The notes below the pieces were generated by a model. It had not been told where the DNA came from. It searched no databases and saw only the letters and a program-made list of their open reading frames with translations. 64,000 nucleotides of DNA from contig NZ_CP041745.1 of NCBI RefSeq assembly GCF_007556815.1, positions 1,240,001 to 1,304,000 on the forward strand, in the 5' to 3' direction. Source of the stretch: Paraburkholderia megapolitana (GTDB lineage Bacteria; Pseudomonadota; Gammaproteobacteria; Burkholderiales; Burkholderiaceae). This document shows positions 1 to 64,000 of this stretch, piece after piece. The stretch's first letter is position 1; every line of letters begins with the position of its first letter. Both the position numbers and the translations under genes were made by a program.

Positions 1-248
1 AGGTCGGTCAGGTTGTTGAGCCAGATCTGGATGCTGTAGAACAGCAGCAGCATCAGCACGAGATCGGGCACGCCGCGGATCAGCGTCGTATACAGCGTGC
101 CGACGCCGTAGGTCAGCCGGTTCTTCGACAGCTTCGCCGCTGCGCCGAGCAGGCCGAGCAGGAAGGCGAAGGCAAGCGACAAGACCGCCAGCTTGACGGT
201 TTGCCACGTGCCGGAGAGGATCAGCGGGCCATAGCCTTGAAGAAACAT
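1..248 (-). CDS. Polar amino-acid ABC transporter permease (HisQ/ArtQ type), 5' part only
   Basis: The gene runs off the left edge; the first 82 residues are present, from an ATG at 248. They read as an N-terminal hydrophobic segment (around residues 14-36, rich in Leu/Ala), a short loop, then TLIRGVPDLVLMLLLFYS. The element TxxRGxPxLV followed by a Leu-rich helix is characteristic of inner-membrane permeases of the His/Arg/Lys/ornithine family. An AGGGACC-like ribosome site lies just before the ATG. The ATPase, binding protein and partner permease must lie to the left, outside the window. The family is clear; the substrate cannot be told. Confidence 0.85.
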   Translation of the reverse strand, partial: MFLQGYGPLILSGTWQTVKLAVLSLAFAFLLGLLGAAAKLSKNRLTYGVGTLYTTLIRGVPDLVLMLLLFYSIQIWLNNLTD

Positions 249-823
249 AAAGGTCCCTGACGGTGCGCCGTTGCGCCCCGCGAAAGACGCGGCTACCAGT
301 GGGCGCGTACCGCGGAGTCCCGATGAACTCCTGCGATGCGCGCGCTACGGCGTGCCGCTGTGCAAATCATGACTGTCTTGCCGTTGCCGGCCCGACAGCG
401 CGTTTTCCGACTGACTACGATTGCTTTTGACTGCGTGTGATCCGCGTTTGACCCGCGTTTGCCCGTTAGCGCCTGTAGTCTAGGCGGCCAAAAATGCGCC
501 GCCGCTTCGATCTCGTTTCGATCTTTCAAACGCTGCGTTTCCTCGCGCCGCCCGGTGGACAGGGCTGTGCGGGGAGGTGTCTCGATGCGGACCACCGGAA
601 AAGCGCGGTATTTTACCCGAACGGACAGGGTGCGCCAGTCGGGTACACCAGCACGGGTAGCAGGAAAAATCGCTGTCGCTTGCTGCACGACGCCGCGTCC
701 GCGGCCGCGCCACGACGCAGATTGGGTGGATTTACGGAACGATCCGGTGCAGCGACGCGGGTTGTGTGAGGGGCATGTCGGCCATACATTGTTCCCATCG
801 CACACTAATGACGGGAGATCGCC
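249..823. other. Intergenic region of 575 bases
   Basis: Upstream DNA shared by the leftward permease gene and the rightward pirin gene. Open frames here on both strands overlap each other and lack ribosome sites or family resemblance. Around 420-460 there is a short direct repeat of GCGTTTG with TGATCCGCGTTTGACCCGCG. I see no RNA gene or convincing promoter. Confidence 0.5.
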
Positions 824-1522
824 ATGATCGAGATTTGCCGCTCCGCCGAGCGAGGCCATGCAAACCACGGCTGGCTCGACTCGTACCACAGCTTTTCGTT
901 TGCCGATTACTACGACGAAGCGCATACGCACTACGGGCCGCTACGCGTGATCAACGAGGACCGCATTGCGGGCGGCCAGGGTTTCGGCGCGCATGGCCAT
1001 CGCGACATGGAAATCGTGACGTACGTGCTGGACGGTGCGCTGTCGCATCGCGACAGCATGGGCAACGGCTCGACCATTCGTCACGGCGATGTCCAGCGCA
1101 TGAGCGCCGGCACCGGTGTCAAACACAGCGAGTTCAATGCGTCGAAGGAAGCGCCGCTGCATCTGCTGCAGATCTGGGTCATGCCGAAGCGGGTCGGCGA
1201 CCAGCCGGGCTACGAGGAAAAGCGCTTCGAGGATGCCGAGAAGCGCGGCCGTCTGCGTGTCGTCGCTTCGCCGGATGGGCGCGATGGGTCGGTGACGATC
1301 CATGCGGATGCATCGATCCACGCGGGGCTGTTCGACGGCGCGGAAGAATGGCAGTTCGCCCTGCCGGCGGGGCGGCGCGCATACGTGCATGTCGCGCGGG
1401 GTGCGGTGAGCGTGAACGGCAGCGCGCTACAGGCCGGCGACGCAGCGATGATCGAGGGTGTGGACAGCGTCACGCTCACGAACGGCGAAGCGGCTGAAGT
1501 GCTGCTGTTCGATCTCGCCTGA
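824..1522 (+). CDS. Pirin family protein (YhaK-like bicupin)
   Basis: A 232-residue cytoplasmic protein of normal pirin length. The N-terminal cupin shows the Fe-binding pattern: FGAHGHRDMEIVTYVLDG (two His and a Glu, residues about 57-64) and later GTGVKHSEFN (His about 101). These match the metal ligands of YhaK/pirin proteins, some of which have quercetin dioxygenase activity. The C-terminal cupin half is degenerate, as usual. The ATG follows GGGAGATCGCC. The gene stands alone and is followed by a hairpin terminator at 1601-1635. Family assignment is firm; the physiological substrate is unknown. Confidence 0.9.
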   Translation: MIEICRSAERGHANHGWLDSYHSFSFADYYDEAHTHYGPLRVINEDRIAGGQGFGAHGHRDMEIVTYVLDGALSHRDSMGNGSTIRHGDVQRMSAGTGVKHSEFNASKEAPLHLLQIWVMPKRVGDQPGYEEKRFEDAEKRGRLRVVASPDGRDGSVTIHADASIHAGLFDGAEEWQFALPAGRRAYVHVARGAVSVNGSALQAGDAAMIEGVDSVTLTNGEAAEVLLFDLA

Positions 1523-1600
1523 CGGGAGTGGCAACCAGTCTGCCGCGGTTGCTGTAGTCGTTGCAGATAGAAACCGAAGCGCCAACAAAAGCAGAAGCAG

Positions 1601-1635
1601 AAACGCCACGCGATGCATCACCGCGTGGCGTTTTC
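1601..1635. terminator. Bidirectional intrinsic terminator between pirin and spy-like gene
   Basis: AACGCCACGCG at 1602-1612 pairs perfectly with CGCGTGGCGTT at 1622-1632 across a 9-base loop. It is followed by TTTCTTT on the plus strand and preceded by A-rich sequence, so it can serve both convergent genes. Confidence 0.8.
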
Positions 1636-1655
1636 TTTATGCACAGCGACCGCAC

Positions 1656-2198
1656 TTACGGTTTGAGGCCTATCGCCCCCGACGCGCCGCCATGCTGTTC
1701 CCAGCGTTCGTGCATCTTTTCGCGGCGGGCCGCCATCTTCGCGAAGTGCTGTTTCAGCGCTGTGCTGACGATGGTCTTCTGCTGATCGTTCAGGCCGTTG
1801 TAGAAGTTCAGCCAGGCCGTCGTGGTCTGTTCGCGCAGTTGCGCGTTCTGCTGTTCGACACGCTGGTGTGCGTCATGCAGCGCGTTCAGGTCAAGAATGG
1901 GCTGCTGTTGCAGCGCCTCGAACTGCTGCTTCATCTGCTGATGATTCGCACGTGCTGCGCTGCGATTCTGCTTCATCGTGTCGAGCGCGGCCTGCCATTG
2001 CTTTTCCTGGTCGGCATTCAGGTTCAGCTGGCTGTGCAACTGGTTCAGCTGCTTCTCGAACTGACCGTGGTGCCAGCCCGGGCCGCCCCCGGGGGCGTCG
2101 GATTGTCCTGCGGCGTAGGCAATGCCGACGCCAAGCGCGAGCGAGGCGGCAGCAACGGCGAGGAAGCGCGTGGGTTTGACGGACATTCTGTTGGACAT
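1656..2198 (-). CDS. Spy/CpxP-like periplasmic protein (LTxxQ-type)
   Basis: A 180-residue exported protein. Residues 1-30 form a signal peptide (basic start, hydrophobic core, cleavage after IAYA). The mature part is almost entirely helical and rich in Gln, His and Ala. Two degenerate LTxxQ motifs are visible (LNADQEKQW around 58, LNDQQKTI around 137), the hallmark of Spy/CpxP envelope-stress chaperones and metal-sensing relatives. AAGGAG precedes the ATG. It is divergent from the OmpR/EnvZ-like pair starting at 2422, and the shared 223-base region holds repeated GTTAC half-sites, so control by that system is plausible but inferred. Confidence 0.82.
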   Translation of the reverse strand: MSNRMSVKPTRFLAVAAASLALGVGIAYAAGQSDAPGGGPGWHHGQFEKQLNQLHSQLNLNADQEKQWQAALDTMKQNRSAARANHQQMKQQFEALQQQPILDLNALHDAHQRVEQQNAQLREQTTTAWLNFYNGLNDQQKTIVSTALKQHFAKMAARREKMHERWEQHGGASGAIGLKP

Positions 2199-2298
2199 CG
2201 AGGTGCTCCTTATGATGAACTAGCCGGCGATGCGGCAGACACGGAAACAGCGTCGCCGCATCCGGTAATGCACAGCGTAGAGGGGCGCTCGATGCGTC

Positions 2299-2366
2299 GT
2301 GTTACGCCGCATACCGCGGGTGTTACGCGACATTACGCGCGCCTTTCGCGGTAACACCCGGTAACC
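2299..2366. promoter_or_regulatory. Cluster of GTTAC half-sites, candidate response-regulator binding region
   Basis: GTGTTACGC occurs at 2299-2307 and exactly again at 2320-2328, 21 bases apart (two helical turns). ATTACGC follows 10 bases later at 2332-2338. Inverted GCGGTAACAC lies at 2348-2357 and GGTAAC right after. Tandem half-sites at about 10-base spacing are typical for OmpR-family dimers. The cluster sits between the spy-like gene and the regulator gene. Confidence 0.5.
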
Positions 2367-2421
2367 CTTTGACGACCGGCGGGGGCCGAAACGGCTGGTC
2401 TGGCGCGTTAAACTTCGCCCC

Positions 2422-3147
2422 ATGACTACTCAAATCCTTGTCGTCGACGACGACGTCGAACTGCGCGACCTGCTGCGCGACTACCTTGCCCGCCAGGGGA
2501 TCGAGGTTTCGGTGCTGCACGATGCCGGCTCGCTCGAACGCCGGCTCGAACGCGAGCGTCCCGATCTGATCGTGCTCGACCTGATGATGCCAGGCGTCGA
2601 CGGGCTGACCGCGCTGCGCAAGCTGCGCGCGGCCGGCGACGATATCCCCGTGATCATGCTGACCGCCCGTGCGGACGATGTGGACCGCATCGTCGGTCTC
2701 GAACTCGGCGCGGACGACTACCTCGGCAAGCCGTTCAACCCGCGCGAACTGCTGGCTCGCGTGCAGGCGGTGCTGCGGCGGCGCCGTACGCTGCCGTCGG
2801 CGGCGGCGCCGGAGCAGCGCGAACCGTTTTCGTTCGGCCGCTTCACGCTCGATTTCCAGTCGCGCACGCTGCATCAGGAAGGCCGGCCACTCACGCTCTC
2901 GGGCAGTGAATTCGCGCTACTGAAGATCTTCGTCAACCACCCCATGCGCACGCTCACGCGCGAGCGCCTGCTCGAACTGCTGCACGGCCCGGAATACGAC
3001 GGCACCGATCGGGGCATCGACGTGCAGGTGTGGCGTCTGCGGCGCATCCTCGAAACCGACCCGTCGGTTCCGCGCTTCATTCAGACGGTCCGCGGGCGCG
3101 GCTACGTATTCGTGCCTGACGGCGAGCAACATGCGCCGTCCCATTGA
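2422..3147 (+). CDS. OmpR-family response regulator
   Basis: A 241-residue two-domain regulator. Receiver: acidic pair D10/D11, phosphoacceptor D53 in LIVLDLMMPG, T81 and K103 in GKPFNPREL. The stretch VGLELGADDY-GKPFNPRELLARV is very close to E. coli OmpR. The C-terminal winged-helix DNA-binding domain (about 135-232) ends in IQTVRGRGYVF, the usual hairpin. No strong ribosome site precedes the ATG. The end overlaps the kinase gene by 17 bases, so the pair is cotranscribed and translationally coupled. It probably regulates envelope or osmotic functions, as inferred from its OmpR resemblance and the divergent Spy-like gene. Confidence 0.93.
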   Translation: MTTQILVVDDDVELRDLLRDYLARQGIEVSVLHDAGSLERRLERERPDLIVLDLMMPGVDGLTALRKLRAAGDDIPVIMLTARADDVDRIVGLELGADDYLGKPFNPRELLARVQAVLRRRRTLPSAAAPEQREPFSFGRFTLDFQSRTLHQEGRPLTLSGSEFALLKIFVNHPMRTLTRERLLELLHGPEYDGTDRGIDVQVWRLRRILETDPSVPRFIQTVRGRGYVFVPDGEQHAPSH

Positions 3148-4447
3148 TACGCTGTTCGGACGACTGACGTTCCTGGTCGTCGGCGTGCTGCTGATATCGC
3201 ATTTCGCGGGCTATGTGCTGTTTCGCCTCGAGCGCAACCAGTTTCAGAATCGCTACGCAGTAGAAGAAGCGGTGTTCCTCGTCGACGCCGTGCGCCAGCA
3301 CGTCGTGCACGATCCCGATCAGCCGTTGCCGTCGCGGGTGCGGCTGGTCGATCCCAGCAGCGACGCTGTGCCACCGGATAACCCGAATCTGCCGGCGTCG
3401 CTGCGCCGTTTCGTCGACGATGTGCGCGACCGGGTGCCGAACACGACCCAGGTGCGCATCGGCACGCCGGGCAAGCCACCCACGCTGTGGGTGCGCGCAG
3501 CCACCGATCCCAACTGGATAGTCGTACCGGTCCAGCCGTTGCGACCGCCGCGCTCGTTCGACCGGATGGTGTTGTGGCTCACGATCATCTTTTCCGCCGG
3601 CGTGATGGCGGCCTTGCTGGCCGCCTGGCAGTTGCAGCAGCCGTTGCGCTCGCTGGCGCAGGCCGTCGCGCGCTTCGGCCGCGGTCTGCCGGTGCCGCCG
3701 CTACCGGAGCGCGGCCCGCGCGAACTGCGGCAACTCACGCATGGTTTCAACCAGATGGTTCAGGAAGTCGCGCGCACCGAGAACGACCGAGCGGTCATGC
3801 TCGCGGGCGTGGCGCATGACCTGAAGACGCCGCTCGCGCGGCTGCGGTTGCGCGCCGAGATGATGGACGAAGCGAAGGCGCGCGACGGCGTCGTGCGCGA
3901 CGTCGATTCGATGACCCATATCGTCGAGCAGTTTCTCGTGTTCGCGCATGACGGCGCGGATCGCAGCGAAGCGGTCGAGGTCGATGCGCAATGCGACCGG
4001 ATCGTGCGTAGCTATCGCGCCGTGGCGGCCGGCGCGCCGGCGGTGCAGAGCGATCTGGCGGCGGGCGAAGGCTTCCGGCTGCCGGCCGCGACGCTCGACC
4101 GGATTCTGTCGAACCTGCTCGACAACGCACATGCGTACGGCGCGCCGCCGATCGTCGTGGCGACCGCACGCGTCGCAGGTGGCTTCGCGCTATCGGTCAG
4201 CGACAACGGCAAGGGCATCGCCGCCCAGGACCTGCTCAACGCGAGCCGGCCGTTCGTGCGGCTCGATCCGGCGCGAGGCGGCAACGGCCATAGCGGGCTC
4301 GGTCTCGCGATCGTCGAAAGGCTGGTGCGCCGGGCGGGCGGCGAATGGGAAATCGGCAATCACGACGGCAGCGGCCTGCGCGTGCTGATGACGTTCCCGG
4401 ACGAAGTCATGCCCAAGGTGGCCGCAGTCGCGCAGAGCGCCTGGTAG
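3131..4447 (+). CDS. EnvZ-like sensor histidine kinase
   Basis: A 438-residue inner-membrane kinase. Transmembrane segments at about residues 13-32 and 140-160 flank a periplasmic domain of roughly 105 residues. A HAMP region (about 160-210) follows, then the H-box GVAHDLKTPLARLRL with the phosphorylated His at residue 229; this H-box closely resembles EnvZ. The ATP domain shows the N-box NLLDNAHAYG, G1 SDNGKGI and G2 GHSGLGLAIV. All catalytic elements are present. It is the cognate partner of the regulator encoded immediately upstream and overlapping it. The signal sensed cannot be read from the sequence. Confidence 0.93.
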   Translation: MRRPIDTLFGRLTFLVVGVLLISHFAGYVLFRLERNQFQNRYAVEEAVFLVDAVRQHVVHDPDQPLPSRVRLVDPSSDAVPPDNPNLPASLRRFVDDVRDRVPNTTQVRIGTPGKPPTLWVRAATDPNWIVVPVQPLRPPRSFDRMVLWLTIIFSAGVMAALLAAWQLQQPLRSLAQAVARFGRGLPVPPLPERGPRELRQLTHGFNQMVQEVARTENDRAVMLAGVAHDLKTPLARLRLRAEMMDEAKARDGVVRDVDSMTHIVEQFLVFAHDGADRSEAVEVDAQCDRIVRSYRAVAAGAPAVQSDLAAGEGFRLPAATLDRILSNLLDNAHAYGAPPIVVATARVAGGFALSVSDNGKGIAAQDLLNASRPFVRLDPARGGNGHSGLGLAIVERLVRRAGGEWEIGNHDGSGLRVLMTFPDEVMPKVAAVAQSAW

Positions 4448-4475
4448 GCGCGGCGCCTGTTTTCGTCCATTCGGT

Positions 4476-4742
4476 CTACTCAGTGAAGAGCGTGTTGAGC
4501 GCGGCAGCGGCTTCGCTGTCTACCGTGTTCCACGTCACCGTTTCCGCTTCGAAGATGTAATGCGTCGTGTATTTGCCGAGGCGCGCGAGAATTTCCTCCT
4601 GGATCAGTTCCGGCGCCACATCCAGCTTCAGATACCACGCGGTCGACGACAGGCGGGTCTGGAATGCGCCGTATTCGGCCAGCAGATGGTCGAACGCATC
4701 GGCGTCCTGATCGCGGCAGACGATGACCAGATTTCCCTTCAT
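4476..4742 (-). CDS. Small protein with Cas2/SinR-like ferredoxin-fold pattern, function unknown
   Basis: An 88-residue protein. The start at 4742 is fixed by GGGAGG seven bases before the ATG; a longer frame upstream lacks a site. The order of predicted elements is strand (LVIVCRD), helix (ADAFDHLLAEYG), strand with a Trp-containing edge (TAWYLKLDV), helix (ELIQEEILARLG), strand (THYIFEAETVTW). This is the pattern seen in short Cas2-like/SinR-annotated proteins. No cas gene or repeat array is nearby, so a CRISPR role is unlikely. It lies downstream of the diguanylate cyclase on the same strand, 145 bases away. The fold assignment is inference; the function is unknown. Confidence 0.65.
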   Translation of the reverse strand: MKGNLVIVCRDQDADAFDHLLAEYGAFQTRLSSTAWYLKLDVAPELIQEEILARLGKYTTHYIFEAETVTWNTVDSEAAAALNTLFTE

Positions 4743-4887
4743 GCAAACCTCCCGGTAGAGCAGTAACGAATCAACCTTCTGACGAAAGTCGCGAAGGGTG
4801 ATCATACCTGCCTGGTCCGCAACCGTTGAAGTCGCAACGAGTCGATCCTCTGCGAGAGGTCGCACCCGCCTGGCCGCCTGCGTCAGG

Positions 4888-6564
4888 TCACCAGGCGGTC
4901 ACGGCGGCGCGCGCGGGCGGTGCCGTATCGCCGGCACGCACCGCTTCGCTGCGGTCGCGGCCACCCGACTTCGCCGCGTAAAGCGCATGGTCCGCGCGGC
5001 TCATCAGGCGCTCTGCGGGATCGTCGGGGCCGAGTTCGGTGATACCGATGCTCACGCTCAGTTTGACCGGTGCAGGTAGCGTCGCGCTCGGCGCGTTCCT
5101 GAACCGGATACGCAGCCGCTCGACGGTTTCGAAGCCCGCCGCGAGCGCGGTGGCGGGCAGCAGGATGCCGAATTCCTCACCGCCCAGCCGGCCGATCGCA
5201 TCGCCGTCGCGCAACTCGATCCGGCAGGTGCCGACGAAGTGCTCGAGCGCCCGGTCGCCGGCGGCGTGGCCGAAGCGGTCGTTGATCTGCTTGAAATGAT
5301 CGAGATCGGCGATGGCCATGCATAGCGGCTCGCCGGCGTGTCGCGCGCGTTCGATCTCGTGGCGCAGCAAGTCGAGGAAGTAGCGGCGCGACAGCGCGCC
5401 GGTCAGTGCGTCATGGCGCGCCTCGGCGGAGAGCAGCGTATTGGCCGATTGCAATTGCTCGGCGAGATGGCGCGTCGCGCTGTGGTGGCGGCGCTCGCGC
5501 AGGTATGACAGCGTGAGAACGCAAAGCAGTGCGGCGCCGCCGGCGAGCGTGACGAACACCAGCAGACGGTCGCGCCGGTGCGTGTACAGGAGCTCCGGCC
5601 ACGCGGCGACCGGATCGACGATATGCGAGGCGAGCTTCGAGTTCAGGCCGTCGCGTACCTCGTATAGCGCGGGCGACTGGTGCACGGGTGTCTGGAAGAA
5701 CTGTCCGGCGAGCGCGTTTGGTACCCACGGTGCATCGTCGCGCAACTGGCTGACGGGCCGAATACTCAGGTCCGCAAAATGATCCCGTCGATACAGCTCG
5801 CTGCGTTCGGCGGCACTCATCTGCGTTGCACGCGAACCTGGCAGTGCGTGGTTTTCGAGCGCGTTGTCGTGAGCCATGATGATCACGCCGTTGCCGTCCG
5901 TGACGAAGGTGCCCGGGTGCGCGACCCAGTGCCGCAATCTCGCGATGCCCACCCGCGCGACGACTGCGCCGACCAGTGCGCCGTCGTTGTAAACCGGCAC
6001 GGCGATGAAGATGCCGGGCTCGCGGTGCCGCGGACTCACCCCGTAAATCTCCTCGAAGGCGCCCAGTAACGCGTTCGTCAGCCAGGCGTGCGAGCGCATG
6101 TCAATACCGACCAGCGAGCGCGGTGCGTTCGCGTTACTCGATGCGACGCACAGGCCGTTGGCATTGACGAGCCAGATGATGTCGAGTCCGGAGTAGCCCT
6201 GAGCGTCCTTCAGGAACCGGCTGATGGCGGCCAGCGCGGGTTGTTTGAGCAGCGTGTCGCGTTGCGGCGATTCCGCGCCGGCGCCGTTCGCGGCATAATT
6301 CCGCGACTGCGCGAGCGCGTGCTGGATCGTGTCGAGTTCGGCCATCGTCGCCGGGACGGCGCGAAACATCGCGAGGTCGCTGGCGATGACCTGGGCCATG
6401 TTGTCGACCACCGATGCGGACATCTGCCGCTGCGTGCGTACCGCGGCATTCAGTTCTTGCTGTACCATCCGGTCCGCGGCCAGGCCGGCCGCGAACCAGC
6501 AGACGAACGCGATCAGCAGAAGGCTGACGGGTCCGGCTGCCGCACGCAAGTTTGTCCTGTTCAT
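4888..6564 (-). CDS. Membrane-bound diguanylate cyclase, Cache sensor plus GGDEF
   Basis: A 558-residue protein. TM1 is at about 13-32, a periplasmic dCache-type sensor at about 35-340 (with the region PRSLVGIDMRSHAWLTNAL), TM2 at about 345-365, then a short coiled coil and a C-terminal GGDEF domain (about 390-545). The signature is GGEEF, which is catalytically competent. RDGD lies five residues before it, the canonical RxxD inhibitory c-di-GMP site, so product feedback inhibition is expected. There is no EAL domain. AGAGGGTCG directly precedes the ATG. It makes c-di-GMP in response to a periplasmic small molecule that cannot be identified here. Confidence 0.92.
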   Translation of the reverse strand: MNRTNLRAAAGPVSLLLIAFVCWFAAGLAADRMVQQELNAAVRTQRQMSASVVDNMAQVIASDLAMFRAVPATMAELDTIQHALAQSRNYAANGAGAESPQRDTLLKQPALAAISRFLKDAQGYSGLDIIWLVNANGLCVASSNANAPRSLVGIDMRSHAWLTNALLGAFEEIYGVSPRHREPGIFIAVPVYNDGALVGAVVARVGIARLRHWVAHPGTFVTDGNGVIIMAHDNALENHALPGSRATQMSAAERSELYRRDHFADLSIRPVSQLRDDAPWVPNALAGQFFQTPVHQSPALYEVRDGLNSKLASHIVDPVAAWPELLYTHRRDRLLVFVTLAGGAALLCVLTLSYLRERRHHSATRHLAEQLQSANTLLSAEARHDALTGALSRRYFLDLLRHEIERARHAGEPLCMAIADLDHFKQINDRFGHAAGDRALEHFVGTCRIELRDGDAIGRLGGEEFGILLPATALAAGFETVERLRIRFRNAPSATLPAPVKLSVSIGITELGPDDPAERLMSRADHALYAAKSGGRDRSEAVRAGDTAPPARAAVTAW

Positions 6565-7117
6565 CGACCCTCTGGTCCGTCGATTTTGTCTGGATGCCGC
6601 GAGGTCGTTTGGCGCGGCGGTTCGATTTTAACCGCCGGAGGTACGCGCAGATGTGTGCCCGCGCGCACGTACGCCGGCAGGTTCATCACGGTTGAGCGAG
6701 GGGTCGCCCGAACCTGTGGGGCTGCGGGGGTGTGGCTCGTATGCGACGTTCGGACGATAGACGAGCGAAGCGGCGGAAGATTCAACCGTCCGTTTGCCGC
6801 GAAAGGTTGTGCCTGAAACACAGGTTGTAGTAGTGTCGTGCCGTCCAAAACAAGGAAAGCTCGCCGGTTTCTTTCAGAACACATCTGTTGTAACGGATGC
6901 GTTCTTCGTGCGGCAGGTGCCGGTGCAGTTCGCCGCGCCGGTTGCCACGCCCGGCCACTGCGTCTTAACGCCAACGAATTACCGCGCACAAGCGTCCAGT
7001 CATGTCTGATTTCCGCTTTCCGGACCTATCCTTCCCCTGCCACCCGCGCTGGACGCGGCTTTCCATAGTCTGCACGGCGGCCCCGAGCCCGGCTCGCCGC
7101 TACCGGGAGGGCATCTG
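6565..7117. other. Intergenic region of 553 bases
   Basis: Divergent upstream DNA of the cyclase gene (left) and the ABC permease gene (right). Small open frames on both strands are mutually overlapping and unsupported. CCTGAAACACAGG at 6812-6824 is a short dyad. No periplasmic binding-protein gene is found here, although one would be expected for the transporter. The permease start has a good site, CCGGGAGGG, just before 7118. Confidence 0.5.
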
Positions 7118-8869
7118 ATGGACTTCAGTTTCAATCTGAGTCGCACCGCCAATGCGTCCGCATGGCGAGTCTTGCCCAACCGCTGGGACTTCGTCGCGTT
7201 CCCGCTGATCATCTGCCTGATCGCGATGGCGGCGATCGGCTTTCATGAATCGATGGCGCCGATATCGACGCTGAAAACCCAGGTCATCTCGCTCGATCCG
7301 ACCAATCTGCCCGAGTACGCGATGCGCACGACGCTGCGCATGCTCGCCGCGATGGTTGCTTCGCTGACCTTCACACTGGTTTACGGCACGCTTGCGGCGA
7401 AGAGCCGGCGCGCCGGTCTCGTGCTGGTGCCGATTCTCGACATCCTGCAGTCGGTGCCGGTACTCGGCTACATTTCGTTTACGGTGACCTTCTTTCTGGC
7501 GCTGTTCCCGGGCCGTGTGCTCGGCGCCGAACTCGCGGCGATCTTCGCGATCTTCACGAGCCAGGCCTGGAACATGACGTTCAGCTTCTATCAGTCGCTG
7601 CGCACCGTGCCGCGCGATCTCGACGAAGTGTCGCGCGGTTTCCATCTGACGTCGTGGCAGCGTTTCTGGAAGCTCGAAGTCCCGTTCTCGATGCCCGGTC
7701 TCATCTGGAACATGATGATGTCGATGTCGGGCGGCTGGTTCTTCGTCGTTGCATCGGAAGCGATCACGGTCGGCAACAACACGATCACGCTGCCGGGCAT
7801 CGGCGCGTTTCTCGCGCAGGCGATCTCCGAGAAGAACCTGCATGCGATCGGCTGGGTCATCCTGGCGATGACCATCGTGATTCTTGCTTACGATCAACTG
7901 CTGTTCCGCCCGCTCGTCGCATGGGCCGACAAGTTCCGCATGGAAAACACGAGTTCGGGCGATGCGCCGGAGTCGTGGCTGCTCGACCTGATCCGCCGCA
8001 CGCGGCTGATTCACCGTCTGCTCGTGCCGCTCGGCTGGTTGTTCGCGAACGCGGCACGTGTGCCGCTGCGTCTGCCGTCGTTCGACCGCGCGCGCTTCGC
8101 GATTCCGCAGCGGCAGAAATCGTCGCGCGTCGGCGACATCGTGTGGGCGATCTTCGTGATCCTGCTGACGGTGTACGTCGTGTATCGCGTGATCGAATAT
8201 GTGAGCACCGGCGTGTCGCTCGGTGAAGTCGGACACGTAATCGTGCTCGGGCTCATCACGTTGCTGCGGGTGGCGCTGCTGATCGCGCTGTCGTCGGTGA
8301 TCTGGGTACCGCTCGGCGTGCTGATCGGGCTGCGTCCGGCGCTCGCCGAGAAGATCCAGCCGCTGGCGCAGTTTCTGGCCGCGTTCCCGGCAAACCTGCT
8401 GTTCCCGGTATTCGTGATCGTGATCGTGCGTTTTCACCTGAACCCGGACATCTGGCTGTCGCCGCTGATCGTGCTCGGCACCCAGTGGTATATCCTTTTC
8501 AACGTGATTGCAGGCGCGAGTTCCTATCCGAACGACTATCGCGAGGTGGCGTCCAACTTCCGCATTCGCGGCTGGCAATGGTGGCGCCAGGTGATGTTGC
8601 CGGGCATCTTCCCGTACTACGTGACCGGTGCGATCACGGCGTCGGGCGGCGCGTGGAACGCCAGCATCGTGGCCGAATACGTGCAGTGGGGCGATACCCG
8701 GCTCTCGGCACACGGCCTCGGCTCGTATATCGCGCAAACCACGGCCGCTGGCGATTTCCCGAAGATCATCCTCGGCATCGCCGTGATGTCGCTGTTCGTG
8801 ACCTTGTTCAACCGCCTGCTGTGGCGTCCGATGTACGCCTATGCTGAATCCAAGCTTCGGCTCGACTGA
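7118..8869 (+). CDS. NitT/TauT-family ABC transporter, fused double permease
   Basis: A 583-residue integral membrane protein made of two binding-protein-dependent permease domains. The first (about 20-275) carries the EAA-type loop with DEVSRGFHLTSWQRFWKLEVP; the second (about 345-575) carries YREVASNFRIRGWQWWRQVMLP. Each therefore has its own ATPase-docking helix, and one polypeptide could supply the whole membrane channel. About twelve hydrophobic segments are visible. Family members import nitrate, sulfonates, bicarbonate and similar anions. The ATPase gene follows after 23 bases. No substrate-binding protein gene is adjacent, so the substrate is unassigned. Confidence 0.9.
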   Translation: MDFSFNLSRTANASAWRVLPNRWDFVAFPLIICLIAMAAIGFHESMAPISTLKTQVISLDPTNLPEYAMRTTLRMLAAMVASLTFTLVYGTLAAKSRRAGLVLVPILDILQSVPVLGYISFTVTFFLALFPGRVLGAELAAIFAIFTSQAWNMTFSFYQSLRTVPRDLDEVSRGFHLTSWQRFWKLEVPFSMPGLIWNMMMSMSGGWFFVVASEAITVGNNTITLPGIGAFLAQAISEKNLHAIGWVILAMTIVILAYDQLLFRPLVAWADKFRMENTSSGDAPESWLLDLIRRTRLIHRLLVPLGWLFANAARVPLRLPSFDRARFAIPQRQKSSRVGDIVWAIFVILLTVYVVYRVIEYVSTGVSLGEVGHVIVLGLITLLRVALLIALSSVIWVPLGVLIGLRPALAEKIQPLAQFLAAFPANLLFPVFVIVIVRFHLNPDIWLSPLIVLGTQWYILFNVIAGASSYPNDYREVASNFRIRGWQWWRQVMLPGIFPYYVTGAITASGGAWNASIVAEYVQWGDTRLSAHGLGSYIAQTTAAGDFPKIILGIAVMSLFVTLFNRLLWRPMYAYAESKLRLD

Positions 8870-8892
8870 CCGCTTCATTAAGGCCAAACGCG

Positions 8893-10236
8893 ATGCAAAA
8901 TCCTAAAGCTGCCGTAACCGCCGGGTCCACCGATATGCCGAGGCCGCCGCGCCTCGGCGACGAAATCCTGAACGTCAAGGAAGTGTGCCGCGGCTTCAAC
9001 AAGTCGCAGGGCGAACTGCTGGTCCTCGACGGTGTGAACGTGGCGCTGCGCGAAGGCGAGATCGTCGGCTTGCTAGGTCGTTCGGGCTCGGGCAAGTCGA
9101 CTTTGCTGCGCATCATCGCCGGACTGATCGAGCCGACCGGCGGCGACGTGACCTACATGGGCCAGCCGCTGGACGGCCCCGCCAAGGGCGTCGCGATGGT
9201 CTTCCAGACCTTCGCATTGTTCCCGTGGCTGACCGTGCTGCAGAACGTGGAAGCGGGTCTCGAGGCGCAGGGCGTCGGAGCACGCGAGCGACGCGAACGG
9301 GCGCTTGCCGCGATCGATCTGATCGGTCTCGACGGTTTCGAGAACGCGTATCCGCGCGAGCTGTCCGGCGGTATGCGGCAGCGCGTCGGGTTCGCGCGCG
9401 CGCTCGTCGTCGATCCGACCTTGCTGCTGATGGACGAACCGTTCTCCGCACTCGACGTGCTGACCGCCGAAACCCTGCGTACCGATCTGCTCGATCTGTG
9501 GACGCAAGGACGTATGCCGATCAAGTCGGTGCTGATCGTCACGCACAACATCGAAGAAGCGGTGTTCATGTGCGACCGGATTCTCGTGCTGTCGTCGAAT
9601 CCGGGCCGCGTGATCGCGGAGATCAAGGTGCCGTTCAAGCATCCGCGCAACCGGCTCGATCCGGCGTTCCGCCGGCTCGTCGACGATATCTACGCGAAGA
9701 TGACCGCGCGCCAGACCGACGAAGCGACGAAGAAGGGCCTGGAGCTGGGCAGCTGGCTGCCGCAGGTGTCGACCAACCTGATGGCGGGTCTGATCGAAAC
9801 ACTCGCGGCGCCGCCGTATCACGGCCGCGCGGACATGCCGGAAATCGCCCGTTCGCTGCATCTCGAGGTCGACGATCTGTTCCCGATCGCCGAAGTATTG
9901 CAGTACCTCGGTTTTGCCGACGTGCGCGAAGGCGACGTGTTCCTCACGCCGCCGGCGCGCGTGTTCTCCGAGTTCGGCACGCAGGAACGCAAGATGATGT
10001 TTGCCGACCATCTGCTGCGCCATGTGCCGCTGGCGGCGCGGATCAAGAAGGTGCTCAACGAACGCCCTGGCCATCGCGCGCCGCGCGTGCGTTTCGAGCA
10101 GGAGCTGGAGGATTTTCTGTCGGACAGCGCCGCGGAAGAGACGCTCGATTCCGTGATCGACTGGGGCCGTTACGGCGAGATCTTCTCGTATAACGACCAG
10201 ACGGAAATTTTCAGTCTCGAGGACGTGGAGTCCTGA
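8893..10236 (+). CDS. NitT/TauT-family ABC ATPase with C-terminal AAA-associated domain
   Basis: A 447-residue ATPase. Walker A GRSGSGKS, Q-loop VFQTFALFPWL, signature ELSGGMRQRVGFARAL, Walker B LLLMDEPFSALD and H-loop IVTHNIEEAVF are all intact within the first 250 residues. About 190 extra residues follow, with HGRADMPEIARSLHLEVDDLFPIAEVLQYL. These resemble the helical AAA-associated domain found on some nitrate/sulfonate-type ATPases and may regulate transport. It energises the double permease encoded just upstream in the same operon. Confidence 0.92.
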   Translation: MQNPKAAVTAGSTDMPRPPRLGDEILNVKEVCRGFNKSQGELLVLDGVNVALREGEIVGLLGRSGSGKSTLLRIIAGLIEPTGGDVTYMGQPLDGPAKGVAMVFQTFALFPWLTVLQNVEAGLEAQGVGARERRERALAAIDLIGLDGFENAYPRELSGGMRQRVGFARALVVDPTLLLMDEPFSALDVLTAETLRTDLLDLWTQGRMPIKSVLIVTHNIEEAVFMCDRILVLSSNPGRVIAEIKVPFKHPRNRLDPAFRRLVDDIYAKMTARQTDEATKKGLELGSWLPQVSTNLMAGLIETLAAPPYHGRADMPEIARSLHLEVDDLFPIAEVLQYLGFADVREGDVFLTPPARVFSEFGTQERKMMFADHLLRHVPLAARIKKVLNERPGHRAPRVRFEQELEDFLSDSAAEETLDSVIDWGRYGEIFSYNDQTEIFSLEDVES

Positions 10237-10261
10237 ACGGCAGCAGTGTGTGTGGTGTGGC

Positions 10262-10295
10262 GGTATGGCACGGCGTCAGACGACGCGTGCCATGC
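10262..10295. terminator. Hairpin between the ABC ATPase gene and the convergent lipoprotein genes
   Basis: The left arm, ending TGGCACGGCGTC at 10276, pairs with GACGCGTGCCATGCC at 10282-10295 with one bulged G. There is no clear T-run, so termination is likely but not certain. Confidence 0.4.
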
Positions 10296-10306
10296 CGCTG
10301 CGAGAA

Positions 10307-10840
10307 TTACTGCAGGTTGCCCCAGCGATCGACGGCCGGTTCCGCCGACGCCCATTTCCATCCCTTGTCCTGGCGGCACGCGCTGCCGATATACCAGCGC
10401 GCCGGCGCCTGCGGCCCGTCGCCATCCACCACCGAAAACACGAACTCCTTGCAGATCGCGAGCGCTGAGGCGAACGCGCGCGTCACGCGCACTTCGCCGT
10501 GACCGTTCTCGATCGGCAGGGTGTGCTTGACGCTCCACAGCCGCGCATCGCCGACCGGTATCGCGCCTGCCGTTGCGGCGATCAGGTTCTGCTGATCGCT
10601 ATGCATGTCGCGCATGAAGCCGTTGACAGCTTCGTCGGTAGCGGCCTGCACGGCGATACCGACGCCGATGCCGACCGCCGGGTTGACGGTTACGAGACCG
10701 GTCGCGACACCGGCCGCCGCGCCGCTCGCCGCGCCCACCGACGAACAACCGTTCAGCAGCATGCCGGCGCCGATGCACAGCGCGCCGGCCAGTGCCAGAC
10801 GCGCTTTGATGACCCACATGCCACGATGGGCGCCACTCAT
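10307..10840 (-). CDS. Predicted lipoprotein, second of a tandem paralogous pair
   Basis: A 177-residue protein. The start is placed at 10840, where ATGA overlaps the stop of the upstream paralogue. A hydrophobic segment ends in the lipobox LLNGC (Cys about 31), so an outer- or inner-membrane lipoprotein is predicted. A Gly/Ala/Val-rich helix follows (about 35-65, ATGLVTVNPAVGIGVGIAV), then a C-terminal domain with ICKEFVFSV and the tail KWASAEPAVDRWGNLQ. The neighbour ends KWASAEPATERWGALQ, so the two arose by duplication. I do not recognise a named family. The longer frame reaching 11521 runs antiphase through the neighbour and is not used. Confidence 0.8.
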   Translation of the reverse strand: MSGAHRGMWVIKARLALAGALCIGAGMLLNGCSSVGAASGAAAGVATGLVTVNPAVGIGVGIAVQAATDEAVNGFMRDMHSDQQNLIAATAGAIPVGDARLWSVKHTLPIENGHGEVRVTRAFASALAICKEFVFSVVDGDGPQAPARWYIGSACRQDKGWKWASAEPAVDRWGNLQ

Positions 10841-11406
10841 TGCAGTGCGCCCCAGCGCTCGGTAGCCGGTTCGGCTGAGGCCCATTTCCACGCGGCGCCG
10901 TCGCGACAGATCGATGCGACGTAGAACGCACTCGAAGCGGGGACATTCTGCGTGGCGGTCTGATCGACCGAGAAGACGATTTCCTTGCAATCGAGCTCGC
11001 CGCTGCTGATGGTTCGGCTCACGGTAACGCGGCCGTGTTCGTCGTCTTCGAGCGGGACTGAGTGGGTGACGGCCCACGGTGCAATTGCGCCGACGTCGAG
11101 CGGGCCGGCGATCTTCGCGATGCCATCCTGGGTATCGCGGTGCACGACGCGTTCTGTGTACTGGACGCCGGCTCGCGCGGCGGCGACGGCGCCGAGGCCA
11201 ATGCCGGTGGCCACCGCGGCATTGCGCGTGACCTTGCTGGCGAGAGCTGCGCCGCCGATGCCGGCACCGGCGACTGCACCTTCGGAATAGAGTGAACTGC
11301 ATCCGCCGAGACTGGCGGAGAGCGCTGCCAAAGCGAGGGTCAGCGCGGTGAGCGAGGTGAAACCTGGAGGTAAGGCGCGGGCGGCCCTGTGCATTCTGTT
11401 TGGCAT
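10837..11406 (-). CDS. Predicted lipoprotein, first of a tandem paralogous pair
   Basis: A 189-residue protein with an N-terminal signal ending in LGGC (lipobox Cys about 36). A Gly/Ala-rich hydrophobic helix (about 42-82) follows, then the same C-terminal domain as the downstream protein: DCKEIVFSVDQ, YVASICRDGAAW and the tail KWASAEPATERWGALQ. The Gly-rich helix could insert in a membrane. The ATGA overlap with the next gene shows cotranslation. An 11-bp inverted repeat lies upstream at 11494-11533. Function unknown. The pair is downstream of, and on the same strand as, the sigma-54 activator gene, with a 180-base gap. Confidence 0.82.
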   Translation of the reverse strand: MPNRMHRAARALPPGFTSLTALTLALAALSASLGGCSSLYSEGAVAGAGIGGAALASKVTRNAAVATGIGLGAVAAARAGVQYTERVVHRDTQDGIAKIAGPLDVGAIAPWAVTHSVPLEDDEHGRVTVSRTISSGELDCKEIVFSVDQTATQNVPASSAFYVASICRDGAAWKWASAEPATERWGALQ

Positions 11407-11493
11407 GTTCCCTGTCTGTGCTCCTGCATGCGCCGCGCGTGACGATATTGCGCAGCGTGGCTTCTTTTATGCAGTGGCATTGTGCAGGATGCT

Positions 11494-11533
11494 TTTTGCA
11501 ATTGGCATAGGAAAAGTGCAAACAATTGCAAAA
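11494..11533. promoter_or_regulatory. Inverted repeat upstream of the lipoprotein operon
   Basis: TTTTGCAATTG at 11494-11504 and CAATTGCAAAA at 11523-11533 are perfect complements separated by 18 bases, in an AT-rich pocket about 90-130 bases before the lipoprotein start. The layout suits a dimeric repressor or activator operator. The arm spacing does not look like a terminator for the gene ending at 11587. Confidence 0.4.
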
Positions 11534-11586
11534 GTGCGTGCAGTGCGCGGGTTCTTTCGTTTAAACGTTGAGGTTCGGCGAGCGCG

Positions 11587-12645
<1,059 letters not shown>

Positions 12646-12798
12646 AAACGGGTAGTCCTGTGCAAAGGGGTTCGGTGTTCGATGAGTTCACTATCTCACA
12701 AAAAATGATTTAACCATCCAGGGGTAGGGCGCAGCAATACGCACGAGTGTGCTTCGACTCGTTCGCCGGTGTTCGATTCAGTGTTCACGGCCGGGGCG

Positions 12799-12812
12799 GG
12801 TACGCGACTTGC
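12799..12812 (+). promoter_or_regulatory. Candidate sigma-54 promoter for the DUF883 gene
   Basis: GGTAC-GCGAC-TTGC has GG at 12799-12800 and GC at 12811-12812 with the required 10-base gap. A start near 12824 would lie about 65 bases before the gene. The match is moderate, but the location next to two sigma-54 activators supports it. Confidence 0.4.
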
Positions 12813-12890
12813 GCGGTATCGACGCGAATGGCGGCCATCGAAGCGATAAAGCTCGTGCGCCGCCGCGAATCCACGATCCTGGAGCGTTAG

Positions 12891-13208
12891 ATGACAGAAA
12901 CCACGGAACAACTGGCCCTCGGCCGGCAGAAGGTCGTCGAGGATCTGCGCGTGCTATTGGCGGACTCGGAAGAAATGCTGCGGCTCGCGGGCGCGGTGCC
13001 GGGCGAGGGCGTCGATGCATTGCGCGAGCGTCTTCGCACGCACGTCGATGCGCTGCAGGAGACGCTGTCCGATGCGCAGTCGGCGGCACATCGACGTTAT
13101 CGCGCGGCGGCTGTCAATACCGAGCGCTATGTGCGTCACAACCCGTGGCAGGCCGTCGGTATTGCGGCTGGCATCGGCTTCGTGCTCGGTGCGCTGGCTG
13201 CGCGTTGA
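12891..13208 (+). CDS. DUF883 family protein (ElaB/YqjD-like)
   Basis: A 105-residue protein. A long amphipathic helix (about 10-80) with heptad-like Leu/Ala spacing is followed by RHNPWQAVGIAAGIGFVLGALAA. This C-terminal glycine-patterned membrane anchor preceded by NPW is diagnostic of ElaB/YqjD/YgaM. E. coli members are stationary-phase proteins that tether inactive ribosomes to the inner membrane. TGGAGCG precedes the ATG. The next small membrane-protein gene starts 35 bases downstream. A -24/-12-like sequence lies upstream. Confidence 0.88.
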   Translation: MTETTEQLALGRQKVVEDLRVLLADSEEMLRLAGAVPGEGVDALRERLRTHVDALQETLSDAQSAAHRRYRAAAVNTERYVRHNPWQAVGIAAGIGFVLGALAAR

Positions 13209-13243
13209 CAGGGCAACGTACCGCTTATCTACGGAGACTCGCG

Positions 13244-13483
13244 ATGGCACGACATCGGATCGGAATATTCGGCGTACTGGTAGCAATCGGCGGGATTCTG
13301 GCGCTGCGTTGCGCGCAGAAGAGCCGGGCTGCCCAGACCACGACAGCGCGTGAAGTCAGCCGCTGGGAAGGCGAGGGCGGAGCAACCGCGCCCGCGGCTC
13401 AAGCGGCGCAAGTGACTAAAGGAACGAATGGCGCGCATCATCCGGCCGCCAACGGGGATGCGTGGCCATTCCCGCGCGGGTAA
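13244..13483 (+). CDS. Small single-span membrane protein, unknown function
   Basis: A 79-residue protein: one predicted transmembrane helix (IGIFGVLVAIGGILALRCA, residues 6-24), then a hydrophilic, Ala/Thr-rich tail with WEGEGG and a C-terminal WPFPRG. The start is supported by ACGGAGAC seven bases upstream. It lies 35 bases after the DUF883 gene on the same strand and is probably cotranscribed with it. No family recognised. Confidence 0.7.
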   Translation: MARHRIGIFGVLVAIGGILALRCAQKSRAAQTTTAREVSRWEGEGGATAPAAQAAQVTKGTNGAHHPAANGDAWPFPRG

Positions 13484-13502
13484 CGCGTCCCTGGGGTGCG
13501 GT

Positions 13503-13516
13503 GGCCCATCCGTTGC
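13503..13516 (+). promoter_or_regulatory. Candidate sigma-54 promoter upstream of the NtrC-like regulator
   Basis: TGGCCC-ATCCG-TTGC, with GG at 13503-13504 and GC at 13515-13516 (10-base gap). It would start transcription near 13528, leaving a leader of over 200 bases before the regulator gene at 13754. One mismatch in the -24 box. Confidence 0.4.
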
Positions 13517-13554
13517 CGCTTCGACGGCCGTTCGCCTAATTGTAATATCGGCCG

Positions 13555-13614
13555 TATAATGATCAAATTCACAACAATCAAGTAATTTTTACTGCGTAAA
13601 AGCAGTAATTGTTG
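13555..13614. promoter_or_regulatory. AT-rich block with TATAAT and a nested dyad
   Basis: A perfect TATAAT at 13555-13560 (no good -35) is followed by a dyad, TTACTGC at 13589-13595 and GCAGTAA at 13602-13608. This is nested within outer arms ACAACAAT (13571-13578) and ATTGTTG (13608-13614). The block is sharply AT-rich against its surroundings. It could be an activator/repressor site or a leader hairpin for the regulator gene at 13754. Confidence 0.4.
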
Positions 13615-13753
13615 CGCGGTTGTGCTAAGTCGCTGTATCGGGAGCCGCCAGTGGAGCGGCTCGCAGGGTGAGCGTCCACTTATGTTGCGGTGCGTTTATC
13701 CCGTTCCCCGCTGCATGTCGGCATTCCCATCCCATCCACGCTATTGAGGCGCG

Positions 13754-15160
13754 ATGCCACACGTACTGATTGTCGATGACGATCCGGCCACCCGCGAGGC
13801 GCTGGCCGCCATCATCGGAGAAGACGGCTTGACCACCGCCACGGCGGGCGACTTGCGCGAAGCGCGCATCCAGCTCGTGCGGCAGATGCCGGATGTGGTG
13901 TTCACCGATCTCAAGCTGCCGGATGGCAGCGGGGTGGATCTGTTCGAAGATCTCGATCCGCGCTCGGGTGTCGAGGTGATTGTGATCACTGGCCACGCGA
14001 CGGTCGAGTCCGCCGTGAGTGCGCTGAAAATGGGCGCGGCCGACTATCTCGTCAAGCCGATCAACATGCAGCGCGTGAAGGCGATCCTGTCGCGTCTGCC
14101 GCGCCCCGGCGATCTCAAGGCCGAGATCGGTACGCTGCGCGGCGAGTTGCGCCGGATGGGCCGCTTTGGCTTGATGCTGGGCAATTCGCCGGCGATGCAA
14201 GAGGTCTACGATCAGATCGGTCGGGTTGCGCCGACGGCGGCGTCCGTAATGCTGGTCGGCGAATCGGGCACCGGCAAGGAAGTGGCGGCGCAGACCGTGC
14301 ATGAGCTGAGCCTGCGCCGCAAGCATGCGTTTCTCGCCGTGAACTGCGGCGCGATTTCGCCGAACCTGATCGAGTCGGAGATGTTCGGCCACGAGCGCGG
14401 TTCGTTCACCGGCGCGGATCGTCAGCACAAGGGTTACTTCGAACGCGCGAACGGCGGCACGCTGTTTCTCGACGAAATCACCGAGATGCCGGTCGAGCTG
14501 CAGGTGAAACTGCTGCGCGTGCTCGAAACCGGTATGTTCATGCGCGTCGGTACGACGAAGGAAATCGAAACCGACGTGCGCGTGATCGCCGCGACCAATC
14601 GCGACCCGGAGCAGGCCGTGCTCGAAGGCAAGCTACGTCTCGACCTGTATCACCGTCTGAACGTCTTTCCGATCAGCCTGCCGCCGCTGCGCGAGCGCGG
14701 CAAGGACGTCGAACTGCTCGCCCAGGCATTCCTCGAGGATCTCAACGAACGGCACAGCACACGCAAGCATTTCCCGCCCGCGGTCAAGGAGATGCTGATG
14801 TCGTATCCGTGGCCGGGCAATGTGCGTGAGCTCAAGAACTACGTGCAGCGCGCGCACATCATGTCGGGCACGGATTCGGACAGCACCGCGACGGTGCCGC
14901 TACAGATCACGCTGTCGAAACCCGCTACCGGGACCGCGGTGACGATTCCGTTCGGCACGTCGCTGGCCGAAGCGGACCGTCAGCTGATTCTTGCGACGCT
15001 CGACCAGTGCGGCGGCGTCAAGACGCGCGCGGCGGAGATCCTCGGTATCAGCTTGAAGACGCTGTATAACCGCCTCGTCGAATACGGCAACGACGCGAAT
15101 CGTGCCGACGACGCCGATTCGACCGATGAGTCGCGCGCGCTCGGTGACGCAAGCGCCTGA
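13754..15160 (+). CDS. NtrC-family sigma-54 response regulator
   Basis: A 468-residue regulator. Receiver (1-120): VDDD acidic triplet at 8-10, phosphoacceptor Asp in VVFTDLKLPDG (about 55), Thr in VITGHATVESA and Lys in YLVKPIN. Central AAA+ (about 140-380): Walker A GESGTGKE, GSFTGA sigma-54 loop, Walker B GTLFLDEITEM, and WPGNVRELKNYV. C-terminal Fis HTH: KTRAAEILGISLKTLYNRL. All functional residues are present. No histidine kinase gene is adjacent, so it is an orphan in this window. It lies among sigma-54-like promoters and is the natural candidate to activate them together with its receiver-less paralogue at 11587. Confidence 0.93.
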   Translation: MPHVLIVDDDPATREALAAIIGEDGLTTATAGDLREARIQLVRQMPDVVFTDLKLPDGSGVDLFEDLDPRSGVEVIVITGHATVESAVSALKMGAADYLVKPINMQRVKAILSRLPRPGDLKAEIGTLRGELRRMGRFGLMLGNSPAMQEVYDQIGRVAPTAASVMLVGESGTGKEVAAQTVHELSLRRKHAFLAVNCGAISPNLIESEMFGHERGSFTGADRQHKGYFERANGGTLFLDEITEMPVELQVKLLRVLETGMFMRVGTTKEIETDVRVIAATNRDPEQAVLEGKLRLDLYHRLNVFPISLPPLRERGKDVELLAQAFLEDLNERHSTRKHFPPAVKEMLMSYPWPGNVRELKNYVQRAHIMSGTDSDSTATVPLQITLSKPATGTAVTIPFGTSLAEADRQLILATLDQCGGVKTRAAEILGISLKTLYNRLVEYGNDANRADDADSTDESRALGDASA

Positions 15161-15180
15161 GCGTAGCCGCGGCGGCTGAC

Positions 15181-15195
15181 GGCATAGCCCTTGCT
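15181..15195 (+). promoter_or_regulatory. Candidate sigma-54 promoter for the proline-rich small gene
   Basis: CGGCAT-AGCCC-TTGCT, with GG at 15181-15182 and GC at 15193-15194 (10-base gap) and a full TTGCT -12 element. It would start transcription near 15206, 22 bases before the small gene. Confidence 0.5.
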
Positions 15196-15227
15196 GCGGC
15201 ACGAGGAATCACACAATGGAGTCCTTT

Positions 15228-15452
15228 ATGCCGCACAACGAGCCGAGCAACGAGCCACACAACGAGCCGCCCAGCGAAATTCCCCCGATCGTCGCGCATC
15301 GTCCCGAGCCGACCGATCCCCCGATGCCCGACGAGCCCTACGATCCCGACACCGAGCCGGGCCCGGCGCCCGAGCTTCCCGAGCCCGGTACGCTGCCGAT
15401 TGGCGATCCACCTCCTCAGCCGAACCAGACGCCCCAGGCAGGCTACGCATAG
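15228..15452 (+). CDS. Proline/glutamate-rich small acidic protein
   Basis: A 74-residue protein. The start is taken at 15228, where GGAG lies seven bases upstream; an in-frame ATG four codons earlier has no site. It begins with a short repeat of NEP(S/H)NEPHNEPP and is then about 30% Pro with many Glu/Asp, ending NQTPQAGYA. Low complexity and probably disordered. No family recognised. It follows the sigma-54 regulator gene by 67 bases. Confidence 0.65.
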   Translation: MPHNEPSNEPHNEPPSEIPPIVAHRPEPTDPPMPDEPYDPDTEPGPAPELPEPGTLPIGDPPPQPNQTPQAGYA

Positions 15453-15611
15453 GCTATCTGCGCAGTGTTCACGCGCGATACTTCGCCGCGCCGCTGCGTT
15501 GATGTAGCCGTTACAAAAAGGGCGCATCTTTTACCGGCAATTTGACGCGACGAGCCCTAGACTACGTGAGTGCCACCGCTACGGTGGCGGCCTTCCCCAG
15601 GAGGCACGACC

Positions 15612-15824
15612 ATGCGACACCCTGCATTGCGGCGCTCCGCGCGCCACTCGAAGCGCGATTCGCGCCCCGGCTCCGGATCGGGCGGCCCGCCGCCGACTCC
15701 GGACCCCGCCGCACAGAACCGCATCGCGCCCGATGCGCCACCGGACGGCGAACACAATCAGGGCGGCGTGCGGCCGGAAGGGCTTGAGTATCAGCGCGAC
15801 CTCGGTTCCGAGCAGGACGCCTGA
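15612..15824 (+). CDS. Small basic-then-proline-rich hypothetical protein
   Basis: A 70-residue protein with an excellent ribosome site, AGGAGG, eight bases before the ATG at 15612. The first 30 residues are strongly basic (RHPALRRSARHSKRDSR). A Gly/Pro patch and an acidic tail follow, containing EGLEYQRDLGSEQDA. Low complexity and likely disordered. It sits between the proline-rich gene and otsA, so it may belong to the same stress-type gene group. No family recognised. Confidence 0.6.
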   Translation: MRHPALRRSARHSKRDSRPGSGSGGPPPTPDPAAQNRIAPDAPPDGEHNQGGVRPEGLEYQRDLGSEQDA

Positions 15825-15982
15825 GCGCAACGCCGCAGCGCGACCATCGGTTGGGTCGCGCGCAATCACCCCGGTGAGAAAAATTCTGTGCGACGCGCGA
15901 GCGTGGCTCGCTTCTGCTCGTCCATCGCGTCCATCACGCACGTCGCATTCGCGCGTGGAGTCCCCGATTATTTTTGAGATGA

Positions 15983-15997
15983 GGCACGTCGCTTGCA
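15983..15997 (+). promoter_or_regulatory. Strong sigma-54 promoter match upstream of otsA
   Basis: AGGCACG-TCGC-TTGCA, with GG at 15983-15984 and GC at 15995-15996 exactly 10 bases apart. It differs from the consensus TGGCACG-N4-TTGCA only in its first base. The predicted start near 16008 gives a 44-base leader for otsA. A GGTGGAG ribosome site precedes the ATG. Confidence 0.65.
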
Positions 15998-16051
15998 TAC
16001 GCCGATCAGGCACATCCCGCATGCAATGACTACGAAACGAGGTGGAGCCGA

Positions 16052-17476
16052 ATGAGTAGATTGATCGTGGTATCGAATCGCGTTGCGCCGACCCAGGAAG
16101 GTCGCCCTGCCGCCGGCGGCCTGGCCATCGGTGTTCTGGACGCGCTCAAGGAGACCGGCGGCGTGTGGTTCGGCTGGAGCGGCGAGACCGTCGCGGAGCC
16201 GTCCGATCCGGTGATCGAGAAGCAGGGCAACGTCACCTATGCAACGGTCGGTCTCACGAAGCGCGACTACGATCAGTATTACCGGGGTTTTTCGAACGCG
16301 ACGCTGTGGCCCGCCTTCCACTACCGGAACGATCTGTCGCGCTACGATCGACAGGAATATACCGGCTATCTGCGCGTCAACGAGACGCTCGCGAAGCAGC
16401 TAAAAGCGATGCTGCAGCCCGACGACATCATCTGGGTCCACGACTATCACCTGTTGCCGTTCGCGCGTTGTTTGCGCGATCTCGGCGTGAAGAATCCGAT
16501 CGGTTTTTTCCTGCACATTCCGTTTCCGGTGCCAGAGGTGCTACGTACCGTGCCGCCGCACGAGGAACTCGTGAGGAGCATGTGCAGCTACGACGTGATC
16601 GGTTTTCAGACCGATGCGGACCGGCAGTCGTTTGTCGACTACATCGAGCGCGGCGGCCACGGCAGTGCGAGCGACGACGGCATGCTGCACGCGTACAACC
16701 GCTTCATGAAGGTCGGTGCGTATCCGATCGGGATCTATCCCGATGCGATTGCGAAGGCGTCCGTGCAGTTCAGCGATCGCAAGGCTGTGAAGAGTTTGCG
16801 CGACGGTCTGCGCGGTCGCAAGCTGATCATGAGCGTCGACCGGCTCGATTATTCGAAGGGACTGGTGGAGCGCTTTCAGGCATTCGAGCGATTGCTGCTG
16901 AGCGGGCCGGGCTGGCATGGTCGCGTGTCGCTGGTGCAGATCGCGCCGCCGACGCGCTCCGACGTGCAGACTTATCAGCGCATCCGTCAGACGCTCGAAG
17001 GCGAAGCCGGCCGGATCAACGGACGCTTCGCGCAGCTCGACTGGACACCGATCCAGTATCTGAATCGCAAGTACGAACGCAATCTGCTGATGGCGCTGTT
17101 CCGGCAAGCGCAGGTCGGCTATGTGACGCCGCTGCGCGACGGCATGAATCTGGTGGCGAAGGAGTATGTCGCGTCGCAGGATCCGACCGATCCAGGCGTG
17201 CTCGTGCTGTCGCAGTTCGCCGGTGCCGCGGAGCAGTTACCGGGCGCGCTCGTCGTCAACCCATTCGATCTGTCGCAGATGGCCGAAGCGCTTGAGCGCG
17301 CGCTGTCGATGCCGCTCGCCGAACGCCAGGCACGCCATGCCGACATGATGGCGCCGATGCGCGAGAACAATCTGTCGGTCTGGCGCGATACGTTCCTCGC
17401 CGATTTGCGCAATGTCGCGACGGCGTCGTCGGTGGCGGAGAAGGCGGTGAAGCTCGCGGATGTGACGGCGTCGTAA
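16052..17476 (+). CDS. otsA: Alpha,alpha-trehalose-phosphate synthase (UDP-forming)
   Basis: A 474-residue GT20 enzyme of normal OtsA length. It joins UDP-glucose and glucose-6-phosphate to trehalose-6-phosphate in the cytoplasm. Seen: the N-terminal VVSNRVAP, GLAIGVLDAL (sugar-nucleotide loop), WVHDYHLLPFARCLR, the HIPFPVPEV substrate segment, SVDRLDYSKGLVERF and the C-terminal DGMNLVAKEYVASQ acceptor/nucleotide motif. No otsB phosphatase gene adjoins it. It has a near-consensus sigma-54 promoter and is downstream of two sigma-54 activator genes. This suggests trehalose synthesis is under nitrogen- or stress-type sigma-54 control rather than the sigma-S control known in E. coli; that is inference. 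Confidence 0.96.
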   Translation: MSRLIVVSNRVAPTQEGRPAAGGLAIGVLDALKETGGVWFGWSGETVAEPSDPVIEKQGNVTYATVGLTKRDYDQYYRGFSNATLWPAFHYRNDLSRYDRQEYTGYLRVNETLAKQLKAMLQPDDIIWVHDYHLLPFARCLRDLGVKNPIGFFLHIPFPVPEVLRTVPPHEELVRSMCSYDVIGFQTDADRQSFVDYIERGGHGSASDDGMLHAYNRFMKVGAYPIGIYPDAIAKASVQFSDRKAVKSLRDGLRGRKLIMSVDRLDYSKGLVERFQAFERLLLSGPGWHGRVSLVQIAPPTRSDVQTYQRIRQTLEGEAGRINGRFAQLDWTPIQYLNRKYERNLLMALFRQAQVGYVTPLRDGMNLVAKEYVASQDPTDPGVLVLSQFAGAAEQLPGALVVNPFDLSQMAEALERALSMPLAERQARHADMMAPMRENNLSVWRDTFLADLRNVATASSVAEKAVKLADVTAS

Positions 17477-17561
17477 CTGCGTTTAGTGTTGTGTTCGCGC
17501 GGGCCGCGTCGCATCGGCGGTGTGCAGTTCGGCCGCAGGCGAATCGCCGCGTTGCACACGC

Positions 17562-18932
17562 TCAGGCGGTCGCAGTGCCGCGCTGCGTGGTCCGCAGCAC
17601 GCTGACGATGGCCGCGGCCGCGGCGAAACACGCCGCGACATACAGCGCGATGGTCGGTCCGCGCTGCGGCGCTATCCCGAAGATCAACGCAACGAGTGCC
17701 GCGCCAAGTGTCTGCCCAGTGAGCCGGGCGGTGCCGAGCATGCCGCTTGCGCCGCCGCTGCGCGCGCGCGGCGCGGCAGCCAGCATCGTGCGATTGTTCG
17801 GCGACTGAAAAATGCCGAAGCCCGCGCCGCACAGCGCCATTCGCCAGGCGATATCGAACGGCTGCGGATGAGCGCCCAGCGTCGCGAGCGACAGCAGTCC
17901 ACAGGCCATCGTGGCCAGGCCGATTCCCCCCAGCCATCCCGCCGACAGCTTGTCCGACAGCACCCCCGAGAGCGGCGCCGCGACGACGATGGCAAGCGGC
18001 CATGGCGTGATCAACAGCCCGGTCTGCACTTGCGAGAAACCGAGCGTGTTCTGCAACAGGAACGGGAACGACACGAACGTCAGCATCTGCGCTGCGAACG
18101 AACACACCGACGTCCCCACTGAGAGCGCGAAGATCGGGATGCGCAGCAGGTCGACGGGCAGCAGCGGTGCGGGTTGGGTCAGTTGCCGGCGCACGAAGAT
18201 GTAGCCGATCGCGATCGCACCGATCAGTTCGGCCGCGACGTACGCGTAACGTTCGCCGTGACCGAAACCGTCGAGCGCGAAGATCAGCAGACCGAAAACG
18301 AGCGCGTTCATCACGGCACTCGGATAGTCGTAGGGCGAGTCGTGCCGCGTGTTGGCGGGCAGTGCCTTCAGGCCGATCGCGAGCGCGACGATGCCGATCG
18401 GCACGTTGATCGCGAACAGCCACGGCCACGATGCAACCGACAGCACCGCCGACGCAACCGTAGGTCCCACCGCGGACGATATCGCGACCACCATGGCGTT
18501 GATGGCGATACCGCGTCCGAGCTGGCTGGGCGGATAGATCATGCGCACGAGCGCCGTGTTCACGCTCATGATGCCGGCCGCGCCGAAGCCCTGGAATACC
18601 CGCACGAGCGCGAGCATCGGTAGCGAAGTGGCAAGCGAGCAGCCGAGCGAGGCGACTGTGAACAGGATCATCCCGCCGAGATAGACGCGCCGGTAGCCGA
18701 TGCGGTCGCCGAGCGACGCGAGCGGCAGCAGCGAGATCGTCACCGCGAGCTGGTAGGCGTTGACGACCCAGATCGAGGACGCGGCGCTGGCATTCAGATG
18801 GCGCGCGATGGTGGGCAGCGCGACATTGGCGATGGCGCTGTCGAGTACGGCAAGCGTGACGCCGAGCGCGACCACGATGATCGCCCAGTAGCGGGCAGGC
18901 AGCGGGAGTCCTTGTTCTGTGGCAGCGGTCAT
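17562..18932 (-). CDS. MFS drug-efflux-type transporter (DHA2/EmrB-like)
   Basis: A 456-residue inner-membrane protein with about 13-14 hydrophobic segments. The first helix contains VTLAVLDSAIANVALPTIA, the DHA2 motif D1 (LDxTxxNVALP), with Ser-Ala in place of Thr-Val. Motif A is GDRIGYRRVYLGG, and motif C-like glycines occur in SSAVGPTVASAVLS. These place it with proton-driven multidrug exporters. It is convergent with otsA. Its substrate is unknown. Confidence 0.88.
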   Translation of the reverse strand: MTAATEQGLPLPARYWAIIVVALGVTLAVLDSAIANVALPTIARHLNASAASSIWVVNAYQLAVTISLLPLASLGDRIGYRRVYLGGMILFTVASLGCSLATSLPMLALVRVFQGFGAAGIMSVNTALVRMIYPPSQLGRGIAINAMVVAISSAVGPTVASAVLSVASWPWLFAINVPIGIVALAIGLKALPANTRHDSPYDYPSAVMNALVFGLLIFALDGFGHGERYAYVAAELIGAIAIGYIFVRRQLTQPAPLLPVDLLRIPIFALSVGTSVCSFAAQMLTFVSFPFLLQNTLGFSQVQTGLLITPWPLAIVVAAPLSGVLSDKLSAGWLGGIGLATMACGLLSLATLGAHPQPFDIAWRMALCGAGFGIFQSPNNRTMLAAAPRARSGGASGMLGTARLTGQTLGAALVALIFGIAPQRGPTIALYVAACFAAAAAIVSVLRTTQRGTATA

Positions 18933-18981
18933 CGGCGGGGGTGTGGCGCGGGTGGGGAAACGGGAAAAAGGCAGACGACAA

Positions 18982-19031
18982 CAAGCAAAAAGCGCCGGTC
19001 GGCGGGCTGAATGCTGCCCGCCGACCGGCGC
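18982..19031 (-). terminator. Intrinsic terminator of the PEBP gene
   Basis: A 15-base perfect stem, GCGCCGGTCGGCGGG at 18992-19006 with its complement at 19017-19031. On the minus strand it is followed by TTTTTGCTTGTT. One of the cleanest terminators in the window. Confidence 0.85.
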
Positions 19032-19048
19032 CGGCTACTGCGAGCCGG

Positions 19049-19552
19049 TTACTTCAGTTCGTACAGGCCCGTGTGCGTCGCCGAATCGAGTTCGTTCAGA
19101 TGTGTCATGAAGCGCGCGACCGCATTCGTCGTCTCTGCGGTGATCGGCAGATGCGCGACCTTCAGCGCGTGCACCCGGAAGATGTAGCGGTGCGGTTTGT
19201 CGCCGCGCGGCGGCGCAGCCCCGCCGAAACCCACCGTGCCGTAGTCATTGCGTACCTGCAGCGCGCCCGCCGGCAACAGGCTGCCGTCGGCTTTGCCGGC
19301 GTTGCGCGGCAGCGAACGGGTATCGGCGGGGAGATTGACGACGACCCAGTGCCAGAAGCCGCTGCCGGTCGGCGCGTCGGGATCGTAGACGGTGAGCGCG
19401 AAGCTCTGCGTATCGGCGGGCGGTGCATCCCATTGCAGCGCGGGCGACACATTTTCGCCGTCGACGCCAAACGCTCTGTCGTCGAACTCGTGGGCTTTCG
19501 GCATGAAACCGTTGACGGGAAAGTCGTCGGACCAGACTCGGAAATCGGCCAT
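19049..19552 (-). CDS. YbhB/YbcL family (PEBP/Raf kinase inhibitor-like) protein
   Basis: A 167-residue cytoplasmic protein of the phosphatidylethanolamine-binding fold. Seen: LTVYDPDAPTGSGFWHWVVVNLP (the DPDxP anion-pocket motif and the GFWHW motif), NDYGTVGFGGAAPPRGDKPHRYIF (the second pocket strand), and a C-terminal helix. AGGAGG precedes the ATG. The biological role of bacterial members is poorly defined. It ends at a strong terminator, so it is monocistronic. Confidence 0.92.
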   Translation of the reverse strand: MADFRVWSDDFPVNGFMPKAHEFDDRAFGVDGENVSPALQWDAPPADTQSFALTVYDPDAPTGSGFWHWVVVNLPADTRSLPRNAGKADGSLLPAGALQVRNDYGTVGFGGAAPPRGDKPHRYIFRVHALKVAHLPITAETTNAVARFMTHLNELDSATHTGLYELK

Positions 19553-19698
19553 CGGATGCCTCCTTCGAAGAGGGTTCTGAAGATGGACGGGCGCGCTCGG
19601 CAGGCTCGTCCCATGAGCCGATCGAGTGTATCACCGGACCATGAAGCGGTTATGCGAACCCGGCACGTGCGCTGAGCGCCGGAGTGCCTTGTTCGCGT

Positions 19699-20184
19699 CT
19701 ATCCGGCCGGCGCCTGGGCTCGCGCCGGCGGTGCGGTGCCGCGTTCTTCGAAGGTGAGCGCTTCTTCGCTGTGCAACCAGTCGATGAGACGCTGCAGTAC
19801 GCCGTCGAGATCGCGGTGCGCGCCGCGCAGCGCGCACTCCCACACGGTCGCGACACGCCACCCTTGTTCGAGTAGCAGGCGCTGTGCCTTTTCATCGTTG
19901 CTGCGATTGCGGCCGATCTTGTCGCGCCAGAATTCGGGGCGTGTCTGCGGCCATTTGAAGAGGTGGCAGTCGTGGCCATGCCAGAAACAACCGTGCACGA
20001 ACACCACCGCGCGATAACGCGGCAACACGATATCGGGACGCCCCGGCAGATCGCGTGCATCGAGGCGAAAGCGCAAGCCCCGCCGATGCAGCAGGCTGCG
20101 GATCAGAACCTCCGGCTTCGTGTTGCGCCCGCGAATGCCGGACATCATCCGGCTGCGTGTGGCCGGGTCGACGACGTCGACCAT
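19699..20184 (-). CDS. vsr: Very short patch repair endonuclease
   Basis: A 161-residue Vsr nuclease. It nicks 5' of the T in T:G mismatches produced by deamination of 5-methylcytosine within the partner methylase site. Seen: N-terminal RSRMMSGIRGRNTKPE, GRPDIVLPRYRAVVFVHG with the catalytic Asp, and the zinc/catalytic HGCFWHGHDCHLFKWPQ. The E. coli active-site Asp and His positions are thus present. Its ATG overlaps the stop of the methylase by one base (TAATG), so translation is coupled. The tail beyond about residue 145 is Ala/Pro-rich and variable. Confidence 0.95.
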   Translation of the reverse strand: MVDVVDPATRSRMMSGIRGRNTKPEVLIRSLLHRRGLRFRLDARDLPGRPDIVLPRYRAVVFVHGCFWHGHDCHLFKWPQTRPEFWRDKIGRNRSNDEKAQRLLLEQGWRVATVWECALRGAHRDLDGVLQRLIDWLHSEEALTFEERGTAPPARAQAPAG

Positions 20185-21461
20185 TACGCGACGAGTGCGA
20201 GCGTCGGAGTCGCCGACGTTGGCAGCGCCACTGAGCTCGCGCCGAGCAGCGTATCGACATGCGGCAGCATGATGCGCGCGACCTCGCGCATCACGGGCAT
20301 CACAACGCTATTGCCGAACTGCCGGTACGCCTGCGTGTCGCTGACTGGAATCCGGAACGTGTCGGGAAAGCCCATCAGCCGTGCGCACTCGCGCGGCGTG
20401 AGACGCCGCGGACGCTTGCGCGAGCCTTGATGCACGAGAATCTCCGAGCCGTCCTTGTGATAGCGCGCCGACAATGTGCGCGTCACGCTGTCCGGATAGG
20501 CCAGCCCGAAGCCAAAACCGTTGCCTGCCGCGCGATGCTTCTCCGCGTAATGCTGCAGGTACGCCCATAGCTTCGGCGTGAGCGTGTACTTCGGTTGCAC
20601 GTGACGCTTCGCATGATCGAAGAAACGGTCGCCATCCCACGGCAGCAGCGGCTCGCTGCCGTCGGTGCGATGGAGGATCGAGGCGAGCCGCGGCTCGTGT
20701 GTGGGCAGTTGCAGGTCGTCCCACGAGAACGCGGTCTTCTCGCGAAACCCGACCAGCAGAATCCGCTCGCGATGCTGCGGCGTGAAATGCTGCCCGTCGA
20801 TCACGCGGTAATGCACGTCGTAGCCGAGTTCGTCGCGCAGCGTCTGCAGGATCACCTCGAACGTGCGGCCTTTATCGTGCGACAGCAGGTTCTTGACGTT
20901 CTCCAGCAGAAACGCGGCCGGACGGCGCGCCGCGATGATCCGTGCGACGTCGAAAAAGAGCGTGCCCTGAGTCGTGCACTCGAACCCATGCGGCCGCCCA
21001 AGGGCGTTCTTCTTGCTGACGCCGGCGATCGAGAATGGCTGACACGGAAAGCCGCCGAGCAGGATGTCGTGCTCGGGGATGGCATCGGTGGGAAAGGACA
21101 CGATGTCGCCGATGAACTCCCGCTCGGCGCCGAAGTTTTCGACGTAGGTTTTCTTCGAGAACGCGTTCCACTCGCTCGTGAATACGCAGGCGCCGCCGTG
21201 CGCTTCGAAGCCCATGCGGATGCCGCCGATGCCGGCGAACAGATCGATGAAGCGAAAGCGCGCAGGGGCGTCGACCGGAGCGAGGGCGGTGGTTTGCAGC
21301 AACGTGTGCAGCGCCGGTTCCAGCATCGCGGGGCAAGGCGTTTCGCCTTTTTCCCAGCGCCGTACCGTCTTGATGTCCTTGCCGACGTAGGCGGCGATTT
21401 CTCGTTGTGTAAAGCGGGTGCGCGCCTGTTTCAACAGATCGAGCGGGGCGGCCAGGGTCAC
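20184..21461 (-). CDS. dcm: DNA (cytosine-5) methyltransferase, Dcm-like
   Basis: A 425-residue C5-methylase. The start is a GTG at 21461 with AAGGA eight bases before it. The N-terminus is a helix-turn-helix-like domain ([20 protein letters not shown], about 17-36). Then motif [16 protein letters not shown], motif [14 protein letters not shown] with the catalytic Cys, motif VI ENVKNLL, motif [14 protein letters not shown] and motif [12 protein letters not shown]. The stretch between VIII and IX holds the target-recognition domain. It is paired with vsr, and no restriction endonuclease gene lies on either side. It is therefore an orphan methylase rather than half of a restriction system. The target is not readable here, though the pairing suggests CCWGG-like. 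Confidence 0.93.
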
Positions 21462-21778
21462 GGATCGTCCTTGCTGGGAATTTTTGCGGACATTATGACC
21501 TATGGGTGACCCAGATGCGGAGCTGATTTTTCGTTGTAGTTATCCGTGGGGTGCGCTGGATGTGCTTGCGGTGTATTTGGCAGTATGTCCTGTCAGGCAG
21601 CCCTGGCGACTGTGGAGCAAGCGTCTCACGGCAGCCGCCAGGTGTTCGCGCTGCGCGGCACAGCATCGACGATCGTCGCTGGCGCGGTCAACGATTGTTA
21701 AATTAACTTCAGACGAAGCGGGGCGATGCGTCGCTTGCGTCGGTCTGGGCTTGCGTAGATGTGACTGCGCACCGCGGC
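21462..21778. other. Intergenic region of 317 bases
   Basis: Holds the upstream DNA of dcm and the region after the Gly/His-rich lipoprotein gene. It is patchily AT-richer than its neighbours (GAGCTGATTTTTCGTTGTAG at 21519-21538 and GTTAAATTAAC around 21697). I see no supported gene, hairpin terminator or clear promoter. Confidence 0.5.
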
Positions 21779-22063
21779 CTAGTGCCCGTGGCCGCCACCG
21801 CCGTGCCCGCCATTGCCACGTCCGCCGCCATGCTGCCAATAGCCGCCGTGATGGCCGTGGTCGCCCCAACCACCGCGGCGATCATAACCACCGCGGCCGC
21901 CGCCGCCCCAGATATTGACCGTCCCGTAACCGTACGCCGGCGCGTAGTCGGGACCGTAGCCCGACCCGTAGGCGTAACCTGGATCGTAGTACCCGTAACC
22001 CGGAGCCGCCACGCAGCCCGCCAGCATTACGACTAGTCCTGCCGCTGCCATGAGCCTGAACAT
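21779..22063 (-). CDS. Small Gly/Tyr/His-rich lipoprotein
   Basis: A 94-residue protein. A signal sequence ends in the lipobox MLAGC (Cys 17). The mature part is Gly/Tyr-rich with repeated YGY and GYGPDYAP, then a Gly/His tail (GGWGDHGHHGGYWQHGGG) ending HGGGGHGH. The many His residues could bind metal ions; that is inference. GAAGGAGG precedes the ATG. No named family recognised, but short low-complexity exported proteins of this kind are common in the Burkholderiaceae. Confidence 0.72.
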   Translation of the reverse strand: MFRLMAAAGLVVMLAGCVAAPGYGYYDPGYAYGSGYGPDYAPAYGYGTVNIWGGGGRGGYDRRGGWGDHGHHGGYWQHGGGRGNGGHGGGGHGH

Positions 22064-22164
22064 GATTCGCCCCTCCTTCCAGCTAAGAAAGAAAAGAGGG
22101 GCGCGAAGTTCGAGCTGAATTGTGTCCGCGGGTTACCGGTTCATCGACCGGACGCGGGGCCGGC

Positions 22165-22302
22165 CTAGTGGCAGTGTTTTTCCCAGTGATGGTGAACGCG
22201 CACGTTGTGACATACCGGCCGATGATGATCGTAGGCGAATGCCTGCGACACGCTGGCGAAGCCGGCAAACGCGGTAACCAGTAGCAGAAGGGTCTTTTTC
22301 AT
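22165..22302 (-). CDS. Very small exported His-rich protein (45 residues)
   Basis: The frame from 22302 has AGGAGA seven bases upstream. It starts with a textbook signal peptide, MKKTLLLLVTAFAGFASVSQAFA, leaving a mature peptide of only about 22 residues. This carries two Cys (PVCHNV and KHC) and several His, enough for a disulfide or metal site. The longer in-frame extension upstream lacks a start site and signal. Function unknown. Confidence 0.65.
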   Translation of the reverse strand: MKKTLLLLVTAFAGFASVSQAFAYDHHRPVCHNVRVHHHWEKHCH

Positions 22303-22561
22303 GGGGAATCTCCTTGGTCTTTGTGATTGTGGGTAAGCAAATTCATCGTAGCAGAGCCACATGACGAACCACTGAATGCGCAAGCCCACAAGTCTCGCGA
22401 AATGGTAAGGACCCTTCGGCGAGTATTGGATACAACTTAAGCAACAATGATTTGTGATGTTAGGTATTAACCCTAGGATCAATCCCTCCTAGACTGTTCT
22501 TAACGGATGCCGACGAAACGAAACGCGGTACCGCAAACAACAATCTCTGGAGGTAGTAATC

Positions 22562-22873
22562 ATGAAATCCCTGATCAAAGCTGTCGCTCTTGCCGCAATC
22601 CTCGCCGCTCCGGTGGTGTCGTTTGCTCAATCGAACCAACCGCTCACCCGCGCCCAAGTTCGCGCCGAGCTGGTTCAGCTGGAAAAGGCGGGCTATAACC
22701 CCGCGACCGCTAACGACTACGACTATCCGGCCAACATTCAGGCTGCGGAAGCAAAGGTCGCTGCGGAGAACGGCGCCGCGCAAACCGCCTACGGCCCGTC
22801 GATGAGCGGTTCGTCGGATGCGGGCCGCCCGGCCACGGCAGCCGGCGCGAAGAGCATTTACTTCGGTCAGTAA
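22562..22873 (+). CDS. DUF4148 family exported protein
   Basis: A 103-residue exported protein with signal peptide MKSLIKAVALAAILAAPVVSFAQ. The conserved DUF4148 core follows: LTRAQVRAELVQLEKAGYNPATAND-YP-NIQAAEAKVA. The C-terminus is Gly/Ser-rich, ending SIYFGQ. TGGAGGTAG precedes the ATG. This family is expanded in Burkholderia and relatives; its function is unknown. It stands alone, with an AT-rich upstream region from 22430 to 22500. Confidence 0.9.
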   Translation: MKSLIKAVALAAILAAPVVSFAQSNQPLTRAQVRAELVQLEKAGYNPATANDYDYPANIQAAEAKVAAENGAAQTAYGPSMSGSSDAGRPATAAGAKSIYFGQ

Positions 22874-23218
22874 GCCGAAACGACGCCGGTCTTGAGGCCG
22901 GCGCAGAAATTCCATAGGGGTGGCTGTTGCATCCCACCACGCAACAGGCTCGCGTCTCATGTGGGACCCGGGCCTGTTTTGCAAGTGGTCAAGCAAACCT
23001 CCGCTGCCGATGTCCGGTGGCTTTCGCCCAGGCTTCACGGTCTGGGCGCTTTTCGTGGTTATTCCAGCGGCGTTCCCGGCCCAATCCGCAGACGAATTTA
23101 CAGAAACATTTGGTAAAAATTACTTTGTTTAGTTGAAAGAACATGGTGTTTTTTCTGATTTCGAATATTGTGAAAGACGTGGATACTTCCTGTCAGGCAT
23201 TTCAGTTCGGAGTCATTC
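22874..23218. other. Intergenic region of 345 bases
   Basis: After the DUF4148 gene there is a weak GC hairpin (CGCCGG at 22884-22889, CCGGCG at 22898-22903) and the better terminator-like hairpin listed separately. From about 23090 to 23190 the DNA becomes AT-rich (AAAAATTACTTTGTTTAG), probably the promoter region of the DUF4096 gene. No gene is supported. Confidence 0.5.
23025..23055 (+). terminator. Terminator-like hairpin downstream of the DUF4148 gene
   Basis: CGCCCAG at 23025-23031 pairs with CTGGGCG at 23042-23048 over a 10-base loop and is followed by CTTTTCG. It lies about 150 bases after the stop. Confidence 0.45.
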
Positions 23219-23530
23219 ATGCCAACACTTCCTCTTTCAGACGACGCCTGGAGTCAAGTCAGGCATCTCTTCCCGTATAGCGACGCCCGTCGTTTCGGGC
23301 GCGCGAGCCGTGATCCGCGGGAAGTGCTCAATGCTGTCCTGTGGGTGGTCACCCAGCACGAGCGCTGGCAGCATCTACCCGCCGATTACCCGCCGTCGCA
23401 GACCTGCTACATCAAGTGGCTGCAATGGACGCGCGCGGGAATCATGTCCGAGGCGCTGCTGCTGCTCGACCTTTATAGCGAAACGGAACAGCAACTGGAA
23501 CGGCAACTAGAAGAAGAGCAGACGGCGTGA
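23219..23530 (+). CDS. Solo DUF4096 (IS5-type transposase N-terminal) domain protein
   Basis: A 103-residue protein. LSDDAWSQVRHLFP and RDPREVLNAVLWVVTQHERWQHLPADYPPSQTCYIKWLQWTRAG reproduce the N-terminal DNA-binding domain of IS5/IS1031-type transposases. The catalytic DDE part is absent. Instead the protein ends in an acidic helix (LYSETEQQLERQLEEEQ) and a proper stop, with no inverted repeats or transposase remnant downstream. The frame is intact and codon use matches the chromosome. That suggests a domesticated DNA-binding protein rather than a recent IS fragment, though a decayed IS remains possible. Confidence 0.75.
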   Translation: MPTLPLSDDAWSQVRHLFPYSDARRFGRASRDPREVLNAVLWVVTQHERWQHLPADYPPSQTCYIKWLQWTRAGIMSEALLLLDLYSETEQQLERQLEEEQTA

Positions 23531-23665
23531 GACTGGGCGTGGCGCGCGTGCTGCGCGCCGGCTCGGCGGTTCAATAGCGAATTCCGGTAAGATTGCGGCT
23601 CGCCGCGCCCCCTGAAAAGGGTTGGCGCGGTCGGATTATTGCCTTGAACCGATAAAGAGTGCGCT

Positions 23666-23848
23666 GTGAGTGAAGTGATCGAATATAAAAGCTGGGTCTG
23701 CCTGATTTGCGGCTGGATTTATAACGAAGAAGAAGGGTTGCCTGAGGAAGGCATTGCGGCGGGCACTCGCTTTGCCGATATTCCCGAGGACTGGCGCTGC
23801 CCGCTGTGCGACGTGGGTAAGGCTGAATTTGCCGCGGTGGAGTTTTAA
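23666..23848 (+). CDS. Rubredoxin
   Basis: A 60-residue iron protein of normal rubredoxin size. The four Cys ligands lie in CLICGWIYNEEEG and CPLCDVGK, with the conserved aromatic core (W, Y, W) and the DIPEDWRCP turn. It carries electrons at low potential, for example to alkane hydroxylases or oxygen-detoxifying enzymes; no partner gene is adjacent. The ATG is preceded by a weak site (GAGTGCGCTGTG), which could also give an upstream GTG start. Confidence 0.93.
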   Translation: MSEVIEYKSWVCLICGWIYNEEEGLPEEGIAAGTRFADIPEDWRCPLCDVGKAEFAAVEF

Positions 23849-23880
23849 GCTCTATGTTTTGACGCAGCCGCGGCGCTTCT

Positions 23881-24627
23881 TCAGTCGCGTACTGCAACTA
23901 CGATCAATTCGCGGCTCTGCTCGTCGACCGGTGCGCCCGACCAGTCGCCGTACCAATGCTCGATCGAGAAGCCTGCATTCGTAAGCGTCTGCGCGAGCGT
24001 GGATGGCGGGCGAAAGCGCAGTTCGCTGGCCGAGATCAGTTCGTCGCCGGTTGTCTCGAACTGGTAGTGCGTGACAAAACGCACGCGCTCGCCGCTTACA
24101 TCGATGAGTTCCTGCCAGATATTGACCGTACCATTGCCGTCGACGCTGATCCGACGCAGTGACGCTTCCGGTGTCCATGTCTCCCACGGTGCGGATTGCG
24201 GATGACGGCTTTCGAATGCGAGCCGGCCGCCCGGCCGTAACGCGCGATGCGCTGCGGCAAGAGCCGCTTGCCAGTCCCGATCGTCGACGAATACCTGAGC
24301 GACGTGACCTGTCATTAACGCGAGGTCGGCTTGTGTGTCGCTGGCCTGTTGCGCGTCGCCTTCGATCCACCGCACACGCTCGCCGCCCGGGCGACGACGC
24401 GCGACATCGAGCATGGCGCGCGCCGGATCGATACCCGTCACCGTATGGCCGCGCCGCGCGAGTTCGCAGGTGAGCAGGCCTGTGCCGCAACCGATGTCGA
24501 CGATATAGCCGGCTTGTAGCGATGCGGCGAGTGTCAGATAGAACTCGGTGTCGGCGGCGAACGGATTTAGCGTGTCGTAAAGCGCGACGAGCCGTGGGTC
24601 GGTATAGAGCGTATTGATTTCGGTCAT
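23881..24627 (-). CDS. Class I SAM-dependent methyltransferase
   Basis: A 248-residue cytoplasmic protein. The SAM-binding motif I is VDIGCGTGLLTCELARRG, the acidic motif II is VTGIDPARAMLDVA, and motif IV-V is RALRPGGRLAFES. It belongs to the methyltransf_25/Ubie-type group; the substrate cannot be read. The start at 24627 is chosen because family homology begins there. An upstream extension of 59 codons is basic, low-quality sequence. The gene ends 32 bases from the rubredoxin stop, convergent with it. Confidence 0.82.
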   Translation of the reverse strand: MTEINTLYTDPRLVALYDTLNPFAADTEFYLTLAASLQAGYIVDIGCGTGLLTCELARRGHTVTGIDPARAMLDVARRRPGGERVRWIEGDAQQASDTQADLALMTGHVAQVFVDDRDWQAALAAAHRALRPGGRLAFESRHPQSAPWETWTPEASLRRISVDGNGTVNIWQELIDVSGERVRFVTHYQFETTGDELISASELRFRPPSTLAQTLTNAGFSIEHWYGDWSGAPVDEQSRELIVVAVRD

Positions 24628-24850
24628 GCGGTGGATGGTAACGATGAAGTGTGCGTGCAGGGTGCCATTTTCGTGTGCAGGCGCGTTTGCTATACTCTGG
24701 CCCCTGCGGCGCGATTCGCGTTCGGTGCGGGCTCTTCCCGCCGACACGAAGCTGTCCCACGCTACGATGATGTACTTAGGAACGTAGCTGTTTATCCGGG
24801 ACACAGGGCATCTGATTTTGTCGCGAGATGCTCTTGCTCGCTGTGGTTTT

Positions 24851-24925
24851 CTCCCCGTAGTTCAATGGATAGAACAAGTGCCTCCTAAGCGCTAGATACA
24901 GGTTCGATTCCTGTCGGGGGGACCA
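24851..24925 (+). tRNA. tRNA-Arg (anticodon CCU)
   Basis: A full cloverleaf can be folded by eye. Acceptor CTCCCCG pairs with CGGGGGG (one U-G pair), and the D stem is GTTC/GAAC. The anticodon stem AGTGC/GCGCT carries the loop CTCCTAA, giving anticodon CCT. The T stem is ACAGG/CCTGT with loop TTCGATT. The discriminator is A, and CCA is encoded at 24923-24925. It reads AGG codons, which are rare in this GC-rich genome. The gene is single, not in an array. Confidence 0.95.
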
Positions 24926-25125
24926 GTCGGGTACCCAGCCAGTCGTCTTGATTGCCGCTGCGGCAACCACCGTGTTCACCCACCGTCGCGGTACGCCAAC
25001 CCCCGCCACAACCCCGGTGTATCCTGTGCGGCGCGGCCTCTCGCAACGATCGCCAATGCGTGCTGCCTATGTTTCTCTATGGCGCACATGCAAGGCGTAA
25101 CGCCGCTTTCCCACAGGAGAAGAAC

Positions 25126-25527
25126 ATGTTCAACAACAAATGGTTGGCCAGTGCTGCGCTCGTCGGCTTGCTCGCTATGTCGGGCGTTGCGCGGGCCGAA
25201 GGCGTCTTCTTTGTCGCGCCGAAAGACGGCGCTACCGTGAGCAACCCGGTACACGTGCAGTTCGGTATCGATGGCATGAAAGTCGTGCCTGCCGGGACCA
25301 TTGCGGAAGGCACCGGCCATCATCATCTGCTGATCGACGGTCAGCCGTTGCCGAAAGATCAGGTGATCCCTGCCACACCCACGTCGCTGCATTTCGGTAA
25401 GGGCCAGACGGAAACCGATATCACGCTGCCGCCCGGCGACCATACCTTGACGCTGCAATTCGGCGACGGCGCGCACCGCTCGTACGGCCCCGAGTGGAGC
25501 CAGACCATCAAGGTACACGTGCAGTAA
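25126..25527 (+). CDS. DUF4399 family exported protein
   Basis: A 133-residue protein with signal peptide MFNNKWLASAALVGLLAMSGVARA. The DUF4399 domain follows: FFVAPKDGATVSNPVHVQFGIDGMKV, GTGHHHLLIDG and PPGDHTLTLQFGDGAHRSYGPEWSQTI. The HHHLL element resembles a metal site; the function is unknown. CAGGAGA precedes the ATG. Probably periplasmic. Longer frames starting upstream include the tRNA region and are rejected. Confidence 0.88.
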   Translation: MFNNKWLASAALVGLLAMSGVARAEGVFFVAPKDGATVSNPVHVQFGIDGMKVVPAGTIAEGTGHHHLLIDGQPLPKDQVIPATPTSLHFGKGQTETDITLPPGDHTLTLQFGDGAHRSYGPEWSQTIKVHVQ

Positions 25528-25746
25528 CGTCGTTTTCCGCGGATGCACCGCAACCCGGGCGTTGCGGTGCATCGCACATAATCCGCGCGACACCCAGCTC
25601 ATCGCCCGCGGAGCTCCACCAACCAGAGCCCGCACCGACACCCAACAGTCACCCGAACGACCCCGGCCTTTCGGACAACACAGCGCCGCCCCGCACGACC
25701 GGTACAATGAGCGGTTCCGATTCATCGCAGGTTTTCTTAATTCTCC

Positions 25747-27681
25747 ATGTCGCTTTACACCATTATCGGCGCGCAACTCGCGTTCGGTCACGTCGCATTG
25801 CTCGATCACGCGGATTTCTCGCTGGAAGCGGGGGAGCGCGTCGGTCTGATCGGCCGTAACGGCGCGGGCAAGTCGTCGTTGCTGAAAATCGTCGCAGATC
25901 TGACCAAGCCCGACGACGGCCTCGTCACGCGTCAGCAGCATCTGACTACCGTCTATGTGCCGCAGGAGCCCGAGTTTGACACCGACATCTCGGTGTTCGA
26001 CGCCGTCGCCGCGGGGCTGAGCGAGGCGCGCGCGTTGCTCGACGAATACGACGAGGTCGCGCACCGGCTCGCCGACGTGCCGGAGGGCGCGGAACACGAC
26101 GCACTGCTCGCACGCATGAACACGCTGCAGTCGTCGCTCGATTCAATCGATGCCTGGAACTGGCGCAACCGCGTCGAGACTACGCTTGAGCAGATCGGTC
26201 TCGACGGCGATGCGCGGGTTAGCGCGTTGTCGGGTGGCATGAAAAAGCGCGTCGCGCTGGCGCGCGCACTCGTCGTGCAGCCCGACGTGCTGCTGCTTGA
26301 CGAGCCGACCAACCATCTCGACTTCGAGGGCATCCGCTGGCTCGAAGATCTGCTGGTCTCGCAGCGTGCAGGACTGTTCTTCATCACCCACGATCGCGCG
26401 TTTCTCGATCGCGTCGCGACCCGCATCGTCGACCTGGACCGCGGCCGTCTGCTGTCGTATCCGGGTAATTTCTCCGCCTACCAGACGCGCAAGGCACAAC
26501 AGCTCGAAGTGGAGCGCGTCGAAAACGACAAGTTCGACAAGCTGCTCGCACAGGAAGAAGTGTGGATCCGCAAGGGCGTCGAAGCGCGCCGTACGCGCAG
26601 CGTCGGCCGGATTGCACGGCTCGTGCAGATGCGCAACGAACGCGCGGATCGCCGCAACGTGCAGGGCAACGTCAAGCTCGATGTCGGGCAAGGCGAGAAG
26701 TCCGGCAAGATCGTCGCGGAACTGACCGATGTGACGAAGCGCTACGGCGCGCGCACGGTGATCGATGAATTCACCGCGACGGTGATGCGCGGCGACAAGA
26801 TCGGTTTTGTCGGGCCAAACGGCGCGGGCAAAACGACGCTGCTGAAACTGATCCTCGGTGAACTCACGCCGGACGACGGGACGGTGCGTATCGGTACCAA
26901 CCTGCAGGTTGCCTACTTCGACCAGATGCGCGCGCAGCTCGATCTGGACAAGAGCGTCGCCGATACCATCAGCCCCGGTAGCGACTGGGTCGAAGTCAAC
27001 GGTACGCGCAAGCACGTGATGAGCTATCTCGGCGACTTCCTGTTCGCACCCGAGCGTGCGCGCTCTCCGGTGCAGTCGTTGTCGGGCGGCGAGCGTAACC
27101 GACTGCTGCTCGCGCGTCTCTTTGCGCGCCCCGCGAACGTGCTGGTGCTCGACGAACCGACCAACGATCTCGACATTCCCACCCTCGAGTTGCTCGAAGA
27201 ACTGCTGACGGACTACGACGGCACGGTGCTGCTCGTCAGCCACGATCGCGCGTTTCTCGACAACGTGGTCACCTCGGTGATTGCCTCGGAGGGCGAGGGT
27301 AAGTGGCGCGAATACGTTGGCGGCTTTACCGACTGGCAAGTGCAGCGCGACCGGTCTGCGCAGATCGCGCGCGACGCGCTGAAGCAGCCGGCGAAGGAGG
27401 CCGCACAGGAGTCGGCGCAGAAAGACAGTGCGACGGGCCGCAACGCGCAGCGCGCGGCGAAGCTCTCGTTCAAGGAGCAGCGCGAGCTGGAGGCGTTGCC
27501 CGTGCAGATCGCGGCGCTGGAGGCCGAACAGAAAACCATCGGCGCGCAGCTCGAAGACGGTTCGATTTTTGCGAAGGATGCGTCGGAAGGCACGCGACTG
27601 ACCGAACGCTACGGCGCAATCGACGGCGAGCTGCTGACGGCGATGGAGCGCTGGGACGAGCTGGAGAGCCGGCGCAAGTGA
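25747..27681 (+). CDS. uup: ABC-F ATPase Uup
   Basis: A 644-residue soluble protein with two ABC ATPase domains and no membrane segments. Domain 1: Walker A GRNGAGKSS, signature LSGGMKKRVALARAL, Walker B LLLDEPTNHLDFEGIRWLE. Domain 2: Walker A GPNGAGKTT, signature LSGGERNRLLLARLF, Walker B LVLDEPTNDLDIPTLE. The DEPTN(H/D)LD signature and the charged linker between domains mark ABC-F proteins. The C-terminal coiled coil (about 560-640) is specific to Uup, which acts on ribosomes and suppresses transposon precise excision in E. coli. Length is normal. Confidence 0.94.
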   Translation: MSLYTIIGAQLAFGHVALLDHADFSLEAGERVGLIGRNGAGKSSLLKIVADLTKPDDGLVTRQQHLTTVYVPQEPEFDTDISVFDAVAAGLSEARALLDEYDEVAHRLADVPEGAEHDALLARMNTLQSSLDSIDAWNWRNRVETTLEQIGLDGDARVSALSGGMKKRVALARALVVQPDVLLLDEPTNHLDFEGIRWLEDLLVSQRAGLFFITHDRAFLDRVATRIVDLDRGRLLSYPGNFSAYQTRKAQQLEVERVENDKFDKLLAQEEVWIRKGVEARRTRSVGRIARLVQMRNERADRRNVQGNVKLDVGQGEKSGKIVAELTDVTKRYGARTVIDEFTATVMRGDKIGFVGPNGAGKTTLLKLILGELTPDDGTVRIGTNLQVAYFDQMRAQLDLDKSVADTISPGSDWVEVNGTRKHVMSYLGDFLFAPERARSPVQSLSGGERNRLLLARLFARPANVLVLDEPTNDLDIPTLELLEELLTDYDGTVLLVSHDRAFLDNVVTSVIASEGEGKWREYVGGFTDWQVQRDRSAQIARDALKQPAKEAAQESAQKDSATGRNAQRAAKLSFKEQRELEALPVQIAALEAEQKTIGAQLEDGSIFAKDASEGTRLTERYGAIDGELLTAMERWDELESRRK

Positions 27682-27716
27682 GGGGCAACCGGGTTTAACC
27701 GTCTTTAATAGTCGAA

Positions 27717-27744
27717 TTGCCCGTCGCATCGAAATCAGTAAAAT
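27717..27744 (+). promoter_or_regulatory. Candidate sigma-70 promoter for parE
   Basis: TTGCCC at 27717-27722, a 16-base spacer and TAAAAT at 27739-27744. The expected start near 27751 is about 117 bases before the parE ATG. Confidence 0.45.
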
Positions 27745-27867
27745 ACCCCGCGAACAGGCTGCCTCGTGTACCGGCAGCCGGCCATGCAACAGTTTGCCCG
27801 CGCCGCGGGCACCCCAATTTACCGCGTTGTTTCGTTCGGAACGACGCGGACAGAACCCAAGCAAGCC

Positions 27868-29853
27868 ATGCCTACGAAAAAGCCAAACGCTACTTATAGC
27901 GAAGCGTCGATCAAGGTGCTGAAGGGCCTGGAGCCGGTCAAGCAGCGGCCCGGCATGTACACGCGCACCGAAAATCCGCTGCACATCATCCAGGAAGTCA
28001 TCGACAACGCATCGGATGAAGCGCTCGGCGGTTTCGGCAAGGAGATCACGGTCACGCTGCATGCGGATCAGTCGGTATCCGTCGACGACGACGGCCGCGG
28101 CATTCCGTTCGGTCTTCATCCCGAAGAAGGCGTGCCGGTCGTCGAGATCGTGTACACGCGGCTGCACGCGGGCGGCAAGTTCGATAAGGCCGCGGGCGGT
28201 GCGTACACGTTCTCGGGCGGTCTGCACGGCGTCGGTGTATCGGTGACGAATGCGCTCTCCACGCGTCTCGATGTCACCGTCTGGCGCGAAGGCAAAGTCG
28301 CCGAACTTGGTTTCGCGAACGGCGATGTGGTGCGTCCGCTCGAAGTGCGCAACGCTACCAGGAGCGACAAGAAATCGGGCACGCGCGTCACCGCCTGGGC
28401 GAACCCGAAATACTTCGACTCGCCGAATCTGCCTGTCGGCGAGTTGCAGCGGCTGCTGCGCTCGAAGGCGGTGCTGCTGCCCGGCGTCGAGGTGACGCTC
28501 GTCATCGAAAAGACCGGTGAGCGGCAAACATGGAAATACGAAGACGGTCTGCGCGGCTATCTGCTGGAAGGACTGGATGGTAGCGATCTGCTGATTCCGG
28601 TCTTCGAAGGCGAGCGCTATGCGGAAAACTCGCGTTCGAACGAAGAGACGTTCGCCGAGGGCGAAGGCGCCGCGTGGGTCGTTGCGTGGAGCGAAGAAGG
28701 GCCGCTTACGCGCGAATCGTACGTGAACCTGATTCCGACGCCGGCCGGCGGTACGCACGAGTCCGGTCTGCGCGACGGTCTCTTTCAGGCGGTGAAGAGC
28801 TTTGTCGAGCTGCACAACCTGCAGCCGAAAGGCGTGAAACTGCTCGCCGAAGATGTGTTCGCGCGCGTGTCGTTCGTGCTGTCGGCGAAGGTGCTGGACC
28901 CGCAGTTCCAAGGTCAGATCAAGGAGCGCCTGAACAGTCGCGATGCGGTGAAGCTCGTGTCGTCGTTTACGCGTCCGGCGCTCGAACTGTGGCTGAACCA
29001 GCACGTCGAGCACGGCAAGAAGCTCGCCGATCTCGTCATCAAGCAGGCGCAGGCACGTACCCGCGCAGGTCAGAAAGTCGAGAAGCGCAAGAGCTCGGGT
29101 ATTGCGGTACTGCCTGGCAAGCTCGTCGATTGCGAAACGACTGATATCGCGCGTAACGAACTCTTTCTCGTCGAAGGCGATTCGGCGGGCGGCTCCGCGA
29201 AGATGGGGCGCGACAAGGAGTATCAGGCGATCCTGCCGTTGCGCGGCAAGGTGTTGAACACGTGGGAAACCGAGCGCGACCGGTTGTTCGCGAACAATGA
29301 AGTGCACGACATCTCCGTGGCGATCGGTGTCGATCCGCACAACCCCGATGATGTGGTCGACCTGTCCAATCTGCGCTACGGCAAGATCTGCATCCTGTCG
29401 GACGCGGACGTGGACGGCGCGCACATCCAGGTGTTGCTGCTCACGTTGTTCTTCAAACACTTTCCGCTGCTGATCGAGCGCGGTCATGTGCATGTCGCGC
29501 GACCGCCGCTCTTTCGCGTCGACGCGCCCGCGCGCGGCAAGAAGCCCGCGCAGAAGCTCTACGCGCTCGACGAAGGCGAGCTCGAGGCGATTCTCGACAA
29601 GTTGCGCAAGGACGGCGTGCGCGAATCGCAATGGACCATTAGCCGCTTCAAGGGTCTTGGCGAAATGAGCGCCGAGCAGTTGTGGGACACGACGATGAAT
29701 CCGGACACGCGGCGTCTGTCGCCGGTTGCGCTCGGCGAGCTCGACTTCGATGCGACCGTCGCGCGGATGACGATGCTGATGGGCAAGGGCGAAGCGGCGT
29801 CGCGGCGTACCTGGCTCGAAGAAAAAGGTAACGACGTCGAAGCGGATATCTGA
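27868..29853 (+). CDS. parE: DNA topoisomerase IV subunit B
   Basis: A 661-residue GHKL ATPase subunit. Seen: QRPGMYTRTENPLHIIQEVIDNASDEA (ATP-binding Asn/Asp), DDGRGIPFG, GGLHGVGVSVTNAL, the TOPRIM elements FLVEGDSAGGSAK with the catalytic Glu and SDADVDGAHI with the DxD metal site, and the C-terminal FKGLGEMSAEQLW. With ParC it decatenates daughter chromosomes. The start is set at 27868 because family similarity begins with TYSEASIKVLKGLEPVKQRP; a longer frame from 27766 has no support. parC follows after 76 bases. Confidence 0.96.
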   Translation: MPTKKPNATYSEASIKVLKGLEPVKQRPGMYTRTENPLHIIQEVIDNASDEALGGFGKEITVTLHADQSVSVDDDGRGIPFGLHPEEGVPVVEIVYTRLHAGGKFDKAAGGAYTFSGGLHGVGVSVTNALSTRLDVTVWREGKVAELGFANGDVVRPLEVRNATRSDKKSGTRVTAWANPKYFDSPNLPVGELQRLLRSKAVLLPGVEVTLVIEKTGERQTWKYEDGLRGYLLEGLDGSDLLIPVFEGERYAENSRSNEETFAEGEGAAWVVAWSEEGPLTRESYVNLIPTPAGGTHESGLRDGLFQAVKSFVELHNLQPKGVKLLAEDVFARVSFVLSAKVLDPQFQGQIKERLNSRDAVKLVSSFTRPALELWLNQHVEHGKKLADLVIKQAQARTRAGQKVEKRKSSGIAVLPGKLVDCETTDIARNELFLVEGDSAGGSAKMGRDKEYQAILPLRGKVLNTWETERDRLFANNEVHDISVAIGVDPHNPDDVVDLSNLRYGKICILSDADVDGAHIQVLLLTLFFKHFPLLIERGHVHVARPPLFRVDAPARGKKPAQKLYALDEGELEAILDKLRKDGVRESQWTISRFKGLGEMSAEQLWDTTMNPDTRRLSPVALGELDFDATVARMTMLMGKGEAASRRTWLEEKGNDVEADI

Positions 29854-29929
29854 GTGCGGCACGCCGGCCGCGCGAACACTTGCGCGCCGCATGCCCTGTA
29901 CTCACAGCAAATACGGATACGGAATCTAG

Positions 29930-32251
29930 ATGGACGACAACACGCCTGATCTTTTCACCGAGCCTGCGCCGCCCGACGGCGAATTTCTCACGCTCGGCAA
30001 CTACGCGGAGCGCGCGTATCTCGACTACGCGGTGAGCGTCGTCAAGGGCCGTGCACTGCCGGATGTCAGCGACGGGCAGAAGCCCGTGCAGCGCCGCATC
30101 CTGTTCGCCATGAACGAGATGGGACTGGCCGATAACGCGAAGCCGGTGAAGTCGGCACGCGTCGTCGGCGACGTGCTCGGCAAGTACCATCCGCACGGCG
30201 ACCAGTCTGCCTACGACGCACTCGTGCGTCTCGCGCAGGACTTCTCGATGCGCTATCCGCTGATCGACGGCCAGGGCAACTTCGGCTCGCGCGACGGCGA
30301 CGGCGCGGCGGCGATGCGCTACACCGAAGCGCGCCTCACGCCGATCTCGAAGCTGCTGCTCGACGAAATCAATCAGGGCACCGTCGACTTCATGCCCAAC
30401 TACGACGGCTCGTTCCAGGAGCCGAAGCTGCTGCCCGCGCGCCTGCCGTTCCTGCTGCTGAACGGGGCATCGGGCATCGCGGTCGGCCTTGCTACCGAGA
30501 TCCCGTCGCACAACCTGCGCGAAGTCGCCGCAGCGGCGGTGGCGATGATCCGTCAGCCGGCGTTGCAGCACGCGGAACTGATGCAACTGGTACCGGGCCC
30601 GGACTTCCCGGGCGGTGGCCAGATCATTTCTAGCGAAGCCGAAATCGCTGCCGCTTACGAAACCGGCCGCGGCAGCCTGAAGGTGCGTGCGCGCTGGAAG
30701 ATCGAAGAACTTGCGCGCGGCCAGTGGCAGCTCGTTTTCAACGAGTTGCCGCCGGGCACGTCGGCCCAGCGGGTGCTCGAAGAAATCGAAGAGCAGACCA
30801 ACCCGAAGATCAAGCTCGGCAAGAAGACGCTCACACCCGAGCAACTTCAAACGAAACAGACGTTGCTCGCGCTGCTCGATGCAGTGCGCGACGAATCGGG
30901 CAAGGACGCGCCGGTGCGTATCGTGTTCGAACCGAAGACCAGTCGCGTCGATCAGACCGAGTTCGTCAACACGTTGCTCGCGCATACGAGTCTCGAATCG
31001 AACACGTCGCTGAACCTGGTGATGGTCGGCGCGGACGGCCGGCCGCGGCAGAAGGGGCTCGCGGAAATCCTGCGCGAATGGATCGGCTTCCGCTTCGCGA
31101 CGGTTACGCGGCGCACGCAGTATCGGCTGACGAAGGTCGACGACCGGATTCACATCCTCGAAGGCCGGATGATCGTTTTCCTCAATATCGATGAGGTGAT
31201 TCGTATCATCCGCGAGTCGGACGAGCCGAAACCTGCGTTGATGGCCGCGTTTGGCCTGAGCGACCGGCAAGCGGAAGACATCCTCGAAATCCGGCTGCGC
31301 CAGCTCGCGCGTCTCGAGAAGATCAAGATCGAGAAGGAACTGAGCGAGCTGCGCGACGAGAAAGCGAAGCTCGAAGAACTGCTGGGTAGCGACTCGGCGA
31401 TGAAGCGGTTGATCATCCATGAGATCGAAGGCGATGCGAAGCAGTACGGCGACGAGCGACGCACGCTGATCCAGCAGGAGAAGCGTGCGGTCTTCGAAGT
31501 ACGCGTCGTCGATGAGCCGGTTACGGTCGTCGTGTCGCAGCGTGGTTGGGTTCGTGCATTGAAGGGCCATGGCCTCGATGCTGCAAGCTTCACGTTCAAG
31601 GCCGGCGATGGGTTGTATGCGGCGTTCCAGTGCCGCACGCCCGATACGCTTGTTGCGTGGGGCAGCAACGGGCGCGTGTATTCGGTGGCTGTGGCGTTGT
31701 TGCCTGGTGGTCGCGGCGATGGTGTGCCGGTCACTTCGCTGATCGAACTCGAATCGGGTTCGCACTTGATGCACTACTACGCGGCTCCCGCCGATCAGCA
31801 ATTGCTGCTTGCATCGAGCAACGGGTTCGGGTTTGTTGCCAAAGTCGGCGATATGGTGAGCCGCGTGAAGGCGGGTAAGTCCTTTATGACGATCGATGCG
31901 GGTGCTACGCCGCTCGTGCCGATGCCGATGTTGCCTGATGCGACGCGGGTTGCGTGTCTGTCGAGCGGCGGGCGGTTGCTGGTGTTCGGGCTCGATGAGA
32001 TGAAGACGCTGTCGGGTGGTGGGCGCGGTGTGATTCTGATGGGTCTCGACGAGAATGAGTCGTTGGTGCAGGCGCTTGCTATTGGGAAGGCGGGGCTTGT
32101 GTTGTCGGGGACTGGGCGTGGCGGCAAAGCATACGAAGAGGTGTTTGCTGGCGCTGCCTTGACGCCGCACGTTGGGAAGCGGGCACGCAAAGGGCGTCTG
32201 CCGGATACGAAGCTTAAGTTGTTGAGTTTGCGGCCTGTTGCAGTGGAGTAG
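29930..32251 (+). CDS. parC: DNA topoisomerase IV subunit A
   Basis: A 773-residue subunit. The catalytic Tyr is Y131 in [12 protein letters not shown], within the winged-helix 5Y-CAP core. [15 protein letters not shown] (about 84-98) is the quinolone-contact helix, with Gln at the position of E. coli Ser80 and Asp at that of Glu84. The dimerising coiled coil lies at about 400-480 and a short C-terminal beta-pinwheel (about 505-760) is present, as usual for ParC. It lies downstream of parE in one transcriptional unit. Confidence 0.96.
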
Positions 32252-32769
32252 GGGTTTGTTTGCCTGTGCAGGCGGCTTCTTGTTAGCGCCTCGCGGCTGG
32301 TTCTCGCTGTTGCCCCGTGCGGGGCTGCGATTTGGCGCCTCGCGGCGCGGGCGTTGCCCCTGTGCGGGGCGGCACTTACTTTCTTTGCGCGGCAAAGAAA
32401 GTAAGCAAAGAAAGCCGCTCGAGACGTTACCGGGTCCTTTCCGTGTGCAGCCTTCGTGGCCCGCACCTAAGTGTCGTCCTCGCATCGAAACGTTAGTGGT
32501 CCGAGACGAGATCGGGCCTCGCGTTTTTAATGGTGGTGACAAGGCCGTCATTCATCCCACTCGCACTACGTGCTCGCGGTCGGGTGACCACATGGGAAAG
32601 CGGGGTGTTGGTCTACATGGGGGTGTCCGTTCGCGCGGCGCAAATCGCGGCCGTGGGCCCTGGCAAATCAGCGATTACCTGGTAAAGTCCGAACCGAATA
32701 CATACACTGCGGTCGAATGCCTACAACAATGAACCGCGCTGCAGTCAAAACAAAAAGGGATCACCCATC
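32252..32769. other. Intergenic region of 518 bases containing a repeat element
   Basis: Apart from the tandem GC modules and palindrome listed separately, the rest (about 32406-32769) holds no supported gene. Small open frames overlap the repeats and have no ribosome sites. The CopD-like gene starts just after, with a weak AGGGATC site. Confidence 0.6.
32286..32405. repeat. Intergenic palindromic repeat element with two tandem GC modules
   Basis: Two related modules stand in tandem at 32286-32325 and 32335-32370. Each begins GCGCCTCGCGGC and ends in a small hairpin (GCCCCGTGCGGGGC and GCCCCTGTGCGGGGC). They are followed by a perfect 13-base inverted repeat, CTTACTTTCTTTG at 32375-32387 and its complement at 32393-32405, around CGCGG. 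This looks like a dispersed chromosomal repeat of the kind scattered between Burkholderiaceae genes; I recall similar sequences but cannot search for copies. Confidence 0.65.
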
Positions 32770-33228
32770 ATGAACAAAGCGATCGAAGTCGCACTCTTTC
32801 TACACCTGCTCGGCGTCGCCGTCTGGATCGGCGGCATGGTCTTCGCGCACTTCTGTCTGCGCCCAGCACTCGCCGATCTCTCGCCGCAACTGCGGCTGCC
32901 ACTGTGGGAGTCTGTCTTCGCGCGCTTCTTCAATTGGGTCGCGGCGTCCGTGCTGGTCATTCTGCTGACCGGCGGGTTCCTGCTCACCCAGTTCGGCGGC
33001 GGTCACGCCGCATGGCAACTTCATGCAATGGCCGGCCTCGGCGTTCTCATGATGCTGATCTTCGGTCATATACGTTTTGCCGTTTTTCCGCGCATCCGTC
33101 GCGCCGTGCAGGCGCAGAACTGGCCCGACGGTGCTCGCGCAGTCGGCACCGTGCGTCGCCTCGTGGTGATCAATCTCGTGCTCGGTGTCGTGACGATCGG
33201 TTTTGCAGTGCTCTCGCGCGGATTCTGA
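32770..33228 (+). CDS. CopD-like integral membrane protein
   Basis: A 152-residue protein with four hydrophobic segments (about 5-27, 50-72, 82-102, 128-150). The first contains VALFLHLLGVAVWIGGMVF, with the His and Trp found in the CopD/YjeI-type family; further His occur in HAAWQLHAMAG and FGHIRFAVF. Such proteins are linked to copper handling or heme ligation in the inner membrane; neither can be shown here. It stands alone between parC and a leftward LysR gene. Confidence 0.75.
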   Translation: MNKAIEVALFLHLLGVAVWIGGMVFAHFCLRPALADLSPQLRLPLWESVFARFFNWVAASVLVILLTGGFLLTQFGGGHAAWQLHAMAGLGVLMMLIFGHIRFAVFPRIRRAVQAQNWPDGARAVGTVRRLVVINLVLGVVTIGFAVLSRGF

Positions 33229-33259
33229 TAGTGGCACGCCGCCACCACATAGCATTTCG

Positions 33260-34222
33260 CTAACGCACAGTCCCCAACCGCTCCGCCAGCGAATACCGCT
33301 GCATACACCGCTCCATACTGTCGAGAAACGCATTGTCGGCCGCACTCATCTTGCGGTCGCGGTGCCACAGCAAATGCACATCGACATCGGCCAGCCCTTC
33401 GTCGGGCGGCAAACGCCATAACCGTTGCTGAGCGATGTCGTCGCGCACGATGTGCTCCGGCAGACAACCGATCCCATAGCCCGCGAAAATCAGCCGGCGC
33501 ACTTCATCCAGACTCGGTGACGACGCAACGATCCGTCCGGTAAAGCCCTTCTGATCGCGAAATACCGTCAGCGGCGACAGGCTGTCGCCGATCTGGTCGC
33601 TCGTGAACGACACGAAATTCTCCGCGAGCAGGTCCTGCATCGTCAGTTGCGACTGGCCGAACAACCGGTGATACCGGCCGCAGAAAATCGCATAACGCTG
33701 CCGCAGGAAGCAGCGCATCTCGAGCTTCTCGATCGGGCTGCGGCACAGGCTCAGACCCGCGGTCGCGGTCTTCTGCAGCAGCGACGAGATGATGTCCGAC
33801 GAGCGCATCACTTCAATCTGCAGATCGATCCGCGGGTATGCACGATGAAACTCCGCGAGAAACTCGTCGTACACCGGCGAATCGATCCGGCTCACGCTCA
33901 GCAACCGGATCGAGCCGGTGATGTCGTCGGTGCGGTCGTCGAGTTCGGTTTCGAGCCGCGAGATGTTGCCGTAGATGTCGCTGGCAATCCGGTACACCTC
34001 TTCGCCAGCGTTAGTCGGCGTGAAGGTCGTCCCGCGTCGCTCGATCAGCTTGCGCCCCAGTGCTTCCTCGAGTCGCTTCAGCGCCTGGCTGACCGCCGGT
34101 TGCGTGACATAGAGCCGTGCGGCGGCCCGGCTCACGCTGCGTTCCTGAATGATCACGAGGTAGGTGCGCAGCAGGTTCCAGTCGAGGCGGTCGTTTAGGA
34201 AGCGGGCGATGTCGGCGCGCAT
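33260..34222 (-). CDS. LysR-family transcriptional regulator
   Basis: A 320-residue LysR protein. The N-terminal winged HTH reads LRTYLVIIQERSVSRAAARLYVTQPAVSQALKRLEEALGRKLIERRG (about 18-65), followed by the linker helix and the periplasmic-binding-like effector domain (about 100-305). It is divergent from the transporter-amidohydrolase operon, with a large dyad in between, so it most likely controls that operon and itself. A CGGAG site precedes the ATG. The effector is unknown, presumably a substrate or intermediate of the operon. Confidence 0.93.
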   Translation of the reverse strand: MRADIARFLNDRLDWNLLRTYLVIIQERSVSRAAARLYVTQPAVSQALKRLEEALGRKLIERRGTTFTPTNAGEEVYRIASDIYGNISRLETELDDRTDDITGSIRLLSVSRIDSPVYDEFLAEFHRAYPRIDLQIEVMRSSDIISSLLQKTATAGLSLCRSPIEKLEMRCFLRQRYAIFCGRYHRLFGQSQLTMQDLLAENFVSFTSDQIGDSLSPLTVFRDQKGFTGRIVASSPSLDEVRRLIFAGYGIGCLPEHIVRDDIAQQRLWRLPPDEGLADVDVHLLWHRDRKMSAADNAFLDSMERCMQRYSLAERLGTVR

Positions 34223-34245
34223 GAGCGGGGCTCCGGGATAGTTAT

Positions 34246-34291
34246 ATTAGTGAAATTTATGCCGTGAATAATAACTGGAAATTTGACTAAT
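34246..34291. promoter_or_regulatory. Long inverted repeat, candidate LysR operator
   Basis: ATTAGTGAAATTT at 34246-34258 and AAATTTGACTAAT at 34279-34291 are complementary in 12 of 13 positions, separated by 20 bases. The whole block is AT-rich in GC-rich DNA. It sits 24 bases upstream of the LysR start and about 100 upstream of the transporter start, the expected place for an autoregulated divergent operator. A shorter dyad (AGTTAT at 34240, ATAACT at 34271) interleaves. Confidence 0.65.
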
Positions 34292-34390
34292 GTATTGTGG
34301 CTGGCGATAAACAGCCTGTGCGCCGAATGCCGTGGCGCGACCACCACGCCGCCACCACGCACTCGACCGCCCGCCAGAGGAGCCCACCCC

Positions 34391-35713
34391 ATGAGCCAGC
34401 CCGCCATTCCAGCCCGTCAGCCGGCGCGCGCCGCGACTGCGGCCTTCATCGGCACGATGATCGAGTGGTACGACTTCTATATCTACGCCACCGCCGCCGC
34501 GCTGGTGTTCGGCGAGCTGTATTTCCCGTCGCACGATCCGTTCGTCAGCACGATGGCTTCGTTCGCGACCTTCGCGGTCGGGTTTTTCGCGCGGCCGCTC
34601 GGTGGTTTGATCTTCGGGCACCTTGGCGACCGCATCGGCCGCAAGAAAGCGCTGATGACCACGCTGATGATGATGGGCGTCGCGACGGTCTGCGTCGGGC
34701 TGTTGCCCGATTTCTCGAAGGTCGGTTTGCTTGCGCCGGTGTTGCTCGTGCTGTTGCGCGTGGTTCAGGGCATCGCCGTCGGTGGCGAATGGGGTGGGGC
34801 GGTGCTGATGGCGGGCGAACACGCACCGCAGGGACGCCGCACGTTCTTCGCCTCGTTCGCGCAGCTCGGCAGTCCTGCGGGGCTCATCCTGTCGCTGATC
34901 GCGTTTCGCGCGGTGACCTCGATGGACAAGGCCGACTTCCTGTCGTGGGGTTGGCGTCTGCCGTTCCTTGCGAGCTCGGTGCTGCTCGTCGTCGGGATTC
35001 TGATTCGACTCGGCGTCAACGAGTCGCCCGAGTTCCAGCGCGTGAAGGACACCAGCAAGACGCTCAAGCTGCCGGTTGCCGAGGTGTTCCGTTCCGCGAG
35101 GGGCCTGGTGCTGCTGTGCATCGGCGCGAACACGATCGGCATTGCCGGCGTGTACTTCACCAACACGTTCATGATCGCGTACACGACGCAGTACGTCGGG
35201 GTTGCGCGTTCGCTGATTCTCGACTGTCTGTTCGCGGTCGCGATCATCCAGTTCTGTGTGCAGCCGCTCGCGGCGTGGCTCGCCGAACGTATCGGCGGCG
35301 CGCGCTTTCTGAAGCTCGCCGCATTGTGCGCGATGGTCTCGCCGTATCCGATGTTCCTGCTCGTGCAGCGCGGCAGCGTCGTGCCGATGGTGATCGGCAT
35401 CGCGATCGCCGTCGTGTGCATGGCGAGTTTCTATTCGGTGATCGCGGGTTTTGTCAGCGGTGTGTTCGATACGCGCGTGCGCTACTCCGCGATCTCGTTG
35501 TCCTACCAGGTGTGCGGCGCGATTGCCGGCGGCCTCACGCCGCTCGTGGGCACGTGGCTCGCTCATCGCTACACCGGCGCATGGTGGCCGCTCGCGGTGT
35601 TTTACACGTGTCTTGCGGGCATCTCGCTGCTCTGTATCGTCGCGCTCGATGCGCGGCGCGAACAGCGCGCCGATATGCACGAAGAAGCCCGCGATCCGCT
35701 AGCCGCGAACTGA
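34391..35713 (+). CDS. MFS transporter, metabolite:H+ symporter (MHS) family
   Basis: A 440-residue inner-membrane transporter with about 12 helices. The N-terminal signature AAFIGTMIEWYDFYIYATAAALVFGELYFP and the motif GHLGDRIGRKKAL are typical of the MHS family (shikimate, alpha-ketoglutarate, proline/betaine-type importers). GGEWGGAVLMAGEHAP is the conserved helix 5 element. The start at 34391 has AGGAG upstream; the longer frame from 34283 covers the operator region. It is the first gene of an operon, probably importing the substrate of the enzymes encoded downstream. Confidence 0.9.
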   Translation: MSQPAIPARQPARAATAAFIGTMIEWYDFYIYATAAALVFGELYFPSHDPFVSTMASFATFAVGFFARPLGGLIFGHLGDRIGRKKALMTTLMMMGVATVCVGLLPDFSKVGLLAPVLLVLLRVVQGIAVGGEWGGAVLMAGEHAPQGRRTFFASFAQLGSPAGLILSLIAFRAVTSMDKADFLSWGWRLPFLASSVLLVVGILIRLGVNESPEFQRVKDTSKTLKLPVAEVFRSARGLVLLCIGANTIGIAGVYFTNTFMIAYTTQYVGVARSLILDCLFAVAIIQFCVQPLAAWLAERIGGARFLKLAALCAMVSPYPMFLLVQRGSVVPMVIGIAIAVVCMASFYSVIAGFVSGVFDTRVRYSAISLSYQVCGAIAGGLTPLVGTWLAHRYTGAWWPLAVFYTCLAGISLLCIVALDARREQRADMHEEARDPLAAN

Positions 35714-35742
35714 TCGATTCATTCAGCCAACTTGAGGACACG

Positions 35743-37002
35743 ATGAAAGACCTGTTGCACGTCGACGGCGCCCGGCTGTGGGCGAGCCTGATGGAGATGG
35801 CGCAAGTAGGCGCGACACCGCGCGGCGGCGTGCGCCGTCTCGCACTCACCGACGAGGACCGGCGCGGCCGCGATCTGTTCGCGCAGTGGTGCCGCGACGC
35901 AGGCCTGCGTGTGAGCGTCGATGAAATCGGCAACCTGTTTGCGACTCGCGCGGGTACCGATGCGGAGGCTGCGCCGGTATTGATCGGCAGTCATCTCGAC
36001 ACGCAGCCGGAGGGTGGGCGCTTCGACGGCGTCTACGGCGTGCTGGCAGCACTCGAAGTCGTACGCGCGCTGAACGATGCGGGCCTCACAACTAAAAAGC
36101 CCATCGAGATCGTTTCGTGGACCAACGAAGAAGGCGCGCGCTTCACACCGGCGATGCTCGGTTCGGCGGTATTCACGGGGGCGATCCCTCTGCAAGAAGC
36201 ACTTGAAAAACGCGATGCGCAAGGCGTTACGCTTGCCGACGCACTCGACGCAACAGGCTATCGCGGCAAGCGCCCGGTAAACGGTGTCGCCGTCGACGCC
36301 TACTTCGAAGCCCATATCGAACAAGGCCCCGTGCTCGAAGCGAATGGCACGACGATCGGCATCGTGACGGGTGGCCAGGCGATCCGCTGGCTCGACGTGA
36401 CGGTGACCGGCACGTCAGCGCACGCCGGCACGACGCCGATGCCGTATCGTCGCGACGCATTGTTTGCAAGCGCGCAGATGGCGGTCGAACTGGAGCGTAT
36501 CGTCGAGCGCTATGCGCCGCGCGGGCTCGTCACGATCGGTCAGGTCGAGATTCCAAACGCATCGCGCAACACGATTGCAGGCCGCCTGATGTTCACCGTC
36601 GATCTGCGCCATCCCGACGACGCGCAGATCGATGCAATGGAACGCGATTTGCGCGACGCGTTCGCGCGACTTGCCGAGGCGCGCGGCGTGCAGCTCGACA
36701 TCGCGACACGCTGGGTCAGTCCGGCGACACCGTTCGACGAGCACTGCGTCGCGCTCGTCGCCGATGCGGCCAGTGCGCTAGGCTATACGCATGAGCACAT
36801 CGTCAGCGGCGCCGGCCACGACGCGATTCATCTCGCGCGTTATTGCCCGACGGCGATGGTGTTCATTCCGTGCGTCGATGGTCTGTCGCACAACGAAGCC
36901 GAAGATGCGTTACCCGACGACGTGACGCGCGGTGCCGACGTGCTGCTCAACGCGGTGCTTGCGCGCGCCGGCGTCGCACAGAAAGTGGCAGCGCACGACT
37001 GA
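35743..37002 (+). CDS. M20-family Zn-dependent amidohydrolase (N-carbamoyl-amino-acid hydrolase / allantoate amidohydrolase type)
   Basis: A 419-residue enzyme. Metal ligands are visible in GSHLDTQPEGGRFDGVYG (His/Asp) and SWTNEEGARFTPAMLGS (Glu pair), with His in the dimerisation lid TSAHAGTTPMPYR and a late His in GLSHNEAEDA. These match the hydantoinase/carbamoylase branch of M20, which cleaves N-carbamoyl or ureido groups from amino acids. TTGAGGA precedes the ATG, 29 bases after the transporter stop. Which amide it cleaves is not determined. Confidence 0.9.
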   Translation: MKDLLHVDGARLWASLMEMAQVGATPRGGVRRLALTDEDRRGRDLFAQWCRDAGLRVSVDEIGNLFATRAGTDAEAAPVLIGSHLDTQPEGGRFDGVYGVLAALEVVRALNDAGLTTKKPIEIVSWTNEEGARFTPAMLGSAVFTGAIPLQEALEKRDAQGVTLADALDATGYRGKRPVNGVAVDAYFEAHIEQGPVLEANGTTIGIVTGGQAIRWLDVTVTGTSAHAGTTPMPYRRDALFASAQMAVELERIVERYAPRGLVTIGQVEIPNASRNTIAGRLMFTVDLRHPDDAQIDAMERDLRDAFARLAEARGVQLDIATRWVSPATPFDEHCVALVADAASALGYTHEHIVSGAGHDAIHLARYCPTAMVFIPCVDGLSHNEAEDALPDDVTRGADVLLNAVLARAGVAQKVAAHD

Positions 37003-37070
37003 AGATATTGCGTGATTGCGCCACACCACACTGCGCGCATCGCCCCCAACACTCGAGGCAAGACACCGAC

Positions 37071-38099
37071 ATGCTGACTTTCTTCCACCCCGACCAGTTA
37101 CTGCATCATCCGCGCAGCTACCTGTCGCGCGGGCAGATGCGCTCGCCGCAGGAAGTACCCGAACGCGCGATGCGTCTCGTCGCCGCCGCGCATGCACTCG
37201 GTTTCGAGGTACGCGAACCCGCCGATGCCGGCACCGCACCGCTCGCAGCCGTACACGACACGAACTACCTGCGTTTTCTCGAAGAAGCGCATCGCGAATG
37301 GAAAAAGATTCCCGCCGACTGGGGCGACGAAGTGATGTCGAACGTCTATGTGCGCGAGCCCAACCCGTTGCGCGGTGTGCTGGCCCAGGCGGCGCGCTAT
37401 CTCGCCGACGGCAGTTGTCCGGTCGGCGCACAGACCTGGCGCTCCGCGTACTGGTCGGCGCAATCGGCGGTGGCTGCGGCCGCTGCCGTCAATGACGGCG
37501 TGCGCGAAACATGGGCGTTGTGTCGCCCGCCCGGTCATCACGCGCGCACCGATGCAGCCGGCGGCTTCTGCTACCTGAACAACGCGGCAATTGCGGCGCA
37601 GTCGCTGCGCAGCCGCTACGCACGTGTCGCGATCCTCGACACCGACATGCATCACGGTCAGGGCGTGCAGGAAATCTTCTACGGACGCGACGACGTGCTG
37701 TACGTGTCGGTCCACGGCGATCCGACCAACTTCTATCCGGTGGTCGCGGGTTTCGAGGACGAGCACGGCGAAGGGGCGGGCGCCGGTTTCAACGTCAATC
37801 TACCGATGCCGCATGGTTCGTCGGAAGCGACGTTCTTTACGCATGTCGACGCGGCGTTGCAGGCGTTGAAGCGCTTCAAGCCCGATGCGCTGGTGCTCGC
37901 ACTCGGCTTCGATATCTATCGGGAGGACCCGCAGTCGCAGGTGGCGGTGACGACCGAAGGGTTCGGCCGACTCGGCGAGGCGATCGGTGCGCTCGGTTTG
38001 CCGTCGGTGATCGTGCAGGAGGGCGGCTATCACCTGGAAAGCCTCGAAGCGAACGCGCGCGCGTTCTTCGGTGGCTTCGCGGGCGCGCGGGGCGGCTAG
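37071..38099 (+). CDS. Histone-deacetylase-family amidohydrolase (acetylpolyamine amidohydrolase-like)
   Basis: A 342-residue zinc hydrolase. Seen: CRPPGHHARTDAAGGFCYLNN (the catalytic His pair), AILDTDMHHGQG (Zn ligands Asp and His), and ALGFDIYREDP (third ligand Asp), plus the late Tyr in EGGYHLES. Bacterial members deacetylate N-acetylpolyamines or other acetamides. The N-terminal HPRSYLSRGQMRSPQEVPERA loop resembles acetylpolyamine amidohydrolases. It is third in the operon with an MHS transporter and a carbamoylase-type enzyme, implying stepwise hydrolysis of an acylated or ureido nitrogen compound; that is inference. Confidence 0.9.
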   Translation: MLTFFHPDQLLHHPRSYLSRGQMRSPQEVPERAMRLVAAAHALGFEVREPADAGTAPLAAVHDTNYLRFLEEAHREWKKIPADWGDEVMSNVYVREPNPLRGVLAQAARYLADGSCPVGAQTWRSAYWSAQSAVAAAAAVNDGVRETWALCRPPGHHARTDAAGGFCYLNNAAIAAQSLRSRYARVAILDTDMHHGQGVQEIFYGRDDVLYVSVHGDPTNFYPVVAGFEDEHGEGAGAGFNVNLPMPHGSSEATFFTHVDAALQALKRFKPDALVLALGFDIYREDPQSQVAVTTEGFGRLGEAIGALGLPSVIVQEGGYHLESLEANARAFFGGFAGARGG

Positions 38100-38123
38100 T
38101 GCGCTCCGGCTGCGCAGGCCGGC

Positions 38124-38149
38124 GTGCCCTGACGTCGCCGTCGGGGCAC
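38124..38149. terminator. Hairpin between the HDAC-like gene and convergent chrA
   Basis: GTGCCCTGACG at 38124-38134 pairs with CGTCGGGGCAC at 38139-38149 (one G-T pair) over a 4-base loop. The T-run is poor, but the convergent setting supports a shared terminator. Confidence 0.5.
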
Positions 38150-38162
38150 GTTGTCACCGTCG

Positions 38163-39374
38163 CTACGACGCCCCGTGGCCGTACACGAGCCACAACCCAC
38201 AGGCAATCGCGACCGTGCCGTACACCGCATACACGGGCACCTTCAGCCTCGTGAAGCATATCGCCGAGAACACCGCGGTCAGCAGGTACACGGGTTCGTA
38301 CGGTACGTGTCCGGCGATGCGCAGCACCGCGACCGCGAGAAACGCGGTCGTGACGGCGCGCAACATCCGCATGCCGTGTTCGAAGCGCGCATGGGTCTGC
38401 AACTGATGCAGGTAGCGCTGTGCGAACACGACCAGAAATCCGGACGGCACGAACAGCGCGAGGGTTGCGACCAGTGCACCGAGCCAGCCGTCCACCAGGT
38501 AGCCGAAGAACGGCACCACGTTCAACAACGGTCCCGGGGAAAGCGGCGACAGCGAGAACGCCAGCGTGAAATCGTTATCCGACACGCCGATCGCCGGCGT
38601 GACGAACAGCGTCTTCAGCACCGGCAAGGCAGAGAAGCCACCGCCGAACAGCGTCATCCCCGCCCCGGCGAGGCGCGGCCAGAGCAGCGCAAGATCGTAC
38701 CGGTGCGGCAACGGCACGGCGAACAGGGCGAGCAGGATGCCGAGACCGACAAGCATTTGCCAGTCGCGTGTGGCGATCTTCAGCACGAGCGGCTGTCGGC
38801 GGACCGGACTGGCTATCCAGCCAGTCGCGAAGGCGCTGCCGAGGATCGCCACATACACGGCCGGACTATGCGCCCATGCGAGCCCGACACAGCCGAGTAT
38901 GGCCGCGAGCCATTCGAGTTTGCCGCGCACGAGCGTACGCGTCTGCCGATACCACGTGACGGCGATCAGCATCGCCAGTACGACGCTGAAATGATTGAGC
39001 AGGGTTTGCGACGCAACGGCGCGCACGATTGGCGTGCGGTAGAAGATCGCGAACAGCGTCATCAGCGTGAAGAACGGCAGCACGCTCGCGACACCCGCGA
39101 TCCATGCGCCTGCGCGTCCGCGCAGCGCATGCCCGAGTTGCACGGCGACATTGCAGCCCACTGGCCCCGGTACCATCCACGCCAGCGCGATCAGGTCGGC
39201 GAAGGCGATCCGCGACAGCCGGCCCTCGCGCTCCACATAGTGATTCTCCAGTTGGGCCATCAGTGCGAGACCGCCCCAAGATAGCGCCGATAAACCCAAT
39301 ACCACCCGAAACAGCGCCCATAGCGGTTCCCGTTCGCCACGGCGTGTTGCTTCCCTGCTGCCGGTTATTTGCAT
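38163..39374 (-). CDS. chrA: Chromate transporter, two-domain CHR family
   Basis: A 403-residue inner-membrane protein with two homologous CHR halves. The first half contains SWGGLALMAQLENHYVERE and MVPGPVGCNVAVQLGHAL; the second contains GGGFSALPVLKTLFV and SPGPLLNVVPFFGYLV. The paired GG-xxxxP and PGP motifs are diagnostic for long-chain ChrA exporters, which expel chromate by a sulfate-like route. No chrB regulator is adjacent, so resistance may not be inducible or the protein may have another anion. Confidence 0.9.
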   Translation of the reverse strand: MQITGSREATRRGEREPLWALFRVVLGLSALSWGGLALMAQLENHYVEREGRLSRIAFADLIALAWMVPGPVGCNVAVQLGHALRGRAGAWIAGVASVLPFFTLMTLFAIFYRTPIVRAVASQTLLNHFSVVLAMLIAVTWYRQTRTLVRGKLEWLAAILGCVGLAWAHSPAVYVAILGSAFATGWIASPVRRQPLVLKIATRDWQMLVGLGILLALFAVPLPHRYDLALLWPRLAGAGMTLFGGGFSALPVLKTLFVTPAIGVSDNDFTLAFSLSPLSPGPLLNVVPFFGYLVDGWLGALVATLALFVPSGFLVVFAQRYLHQLQTHARFEHGMRMLRAVTTAFLAVAVLRIAGHVPYEPVYLLTAVFSAICFTRLKVPVYAVYGTVAIACGLWLVYGHGAS

Positions 39375-39540
39375 TGCTCATGCGCGTCGGAACAAGCCCG
39401 CCTCCGCGCCTCTCTTTGGCCGTGTAGTCGCGGGCGCGCGCCGCATGGCCTTAGACGCTGCGTGCCCCGTTGTCGGTGATGTCGCGGCTGGCCGTGTGAA
39501 CGGTCGGCTGCGGCGATTCCGGCTTATGTATGGTTGCTGC

Positions 39541-41910
39541 TCATGCGGACAGTCCGCTCTCGCTCGACGCCGCACTCGTGCTGTCCGTATCGCGCTCGGG
39601 TCCGCCGCGTTTCTCTGGCATGCCGCACACACCGAAGCGATCGAGTAGCGCGGCAATCGCTTCGGCCGGCACCGGCCGCGAAAACAGGAAGCCTTGTGCT
39701 TCGATGTGGCCGAGCGCCGCGAGCCACGCAATCTGCTCTTCGGTCTCGGTGCCTTCGACCACGACCGTCAGTCCAAGCGAACGCGCGAGATTGACGATCG
39801 CCGTCACCATCACGCAGACGCTGCGGTCGCCGGGAATCGCCTGGACAAACGAGCGATCTACTTTCAGCGTGTCCACCGAGAACCGGTTCAGATACGACAG
39901 CGACGAATAGCCGGTGCCGAAGTCGTCGAGCGCGATGCGCACACCGAGGCGCTTCAACGCGAAGATTTTCTCCGACACGAGTTCGGGGTATTCCATCATC
40001 GCGGTTTCGGTGATCTCGAGTTCGAGGCGGCGCGCGGAGATACCCGTCTCTTCAATCGCGCGCGAGATCGTTTCGAACAGATCGCCGCGCCAGAACTGTA
40101 CCGCCGAAATATTCACCGCCAGCGACAACGTGTCGTAGCCCTGCTGCTGCCATAGCGCAAGTTGCCGGCAGGCGGTCTGGATCACGAAGTCGCCGATCGG
40201 CACGATCAATCCGGTCGATTCCGCAACCGGGATGAATTCGCTGGCCGGAATCAAGCCGTGCTGCGGATGGTTCCAGCGCGCGAGCGCTTCGAAACCGGTG
40301 ATACAGCGACGCGTCAGATCGATCTTCGGCTGGAAGGCGAGGAACAGCTGACCTTCGGCCAGCGCGACGCGCAGTTGCTGCTCCCATTTCATCAGGTGAT
40401 CCGCGCGGTGCGACAACTGCGGCGAATAGAACTGGTAGCAGTTCTTGCCCGCGTCCTTGGCGCTGTACATCGCGAGGTCGGCTTTTTTCAGCAGATCGAT
40501 CTCGCTTTCGTTGACGACCGAATAGAGCGCGATGCCGATGCTCGCATGCAGCACGAACGAGCTGCCGCGCACTTCGAACGGCCGTGAAAAGACATCGGCG
40601 GCTGCTTCGGCGAGATCGACCGCGCGCTTCTCGACGTTGTCGCCTTTCACGACCACAACGAACTCATCGCCGCCGATGCGCGACAGCGCGCCTCCTTCGC
40701 CGACCGCATCGGCGAGTCGTGCGGAGGTCATCTGTAGCACGATGTCGCCGGCGTTGTGGCCGAGCGTGTCGTTGACGGCCTTGAAGTTATCGAGGTCGAT
40801 GAAGAGAATCGCGAGGCGCCCGAGGTTCGATTGCTGGCTGACGTCGTAACGCAGGCTTTGCAGCGTGGCGTAGCGATTGCGCAGACCGGTCAGCAGGTCG
40901 TACTCGACGAGGTGCGTCATTTCGCGCTCGCGGCCGAGCAGCTTGCCGATCAAGCCCGTGGCGACGGCGAAGAAGCTGAGCATGGCGAGCGAGATGAAAC
41001 TCGCCATCAGCAGGTAGACGTTGCGCGTGTGGTTGTAGTCGGCGAATTCCTCGGCCTGCGACAGACCGACGAGCACGCCGAGCGGATAACCGTCGATATG
41101 CCGGTACGACACGATGCGCGGCACGCGATCGATCGAGTCGATGTAGGTGCCCGACACATGCGACGAAGTTGGATACGTGCCGCTTGCGGTGAACGAGCCG
41201 TTCGCGCTTTCGGCGCTGCCGGTGCGGCGTGCGAGCACGGTGCCGTTGTCGGAGATCACCGCGATCACGCCGTCGCGGCCGATCGCGGCGTTGTTGTAGA
41301 AGTCGCTCGTGAAGTAGCTCGGATCTTCGGACACGACGACCACACCGGCAAAGGAGCCGTCGGGGTGGTTCAGGCGCCGTGTCATCTGCAATGTCCAGTG
41401 GCCCGATACGCGGCCGAGCACCGGCTTGCTGATGTACAGCTGGTCGTCGTTCTCGTGCTCGTGAACCTTGAAGTGCTCGCGGTCGGACAGATCGATGTGC
41501 GCTGGATTGAGTTCCGCCGTATTCGCGATCAGTCTGCCGTGCTCGTCGATCAGCGAAACCTGCACCAGGGTCTCGCTCTGCACGACACCTTTCTCGACCG
41601 TGCTCGCCAGATCGAAACGCCCGGGCGATTTTTCATACTCGTACTTCACGAAACGCGTGATCTGGTCGACCTGGTGAATCGCCTTCACCGTGTGCTGTTC
41701 GAGCGCGGCCGAAAGGATCGCCGCCGACGCCATCGCCTCGCGATACGTGGCTTCCTTTTCAACCGACAGCCGCGCAAAGATGACTGCCCACAGCAGGATC
41801 AGCACGAGCACGCCGAGCGACGGAATAGCCAGCAGCGCGCGACGGCGCGATACGGCCTGGTCGGAGCGGTGTCTTGCGTCGCGAGCGGAAGAATGCCGGA
41901 ACGGATTCAT
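39541..41910 (-). CDS. Cache-GGDEF-EAL c-di-GMP turnover protein
   Basis: A 789-residue membrane protein taken from the ATG at 41910; upstream in-frame ATGs have no better site. TM1 is at about 24-45, a periplasmic Cache-type sensor at about 50-290 and TM2 at about 300-325. The GGDEF domain (about 345-500) carries an intact RIGGDEF, and the EAL domain (about 520-770) carries FEALARWNHPQHG, LELEITET, DDFGTGYSS and KVDRSFV. Both catalytic sites look intact. No RxxD lies at the canonical five residues before GGDEF, so product inhibition of the cyclase is not expected. The net activity cannot be predicted. The C-terminus is Ser-rich and acidic. Confidence 0.9.
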   Translation of the reverse strand: MNPFRHSSARDARHRSDQAVSRRRALLAIPSLGVLVLILLWAVIFARLSVEKEATYREAMASAAILSAALEQHTVKAIHQVDQITRFVKYEYEKSPGRFDLASTVEKGVVQSETLVQVSLIDEHGRLIANTAELNPAHIDLSDREHFKVHEHENDDQLYISKPVLGRVSGHWTLQMTRRLNHPDGSFAGVVVVSEDPSYFTSDFYNNAAIGRDGVIAVISDNGTVLARRTGSAESANGSFTASGTYPTSSHVSGTYIDSIDRVPRIVSYRHIDGYPLGVLVGLSQAEEFADYNHTRNVYLLMASFISLAMLSFFAVATGLIGKLLGREREMTHLVEYDLLTGLRNRYATLQSLRYDVSQQSNLGRLAILFIDLDNFKAVNDTLGHNAGDIVLQMTSARLADAVGEGGALSRIGGDEFVVVVKGDNVEKRAVDLAEAAADVFSRPFEVRGSSFVLHASIGIALYSVVNESEIDLLKKADLAMYSAKDAGKNCYQFYSPQLSHRADHLMKWEQQLRVALAEGQLFLAFQPKIDLTRRCITGFEALARWNHPQHGLIPASEFIPVAESTGLIVPIGDFVIQTACRQLALWQQQGYDTLSLAVNISAVQFWRGDLFETISRAIEETGISARRLELEITETAMMEYPELVSEKIFALKRLGVRIALDDFGTGYSSLSYLNRFSVDTLKVDRSFVQAIPGDRSVCVMVTAIVNLARSLGLTVVVEGTETEEQIAWLAALGHIEAQGFLFSRPVPAEAIAALLDRFGVCGMPEKRGGPERDTDSTSAASSESGLSA

Positions 41911-42318
41911 CGGACAGGTCGAGTCCCTGCGCCGTCCGGCTGCGGCCCCGGGTACATCGACATCGACTGCGATGGTTTCGAAGTTGGCTGCATGATGAAC
42001 TGTGCGTGGTCGCGCGGAAGATGAGAATGGGTCGCGCGAAAACATCCGTAAAGCGCCGGATTTTGTCTTGATATTACTGAATGACGGTAGATTAAGGAAG
42101 GGCCGGAGCCACGGGTATACGCTGCCGCGAGCAGGCACGTAAAGGCCAATTGAGCCCGCATGCGGGTAACGGCGCGCTTCTGGCGCGGTTCCTCGAATAC
42201 TGGCCGGTTTTATCGCGGAAATAAAAAGAATTGCGTTTGGCGCATGGCCGGTGACGCATTGATGCGCGGCGCATGATTGGGCGCGCAGGAACGCGCCGTC
42301 AGTGGGCAGATGCTCGCG
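41911..42318. other. Intergenic region of 408 bases
   Basis: Upstream of the GGDEF-EAL gene and downstream of the phzF-like gene, both leftward. It is moderately AT-rich at 42060-42100 and 42210-42240. A small hairpin GGCGCG/CGCGCC at 42280-42297 has no T-run. No gene is supported. Confidence 0.5.
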
Positions 42319-43221
42319 TTAGCGTGCTGTCGCGTGCGGCAGATCGATCGTGCCGTCGACGATCGTCACAGCCGGCCCGCCGATCCATATCTTGTCAGCC
42401 GCGTCGTCGTAGCGGACGACGACATCGCCCGCGCGACCGAGCGCCGTACCCTGGCGTACCGTATAGCGGACACCGGGCCGCTTCTGCTGCTTAAGCAGCA
42501 AAGTGGCCAGCGCCGCATTGGCACTGCCGGTCACGGGGTCTTCGCCGACGCTGAAGCTCGCGCCCGACATCAGACAACGTAATTCGAAGGTGGCGGGGTC
42601 GCCGGTTTCGTGAGGACCGTACACCGCGATGCCGAGCGTCTTGACGGACTCGGCGACGCGCGCGAGCGCGGCAGTATCCGCCTTGATCGCAAGGCACTCC
42701 TGCGCCGAGTTCACACGGACCACGAGCCACGGCACGCCGTTGTTTACCGCACACGGCGGCGCACTGAAATCGATCGTGGCGCCGCGCAGTGCGGCATGTA
42801 GTGTGTCGTACTCGCTTTGCGGCAGCGGCACGATGGGGGCCGGCGGGGCAGCGAACGCCCAGTTGCCGTCGGTCTGTTCGACGAGTTCCACGAGCCCGAC
42901 GCCGCACTGCTGGATGAGCTTGCCGGGCTGCTTCGGCCGGTAGCCGCTTTCGAGCAAAGCATGCGCGGTGCCGAGCGTCGGGTGACCGGCGAACGGCAGC
43001 TCGAAGTGCGTCGTGAAGATGCGTACGTGGTAATCGGCGCTGGGGTCGGTCGGGGTGACGAGGAAAGTCGTTTCCGACAGGTTGGTCCAGTGGGCAATCG
43101 CCTGCATCTGGGCCGTGTCGAGCCCCTCGGCATCGAACACGACCGCAAGCGGATTGCCCTTGAACGGAACGGCGGTGAAGACGTCGACCTGCTTGAAGGG
43201 AACGGTGTGCGTGGTCATCAT
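42319..43221 (-). CDS. PhzF family isomerase-like protein
   Basis: A 300-residue protein with the two-lobed diaminopimelate-epimerase fold. The start is at one of two adjacent ATGs (43221 or 43218). Seen: FKQVDVFTAVPFKGNPLAVVFDAEGL, AHWTNLSETTFLV with the catalytic Glu (about 50), FELPFAGHPTLGTAHAL (conserved GHPTLGTA loop), and GEDPVTGSANAALA in the second lobe. It is the last gene of a four-gene operon with VOC, aminotransferase and RidA genes, 20 bases after ridA. It is probably an isomerase for a small amino-acid-derived metabolite. Confidence 0.92.
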   Translation of the reverse strand: MMTTHTVPFKQVDVFTAVPFKGNPLAVVFDAEGLDTAQMQAIAHWTNLSETTFLVTPTDPSADYHVRIFTTHFELPFAGHPTLGTAHALLESGYRPKQPGKLIQQCGVGLVELVEQTDGNWAFAAPPAPIVPLPQSEYDTLHAALRGATIDFSAPPCAVNNGVPWLVVRVNSAQECLAIKADTAALARVAESVKTLGIAVYGPHETGDPATFELRCLMSGASFSVGEDPVTGSANAALATLLLKQQKRPGVRYTVRQGTALGRAGDVVVRYDDAADKIWIGGPAVTIVDGTIDLPHATAR

Positions 43222-43241
43222 CGGCGATCCGTTGAACAGGT

Positions 43242-43715
43242 TTACTTCGCGTCGCCCACTTCGGCGATCATCTCGATCTCCACACATGCGCCAAGCGGAA
43301 TCTGCGCTACGCCGAACGCCGAGCGCGCGTGCTTGCCGCGCTCGCCAAACACGTCGGCGATCAGCTCGGAAGCACCGTTGGTCACGATGTGCTGTTCGGT
43401 GAACTCGAGGGTCGAGTTGACGAGGCTCATCAGCTTGACGATACGCGTTACGCGGTTCAGATCGCCGACATGCGCATGCAGCGTGGCGAGCAGATCGATT
43501 GCAATCGAACGCGCCGCGGTCTTGCCTTCCTCAGTCGCGATCGACGCGCCGAGTTTGCCGGCCCACACCTTGCCGTCCTTCTTCGCGATGTGCCCCGACA
43601 GGAACACCGTGTTCCCGGTCTGCGCGCTCATTACATAGGCGGCAGCAGGCGCACCCGCGACGGGCAGTTCGATGCCGAGTTCCTTCAGCTTGTCGTATAC
43701 GTTGGCTTGAGTCAT
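43242..43715 (-). CDS. RidA/YjgF family enamine/imine deaminase
   Basis: A 157-residue protein of the YjgF family, longer-N-terminus branch. The key Arg lies in KHARSAFGVAQIPLGACVEIE, with the C-terminal Glu of the substrate pocket in the same block. VFLSGHIAKKDGKVWAGKLG is the first conserved strand pair. Such proteins hydrolyse reactive 2-aminoacrylate and related imines made by PLP enzymes. The aminotransferase gene starts upstream and stops 38 bases before this gene, a sensible pairing. Confidence 0.92.
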   Translation of the reverse strand: MTQANVYDKLKELGIELPVAGAPAAAYVMSAQTGNTVFLSGHIAKKDGKVWAGKLGASIATEEGKTAARSIAIDLLATLHAHVGDLNRVTRIVKLMSLVNSTLEFTEQHIVTNGASELIADVFGERGKHARSAFGVAQIPLGACVEIEMIAEVGDAK

Positions 43716-43753
43716 GAGAGATCCCTATGCAGTGAAAAGAGTGGGCAGGCTGC

Positions 43754-44950
43754 TTACACCCTGGCGCGCAGCAGCGCGCCAAGACGCGCAACGCCTTCGT
43801 CGATTTTAGCGGGCGGCACTGTCACGAACGACAGCCGCAGCGTGTGATGCTGCGCATCGCTGGCGAAGAACGGCGCGCCCGGCACGAACGCAACGTTCTG
43901 CGCGACCGCTTCGTCGAGCAGCTTCATGCTGTCGATGTGCGCCGGCAGCGTCACCCAGATGAACATGCCGCCTTCCGGCTTGTTCCAGCTTACGCCTTCG
44001 GGCATATAGCGCTCGAGCGCGGCGAGCATGGCCGCGCACTGATCGCGATACAGCGCGCGAATGGTCGGCACGTGCGTGTCGAGGAAGCCGTCCTTTACCA
44101 CCTCGTGCACGATGCGCTGCGTGAAGCTCGGCGTGTGTAGATCGGTGGCCTGTTTGGCCTGCACGAGCTTGAAGTGCAGTTCTTCGGGCGCAATGATGTA
44201 GCCGACCCGCAGGCCCGGCGCGAGCACCTTCGAGAACGAACCGAGATGCACGATATGATCGGGCGCCATCGACAGCATGGTCGGCAGCGGCTCGCCCGCG
44301 TAGTCGAGTGCGCCGTACGGATCGTCTTCGATAACCGGGAACGGTGCGCCTTGCGCGAATGTGGCCAACGCGCGGCGCCGTTCGATCGGCAGACGGCGGC
44401 CGGTCGGATTCTGGAAATTGGGCTGCGCGTACAGCACGCGCGCGCCGGCTGTGAGTTCGGGCGTGAGGGCTTCGGGGATCAGGCCGTTGTCGTCGGTCGG
44501 CACCTGCACGTAGCGCGGCTCGTACATCGAGAACGATTGCAGTGCGCCGAGATACGTCGGCGTTTCGACGAGCACCGGGCTTTCCGGACAGATCAGGACC
44601 TTGCCGAGCAGATCGAGTGCCTGCTGCGAGCCGGTCGTGATGAGCACCTGGCTCGGCCGGATCTGGGCACCGTTCACCGAGTAGCGCGTGGCGACCCATT
44701 CGCGCAGCGGCAGATAGCCTTCGGTCGCGCTGTATTGCAGCGCGGCGCCCGGCGTGTCGCGCAGGATACGGTCGGATGCTTCGCGCATCCGTTCGGCCGG
44801 GAACGTGACCGGCGAGGGCAGGCCGCCCGCGAACGAGATGACTTCGGGCCGTTCCGTGACCTTCAGGATCTCGCGGATCGCCGAACTGGTGAGCTTGAGC
44901 GCGCGCTCTGAAAGTTGCCACTTCGGGGCATGAAGGTCGCTTTGATCCAC
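43754..44950 (-). CDS. PLP-dependent aminotransferase (2-aminoadipate/aromatic type, fold I)
   Basis: A 398-residue enzyme. The start is a GTG at 44950, set by GAGGAG six bases upstream; the longer ATG frame from 45058 overlaps the VOC gene end and has no site. Seen: VISFAGGLPSPVTFP, TTGSQQALDLLGKVL, YAQPNFQNPTGR (PLP contact Asn/Pro), VIEDDPYGALDY, and SFSKVLAPGLRVGY, whose Lys forms the PLP aldimine. It resembles LysN-like and MocR-catalytic-domain aminotransferases. It lies in an operon with RidA and PhzF genes; a divergent MocR regulator of the same fold lies upstream. Confidence 0.92.
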   Translation of the reverse strand: MDQSDLHAPKWQLSERALKLTSSAIREILKVTERPEVISFAGGLPSPVTFPAERMREASDRILRDTPGAALQYSATEGYLPLREWVATRYSVNGAQIRPSQVLITTGSQQALDLLGKVLICPESPVLVETPTYLGALQSFSMYEPRYVQVPTDDNGLIPEALTPELTAGARVLYAQPNFQNPTGRRLPIERRRALATFAQGAPFPVIEDDPYGALDYAGEPLPTMLSMAPDHIVHLGSFSKVLAPGLRVGYIIAPEELHFKLVQAKQATDLHTPSFTQRIVHEVVKDGFLDTHVPTIRALYRDQCAAMLAALERYMPEGVSWNKPEGGMFIWVTLPAHIDSMKLLDEAVAQNVAFVPGAPFFASDAQHHTLRLSFVTVPPAKIDEGVARLGALLRARV

Positions 44951-45035
44951 AGTCTCCTCGATCTGTTTCGCTGGAACGGTTTGGTAAAAGAATGCAATTA
45001 TCGCGTGACTTGCGTTTGACGTGGATGGCCGACCG

Positions 45036-45725
45036 CTAGCTGAGCGTGCGCGGGCCATCCGGTGTGTCGAATTCGGCGACGAGCGCGGCGGCGCCTTCCG
45101 TCGGTTCTACGTGCAGCAGGTGTGCGGCGCCGAGCCACTGCAAGTGCTCGCGCACGGCTTCCGCCTGCGGGTGCACGGCTTTCAGCTTTTTCAGCGCCAG
45201 GCCCGTTTCCGGCAGCACCGCGGACGGATGATGCGGCGTATCCCACTGGATCAGCGTCGGTACGATGCCGTCGCCGGCGCCTTGCCATGCGGGAAACGCG
45301 CCGTCGTCGGGGACGGCAAGCCCCCAGGTGAAGTCGCCGCGCGTCATCGGAACGATCGGTGCGATGCGCTGCGGATACTGCGTCTGCCATGCGGCGAGCT
45401 GCTTCGGGCGTTCCACACGCACGACCCAGTGCGACAGATACGGGCCGTTCGCGAGGCGGGCCTGCGTGGCCGGGTCGTCGAGTGCGAAGACACGTGGCCG
45501 TGGCGGCGTGTCGGACGACGCTGCCGGCGCGTCCGGGTCGATCGCGATTACCTCGAGATACACGCCACCCCACAGATTCAGCAGCCGGTTGTGCGTGCGC
45601 ATCAGCGGATGCGCGCCGCCGCCGGCCGGTGCCACGCCGAGCGCATCGGCGACGTACTGCGTGCCTTCGTCGAGCGTGCGGGCGGAGATCACGAGATGGT
45701 CGAGGTAGAGCGAGTGAGCGGTCAT
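45036..45725 (-). CDS. Glyoxalase-like (VOC superfamily) domain protein
   Basis: A 229-residue protein from the ATG at 45725. YLDHLVISARTLDEGTQYVADALGVAPAGGGAHPLMRTHNRLLNLWGGVYLEVIAIDP is the N-terminal beta-alpha-beta unit of the Glyoxalase_3-type VOC family, with a metal-ligand-like His and Glu. The remainder is a divergent second unit. The function is unknown. It is the first gene of the operon with the aminotransferase (85-base gap), RidA and PhzF genes, and faces the MocR gene. The longer upstream frame lies in the intergenic region. Confidence 0.8.
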   Translation of the reverse strand: MTAHSLYLDHLVISARTLDEGTQYVADALGVAPAGGGAHPLMRTHNRLLNLWGGVYLEVIAIDPDAPAASSDTPPRPRVFALDDPATQARLANGPYLSHWVVRVERPKQLAAWQTQYPQRIAPIVPMTRGDFTWGLAVPDDGAFPAWQGAGDGIVPTLIQWDTPHHPSAVLPETGLALKKLKAVHPQAEAVREHLQWLGAAHLLHVEPTEGAAALVAEFDTPDGPRTLS

Positions 45726-45961
45726 GGCGGATCGGTAAGACGGTTTCTGATGACGGGGGCGGCGCGTTCGCGGGTGTTTCGGGTTGCTTCCGGGTGCTGG
45801 CGGCGGTCGGCGAGGCAAGCTCAGCATGCAAAACCAGCATGACAGCAGTACCGGGGCCGCTAGCATAACCGTTCGCCCCACCCCAGGCCATGCGTGCCCG
45901 CGAGAGGCGCCGCGCCACCGCGCACCATCCGCATCGTCCACGCCAATGTAGCGCGTGGCAC

Positions 45962-46005
45962 CGGCACAGTAACGGTACAATTGCCCAGATAATGTTCGGT
46001 ACAGT
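45962..46005. promoter_or_regulatory. Direct repeats, candidate MocR operator
   Basis: CGGTACA occurs at 45973-45979 and 45997-46003 (24 bases apart), and a near copy CGGCACAGT lies at 45962-45970. They lie immediately before the MocR start and in the shared region with the VOC-aminotransferase operon. MocR/PdxR-type regulators bind direct repeats, so these fit. Confidence 0.45.
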
Positions 46006-46017
46006 CGGAGAGTTCAT

Positions 46018-47484
46018 ATGTCCGTTCCGCTCGACCAGATCCCCGCTCCCCACGACGCATCGTCGACGACGCTCGTCGATCAGCTCGTGCAATGGGGCCG
46101 CCGCCGTATCGAGGAGCGTGTGTTCCGCCCCGGCATGCGCATGCCGTCCATCCGCAAACTCGCGCTCGACAAGGGTGTATCGCGCTTCACCGTGGTCGAA
46201 GCCTATGAGCGGCTGGTCGCGCAGGGTTATCTGGATTCGCGTCGCGGCTCGGGCTTTTATGTCCGCGAACGGCTCGCGGCGCCGATGCCGGGCGAGCGCC
46301 GCCTCGCCGCCGTTGCAGCCGAAACGACGGCGCCCGCGTCCAGTACGCTCGATGTTGTCTGGCTGCTGCGCAACATGCTGCAAACGTCGATGCGGCCCGA
46401 AAAGAGCCCCGGCCACGGCTTTCTGCCCAACCGCTGGCTCGACGGCGAACTGATCACCGGCGCCCTGCGCACCCTGGGGCGGCAGAGCGGGGCGCAAATG
46501 CTCGGCATCGGTACGCCGCTCGGCTTTTTGCCGCTGCGGCAACAACTGCAAACAAAGCTCGAAGAACGCGAAGTCGGCGTATCGCCCGAGCAGATCGTGC
46601 TTGTCTCCGGCATCACCCAGGCCATCGATCTGATCGCGCGCATCTACGTGCAGCCCGGCGATGCGGTCATCGTCGGCGATCCGGCGTGGTTCCAGATGTT
46701 CGGCCGCTTCGCCTCGCAGGGCGCGCGGCTGCTCGGCATGCCCTACACGCCGGAAGGCCCCGATCTCGATGCGCTGGAAACGCTCGTGCAGACCTGGCGG
46801 CCGAAAATGCTGGTGATCAACTCCGTACTGCAGAACCCGACCGGCACCTCGCTAACGGCTGCGCAGGCGTTCCGCATCCTGCGTCTCGCGGAAGAATACG
46901 ACTTCATCGTCGTCGAAGACGATGTGTACGGCGATCTCTGTCCACCCGGCTATCCGGCGACGCGGCTCGCGAGTCTCGATCAGCTCAAACGGGTCATTTA
47001 CCTCGGCAGTTTCTCGAAGACGCTCGCGGCCAATTTGCGCGTAGGTTTTGTCGCGTGCGCGCCGGCGGTGGCGAACGCGATTACCGACCAGAAGATGCTG
47101 GTCGGCATGACGTCGCCGGAACTGAACGAACGCGTGCTTTACAAGATCCTGACGGAAGGCCACTACCGGCGTCACGTGGAGCGGCTGCGCGCGCGGCTCG
47201 ACGGCGTGCGCGACAAGACCGCGCGGATGCTCGAGAAAACCGGACTGCGCCTGTTCCAGTCGCCGGGGGCGGGTATGTTCATGTGGGCCGACACCGGCGT
47301 CGACTCGGATGGACTGGCTGCCGCGGGGCATGAGGCCGGTTTTCTGCTGACGCCCGGCAGCCTGTTCTCGCCGCACCAGGCGCCGACCACCTGGATGCGT
47401 TTTAACATCGCGAACTGCGGCGACCCGGCGCTGTCGGCGTTTCTGTGCCGCTATCTCGACGGGGCCGCCAGGCGCGCCTCTTGA
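46018..47484 (+). CDS. MocR-family regulator (GntR HTH fused to aminotransferase-like domain)
   Basis: A 488-residue protein. The GntR winged HTH spans about 20-85, with PGMRMPSIRKLALDKGVSRFTVVEAYERLVAQGYL. A linker leads to a fold-I aminotransferase-like domain with NSVLQNPTGTS, VVEDDVYGDL and YLGSFSKTLAANLRVGF. The PLP-binding Lys is kept, so it may sense PLP or an amino acid as an aldimine. A GGAGAG site precedes the ATG. It is divergent from the VOC-aminotransferase-RidA-PhzF operon, probably its regulator. Its last codons carry the htpG heat-shock-type promoter. Confidence 0.93.
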   Translation: MSVPLDQIPAPHDASSTTLVDQLVQWGRRRIEERVFRPGMRMPSIRKLALDKGVSRFTVVEAYERLVAQGYLDSRRGSGFYVRERLAAPMPGERRLAAVAAETTAPASSTLDVVWLLRNMLQTSMRPEKSPGHGFLPNRWLDGELITGALRTLGRQSGAQMLGIGTPLGFLPLRQQLQTKLEEREVGVSPEQIVLVSGITQAIDLIARIYVQPGDAVIVGDPAWFQMFGRFASQGARLLGMPYTPEGPDLDALETLVQTWRPKMLVINSVLQNPTGTSLTAAQAFRILRLAEEYDFIVVEDDVYGDLCPPGYPATRLASLDQLKRVIYLGSFSKTLAANLRVGFVACAPAVANAITDQKMLVGMTSPELNERVLYKILTEGHYRRHVERLRARLDGVRDKTARMLEKTGLRLFQSPGAGMFMWADTGVDSDGLAAAGHEAGFLLTPGSLFSPHQAPTTWMRFNIANCGDPALSAFLCRYLDGAARRAS

Positions 47485-47507
47485 AACTGCGCAGATCGTC
47501 CCTATCT
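47480..47507 (+). promoter_or_regulatory. Sigma-32-type promoter of htpG
   Basis: CTTGAAA at 47480-47486, a 13-base spacer and CCCTATCT at 47500-47507. This matches the heat-shock consensus CTTGAAA-N11-16-CCCCATNT with one mismatch in the -10. The -35 overlaps the stop codon of the MocR gene. The predicted start is about 60 bases before htpG. Confidence 0.7.
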
Positions 47508-47572
47508 GCGCGGACGGTCTGCACCGAATAGTTTCCACCGAATAAACCAGCAATACACAGAGGAAGTCCGAC

Positions 47573-49471
47573 ATGGCCCAGGAAACCATGAGCTTTCAGG
47601 CAGAAGTGAAACAGCTTCTACACCTGATGATTCATTCGCTGTACAGCAACAAGGAAATTTTCCTGCGCGAGCTGATTTCGAACGCATCCGATGCGGCCGA
47701 CAAGCTGCGCTTCGAAGCGATCGAAAACGCCGCGCTGTACGAGAACGATCCGACCTTGCGTATCCGCGTGTCGTTCGACAAGGCCGCGCGCACCATCACG
47801 CTCGACGACAACGGCATCGGCATGAGCCGCGACGAAGCGGTCTCGAACCTCGGCACGATCGCGCGCTCGGGCACCAAGGAGTTCTTCGGCAAGCTGTCCG
47901 GCGACCAGCAGAAAGATGCGGCGCTGATCGGCCAGTTCGGTGTCGGTTTCTATTCGGGCTTCATCGTCGCCGATCGCATCACAGTCGAAACGCGTCGCGC
48001 GGGCCTGCCAGCCAGCGAAGGTGTGCGCTGGGAAAGCGCAGGCGAAGGCGATTTCGCGGTAGAGACGATCGAGCGTGCCGCACGCGGTACGACGATCACG
48101 CTGCATCTGCGCCCTGAAGAAGACGAACTGCTGTCGTCGTATCGACTGAAATCGATCATCCAGAAGTATTCGGATCACGTCGCGCTGCCCATCCTGATGC
48201 AGAAGGAAGAGTGGGACGCGGAAAAGAGCGAGATGGTCGCGAAGGACGAAGACGAGACCGTCAACCAGGCAAGCGCCTTGTGGACGCGCGCGAAGAACGA
48301 CATCACCGACGAGCAGTACCAGCAGTTCTATCAACATCTCGCGCACGATCACGAGAATCCGCTTGCGTGGACGCACAACCGCGTCGAAGGCCGCAGCGAG
48401 TACACGCAGTTGCTGTATGTGCCCGCGCGCGCGCCGTTCGATATGTTGAACCGCGATCATCGCAGCGGGCTGAAGCTCTACGTGAAGCGCGTTTTCATCA
48501 TGGACGAAGCGGAGCAACTGCTGCCGTCGTATCTGCGCTTTGTGAAGGGCGTAGTCGATTCGAGCGATCTGCCGCTTAACGTGTCACGCGAAATCCTGCA
48601 GGAAAGCCGCGATGTGAAGGCGATCCGCGAAGGCGTGACGAAGCGCACGCTGTCGATGCTCGAAGAACTCGCGAACGCCGAAGACGATGCCGGCAAGGAC
48701 AAGTACAAGACGTTCTGGAATGAGTTTGGTCAGGTGCTGAAGGAAGGCGTCGGCGAAGACTCCGCGAACCGCGAACGTGTCGCGAAACTGGTGCGCTTCG
48801 CATCGACGCATACCGATACCGCCGAACAGAACGTGGCGCTCGCCGATTACGTCGCGCGGATGAAGCCCGAACAGACGAAGATCTACTATGTCACCGCCGA
48901 TACGCTGCAGGCCGCGAAGAACAGCCCGCATCTCGAAGTGTTCCGCAAGAAGGGCGTCGAAGTGCTGCTGCTCACCGATCGCGTCGACGAGTGGATGCTG
49001 TCGTACCTGAACGAGTTCGACGGCAAACCGCTCGCCAGCGTCGCGCGTGGCGATCTGGATCTCGGCGCGCTGAACGACGAAGAGAAGGAAGCGCAGGAGA
49101 AGGTCGGCGAGGAACTGAAGCCGCTCGTGGAACGGATGAAGGAAGCGCTGAAGGATAAGGCGAAGGACGTGCGGCTCACGTTCCGTCTGACCGATTCGCC
49201 GTCGTGCCTCGTTGCCGACGATGGCGACATGAGCGGTTACCTGCAGCGCATGCTGAAGGCCGCGGGGCAGAATGCACCGGCCGCGCAACCGATTCTCGAA
49301 GTCAATCCGGAACACGCGCTTGTGAAGGGCTTGCATGCGGAGAACGCCGATTTCGCCGACTGGTGTCATCTGTTGTTCGATCAGGCGCTGCTCGCTGAAG
49401 GCGGCTCGCTCGACGATCCGGCGAGCTTCGTGAAGCGGACCAATGCGTTGCTGCTGGCGCGGGCGGGTTGA
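47573..49471 (+). CDS. htpG: Molecular chaperone HtpG (Hsp90)
   Basis: A 632-residue cytosolic Hsp90. The GHKL ATP site is intact: [46 protein letters not shown] and [10 protein letters not shown]. The middle domain shows [39 protein letters not shown], with the conserved Arg in the client/ATP region. The C-terminal dimerisation domain is complete. It has its own heat-shock-like promoter and ends at a perfect palindromic terminator, so it is monocistronic. Confidence 0.97.
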
Positions 49472-49552
49472 GTTTCGCGCTTTGAGCGGAGCGAGTGAGG
49501 CGGACAGCGATGCGTTGTCCACGACATGAACTTTGTAGATATGTTGCACTTC

Positions 49553-49582
49553 AAAAACGCTGCCCTAGGGCAGCGTTTTTTG
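49553..49582. terminator. Perfect palindromic terminator after htpG
   Basis: AAAAACGCTGCCCT at 49553-49566 is followed directly by its complement AGGGCAGCGTTTTT at 49567-49580. It is flanked by A-rich and T-rich ends, so it can stop transcription in both directions. Confidence 0.88.
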
Positions 49583-49644
49583 TATCGATCGCGTGCGTGT
49601 GACTAAGTCGCGTTCGCTGCGCGCGCTCAGGCGGTCACCCTATA

Positions 49645-50337
49645 ATGGCGGCCATGATCCTTCGTTTCGATGCAGCCGATGCCCACTGGCGCGTCACGCC
49701 GCTGCCCTGTTTCAGTACCGATCAGAAAGACTGGCTCACGCGCGGCGGCTCGCTGACTGCGCATCTGCGCACGCTCGGCGAGGTCGCCGTGCGCGTCACG
49801 CGTGAGGCCGTCGCGCAGCCGTGGGCCGATGAATATGCAGCGCTCGCGGTCGTGCCGCGTGCGCCGGTGTGGGTGCGTGAAGTGGTGCTCTCAGTGGACG
49901 GTGTGCCGTTCGTCGCCGCCCACAGCATCGTGCCGCTTGCAGCGAGCGTCGGCGTGTGGCTATCGATCCGCCGGTTGCGCACGCGACCGCTCGCCGAACT
50001 GCTGTATAGCGACAGCACGGTTGCGCGTTCGTCGCTCGTGAGCCGCAGGCTCGTTGCGCGGCATCCGCTGTATCGGCTGGCTGCACACGCAAGCGATGAG
50101 GTGTTGCCGCATGCGCTCGTTGCGCGTCGCTCGGTGTTCGAGCGGTACGGCGCACCGCTGATGGTGACCGAGTGTATGTTGCCCGCGCTGTGGCGGAATC
50201 TGGCTGTTACCTCGCAACTGGATGTTGAGCGTGCGCAGACGCATCCGCGTGATCATGGACGCGCGCTTGGGCATACGGCATCGCGTGCTCACCACGCAGT
50301 GCCGCCGCGGGATGCTCGCCAGGGCGAGGCTTCCTGA
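49645..50337 (+). CDS. ubiC: Chorismate--pyruvate lyase
   Basis: A 230-residue protein, somewhat longer than E. coli UbiC (about 165). It makes 4-hydroxybenzoate from chorismate, the first step of ubiquinone synthesis. Seen: [47 protein letters not shown], and [23 protein letters not shown], with the Arg and Glu of the product site. The extra tail beyond about residue 195 is low complexity. The start may instead be the ATG at 49654; TATAAT overlaps the first ATG, so that one could be part of a promoter. TGATG joins it to the next gene. Confidence 0.88.
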
Positions 50338-50828
50338 TGCAGAAGCGCTGCTTTCCGCCGGTCGTCGATGCGAACACCCGCGTGCTGGTGCTGGGTAGCC
50401 TGCCGGGGGAAGTGTCGCTGGCGCAGTCGCAGTACTACGCGCACAAGCAGAACAAGTTCTGGCTGCTTGTCGGCGATGTGATCGAACGAGATCTGGTTGG
50501 TATGGACTATCCGGCCCGGCTCGATGCATTGCTCGAACATCGCATTGGGCTATGGGATGTCGTTGCTGAAGCGCAGCGAGTTGGAAGTCTTGATAGTCGG
50601 ATACGTGACCATGCCAGTAACGATCTGATCGCGCTGATCGATACGTTGCCGAAGCTGGTGACCATCGCGTTCAATGGTGGGACCGCAGAAAGAATTGGAC
50701 TGAAGGTACTCGGAGAGTATGGTGGTCAATATCGACTTCTCCGCCTGCCATCAAGCAGTCCCGCCCATGCTTCGGTTTCATACGCTCAAAAGCTAGATGT
50801 GTGGCGACAGTTGGGACAGTGGATATGA
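50337..50828 (+). CDS. DNA-deoxyinosine / uracil-DNA glycosylase (UDG family 6)
   Basis: A 163-residue base-excision enzyme. VLVLGSLPGEVSLAQSQYYAHKQNKFW (about 17-43) is the first active-site loop; its AHKQNKFW is typical of hypoxanthine-DNA glycosylases. LPSSSPAHAS (about 137-146) is the second loop. The UDG fold core TIAFNGGTAE lies between. It removes deaminated bases from DNA. Its ATG overlaps the ubiC stop by one base, and its own stop overlaps the TIR gene ATG (ATGA). The last third of the gene is noticeably AT-richer than the first, towards the accessory gene that follows. Confidence 0.88.
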   Translation: MQKRCFPPVVDANTRVLVLGSLPGEVSLAQSQYYAHKQNKFWLLVGDVIERDLVGMDYPARLDALLEHRIGLWDVVAEAQRVGSLDSRIRDHASNDLIALIDTLPKLVTIAFNGGTAERIGLKVLGEYGGQYRLLRLPSSSPAHASVSYAQKLDVWRQLGQWI

Positions 50829-51616
50829 ACAGGAATTTGTCTGAGACAGGGAATTACAGTTTTGACGATTACGAATACGGACCAGTTATTGTGGTTCGGG
50901 GGAGCTTTAAGGGAAGAATTGGCGAGCTAGACGATACTGAGAAAAGGCGTGGTTGCGTTTATTTCGCAGGATTTGGTATATCCTCCAAGTATGCATTATT
51001 GCCCATGTCATATTTGCGATCGCCTAATACACGGGATTTGCTACAAAGATATGAAGCCTTATGGCGTAGTCTCACTGCATATTTAGAGAATTCTTTGCAG
51101 GGTGACGCCAGAATCGATGCGTTACAGGAAATGGCGTACGTATCTAATATCCTTAGCAATCGTATGTTTGATGCGCAATTTATGACACTTCACAAAGGAC
51201 TTTCAGTTTTTCTTTCGCATTCGTCCAGCGATAAGACTTTTGTTAGAGGGCTTGCTGTCGACTTGGCGGCGCTGGGGCACACGCCTTGGTTGGATGAATG
51301 GGAAATTTTAGGTGGTGAATCGATTCCCACTAGAATATCGGAAGGCATCGAGTCATCGGACGTGATACTTGTCGTGTTATCAACAAATTCGATTTCATCG
51401 AAATGGGTCGAGAATGAGTGGCAGGTAAAACATTGGGACGAGATTAGTACCCGGCGTGTTGCGGTTATACCTATCTTGTTGGAGAGTTGCGAAATCCCCA
51501 CTTTATTGAGGGTGAAACGCTACATAGATTTTCGCGGTGACTATTCCATTGCGCTTCAAGATCTCGCAAGGACCCTCAAGGGACATTCAAGTCATAAGGG
51601 GGCGCGTGAGTCCTAG
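50825..51616 (+). CDS. TIR-domain protein, candidate NADase/defence gene
   Basis: A 263-residue protein whose ATG overlaps the glycosylase stop. Residues about 125-250 form a TIR domain: LSVFLSHSSSDKTFVRGLAVDLAALG (box 1), WLDEWEILGGESIPTRISEGIESSDVILVVLSTNSI (BB loop and box 2), and KWVENEWQVKHWDE. The Glu of WxxxE (about 198) matches the catalytic Glu of NAD-cleaving TIR domains. Residues 17-50 contain VVRGSFKGRIGELDDTE, a KOW/SH3-like pattern, followed by a helical stretch (70-120). The DNA is much AT-richer than its surroundings and has different codon use, indicating transfer. No membrane segment. A role in abortive-infection immunity is inference. Confidence 0.85.
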   Translation: MNRNLSETGNYSFDDYEYGPVIVVRGSFKGRIGELDDTEKRRGCVYFAGFGISSKYALLPMSYLRSPNTRDLLQRYEALWRSLTAYLENSLQGDARIDALQEMAYVSNILSNRMFDAQFMTLHKGLSVFLSHSSSDKTFVRGLAVDLAALGHTPWLDEWEILGGESIPTRISEGIESSDVILVVLSTNSISSKWVENEWQVKHWDEISTRRVAVIPILLESCEIPTLLRVKRYIDFRGDYSIALQDLARTLKGHSSHKGARES

Positions 51617-51683
51617 GTGAATACAATCGCTCATACCGGCGCAATTGCTGGGCGGGTGGCGTCCTGGATAGCAACATACGTAG

Positions 51684-51803
51684 TCATATCGCAACGATCG
51701 GATCGGGCCCGGTAGCCTCGTACATGGTCTTGCGGGTTACACCGAAGCGGTGCGCCTGTCGCGCGAGCCGCTTCGGCAGACTTTCTTCACCAAGCCCCAC
51801 CAC
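51684..51803 (-). CDS. 39-codon helix-turn-helix-like segment directly after the ATPase stop
   Basis: Immediately after the TAG stop of the ParA-like ATPase, the same reading frame stays open for 39 codons (GTG GTG GGG...) to a TGA at 51684. It encodes EESLPKRLARQAHRFGVTRK and then TMYEATGPDPIVAI, a plausible short HTH. It may be a GTG-started coupled small gene, a readthrough tail, or a decayed C-terminus cut off by the TAG. There is no good ribosome site. Codon use is chromosomal. Confidence 0.4.
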   Translation of the reverse strand: MVGLGEESLPKRLARQAHRFGVTRKTMYEATGPDPIVAI

Positions 51804-52499
51804 CTACAAAGCAAGCCTACCCATCTCACTATGCGCGCGCTGCAGCCACACCTTGACGCGCTGCCGCTCCAGCACACCGAACCCGATGCTGTCACGATCC
51901 GGGTGATTGACCGCAGCCCAAAAACTCGCACTGTGCCGATCGATTTTCTGCATCGTCGTATCAGGCAACCGACGCAGCGAAATCACACTCGCGCCAAGCG
52001 CTTCAGCGCGTTGGCGCTCACCGGACGCTTCCAGAATCTCGAAGCGATCGCCGCGCAGTTCATTGAGGACGAGCACGAGCTTCACCCGCCCGCCGAACCG
52101 GTCGAGCCACTGCCGCAGCAGATCCACCGAATCGCGCCCGGTATCCATCACATGCCACCACTTCAGCGTGAGCCCGTGCTCTTCTGCAAGCGCGATCACA
52201 TCGGAATCGTCGAACCATGTTGCAAGCGAGTGCTGCGTCTGCGCCGCGAGGTCGACCAGAATGCGCCGCTGCGGATCGTCGAGCGCGTGCTCGATGATCG
52301 GGTCGAGACTGTCATGCCGGTCAGTCGCGACCGGCGCCGCATAGTCGGAATAAAACCGCAACAGCGCACCATGCGACTTGTCGGTATCGAAACCCAGAAA
52401 CGGCACGTTCCGATCGATGAAATGCTGTGCCAGCACGCGGGCGACAAGCGATTTCCCGACACCGCCTTTTTCACCACCAATGAAGTGGATATAGCTCAT
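51804..52499 (-). CDS. Solitary ParA/MinD-like ATPase
   Basis: A 231-residue P-loop ATPase. The deviant Walker A FIGGEKGGVGKSLVARVLA has the ParA-type extra Lys (GEKGGVGKS). Switch/Walker elements follow in FLGFDTDKSHGALLRFY and RILVDLAAQTQHSLATWF, then VKLVLVLNELRGDRFE. No parB, parS, flagellar or mobilisation partner is visible, so it is not an ordinary partition system. Relatives are often annotated as mobilisation proteins. An in-frame open stretch continues past its stop. It is convergent with the TIR gene and upstream-adjacent to a DUF1330 gene on the same strand. Confidence 0.8.
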   Translation of the reverse strand: MSYIHFIGGEKGGVGKSLVARVLAQHFIDRNVPFLGFDTDKSHGALLRFYSDYAAPVATDRHDSLDPIIEHALDDPQRRILVDLAAQTQHSLATWFDDSDVIALAEEHGLTLKWWHVMDTGRDSVDLLRQWLDRFGGRVKLVLVLNELRGDRFEILEASGERQRAEALGASVISLRRLPDTTMQKIDRHSASFWAAVNHPDRDSIGFGVLERQRVKVWLQRAHSEMGRLAL

Positions 52500-52530
52500 T
52501 TCTACAGGCCCTTTGTCGTGGAGTCAGTCG

Positions 52531-52821
52531 TCATCGCACGCCTTCGACGAGCACCGCGCGATAACGCGCCCCTTTGAAACGATGCTGCACGACTTCCTGG
52601 TATGCAGGGCTGTCGTACCAGGCGCGCGCTTCTGCGGTCGACGGGAATTCGACGATCACCACGCCTTCAGGCGCATCCCCTTCCAGGACCTGTTGCGGGC
52701 CGTAGGCCGCGAGCGTCTTGACCGGGTGCCCCTTGAAGGTCGCGCCGACCTTGCGCATGTAAGTGTCGAGTTCTGCCTGATCCTGCGTGCTTTCCCGTGT
52801 GAAAACCATGTAAGTCGCCAT
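52531..52821 (-). CDS. DUF1330 family protein
   Basis: A 96-residue protein from the ATG at 52821, with AGGAGC nine bases upstream. YMVFTRESTQDQAELDTYMRKVGATFKGHPVKTLAAYGPQQVLEGDAPEGVVIVEFPSTAEARAWYDSPAYQEVVQHRFKGARYRAVLVEG is the whole dimeric alpha/beta-barrel DUF1330 pattern, with the EGD, VVIVEFPS and AWYDSPAYQ signatures. The activity is unknown. A longer frame upstream is unsupported. The ATPase gene starts 31 bases downstream on the same strand, so the two may be cotranscribed. Confidence 0.9.
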   Translation of the reverse strand: MATYMVFTRESTQDQAELDTYMRKVGATFKGHPVKTLAAYGPQQVLEGDAPEGVVIVEFPSTAEARAWYDSPAYQEVVQHRFKGARYRAVLVEGVR

Positions 52822-53088
52822 GTCGTACGCTCCTGCAACGGTGTGAGGGTGCGTGTGATGATGCCACGAAACGGTGGCACGTTCAGGGCGTGCAGGGCGG
52901 CGCAATAGCAATGTCCGATTGCCAGGGCATACCCTCGGTTCTCTCTTTGTCACGGTGACAAAAAGCTTTCAAACATACTTTCATTTAAATAAAAATCAGG
53001 TTGCGTTTACCCAACAATTTTATTGTCGAAGGTTCGTTCACGGTTATTCTGCGCTCCGCCCTTTCACTAAAAAACCAAGGACGCGCTC

Positions 53089-54216
53089 GTGAAGACCACA
53101 CTGACTACCCTGACTCTGGCAATGCTTGGCATCAGCGGCATTGCTCACGCACAAAATACCGTAACGCTGTACGGCATCATCGATACCGGCCTGACCTACG
53201 TTTCCAACCAGGGCGGCGGCCGGTTCGTCGGCATGACGTCGGGCAACGAGTCCGGTAGCCGCTGGGGCCTGAAAGGCTCCGAAGATCTCGGCGGTGGTCT
53301 GAAAACCGTCTTCCAGTTGGAGAACGGCTTTAACTCGACGAACGGCAGGCTCGGTCAAGGTGGCCGGATGTTCGGTCGCCAGGCGTTCGTTGGTTTGAGC
53401 AGCGACAAGTGGGGGACGCTCACGGCCGGTCGTCAATACGATCCGCTGGTCGACCTGATTCAGCCGTTCCAGGGCGATGGCTTCCTCGGTGGCATCTTCA
53501 TCTCGCCGGGCGATATCGATAACTCCGACAACAGCGCGCGCGTCAATAACTCGCTCAAGTACACGTCGCCGTCCCTGTCCGGTCTCCAGTTCGAACTCAT
53601 GTACTCGCTGGGTGGCGTGGCTGGCTCAACCGGCTCGGGTCAGAGCTACGCTGCCGCCGCCGCGTATACATCGGGTCCCGTCAACGTGGCCGCGGGTTAC
53701 TTCCACATCAGCAACGGCAGCGGCGCGAACCGCGGCACCACGACCTGGGATTCGCTGTTCAACACGTCGGTCAACGGTGCGTATTCCACCGCTGCTTCGA
53801 TCAACGATGCGCGTATCGCGGGCAACTACATCTTCGGTTCGGTGACCCTGGGCGGCTACTACAGCTACGCGGAATACACGGTGGACGGAAGCTCGACGTT
53901 CAAGCAGACGCAAAAGTACAACACGGGTTCGGTCTATGCCGTGTGGCAGGCGACGCCCGCGCTGCAGACCCAGGTCGGCTACGTGTACCTGAAGTCGAGC
54001 GGCAACTCGTCTGCGAAGTACAACCAGTTCGCCGTTGCAGCGGATTATTCGCTGAGCAAGCGTACCGATCTTTACGCATGGGTGGCTTACACGGCCGCAT
54101 CAGGCAAGCAGGACCCGGCGGGCACGCCGGCGGTTGCCGTCATCGGCTCGGCCACGGGGGACTCCAGTTCTAACCGGCAGGCCACTGCGACCGTGGGTAT
54201 TCGCCACCGGTTCTGA
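53089..54216 (+). CDS. General outer-membrane porin (Gram-negative porin, OmpC-like trimer)
   Basis: A 375-residue porin starting with GTG at 53089; AAGGA lies eight bases upstream. The signal peptide ends AHA before QNTVTLYGIIDTGLTYVSNQ, the usual first beta strand. GSRWGLKGSEDLGGGLKTVFQLENGF and MFGRQAFVGLSSDKWGTLTAGRQYDPL are family hallmarks, and the protein ends in the outer-membrane sorting Phe (VGIRHRF). The 110 bases upstream are very AT-rich, as common for strongly regulated porin promoters. It is a passive channel for small hydrophilic solutes. Confidence 0.95.
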   Translation: MKTTLTTLTLAMLGISGIAHAQNTVTLYGIIDTGLTYVSNQGGGRFVGMTSGNESGSRWGLKGSEDLGGGLKTVFQLENGFNSTNGRLGQGGRMFGRQAFVGLSSDKWGTLTAGRQYDPLVDLIQPFQGDGFLGGIFISPGDIDNSDNSARVNNSLKYTSPSLSGLQFELMYSLGGVAGSTGSGQSYAAAAAYTSGPVNVAAGYFHISNGSGANRGTTTWDSLFNTSVNGAYSTAASINDARIAGNYIFGSVTLGGYYSYAEYTVDGSSTFKQTQKYNTGSVYAVWQATPALQTQVGYVYLKSSGNSSAKYNQFAVAADYSLSKRTDLYAWVAYTAASGKQDPAGTPAVAVIGSATGDSSSNRQATATVGIRHRF

Positions 54217-54231
54217 CATCGCGTCTGGGCA

Positions 54232-54249
54232 GCCCGGCGCAAGCCGGGC
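54232..54249 (+). terminator. Hairpin after the porin gene
   Basis: GCCCGGC at 54232-54238 and GCCGGGC at 54243-54249 with a GCAA loop, 16 bases after the stop. No T-run follows, so it may act as an mRNA-stabilising hairpin or a weak terminator. Confidence 0.45.
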
Positions 54250-54338
54250 GGTACGGGGTGGGTCGGATGCGGTAGGCGAGACGCGGGATGCTATGCTCTC
54301 GTTCGACTAAAAATTACGCCTCCGGCACAACCCCGTTC

Positions 54339-55262
54339 ATGACCAACCTGATCAAGCGCGCTTCCGCCGAAGCGCGCGCCTTCCGCCGCAACCAGAACGA
54401 ATCCGCGCAAACCAGACAGAAAATCGCGCGTACCAAACCGCGGGCGTCGCGCGACGACGCCTTCGACGAAGCACTGAGCCGCGCACCGAAAATCGACGTG
54501 CCGCGTAAGCCGCGTTTCGCTCCAGTGACGTTCTCGGAAGAGGGCGGTGTGCGCTATCTGCACTTCGGTACCGAATGGGTGCAAGGCGCGATGCGCCTGA
54601 AAAAGCCGCAGCATCTCGAACTCGAATACGCGCAGCAGATGATGGCCTGGCTGCTGTTTCTCGAAACACCGCGCCGCATCGTGCAACTGGGCCTCGGCGC
54701 CGCTGCGCTGACGAAGTTTGCGCATCGCTTCCTGAAGCGTGCGCACGTCGAAGCGGTCGAACTGAATCCGGCCGTCGTCGTCGCCGCGCGCACGATGTTC
54801 GAGTTGCCGTCCGACGATGCGCGCCTCTCGGTGCACGAAACCGACGCGTGGGACTTCGTGAACGACCGCGCGAATCACGGCACGATCGGCGCCATGCAGA
54901 TCGACGTCTACGATGCGACTGCGCGCGGCCCGGTGCTCGACAGTGTGGCGTTCTATCGCGCGGTACGGGCATGCCTTGCCGATGCGGGCATTGCGACCAT
55001 CAACCTGTTCGGCGATCACCCGAGCTTCGAGCGCAACATGAAGCGTCTGAACGAAGCCTTCGAAGGCCGCGTGATCGCGCTGCCCGAGGTGCACGAAGGC
55101 AACCGCATTGCGCTCGCGTTCTCGGGCCCGGCGCTCGAAGTACCGTTCGCGCAACTGCAACAACGCGCGAAGCTGATCGAGAAGAAGCTCGACCTGCCGG
55201 CCCGCAAGTGGGTGAAGGGGCTGCAGGAATCGTCGGGTCAGGACGGTACGTTTTCGATCTGA
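54339..55262 (+). CDS. Spermidine synthase-like SAM-fold protein
   Basis: A 307-residue protein from the ATG at 54339. A basic, Gln/Arg-rich N-terminal tail (about 1-50) precedes a spermidine-synthase-like Rossmann domain. It has RIVQLGLGAAALTKFAHRFL (in place of the usual GGGDG), VEAVELNPAVVVAARTMFELP (acidic ribose-binding Glu), and AMQIDVYDATARGPVLDSVAFYRAVRACL with the catalytic-type Asp. The glycine motif differs from true aminopropyltransferases, so a related methyltransferase-like or unknown activity is equally likely. Monocistronic. Confidence 0.8.
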   Translation: MTNLIKRASAEARAFRRNQNESAQTRQKIARTKPRASRDDAFDEALSRAPKIDVPRKPRFAPVTFSEEGGVRYLHFGTEWVQGAMRLKKPQHLELEYAQQMMAWLLFLETPRRIVQLGLGAAALTKFAHRFLKRAHVEAVELNPAVVVAARTMFELPSDDARLSVHETDAWDFVNDRANHGTIGAMQIDVYDATARGPVLDSVAFYRAVRACLADAGIATINLFGDHPSFERNMKRLNEAFEGRVIALPEVHEGNRIALAFSGPALEVPFAQLQQRAKLIEKKLDLPARKWVKGLQESSGQDGTFSI

Positions 55263-55380
55263 TCGGCAAACGCAGCGTCAGACGAAGCGGGCGCCGGGCC
55301 AGATCTGCGTGCCCCGCTCGCCATGACCGCGCGAGGTGCTCACCCTTGTCCGGCGGGGCTTTTGTCCGGGTCGGCCCCGC

Positions 55381-55408
55381 TTGACCGCGCGTTCGCGACT
55401 CCTATACT
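55381..55408 (+). promoter_or_regulatory. Sigma-70 promoter upstream of the DUF3311/SSS operon
   Basis: TTGACC at 55381-55386, a 16-base spacer, and TATACT at 55403-55408. The predicted start near 55415 gives a leader of about 90 bases before the first gene at 55506. The best -35/-10 pair I noticed in the window. Confidence 0.65.
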
Positions 55409-55505
55409 CTTTCGAAGCTTTCGGGGCGCCCGTGGGCGATTCATTTTCGGGTCGTGTGCCCGTCGGACACGGGCCACAATTCAATAAAAGGTAAGAGGAG
55501 ACGTC

Positions 55506-55745
55506 ATGGCTCACGACGCCGACGCGAAGAAGCCGGGCCGGCATTGGCTCTGGCTGTTGTTGCTTCCATGGATCGCGATGATCTGGGTGCCGTCCTACAA
55601 CAAGGTCGAACCGCAACTTTTCGACTTTCCGTTTTTCTACTGGTACCAGCTGCTGTGGGTGCTGATCAGCGCCGTGATTACCGCAGTCGTGTACTTCAAG
55701 ACCAAGACCCGTTCCGGCAACGCTAATACGAGGGACGGCGCATGA
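55506..55745 (+). CDS. DUF3311 family small membrane protein
   Basis: A 79-residue protein with two transmembrane helices (about 13-30 and 42-64). LLPWIAMIWVPSYNKVEPQLFDFPFFYWYQLLWVLISAVITAVVYFKTK is the complete DUF3311 signature (PxxYNxxxPxLFGFPFFYWYQLxWV). Such genes almost always precede an SSS symporter and probably encode an accessory subunit. AGAGGAG precedes the ATG. It overlaps the symporter gene by ATGA. Confidence 0.93.
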   Translation: MAHDADAKKPGRHWLWLLLLPWIAMIWVPSYNKVEPQLFDFPFFYWYQLLWVLISAVITAVVYFKTKTRSGNANTRDGA

Positions 55746-57295
55746 TGAATACCACCGCAACCTTCGTTTTCGTCCTGTTCTTTATCGGCGTGACGATTCT
55801 CGGCTTTATCGCGGCACACTGGCGGCGCGGCGATCTCACCCATCTCGAGGAGTGGGGCCTGGGCGGCCGGCGCTTCGGCACGATCGTCACTTGGTTCCTG
55901 CTGGGTGGCGACCTGTACACCGCCTACACCTTCGTCGCGGTGCCGGCGCTCGTGTTCGGCGCGGGCGCAACCGGCTTCTTCGCGCTGCCGTACACGATCC
56001 TGATCTATCCGTTCGCGTTCGTCGTGTTTCCGAAACTGTGGAGCATTGCGAAGCGCCAGGGCTATGTGACTTCCGCGGACTTCGTGAGCGCACGCTATGG
56101 CAGCCGGATGCTCGCACTGGCGATCGCCGTCACCGGCATCGTCGCGACGATGCCGTACATCGCGTTGCAACTGGTCGGTATCGAAGTGGTGATCGGCGCA
56201 CTCGGTTTCGATACGACGGGCTTCGTGGGCGATCTGCCGCTGATCATCGCGTTCGCGATTCTTGCGGCCTACACCTACACGTCGGGTCTGCGCGCACCGG
56301 CGATGATCGCGGTCGTCAAGGATCTGCTGATCTACATCACGATCGCGGTCGCGATCATCGTGATTCCCGCGCAGATGGGCGGCTTCGGCCATATCTTCAG
56401 CATGGTGCCGCCAGCCAAGCTGCTGCTGAAGGCTCCCGATGCATCGAGTCTGAACGGCTATAGCGCGTATGCGACGCTCGCGGTCGGTTCGGCGCTTGCG
56501 CTGTTCCTGTATCCGCATTCGATCACCGCGGTGCTGTCGTCGAAATCGGGCAATACGATCCGCCGCAACATGGCGATGCTGCCGGCGTATTCGCTGGTAC
56601 TCGGTCTGCTCGCGCTGCTCGGCTTCATGGCGCTGGCGTCCGGCGTGAAGGACATGCCGGAGTTCGCGCCGTACTTCAAGGCGTTCGGTCCCAACTTCGC
56701 GGTGCCCGCGCTGTTCCTGCACTTCTTCCCCTCGTGGTTCGTCGGCGTCGCGTTCGCAGCGATCGGCATCGGTGCGCTGGTGCCCGCGGCGATCATGTCG
56801 ATTGCGGCGGCCAACCTGTACACGCGCAACATCCACAAGGAGTTCATCAACCGCAACATGACCCACGATCAGGAAACCGGTGTCGCCAAGCTGGTGTCGC
56901 TGATCGTCAAGGTCGGCGCGGTTGCGTTCATCCTTGGTTTGCCGCTTACGTACGCGATCCAGTTGCAGTTGCTGGGCGGCATCTGGATCATCCAGACGCT
57001 GCCTGCCATCGTGCTCGGTCTCTATACGCGCAAGCTCGATCACCGCGGCCTGCTGATCGGCTGGGCGGTCGGTATCGGCGTGGGCACGTGGATGGCGGTC
57101 TCGCTGAGCCTGAAGAGCTCGATCTATACGATCCATATCGGCGATCTCGCGATTCCGGGTTATGCGGCGGTGTGGTCGCTGATGGTGAACCTCGTGGTCT
57201 CGGTTGTCGTGAGCGCGCTGGTGCGCGTGGTCGGCATGAAGCGCGCGGAAGACCGCACGCGGCCCGAGGACTATCTGGACGTAGTAGAAAGCTGA
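55742..57295 (+). CDS. Sodium:solute symporter (SSS), monocarboxylate-type
   Basis: A 517-residue inner-membrane transporter with about 13 helices. LTHLEEWGLGGRRFGTIVTWFLLGGDLYTAYTFVAVPAL is the N-terminal substrate/Na+ region of MctP-like symporters. ALFLYPHSITAVLSSKSGNTIRRNM and GIGALVPAAIMSIAAANLYTRNIHKEF are the conserved central motifs. The pairing with DUF3311 is typical for pyruvate/lactate or related acid importers; the substrate here is inferred only. The operon ends at a strong terminator. Confidence 0.92.
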   Translation: MMNTTATFVFVLFFIGVTILGFIAAHWRRGDLTHLEEWGLGGRRFGTIVTWFLLGGDLYTAYTFVAVPALVFGAGATGFFALPYTILIYPFAFVVFPKLWSIAKRQGYVTSADFVSARYGSRMLALAIAVTGIVATMPYIALQLVGIEVVIGALGFDTTGFVGDLPLIIAFAILAAYTYTSGLRAPAMIAVVKDLLIYITIAVAIIVIPAQMGGFGHIFSMVPPAKLLLKAPDASSLNGYSAYATLAVGSALALFLYPHSITAVLSSKSGNTIRRNMAMLPAYSLVLGLLALLGFMALASGVKDMPEFAPYFKAFGPNFAVPALFLHFFPSWFVGVAFAAIGIGALVPAAIMSIAAANLYTRNIHKEFINRNMTHDQETGVAKLVSLIVKVGAVAFILGLPLTYAIQLQLLGGIWIIQTLPAIVLGLYTRKLDHRGLLIGWAVGIGVGTWMAVSLSLKSSIYTIHIGDLAIPGYAAVWSLMVNLVVSVVVSALVRVVGMKRAEDRTRPEDYLDVVES

Positions 57296-57339
57296 GCATT
57301 CGCGCAGCGGCGACACGTCGCTGTGCGCAAGACACACGG

Positions 57340-57370
57340 GCCCGCAACGAAAGTTGCGGGCTTTTCTTTT
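57340..57370 (+). terminator. Intrinsic terminator of the SSS operon
   Basis: GCCCGCAAC at 57340-57348 and GTTGCGGGC at 57353-57361 around a GAAA tetraloop, followed by TTTTCTTTT. Confidence 0.9.
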
Positions 57371-57420
57371 GCCGGGCGCGATAATTGGCCTTATCGTCCA
57401 CGCGTCACCCGGTTCGTCTC

Positions 57421-58647
57421 ATGGCTTTGTCCGATTCCGATCGCGATCCCGATCCTGACCGTTCAGGTTCCGCTGCCGCTCCGGTGTCGCCCGCACCGCG
57501 TTCGCCGCGCTCGCGCTTTGCGCGGCTCTGGCGCATCGCAACGTCGCCGTTCTATCGCTACCGGCACGCCAAGCTGATTCACGGCGTGCGCGTTGGTCTC
57601 GCCATGCTCGTGTCGATTCTCGCCACGACCGGTATCGACATTCCGAACGGCGTGTGGGCATCGGTGACGCTGCTGGTGGTGATCGGCGGTTTGCAGCATC
57701 AGGGCAATATCCGCAAGAAAGCGGCCGAGCGCGCGGCGGGTACGCTGCTCGGCGCAACGATCGGGCTCGGGCTGATTATCCAGCAGCACCTGATCGGCTC
57801 GTTACCGCTCACTTATGTGCTGATGTCGCTGATCGCTGGCGTGTGCAGCTGGTACGCGATCGGCAAGGCAGGCTATCTCGCGCTGCTGACCGCGATCACG
57901 ATGGTGATCGTCGCGGGCCATGGCCACAACGCGATCGATGTCGGTCTGTGGCGCACGGCAAACGTGTTGATCGGCATTGTTATCGCGTTGGCGTTTTCGT
58001 TCGCGTTGCCGCTCTACGCGACGTATTCGTGGCGCTATCTGCTCGCCGACAACCTGCGCGAATGCGCGCGTATCTACACGCGGATGGTGGGCGGCGGCGC
58101 GGTTGGCGCGGCGTTGTCCGCGGAGGAGCAGACGCGCACGTTCCTGCGACTCGGCACGCGGCTCGTGCAGCTGCGCGCGCTGATACCGTCGGTGGCGAAG
58201 GAAATCGATGTGCCGCAATCGATGCTGGACGACATTCAGCGGCTGCATCGTTCGATGCTGAGCGCGCTCGAGATGATGACGACCGGCACGCTCACGCACG
58301 TCGATGCGGCGGCGCGTGCTGCTTTCGCGCAGCAGTGCGGCCCGCAGTGGCATCGGGTGCGCGGTGTGCTGCTCGGCTCGGCGCGCGCGCTGCGCTTCGC
58401 GGGCGCGACGCGGTTCAGGATGCCGGAAGCGCCGCCGGCCCCGGTCACAGTCGCCGGTACGCCGATCGATCCCGCGACGAATCTGCCGGCCGATCCGCAG
58501 CCCGACCTACCCGCCGACCTGCAGGGGCCCTACTGGCTCGGGTTGCGGCTCGCGGAGCAGGTCGAGCAGTTGCGCGCGCTGCTCGCGCAGACCGAGAGGC
58601 ACTGGAACATCGATGCGCACACGAAGCCGCCCGCGTCACCGCAGTAA
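57421..58647 (+). CDS. FUSC family (fusaric-acid-resistance/aromatic-acid efflux-like) membrane protein
   Basis: A 408-residue protein from the ATG at 57421. A Pro/Asp/Ser-rich cytosolic tail leads to a six-helix membrane half (about 60-225). Its motif is HGVRVGLAMLVSILATTGIDIPNGVWASVTLLVVIGGLQHQGNIRKKAAERAAGTLLGATIGL, the FUSC/YccS element (xxWAxxT...G...KxxxRxxGTxxGA). The rest is soluble and helical. It is a single-half protein compared with the two-half AaeB type. No partner membrane-fusion gene is adjacent, so its exported substrate is unknown. Confidence 0.85.
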   Translation: MALSDSDRDPDPDRSGSAAAPVSPAPRSPRSRFARLWRIATSPFYRYRHAKLIHGVRVGLAMLVSILATTGIDIPNGVWASVTLLVVIGGLQHQGNIRKKAAERAAGTLLGATIGLGLIIQQHLIGSLPLTYVLMSLIAGVCSWYAIGKAGYLALLTAITMVIVAGHGHNAIDVGLWRTANVLIGIVIALAFSFALPLYATYSWRYLLADNLRECARIYTRMVGGGAVGAALSAEEQTRTFLRLGTRLVQLRALIPSVAKEIDVPQSMLDDIQRLHRSMLSALEMMTTGTLTHVDAAARAAFAQQCGPQWHRVRGVLLGSARALRFAGATRFRMPEAPPAPVTVAGTPIDPATNLPADPQPDLPADLQGPYWLGLRLAEQVEQLRALLAQTERHWNIDAHTKPPASPQ

Positions 58648-58659
58648 GCTCGTTGTCGG

Positions 58660-59079
58660 TTATTCCGGTTCGGGCACGGAAACCATCCACGCAATGCCGA
58701 AGCGATCCACCAGCATCCCGAAGCCTTTGGCCCAGAACGTTTTCTGGAACGGCATCGTGACCTTGCCGTCTTGCGCCAGCGCATCGTAGTAGCGTTTTGC
58801 GGATGCTTCGTCGTCGGCGGTCAGGGACAGCGAGAAGCCGGCCGGCTGGGGTGCTGCGGCGTTGCAGTCGCCGTCCGAACCCATCAGCACGGTCGTACCG
58901 ATCTGAAACGACGTATGCATGACCTTGTCAGCCAGATCGGGGTTGATCGGCTGATCGGGGTTCGGCGGCGCATCGCGAAAGTGCATCTTGAGCAGGATCT
59001 GCGCACCGAGCTTGTCGCGGTAGTACTCGAGCGCTTCTTCGCAGCGGCCGTTGAAGAACAGATAAGGCTGGACGTACAT
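58660..59079 (-). CDS. VOC-family protein, PhnB-like
   Basis: A 139-residue protein from the ATG at 59079, with AGGAGA upstream. MYVQPYLFFNGRCEEALEYYRDKLGAQILLKMHF is the PhnB/YjdN-type N-terminus, and GFSLSLTADDEASAKRYYDALAQDGKVTMPFQKTFWAKGFGMLVDRFGIAWMV is the C-terminal half. No role in phosphonate metabolism is shown for most members. It is convergent with the FUSC gene, 12 bases apart. Confidence 0.9.
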   Translation of the reverse strand: MYVQPYLFFNGRCEEALEYYRDKLGAQILLKMHFRDAPPNPDQPINPDLADKVMHTSFQIGTTVLMGSDGDCNAAAPQPAGFSLSLTADDEASAKRYYDALAQDGKVTMPFQKTFWAKGFGMLVDRFGIAWMVSVPEPE

Positions 59080-59251
59080 GATCGTCTCCTGGATCGTTGA
59101 CGTGACGGTACGCGCGGCGTCGATGCGCCGTGCATCCGAGCTCACGATTGTAGGCTTCGCCGCAGTGCATCCTGTGACGAAACTTCGGGGGCAACGTGGG
59201 GATTCGAACGAAACGCAGGCGCGCCGCTACGAGGCGACTATGAGCCAGCTA

Positions 59252-59291
59252 CAAAGAAAAACCGCGCACGGCCTGTGGGACCGTGCGCGGT
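59252..59291 (-). terminator. Terminator of the transaldolase gene
   Basis: ACCGCGCACGG at 59261-59271 pairs with CCGTGCGCGGT at 59281-59291. On the minus strand the hairpin is followed by TTTTTCTTTG, 25 bases after the stop codon. Confidence 0.82.
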
Positions 59292-59315
59292 GCAGGAGAG
59301 GTGCGGCTGTCGCGT

Positions 59316-60266
59316 TTAACGCAGCGCTTCGATCAGCTTTTCCAGCTTGACTGCGTCGGCGGCGAAGGTGCGAATGCCTTCCGCAAGCTTTTCGGTGGCC
59401 ATCGCGTCGTCGTTGAGCTGGAAGCGGAACGACGATTCGTCGACCGCGACGCGCGTTGCGTTGGTGTCCTTCGCGTCCGGCAACAGCTTGCGCTCAAGCG
59501 TGTCGTTGCTGTCCTGCAGCTTTTGCAGCAGATCGGGGCTGATGGTCAGCAGGTCGCAACCGGCGAGTTCCGTGATCTGCGAAACCGTGCGGAAGCTTGC
59601 GCCCATCACTTCGGTCTTGTAGCCGAACGTCTTGTAGTAACCATAGATGCGACGCACCGACTTCACGCCCGGATCGTTTGCGCCACCGTCTTTCACTTCA
59701 TCCCATGCGCTGCCCGCCGACTTCTTGTACCAGTCATAGATGCGGCCGACGAACGGCGAGATCAGCTGTGCGCCCGCTTCCGCGCAGGCAGCGGCCTGGG
59801 CAAGCGAGAACAGCAGCGTCATGTTGCAGTGGATGCCTTCTTTTTGCAGTACCTCGGCGGCACGGATGCCTTCCCACGTCGACGCGAGCTTGATCAGGAT
59901 GCGTTCGCGGCCGATGCCTGCGTCCTGATACAGCTTGATGATTTCGCGACCTTTATCGATCGAGGCCTGGGTGTCGAACGACAACCGCGCGTCGACTTCG
60001 GTCGACACGCGACCCGGGATGATCTTCAGGATTTCGGTACCGAACGCGATCAGCAAGCGGTCGATGATCGCGCCAACCGGCTTCGACGCGTGGTCGCGCA
60101 CGGTTTTTTCGAGCAGCGGCTTGTAGTCGTCTTTCTGTACGGCCTTGAGGATCAGCGACGGGTTGGTGGTCGCGTCGCGGGGCTTGTACTGGGCAAGCTG
60201 CTGGAAGTCGCCGGTATCGGCGACGACGACGGTGTACTGCTTGAGTTGATCGAGTGCGGTAGTCAT
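59316..60266 (-). CDS. tal: Transaldolase
   Basis: A 316-residue class I aldolase of the TalA/TalB type. The Schiff-base Lys is in [12 protein letters not shown]. Other marks are [12 protein letters not shown] at the N-terminus, [27 protein letters not shown], and [14 protein letters not shown]. It transfers a dihydroxyacetone unit between sedoheptulose-7-phosphate and glyceraldehyde-3-phosphate in the non-oxidative pentose phosphate pathway. It ends at a good terminator and is transcribed alone. Confidence 0.96.
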
Positions 60267-60322
60267 AGCGGGCCTTCCAGGCGCGTGGGCGCGTGGTCAA
60301 AAAGGGTGATGTTGCCGAACCG

Positions 60323-60352
60323 ACGACCGGCAGGCGTGCCTGCCGGTCGTCC
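60323..60352. terminator. 14-base perfect hairpin between benE and tal
   Basis: GACGACCGGCAGGC at 60323-60336 and its complement at 60339-60352 with a 2-base gap. There is no adjacent T-run; a T-rich stretch occurs about 17 bases further on the minus strand. It may mark the end of the benE transcript. Confidence 0.4.
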
Positions 60353-60521
60353 CGAAGCGCTCACGTAGCATCGCGTTCGATGTTACCGCGAAGCGCGGCT
60401 CCCGGCCTCTATTCTATGGCGGATCGGGTGATGTGTTTTTGACTTGTGCGGCGGCTGGCCCGTTCCGCATTCGCCTGAGGGTTCATTTCATCGCCCACTG
60501 CGCGGCATGCGGCGACGCCGT

Positions 60522-61742
60522 TCAGGCGCGCCGCGCGCTCAGCACGACCTGTGTGACCACACCCGCGACCAGCCCCCAGAACGCCGAGCCGATCGATAGC
60601 AGCGTCAGCCCCGACGCGGTCACCATGAACGTGACGAGCGCCGCTTCACGCTGATTCGGGGCCTGCATCGCGTTGGCGAGACCGCTCGAGATCGAGCCGA
60701 ACAGCGCCAGCGCCGCAACCGATACGACGAGCGCTTGCGGCAGCGCTGCGAAGAGCGCGGCGATCGTCGCGCCGAAAATCCCCGCGAGCAGGTAGAACAT
60801 GCCGCACCAGAGCGCCGCGGTGTAGCGTTTTGACCGGTCCTCGTGCGCTTGCGGACCGGTGCAGAGGGCGGCGGTAATGGCGGCGAGATTGATGCCGTGT
60901 GAGCCGAACGGAGCGAACACGAGCGAAGCGAGACCGGTCGTCGCGATCAACGGTGCCGAGGGTGTCTGGTAGCCGTCGGCGCGCAGTACGGCAATCCCCG
61001 GCACGTTCTGCGAGGCCATCGCGACGACAAAGAGCGGGATGCCGATGCTGACGATTGCCGCAATCGAGAACGACGGCAGCGTCAATACGGGGTGCGCGAA
61101 CGCGACATGGAAGCGGCTGAAGTCGAGCAACCCAAGGCCGCCCGCGACCGCGGTCCCGACAATCAGCGTCGTGACTATCGCATAGCGCGGCGCGAACCGC
61201 TTGACGATCAGGTACGTGAAAAACATCGTCAGCACGAGTGCGGTGCGCGACTGCGCGGCGTGAAAGATGCCGATGCCGATCTCGAACAGGATGCCCGCGA
61301 GCAATGCCGATGCGATACCGGCCGGGATCTTCTTCATCAGCGTATCGAACCAGCCGGTCAGGCCGACCGCCGTAATCAGCAGCGCGCACACGATGAATGC
61401 GCCGATCGCCTGCGGATACGGAACATGAGGCAGCGATGTGACGAGGAGCGCCGCGCCGGGCGTCGACCAGGCAGTCACGATCGGCGCGCGAAAGCGCAGC
61501 GACAGGCCGATGGTGGTCACCGCCATGCCGATCGACAGCGCCCAGATCCACGATGAAATCTGCGCATCCGACAGATGCGCGGCCTGGCCCGCCTGAAACA
61601 TCAGCACGAGCGCACTGGTGTAGCCGGTCATCATCGCGACGAAACCCGCAACCAGCGACGACAGAGAGGTATCGGCCCATGGCCGGATGCGTGCCGGTGC
61701 GGCGGCGGAAGGAGACAGGTTGGGAGTTGACGGCGGGTTCAT
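60522..61742 (-). CDS. benE: Benzoate/H+ symporter BenE family
   Basis: A 406-residue inner-membrane transporter with about 12 hydrophobic segments. SSLVAGFVAMMTGYTSALVLMFQAGQAAHLSDAQISSWIWALSIGMAVTTIGLS is the typical BenE N-terminus, and FAPFGSHGINLAAITAALCTGPQAHEDRSKRYTAALWCGMFYLLAGIFG the conserved second half. No benzoate degradation genes are adjacent, so import of benzoate or another aromatic acid is inferred from the family. Confidence 0.93.
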   Translation of the reverse strand: MNPPSTPNLSPSAAAPARIRPWADTSLSSLVAGFVAMMTGYTSALVLMFQAGQAAHLSDAQISSWIWALSIGMAVTTIGLSLRFRAPIVTAWSTPGAALLVTSLPHVPYPQAIGAFIVCALLITAVGLTGWFDTLMKKIPAGIASALLAGILFEIGIGIFHAAQSRTALVLTMFFTYLIVKRFAPRYAIVTTLIVGTAVAGGLGLLDFSRFHVAFAHPVLTLPSFSIAAIVSIGIPLFVVAMASQNVPGIAVLRADGYQTPSAPLIATTGLASLVFAPFGSHGINLAAITAALCTGPQAHEDRSKRYTAALWCGMFYLLAGIFGATIAALFAALPQALVVSVAALALFGSISSGLANAMQAPNQREAALVTFMVTASGLTLLSIGSAFWGLVAGVVTQVVLSARRA

Positions 61743-61825
61743 GCGTGAAGATCGGGTCTGATGTTGTTGTTATGCGTTTGCGGCGTGGTACTGCGACCGG
61801 GCTGCTGCCGTGCGGTACAGCGTGC

Positions 61826-63001
61826 CTATTTGCTGAGCGCGCGCATCGACGCTTCGAGCCCGGCGAGGGTAAGCGGGTACATCCGGTAGCCGAGCACTTC
61901 GCGGATCACCGCCACCGATTGCCGATACTCCCACAGCCCTTCCGGTTCCGGATTCAGCCATGCGTGATGCGGGAACTGGTCGGCGAGCCGGCGCAGCCAG
62001 ACGGCGCCGGCTTCGGCGTTGTTGTATTCGACGGAGCCGCCGGCCTGCAGGACTTCGTAAGGGCTCATGGTCGCATCGCCGACGAAGATCAGCTTGTAGT
62101 CGGGCGTGAACTTGTGCAGCACGTCCCACGTCGCGGTGCGCTCGGCGTGGCGGCGGCGATTGTTCTTCCACAGGAAGTCGTACACGCAGTTGTGGAAGTA
62201 GTAGAACTCGAGATGCTTGAATTCGGCCTTGGCGGCGGAGAACAGTTCTTCGGTGCGCTTGATGTGATCGTCCATTGATCCACCCACATCGAGCAGCATC
62301 AGCACCTTCACGTTGTTGTGCCGCTCGGGGACCATCTTGATGTCGAGCCAGCCGGCATTCGCGGCGGTGCTGCGGATCGTGTCCGGCAAATCGAGTTCTT
62401 CGGCGGCGCCTTCGCGCGCGAATCGGCGCAGGCGCCGCAGCGCGACCTTGATGTTGCGCGTGCCGATCTCGACCTGATCGTCGTAGTCGCGATACGCGCG
62501 CGCTTCCCACACCTTCACAGCCGAGCGATTACCCGACGCTTCGCCGCCGATGCGAATGCCCTCGGGGTTATAGCCGCCGTTACCGAACGGCGAGGTACCG
62601 CCGGTGCCGATCCACTTGTTGCCGCCTTCGTGACGCTCCTTCTGTTCTTCGAAGAGCTGCTTCAGGCGTTCCATCAGCTTGTCGAGACCGCCCATCGCTT
62701 CGATCTGCGCTTTTTCTTCCGGTGACAGGTCGCGTTCCAGCTTCTTCTTCAGCCAGTCGAGCGGCACGTCGAAGGCGAGCTCCGACTTCTGCTCGATACC
62801 GTTGAAATACGCGCCGAATGCCTGGTCGAACTTGTCGAAGTACTGCTCGTCCTTCACGAGCGTCATGCGCGCGAGGTAATAGAACTCGTCGAGCGACGGC
62901 GCGATTACGCCGGCCTTCAACGCTTCGAGCAGCGTCAGGTATTCCTTCACCGACACCGGCAGTTTGGCGGAGCGCAGCGTGTAGAAGAAGTCGATCAGCA
63001 T
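61826..63001 (-). CDS. CoxE-like von Willebrand factor A domain protein
   Basis: A 391-residue protein. An N-terminal helical region (LPVSVKEYLTLLEALKAGVI) is followed by a C-terminal vWA domain. Its MIDAS-type site is MLLDVGGSMDDHIKRTEELF, with Gly-Gly-Ser in place of the classical Ser-x-Ser, and later FVGDATMSPYE. Such proteins partner MoxR ATPases encoded next to them, as found here (21 bases upstream). The pair is thought to act as a metal-dependent chaperone; the client is not known. Confidence 0.9.
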   Translation of the reverse strand: MLIDFFYTLRSAKLPVSVKEYLTLLEALKAGVIAPSLDEFYYLARMTLVKDEQYFDKFDQAFGAYFNGIEQKSELAFDVPLDWLKKKLERDLSPEEKAQIEAMGGLDKLMERLKQLFEEQKERHEGGNKWIGTGGTSPFGNGGYNPEGIRIGGEASGNRSAVKVWEARAYRDYDDQVEIGTRNIKVALRRLRRFAREGAAEELDLPDTIRSTAANAGWLDIKMVPERHNNVKVLMLLDVGGSMDDHIKRTEELFSAAKAEFKHLEFYYFHNCVYDFLWKNNRRRHAERTATWDVLHKFTPDYKLIFVGDATMSPYEVLQAGGSVEYNNAEAGAVWLRRLADQFPHHAWLNPEPEGLWEYRQSVAVIREVLGYRMYPLTLAGLEASMRALSK

Positions 63002-63022
63002 GCGGGGGCTCTCAGCGGATGA

Positions 63023-63865
63023 TCAACGGTTGTTGCGGTTCATGAAGATCAGCCGCTCGAACAGGCTCACGTCCTGTTCGTTTTTCAGCAGCGCACCGTG
63101 CAGCGGCGGAATGATCTGCTTGTGATCCGTCGAGCGCAGCGCTTCGGGCGGAATGTCTTCCGCGAGCAGCAGCTTCAGCCAGTCGAGCAGTTCCGACGTG
63201 GACGGCTTCTTCTTCAGGCCCGACACGTTGCGCAGCGCGAAGAAGCTCTCGAGCGCTGCGCGCAGCAGTTCCTGCTTGATGCCGGGGTAGTGCACCTCGA
63301 CGATCTGCTGCATCGTCGACGGTTCGGGAAACTTGATGTAGTGAAAGAAACACCGGCGCAGGAATGCGTCGGGCAGCTCCTTTTCGTTATTCGACGTGAT
63401 GATGACGAGCGGGCGCTCCTTGGCCTTGACCAGTTCGCGCGTCTCGTACACATAGAATTCCATGCGGTCGAGTTCGCGCAGCAGATCATTCGGAAACTCG
63501 ATGTCGGCCTTGTCGATCTCGTCGATCAGCAGTACGGTCTGCTGGTCCGACTCGAACGCCTGCCAGAGCACGCCCTTGACGATGTAGTTGCGGATGTCCT
63601 GCACGCGCTCGTCGCCGAGCTGCGAATCGCGCAACCGCGAGACCGCGTCGTATTCGTAGAGGCCCTGCTGTGCCTTGGTGGTGGACTTGATGTGCCACTG
63701 CATGAGCGGCATGCCGAGCGCGCCGGCGACTTCTTCGGCCAGCATCGTCTTGCCGGTGCCGGGCTCGCCCTTGATGAGCAGCGGACGCCGCAATGTCATG
63801 GCGGCGTTGACGGCGAGCTTGAGGTCGTCGGTGGCGACGTACTGCGAGGAACCTTCGAAACGCAT
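63023..63865 (-). CDS. MoxR-family AAA+ ATPase
   Basis: A 280-residue AAA+ protein. Walker A is IKGEPGTGKTMLAEEVA and Walker B is VLLIDEIDKADIEF. Sensor I is in VIITSNNEKELPDAFLRRCFFHY, which also holds the Arg finger, and a helical lid domain follows. It precedes the CoxE-like gene on the same strand with a 21-base gap. The pair probably assembles or remodels a protein complex. A TATACT at 63895-63900 (minus strand) may be its -10. Confidence 0.92.
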   Translation of the reverse strand: MRFEGSSQYVATDDLKLAVNAAMTLRRPLLIKGEPGTGKTMLAEEVAGALGMPLMQWHIKSTTKAQQGLYEYDAVSRLRDSQLGDERVQDIRNYIVKGVLWQAFESDQQTVLLIDEIDKADIEFPNDLLRELDRMEFYVYETRELVKAKERPLVIITSNNEKELPDAFLRRCFFHYIKFPEPSTMQQIVEVHYPGIKQELLRAALESFFALRNVSGLKKKPSTSELLDWLKLLLAEDIPPEALRSTDHKQIIPPLHGALLKNEQDVSLFERLIFMNRNNR

Positions 63866-63894
63866 GGCGACAGGCTCTGTGGGAGGAAAAGCCC

Positions 63895-63900
63895 AGTATA
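63895..63900 (-). promoter_or_regulatory. Possible -10 element of the moxR-coxE-like operon
   Basis: On the minus strand TATACT lies 30 bases before the moxR ATG; the -35 region is poor. The remaining 100 bases to the right edge show no gene that can be supported. Confidence 0.3.
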
Positions 63901-64000
63901 AGTCAGAAGCCCTTTCGTGCTGAAAGCGGCTCGTGTAGGGTGTCGAACGGCGGTGCGCATGGCGTTGCGTGTCCGGTCGCGGGTGGCTACGCGTACGGCA

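Follow-up and report, generated by a model that had tools for sequence, protein, structure and literature searches.

A 64,000-nucleotide stretch of the Paraburkholderia megapolitana contig NZ_CP041745.1 (hereafter the window) carries a gene for a TIR-domain protein whose composition sets it apart from the DNA around it, raising the question of what this protein does and how its gene came to lie there. The gene is an open frame running from an ATG to a stop and encodes 263 residues; a preliminary description of this DNA had given it that extent and length together with the motifs LSHSSSDK and WVENEW, all of which are present in the sequence. The TIR domain, described there as complete, is indeed recognised by the TIR_2 profile (PF13676) with 103.9 bits, far above the cut-off of 28, and no other protein of the same genome matches that profile. 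Among PDB sequences, 26 matches were obtained up to E 1, most of them TIR proteins or receptors by name, with AbTir first and one non-TIR name (ExpZ, E 0.083). In this alignment E198 of WVENEW falls on the Glu of the AbTir WTNYE segment, and we take the Glu at this WxxxE position to be catalytic in TIR NADases. Eight residues of the active region (S131, S134, W155, D157, E165, W194, E198 and W204) are identical in all 11 aligned sequences, and the full-length model retrieved TIR domains and TIR-containing proteins with Foldseek. The GC content of the gene is 0.452 against a window mean of 0.630 (sd 0.032; 792-base windows, step 50), and the lowest such window of the 64 kb (0.451, at 50801) lies over the gene, confirming that this DNA is AT-richer than its surroundings.

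Table 1 Features of the KOW-like/TIR locus; positions are those of the window.
Feature	Position	Strand	Evidence
DNA-deoxyinosine glycosylase (UDG superfamily), mosaic by sequence comparison	50337..50828	+	TIGR04274 E 5.5e-46; ATGA overlap with TIR gene
Inferred left recombination joint, inside glycosylase	50428..50454	.	Maximum chi-square breakpoint
KOW-like/TIR protein gene	50825..51616	+	Open frame; TIR_2 E 1.1e-29; AlphaFold2 mean pLDDT 83.8
KOW-like SH3 barrel (predicted), ~residues 18–65	50876..51019	+	Pfam below cut-off, model, Foldseek, hhalign
Two helices, residues 69–83 and 93–119, between barrel and TIR	51029..51181	+	DSSP of model
TIR domain, residues 128–245	51206..51559	+	Pfam match
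E198, predicted catalytic Glu	51416–51418	+	Aligned with AbTir Glu; invariant 11/11
Stretch with right joint	51617..51812	.	blastn to ParA side of G027, G007, G031, G004 begins 51812–51836
ParA/TraL-like ATPase, right flank at TIR-free sites	51804..52499	-	CbiA, NF010461, both below cut-off

No Pfam family matches residues 1–120 above its curated cut-off, and the PADLOC matches of the protein all begin at residue 98 or beyond, so that the barrel is matched by nothing known. KOW domains are a type known from ribosomal proteins, and residues 19–33 (GPVIVVRGSFKGRIG) form what we take to be a KOW-type motif. The Pfam KOW profile scores 15.7 bits (E 0.014) on the protein, short of its gathering score of 22.3, and matches four of the 11 aligned sequences at E up to 1, the best at E 0.014. 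Modelled separately, residues 9–121 fold into a small beta barrel with two helices behind it (pLDDT 87.0, pTM 0.78). The 50 Foldseek matches listed for these residues are mostly ribosome chains, NusG and Spt5/DSIF, plus KapB; among them the best E is 0.003, none is below 0.001, and query TM-scores range from 0.32 to 0.42. With hhalign, the barrel aligns to L24 in the register of the KOW motif with a score of 18.1 against a permuted maximum of 13.0 (probability 8%, 16 columns); the score against NusG, 13.3 with a permuted maximum of 23.1 and a probability of 1.4%, is not significant. These controls used 100 column permutations; the 4 L24 and 15 NusG sequences came from 30 loci and were chosen by motif. 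The N-terminal alignment, run as a profile against PDB sequences, returned no KOW protein. We therefore label the domain KOW-like rather than KOW. Residues ~18–65 are accordingly predicted, with weak support from sequence, to be a KOW-like SH3 barrel that precedes two helices. Its union with a TIR domain would be a new sensor-domain architecture; in the open-access literature we found no paper joining KOW and TIR domains, none combining NusG, a TIR domain and phage, and none since 2019 combining any two of KOW, phage defence and an SH3-like barrel.

A model for such a two-part protein is SpbK from Bacillus subtilis ICEBs1, likewise a single protein of about this size with an N-terminal domain and a C-terminal TIR domain. 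According to the SpbK report (PMC12847820), its TIR domain ends at residue 266, and a phage portal protein activates it through the N-terminal domain, which binds this trigger. Staphylococcal Thoeris TIR proteins form complexes with a phage capsid protein (PMC11312562). By analogy, we consider it somewhat better than an even chance that the window's protein is a stand-alone, horizontally moving abortive-infection NADase of the SpbK kind, whose KOW-like module senses a component of phage or host. The module and the two helices would keep the protein quiet until the module recognised a trigger that phage infection produces or alters; trigger binding would cluster the C-terminal TIR domains, which would cleave NAD+ through E198, and this cleavage would stop the infected cell. 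The KOW-like module would then act as sensor and the TIR domain as executioner, and we infer NADase activity, oligomerisation, a trigger and a role in phage defence for the protein. If this is correct, one-gene TIR immunity gains a sensor type, a KOW barrel of the kind found in ribosomal and transcription proteins.

The known systems each differ from this protein in part. The N-terminal domain of SpbK is a four-helix bundle, in contrast to the predicted KOW-like barrel and two helices here, and the PADLOC spbK model reaches only E 0.044 (residues 124–150); as the N-terminal fold differs, we do not file the protein as an SpbK member. AbTir and other bacterial TIR NADases share the TIR fold (AbTir 7uxu, TM-score 0.77 by target length), but the AbTir chains matched among solved structures consist of the TIR domain, and the N-terminal domain of the window's protein is without a match among them. 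The best PADLOC match is PDC-S66 (E 5.7e-16), presumably a candidate system and a singleton by its label. Since the match occupies model positions 145–240 of 282, PDC-S66 must also have a long N-terminal part, but only residues 122–217 of the protein studied here match, and the N-terminal part of PDC-S66 does not.

A bolder reading, which we regard as unlikely, would have the protein guard the cell's own machinery for gene expression, with phage takeover releasing or clustering the TIR NADase. KOW domains of the L24 or NusG type dock on the ribosome, S10/NusE and RNA polymerase; the KOW-like barrel would dock where these do, and the triggering takeover would be host shut-off or antitermination. 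The gene would spread as solitary cargo, in this genus by way of a DNA-repair gene that serves as recombination anchor and leaves displaced 3' pieces. A KOW-type sensor on a TIR domain would suggest that the machinery itself can be watched.

The preliminary description had seen none of the usual TIR partners nearby, and the flanking genes agree with it: neither the glycosylase nor the ParA-like gene is a known partner. The ParA-like protein matches CbiA at E 3.7e-4 and the TraL-like NF010461 at E 6.8e-7. Known partner systems were rejected with PADLOC, which, applied to the three proteins, gave TIR-type models for the TIR protein and nothing for the glycosylase or the ParA-like protein. ThsB of Thoeris belongs to the same TIR superfamily, and a Thoeris-like protein would make a cyclic ADP-ribose as the activating signal for an effector whose gene lies elsewhere. 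Although ThsB models make up 9 of the 18 PADLOC matches, and ThsB_TIR, at 20.3 bits, falls narrowly short of its cut-off of 21.2, we find this rather unlikely: ThsA is absent beside the gene, no partner recurs in the loci examined, and the STALD domain has no match in the same genome, though control genomes gave none either. The protein is not filed as a Thoeris member because the partner is lacking beside the gene.

Relatives allow the solitary character of the gene to be followed beyond the window. A scan of genome contigs confirmed 24 loci, of which 12 (L012–L022 and L028) match well into the N-terminal part; as the scan requires exact short peptides, more distant members were missed. Ten relatives were aligned with the window's protein, to which they are 39–55% identical, leaving out L017 (a frame without its first part) and L021 (an internal stop). 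By record title, they come from Pseudacidovorax, Rhodoferax, Achromobacter, a betaproteobacterial MAG, Denitromonas, Kosakonia, a planctomycete MAG, Nocardia, Saccharopolyspora and a MAG named Methylomagnum, so that the same architecture spans Beta- and Gammaproteobacteria, Planctomycetota and Actinomycetota, at unrelated loci. TcpB/BtpA and some other bacterial TIR proteins have been proposed to act on eukaryotic hosts, and AbTir and TcpB are among the solved sequences matched here; an aim at eukaryotic hosts is nonetheless the least probable account we considered, given relatives in a planctomycete MAG and in several taxa whose lifestyle we take to be environmental.

Within this range the KOW-TIR gene is rare and scattered, since only its own genome carries it in full length in the samples of 369 class genomes (E 1e-40), 399 order genomes and 398 phylum genomes (both E 1e-35). 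Two other order genomes match over the TIR part, and four other phylum genomes match from model position 95 at the earliest. A separate search of 98 genomes (58 of the same genus, its own counted) gave six matches at E 1e-8, again full-length in its own only. The N-terminal part had no match in plasmids; the full protein matched 167 plasmid records, in none of which coverage reached 80%, and, with its TIR part, two phage records, and viral contigs held no relative. At the DNA level, the stretch taken from the window had no match in plasmids, nor the Kosakonia copy in E. coli genomes.

Among the picked neighbours of the 12 relatives' loci, a single one is shared, by L021 and L022 (both Saccharopolyspora), and no recurring partner was found there. 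The ORF picker takes the longest non-overlapping frames and, where DNA is GC-rich, may overlook genes or propose spurious ones; a carboxypeptidase-like frame at L012, for example, escaped the neighbour comparison and was seen on re-inspection. The idea of a single-gene TIR effector, already put forward in the preliminary description, is supported as far as sequence can show. The sites differ: the gene lies behind a glyoxalase gene, behind nusB, behind a SUKH gene, and, by our own ORF reading, between a D-Ala-D-Ala carboxypeptidase-like gene and a Sua5-type gene. In five of six loci tested it starts 17–73 bases past a same-strand frame (512 bases at L016). Ten neighbours were scanned (NusB, an AIRS-domain protein that we take to be ThiL-like, a ParE-like toxin, glyoxalase, rRNA adenine dimethylase, a Sua5-type protein, a HicB-like protein, an MFS transporter, a TonB receptor and a SUKH protein); those identified are mainly housekeeping rather than known defence genes, the ParE-like, HicB-like and SUKH proteins being exceptions. 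Such neighbours speak against the proposed immune role, as do the plasmid, phage and viral-contig results and the PADLOC matches confined to residues from 98 onwards. At all 12 loci the GC content of the gene is lower than that of the rest of the locus, by 0.006 (one locus only) to 0.276. Transposon-like entry was rejected, as exact direct repeats in the 250 bases flanking the gene on each side did not exceed, at any of 11 loci, the longest one obtained in 100 shuffles; inverted repeats over the same distance, taken without separate shuffles, reached at most 10 bases. In the Methylomagnum MAG (L028:5531-8910), the gene begins 17 bases behind nusB and is followed by a ParE-like toxin gene, ahead of the AIRS-domain gene. 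Westiellopsis prolifica (L023:4615-8702) has three separate TIR matches in about 4 kb.

How did the gene enter this chromosome? The low GC content starts within the upstream glycosylase gene, whose thirds have values of 0.616, 0.544 and 0.521, the drop lying at about the same place as the maximum chi-square break. As 107 of 5000 permutations gave a break as large, the chi-square test alone is modest. Residues 3–39 of the glycosylase are at zero distance to G007 and G031, and residues 40 to the end form a clade with G051, G002, G056, G009 and G048 (support 0.991). On the flanks, ubiC has its shortest distance to G027 and is sister to G034 (support 0.885), and for the spermidine-synthase-like protein the closest counterparts are those of G007, G004 and G027. 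In G027, G007, G031 and G004 the glycosylase is directly followed by the ParA-like gene, giving sites without the TIR gene. By these comparisons the glycosylase is a mosaic, its first ~39 codons matching the nearest relatives and the rest another clade, and the TIR gene likely entered beside the foreign 3' part. The right joint is bounded to the stretch of about 190 bases given in Table 1. Comparison across the genus, which the preliminary description had proposed, found the glycosylase in 58 of 58 genomes and the full-length TIR protein in one; together with the GC deviation this supports acquisition by transfer, with the mosaic marking the likely entry route.

The ATGA overlap of the two genes and the joint import of the glycosylase 3' part would also suit a single operonic unit, with the glycosylase as detector of modified phage DNA and the TIR protein as executor. 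We judge this very unlikely: no glycosylase was found in the relatives' loci L012–L022 and L028 (tblastn, E 1e-4), so that it was rejected as a general partner of KOW-TIR, and across the genus the glycosylase occurs in every genome searched, unlike the TIR protein.

The glycosylase-downstream site appears to be a repeated insertion spot for foreign genes. Genomes across the genus repeat one gene order, namely ubiC, glycosylase, spermidine-synthase-like gene and SSS transporter, and some carry additional genes behind the glycosylase. The glycosylase falls into two classes, 65–82% and 49–54% identical to the window's. In 22 of 29 genomes of the second class, the spermidine-synthase-like match starts where the glycosylase match ends; six have something in between, and in G028 the spermidine-synthase-like gene was not found in the stretch fetched. 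In the first class, none of the 27 genomes with both flanks (the window's included; G041 and G055, which end at a contig edge, are not among them) is closed, the gap being only 30–173 bases in four (G026, G023, G057 and G011). Scanning 20 proteins of the 120 frames picked, the window's included, identified ParE, CcdB, an HTH protein, a nucleotidyltransferase, a GNAT protein, a chemoreceptor and an usher as cargo; seven of the 20 had no Pfam match at the E-values used, and none was an integrase. The unrelated genes at this spot, among them ParE, CcdB, the chemoreceptor and the usher, could mean that the TIR gene is a functionless passenger that merely happens to have persisted at a hotspot open to many genes. 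This is quite improbable, as the frame is intact and all eight active-region residues checked are invariant across 11 sequences, the others being only 39–55% identical to the window's.

The 35 downstream intervals longer than 60 bases were searched against the glycosylase proteins of all 58 genomes, and 12 contain extra glycosylase pieces, compared with none of 35 when the proteins were reversed. In G022, G029, G035 and G038, a piece of 16–47 residues ends at residue 154 of about 156 and reaches the spermidine-synthase-like gene, a pattern that displacement of the old 3' end by incoming glycosylase-plus-cargo DNA would produce. The pieces in G016 and G053 are weaker and match a divergent tail only. 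The window has no displaced glycosylase piece before its spermidine-synthase-like gene, and six other KOW-TIR loci gave no convincing match to a displaced 3' piece of the upstream gene, the weak ones being at L016 (E 3.8e-4) and L020 (E 0.003). A conserved anchor, new cargo and old parts downstream make the locus resemble T6SS immunity-gene arrays and Rhs 3' tips, the Vibrio arrays being attributed (PMC5361080) to a process akin to homology-facilitated illegitimate recombination; unlike there, the anchor here is a DNA-repair gene and stays complete. Such recombination calls for one homologous and one non-homologous joint; here the inferred left joint lies inside the glycosylase and the right one is only bounded. 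In the open-access literature we found no deoxyinosine glycosylase described as a hotspot. With its mosaic anchor, displaced 3' pieces and unoccupied sites for comparison within one genus, the locus preserves a legible trace of how anchor-gene recombination may bring single genes into bacterial chromosomes.

Further cargo and short matches were seen at the same locus. Behind the G051 glycosylase (L082:8928-10168) lies an AT-rich overlapping pair (GC 0.42 and 0.40), possibly an effector-immunity pair: one protein has a Tlde1-like match that is weak (E 0.093, below cut-off), and the other is a DUF4952 protein. In G039 (L091:2050-3148), a toxin-antitoxin-like overlapping pair comprises one protein with nucleotidyltransferase and winged-helix-type matches and one of 144 residues without a Pfam family. 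In the window, a DUF1330 gene and a porin gene (52500-54300) separate the ParA-like and spermidine-synthase-like genes, whose matches are only 187–249 bases apart in G027, G007, G031 and G004, and perhaps represent a second insertion. Between the TIR and ParA-like genes, short stretches of 21–42 bases within 51729-51778 have matches at other sites in 13 further genus genomes, and 51740-51762 is found elsewhere in identical form in one genus genome and at 22 of 23 bases in two more.
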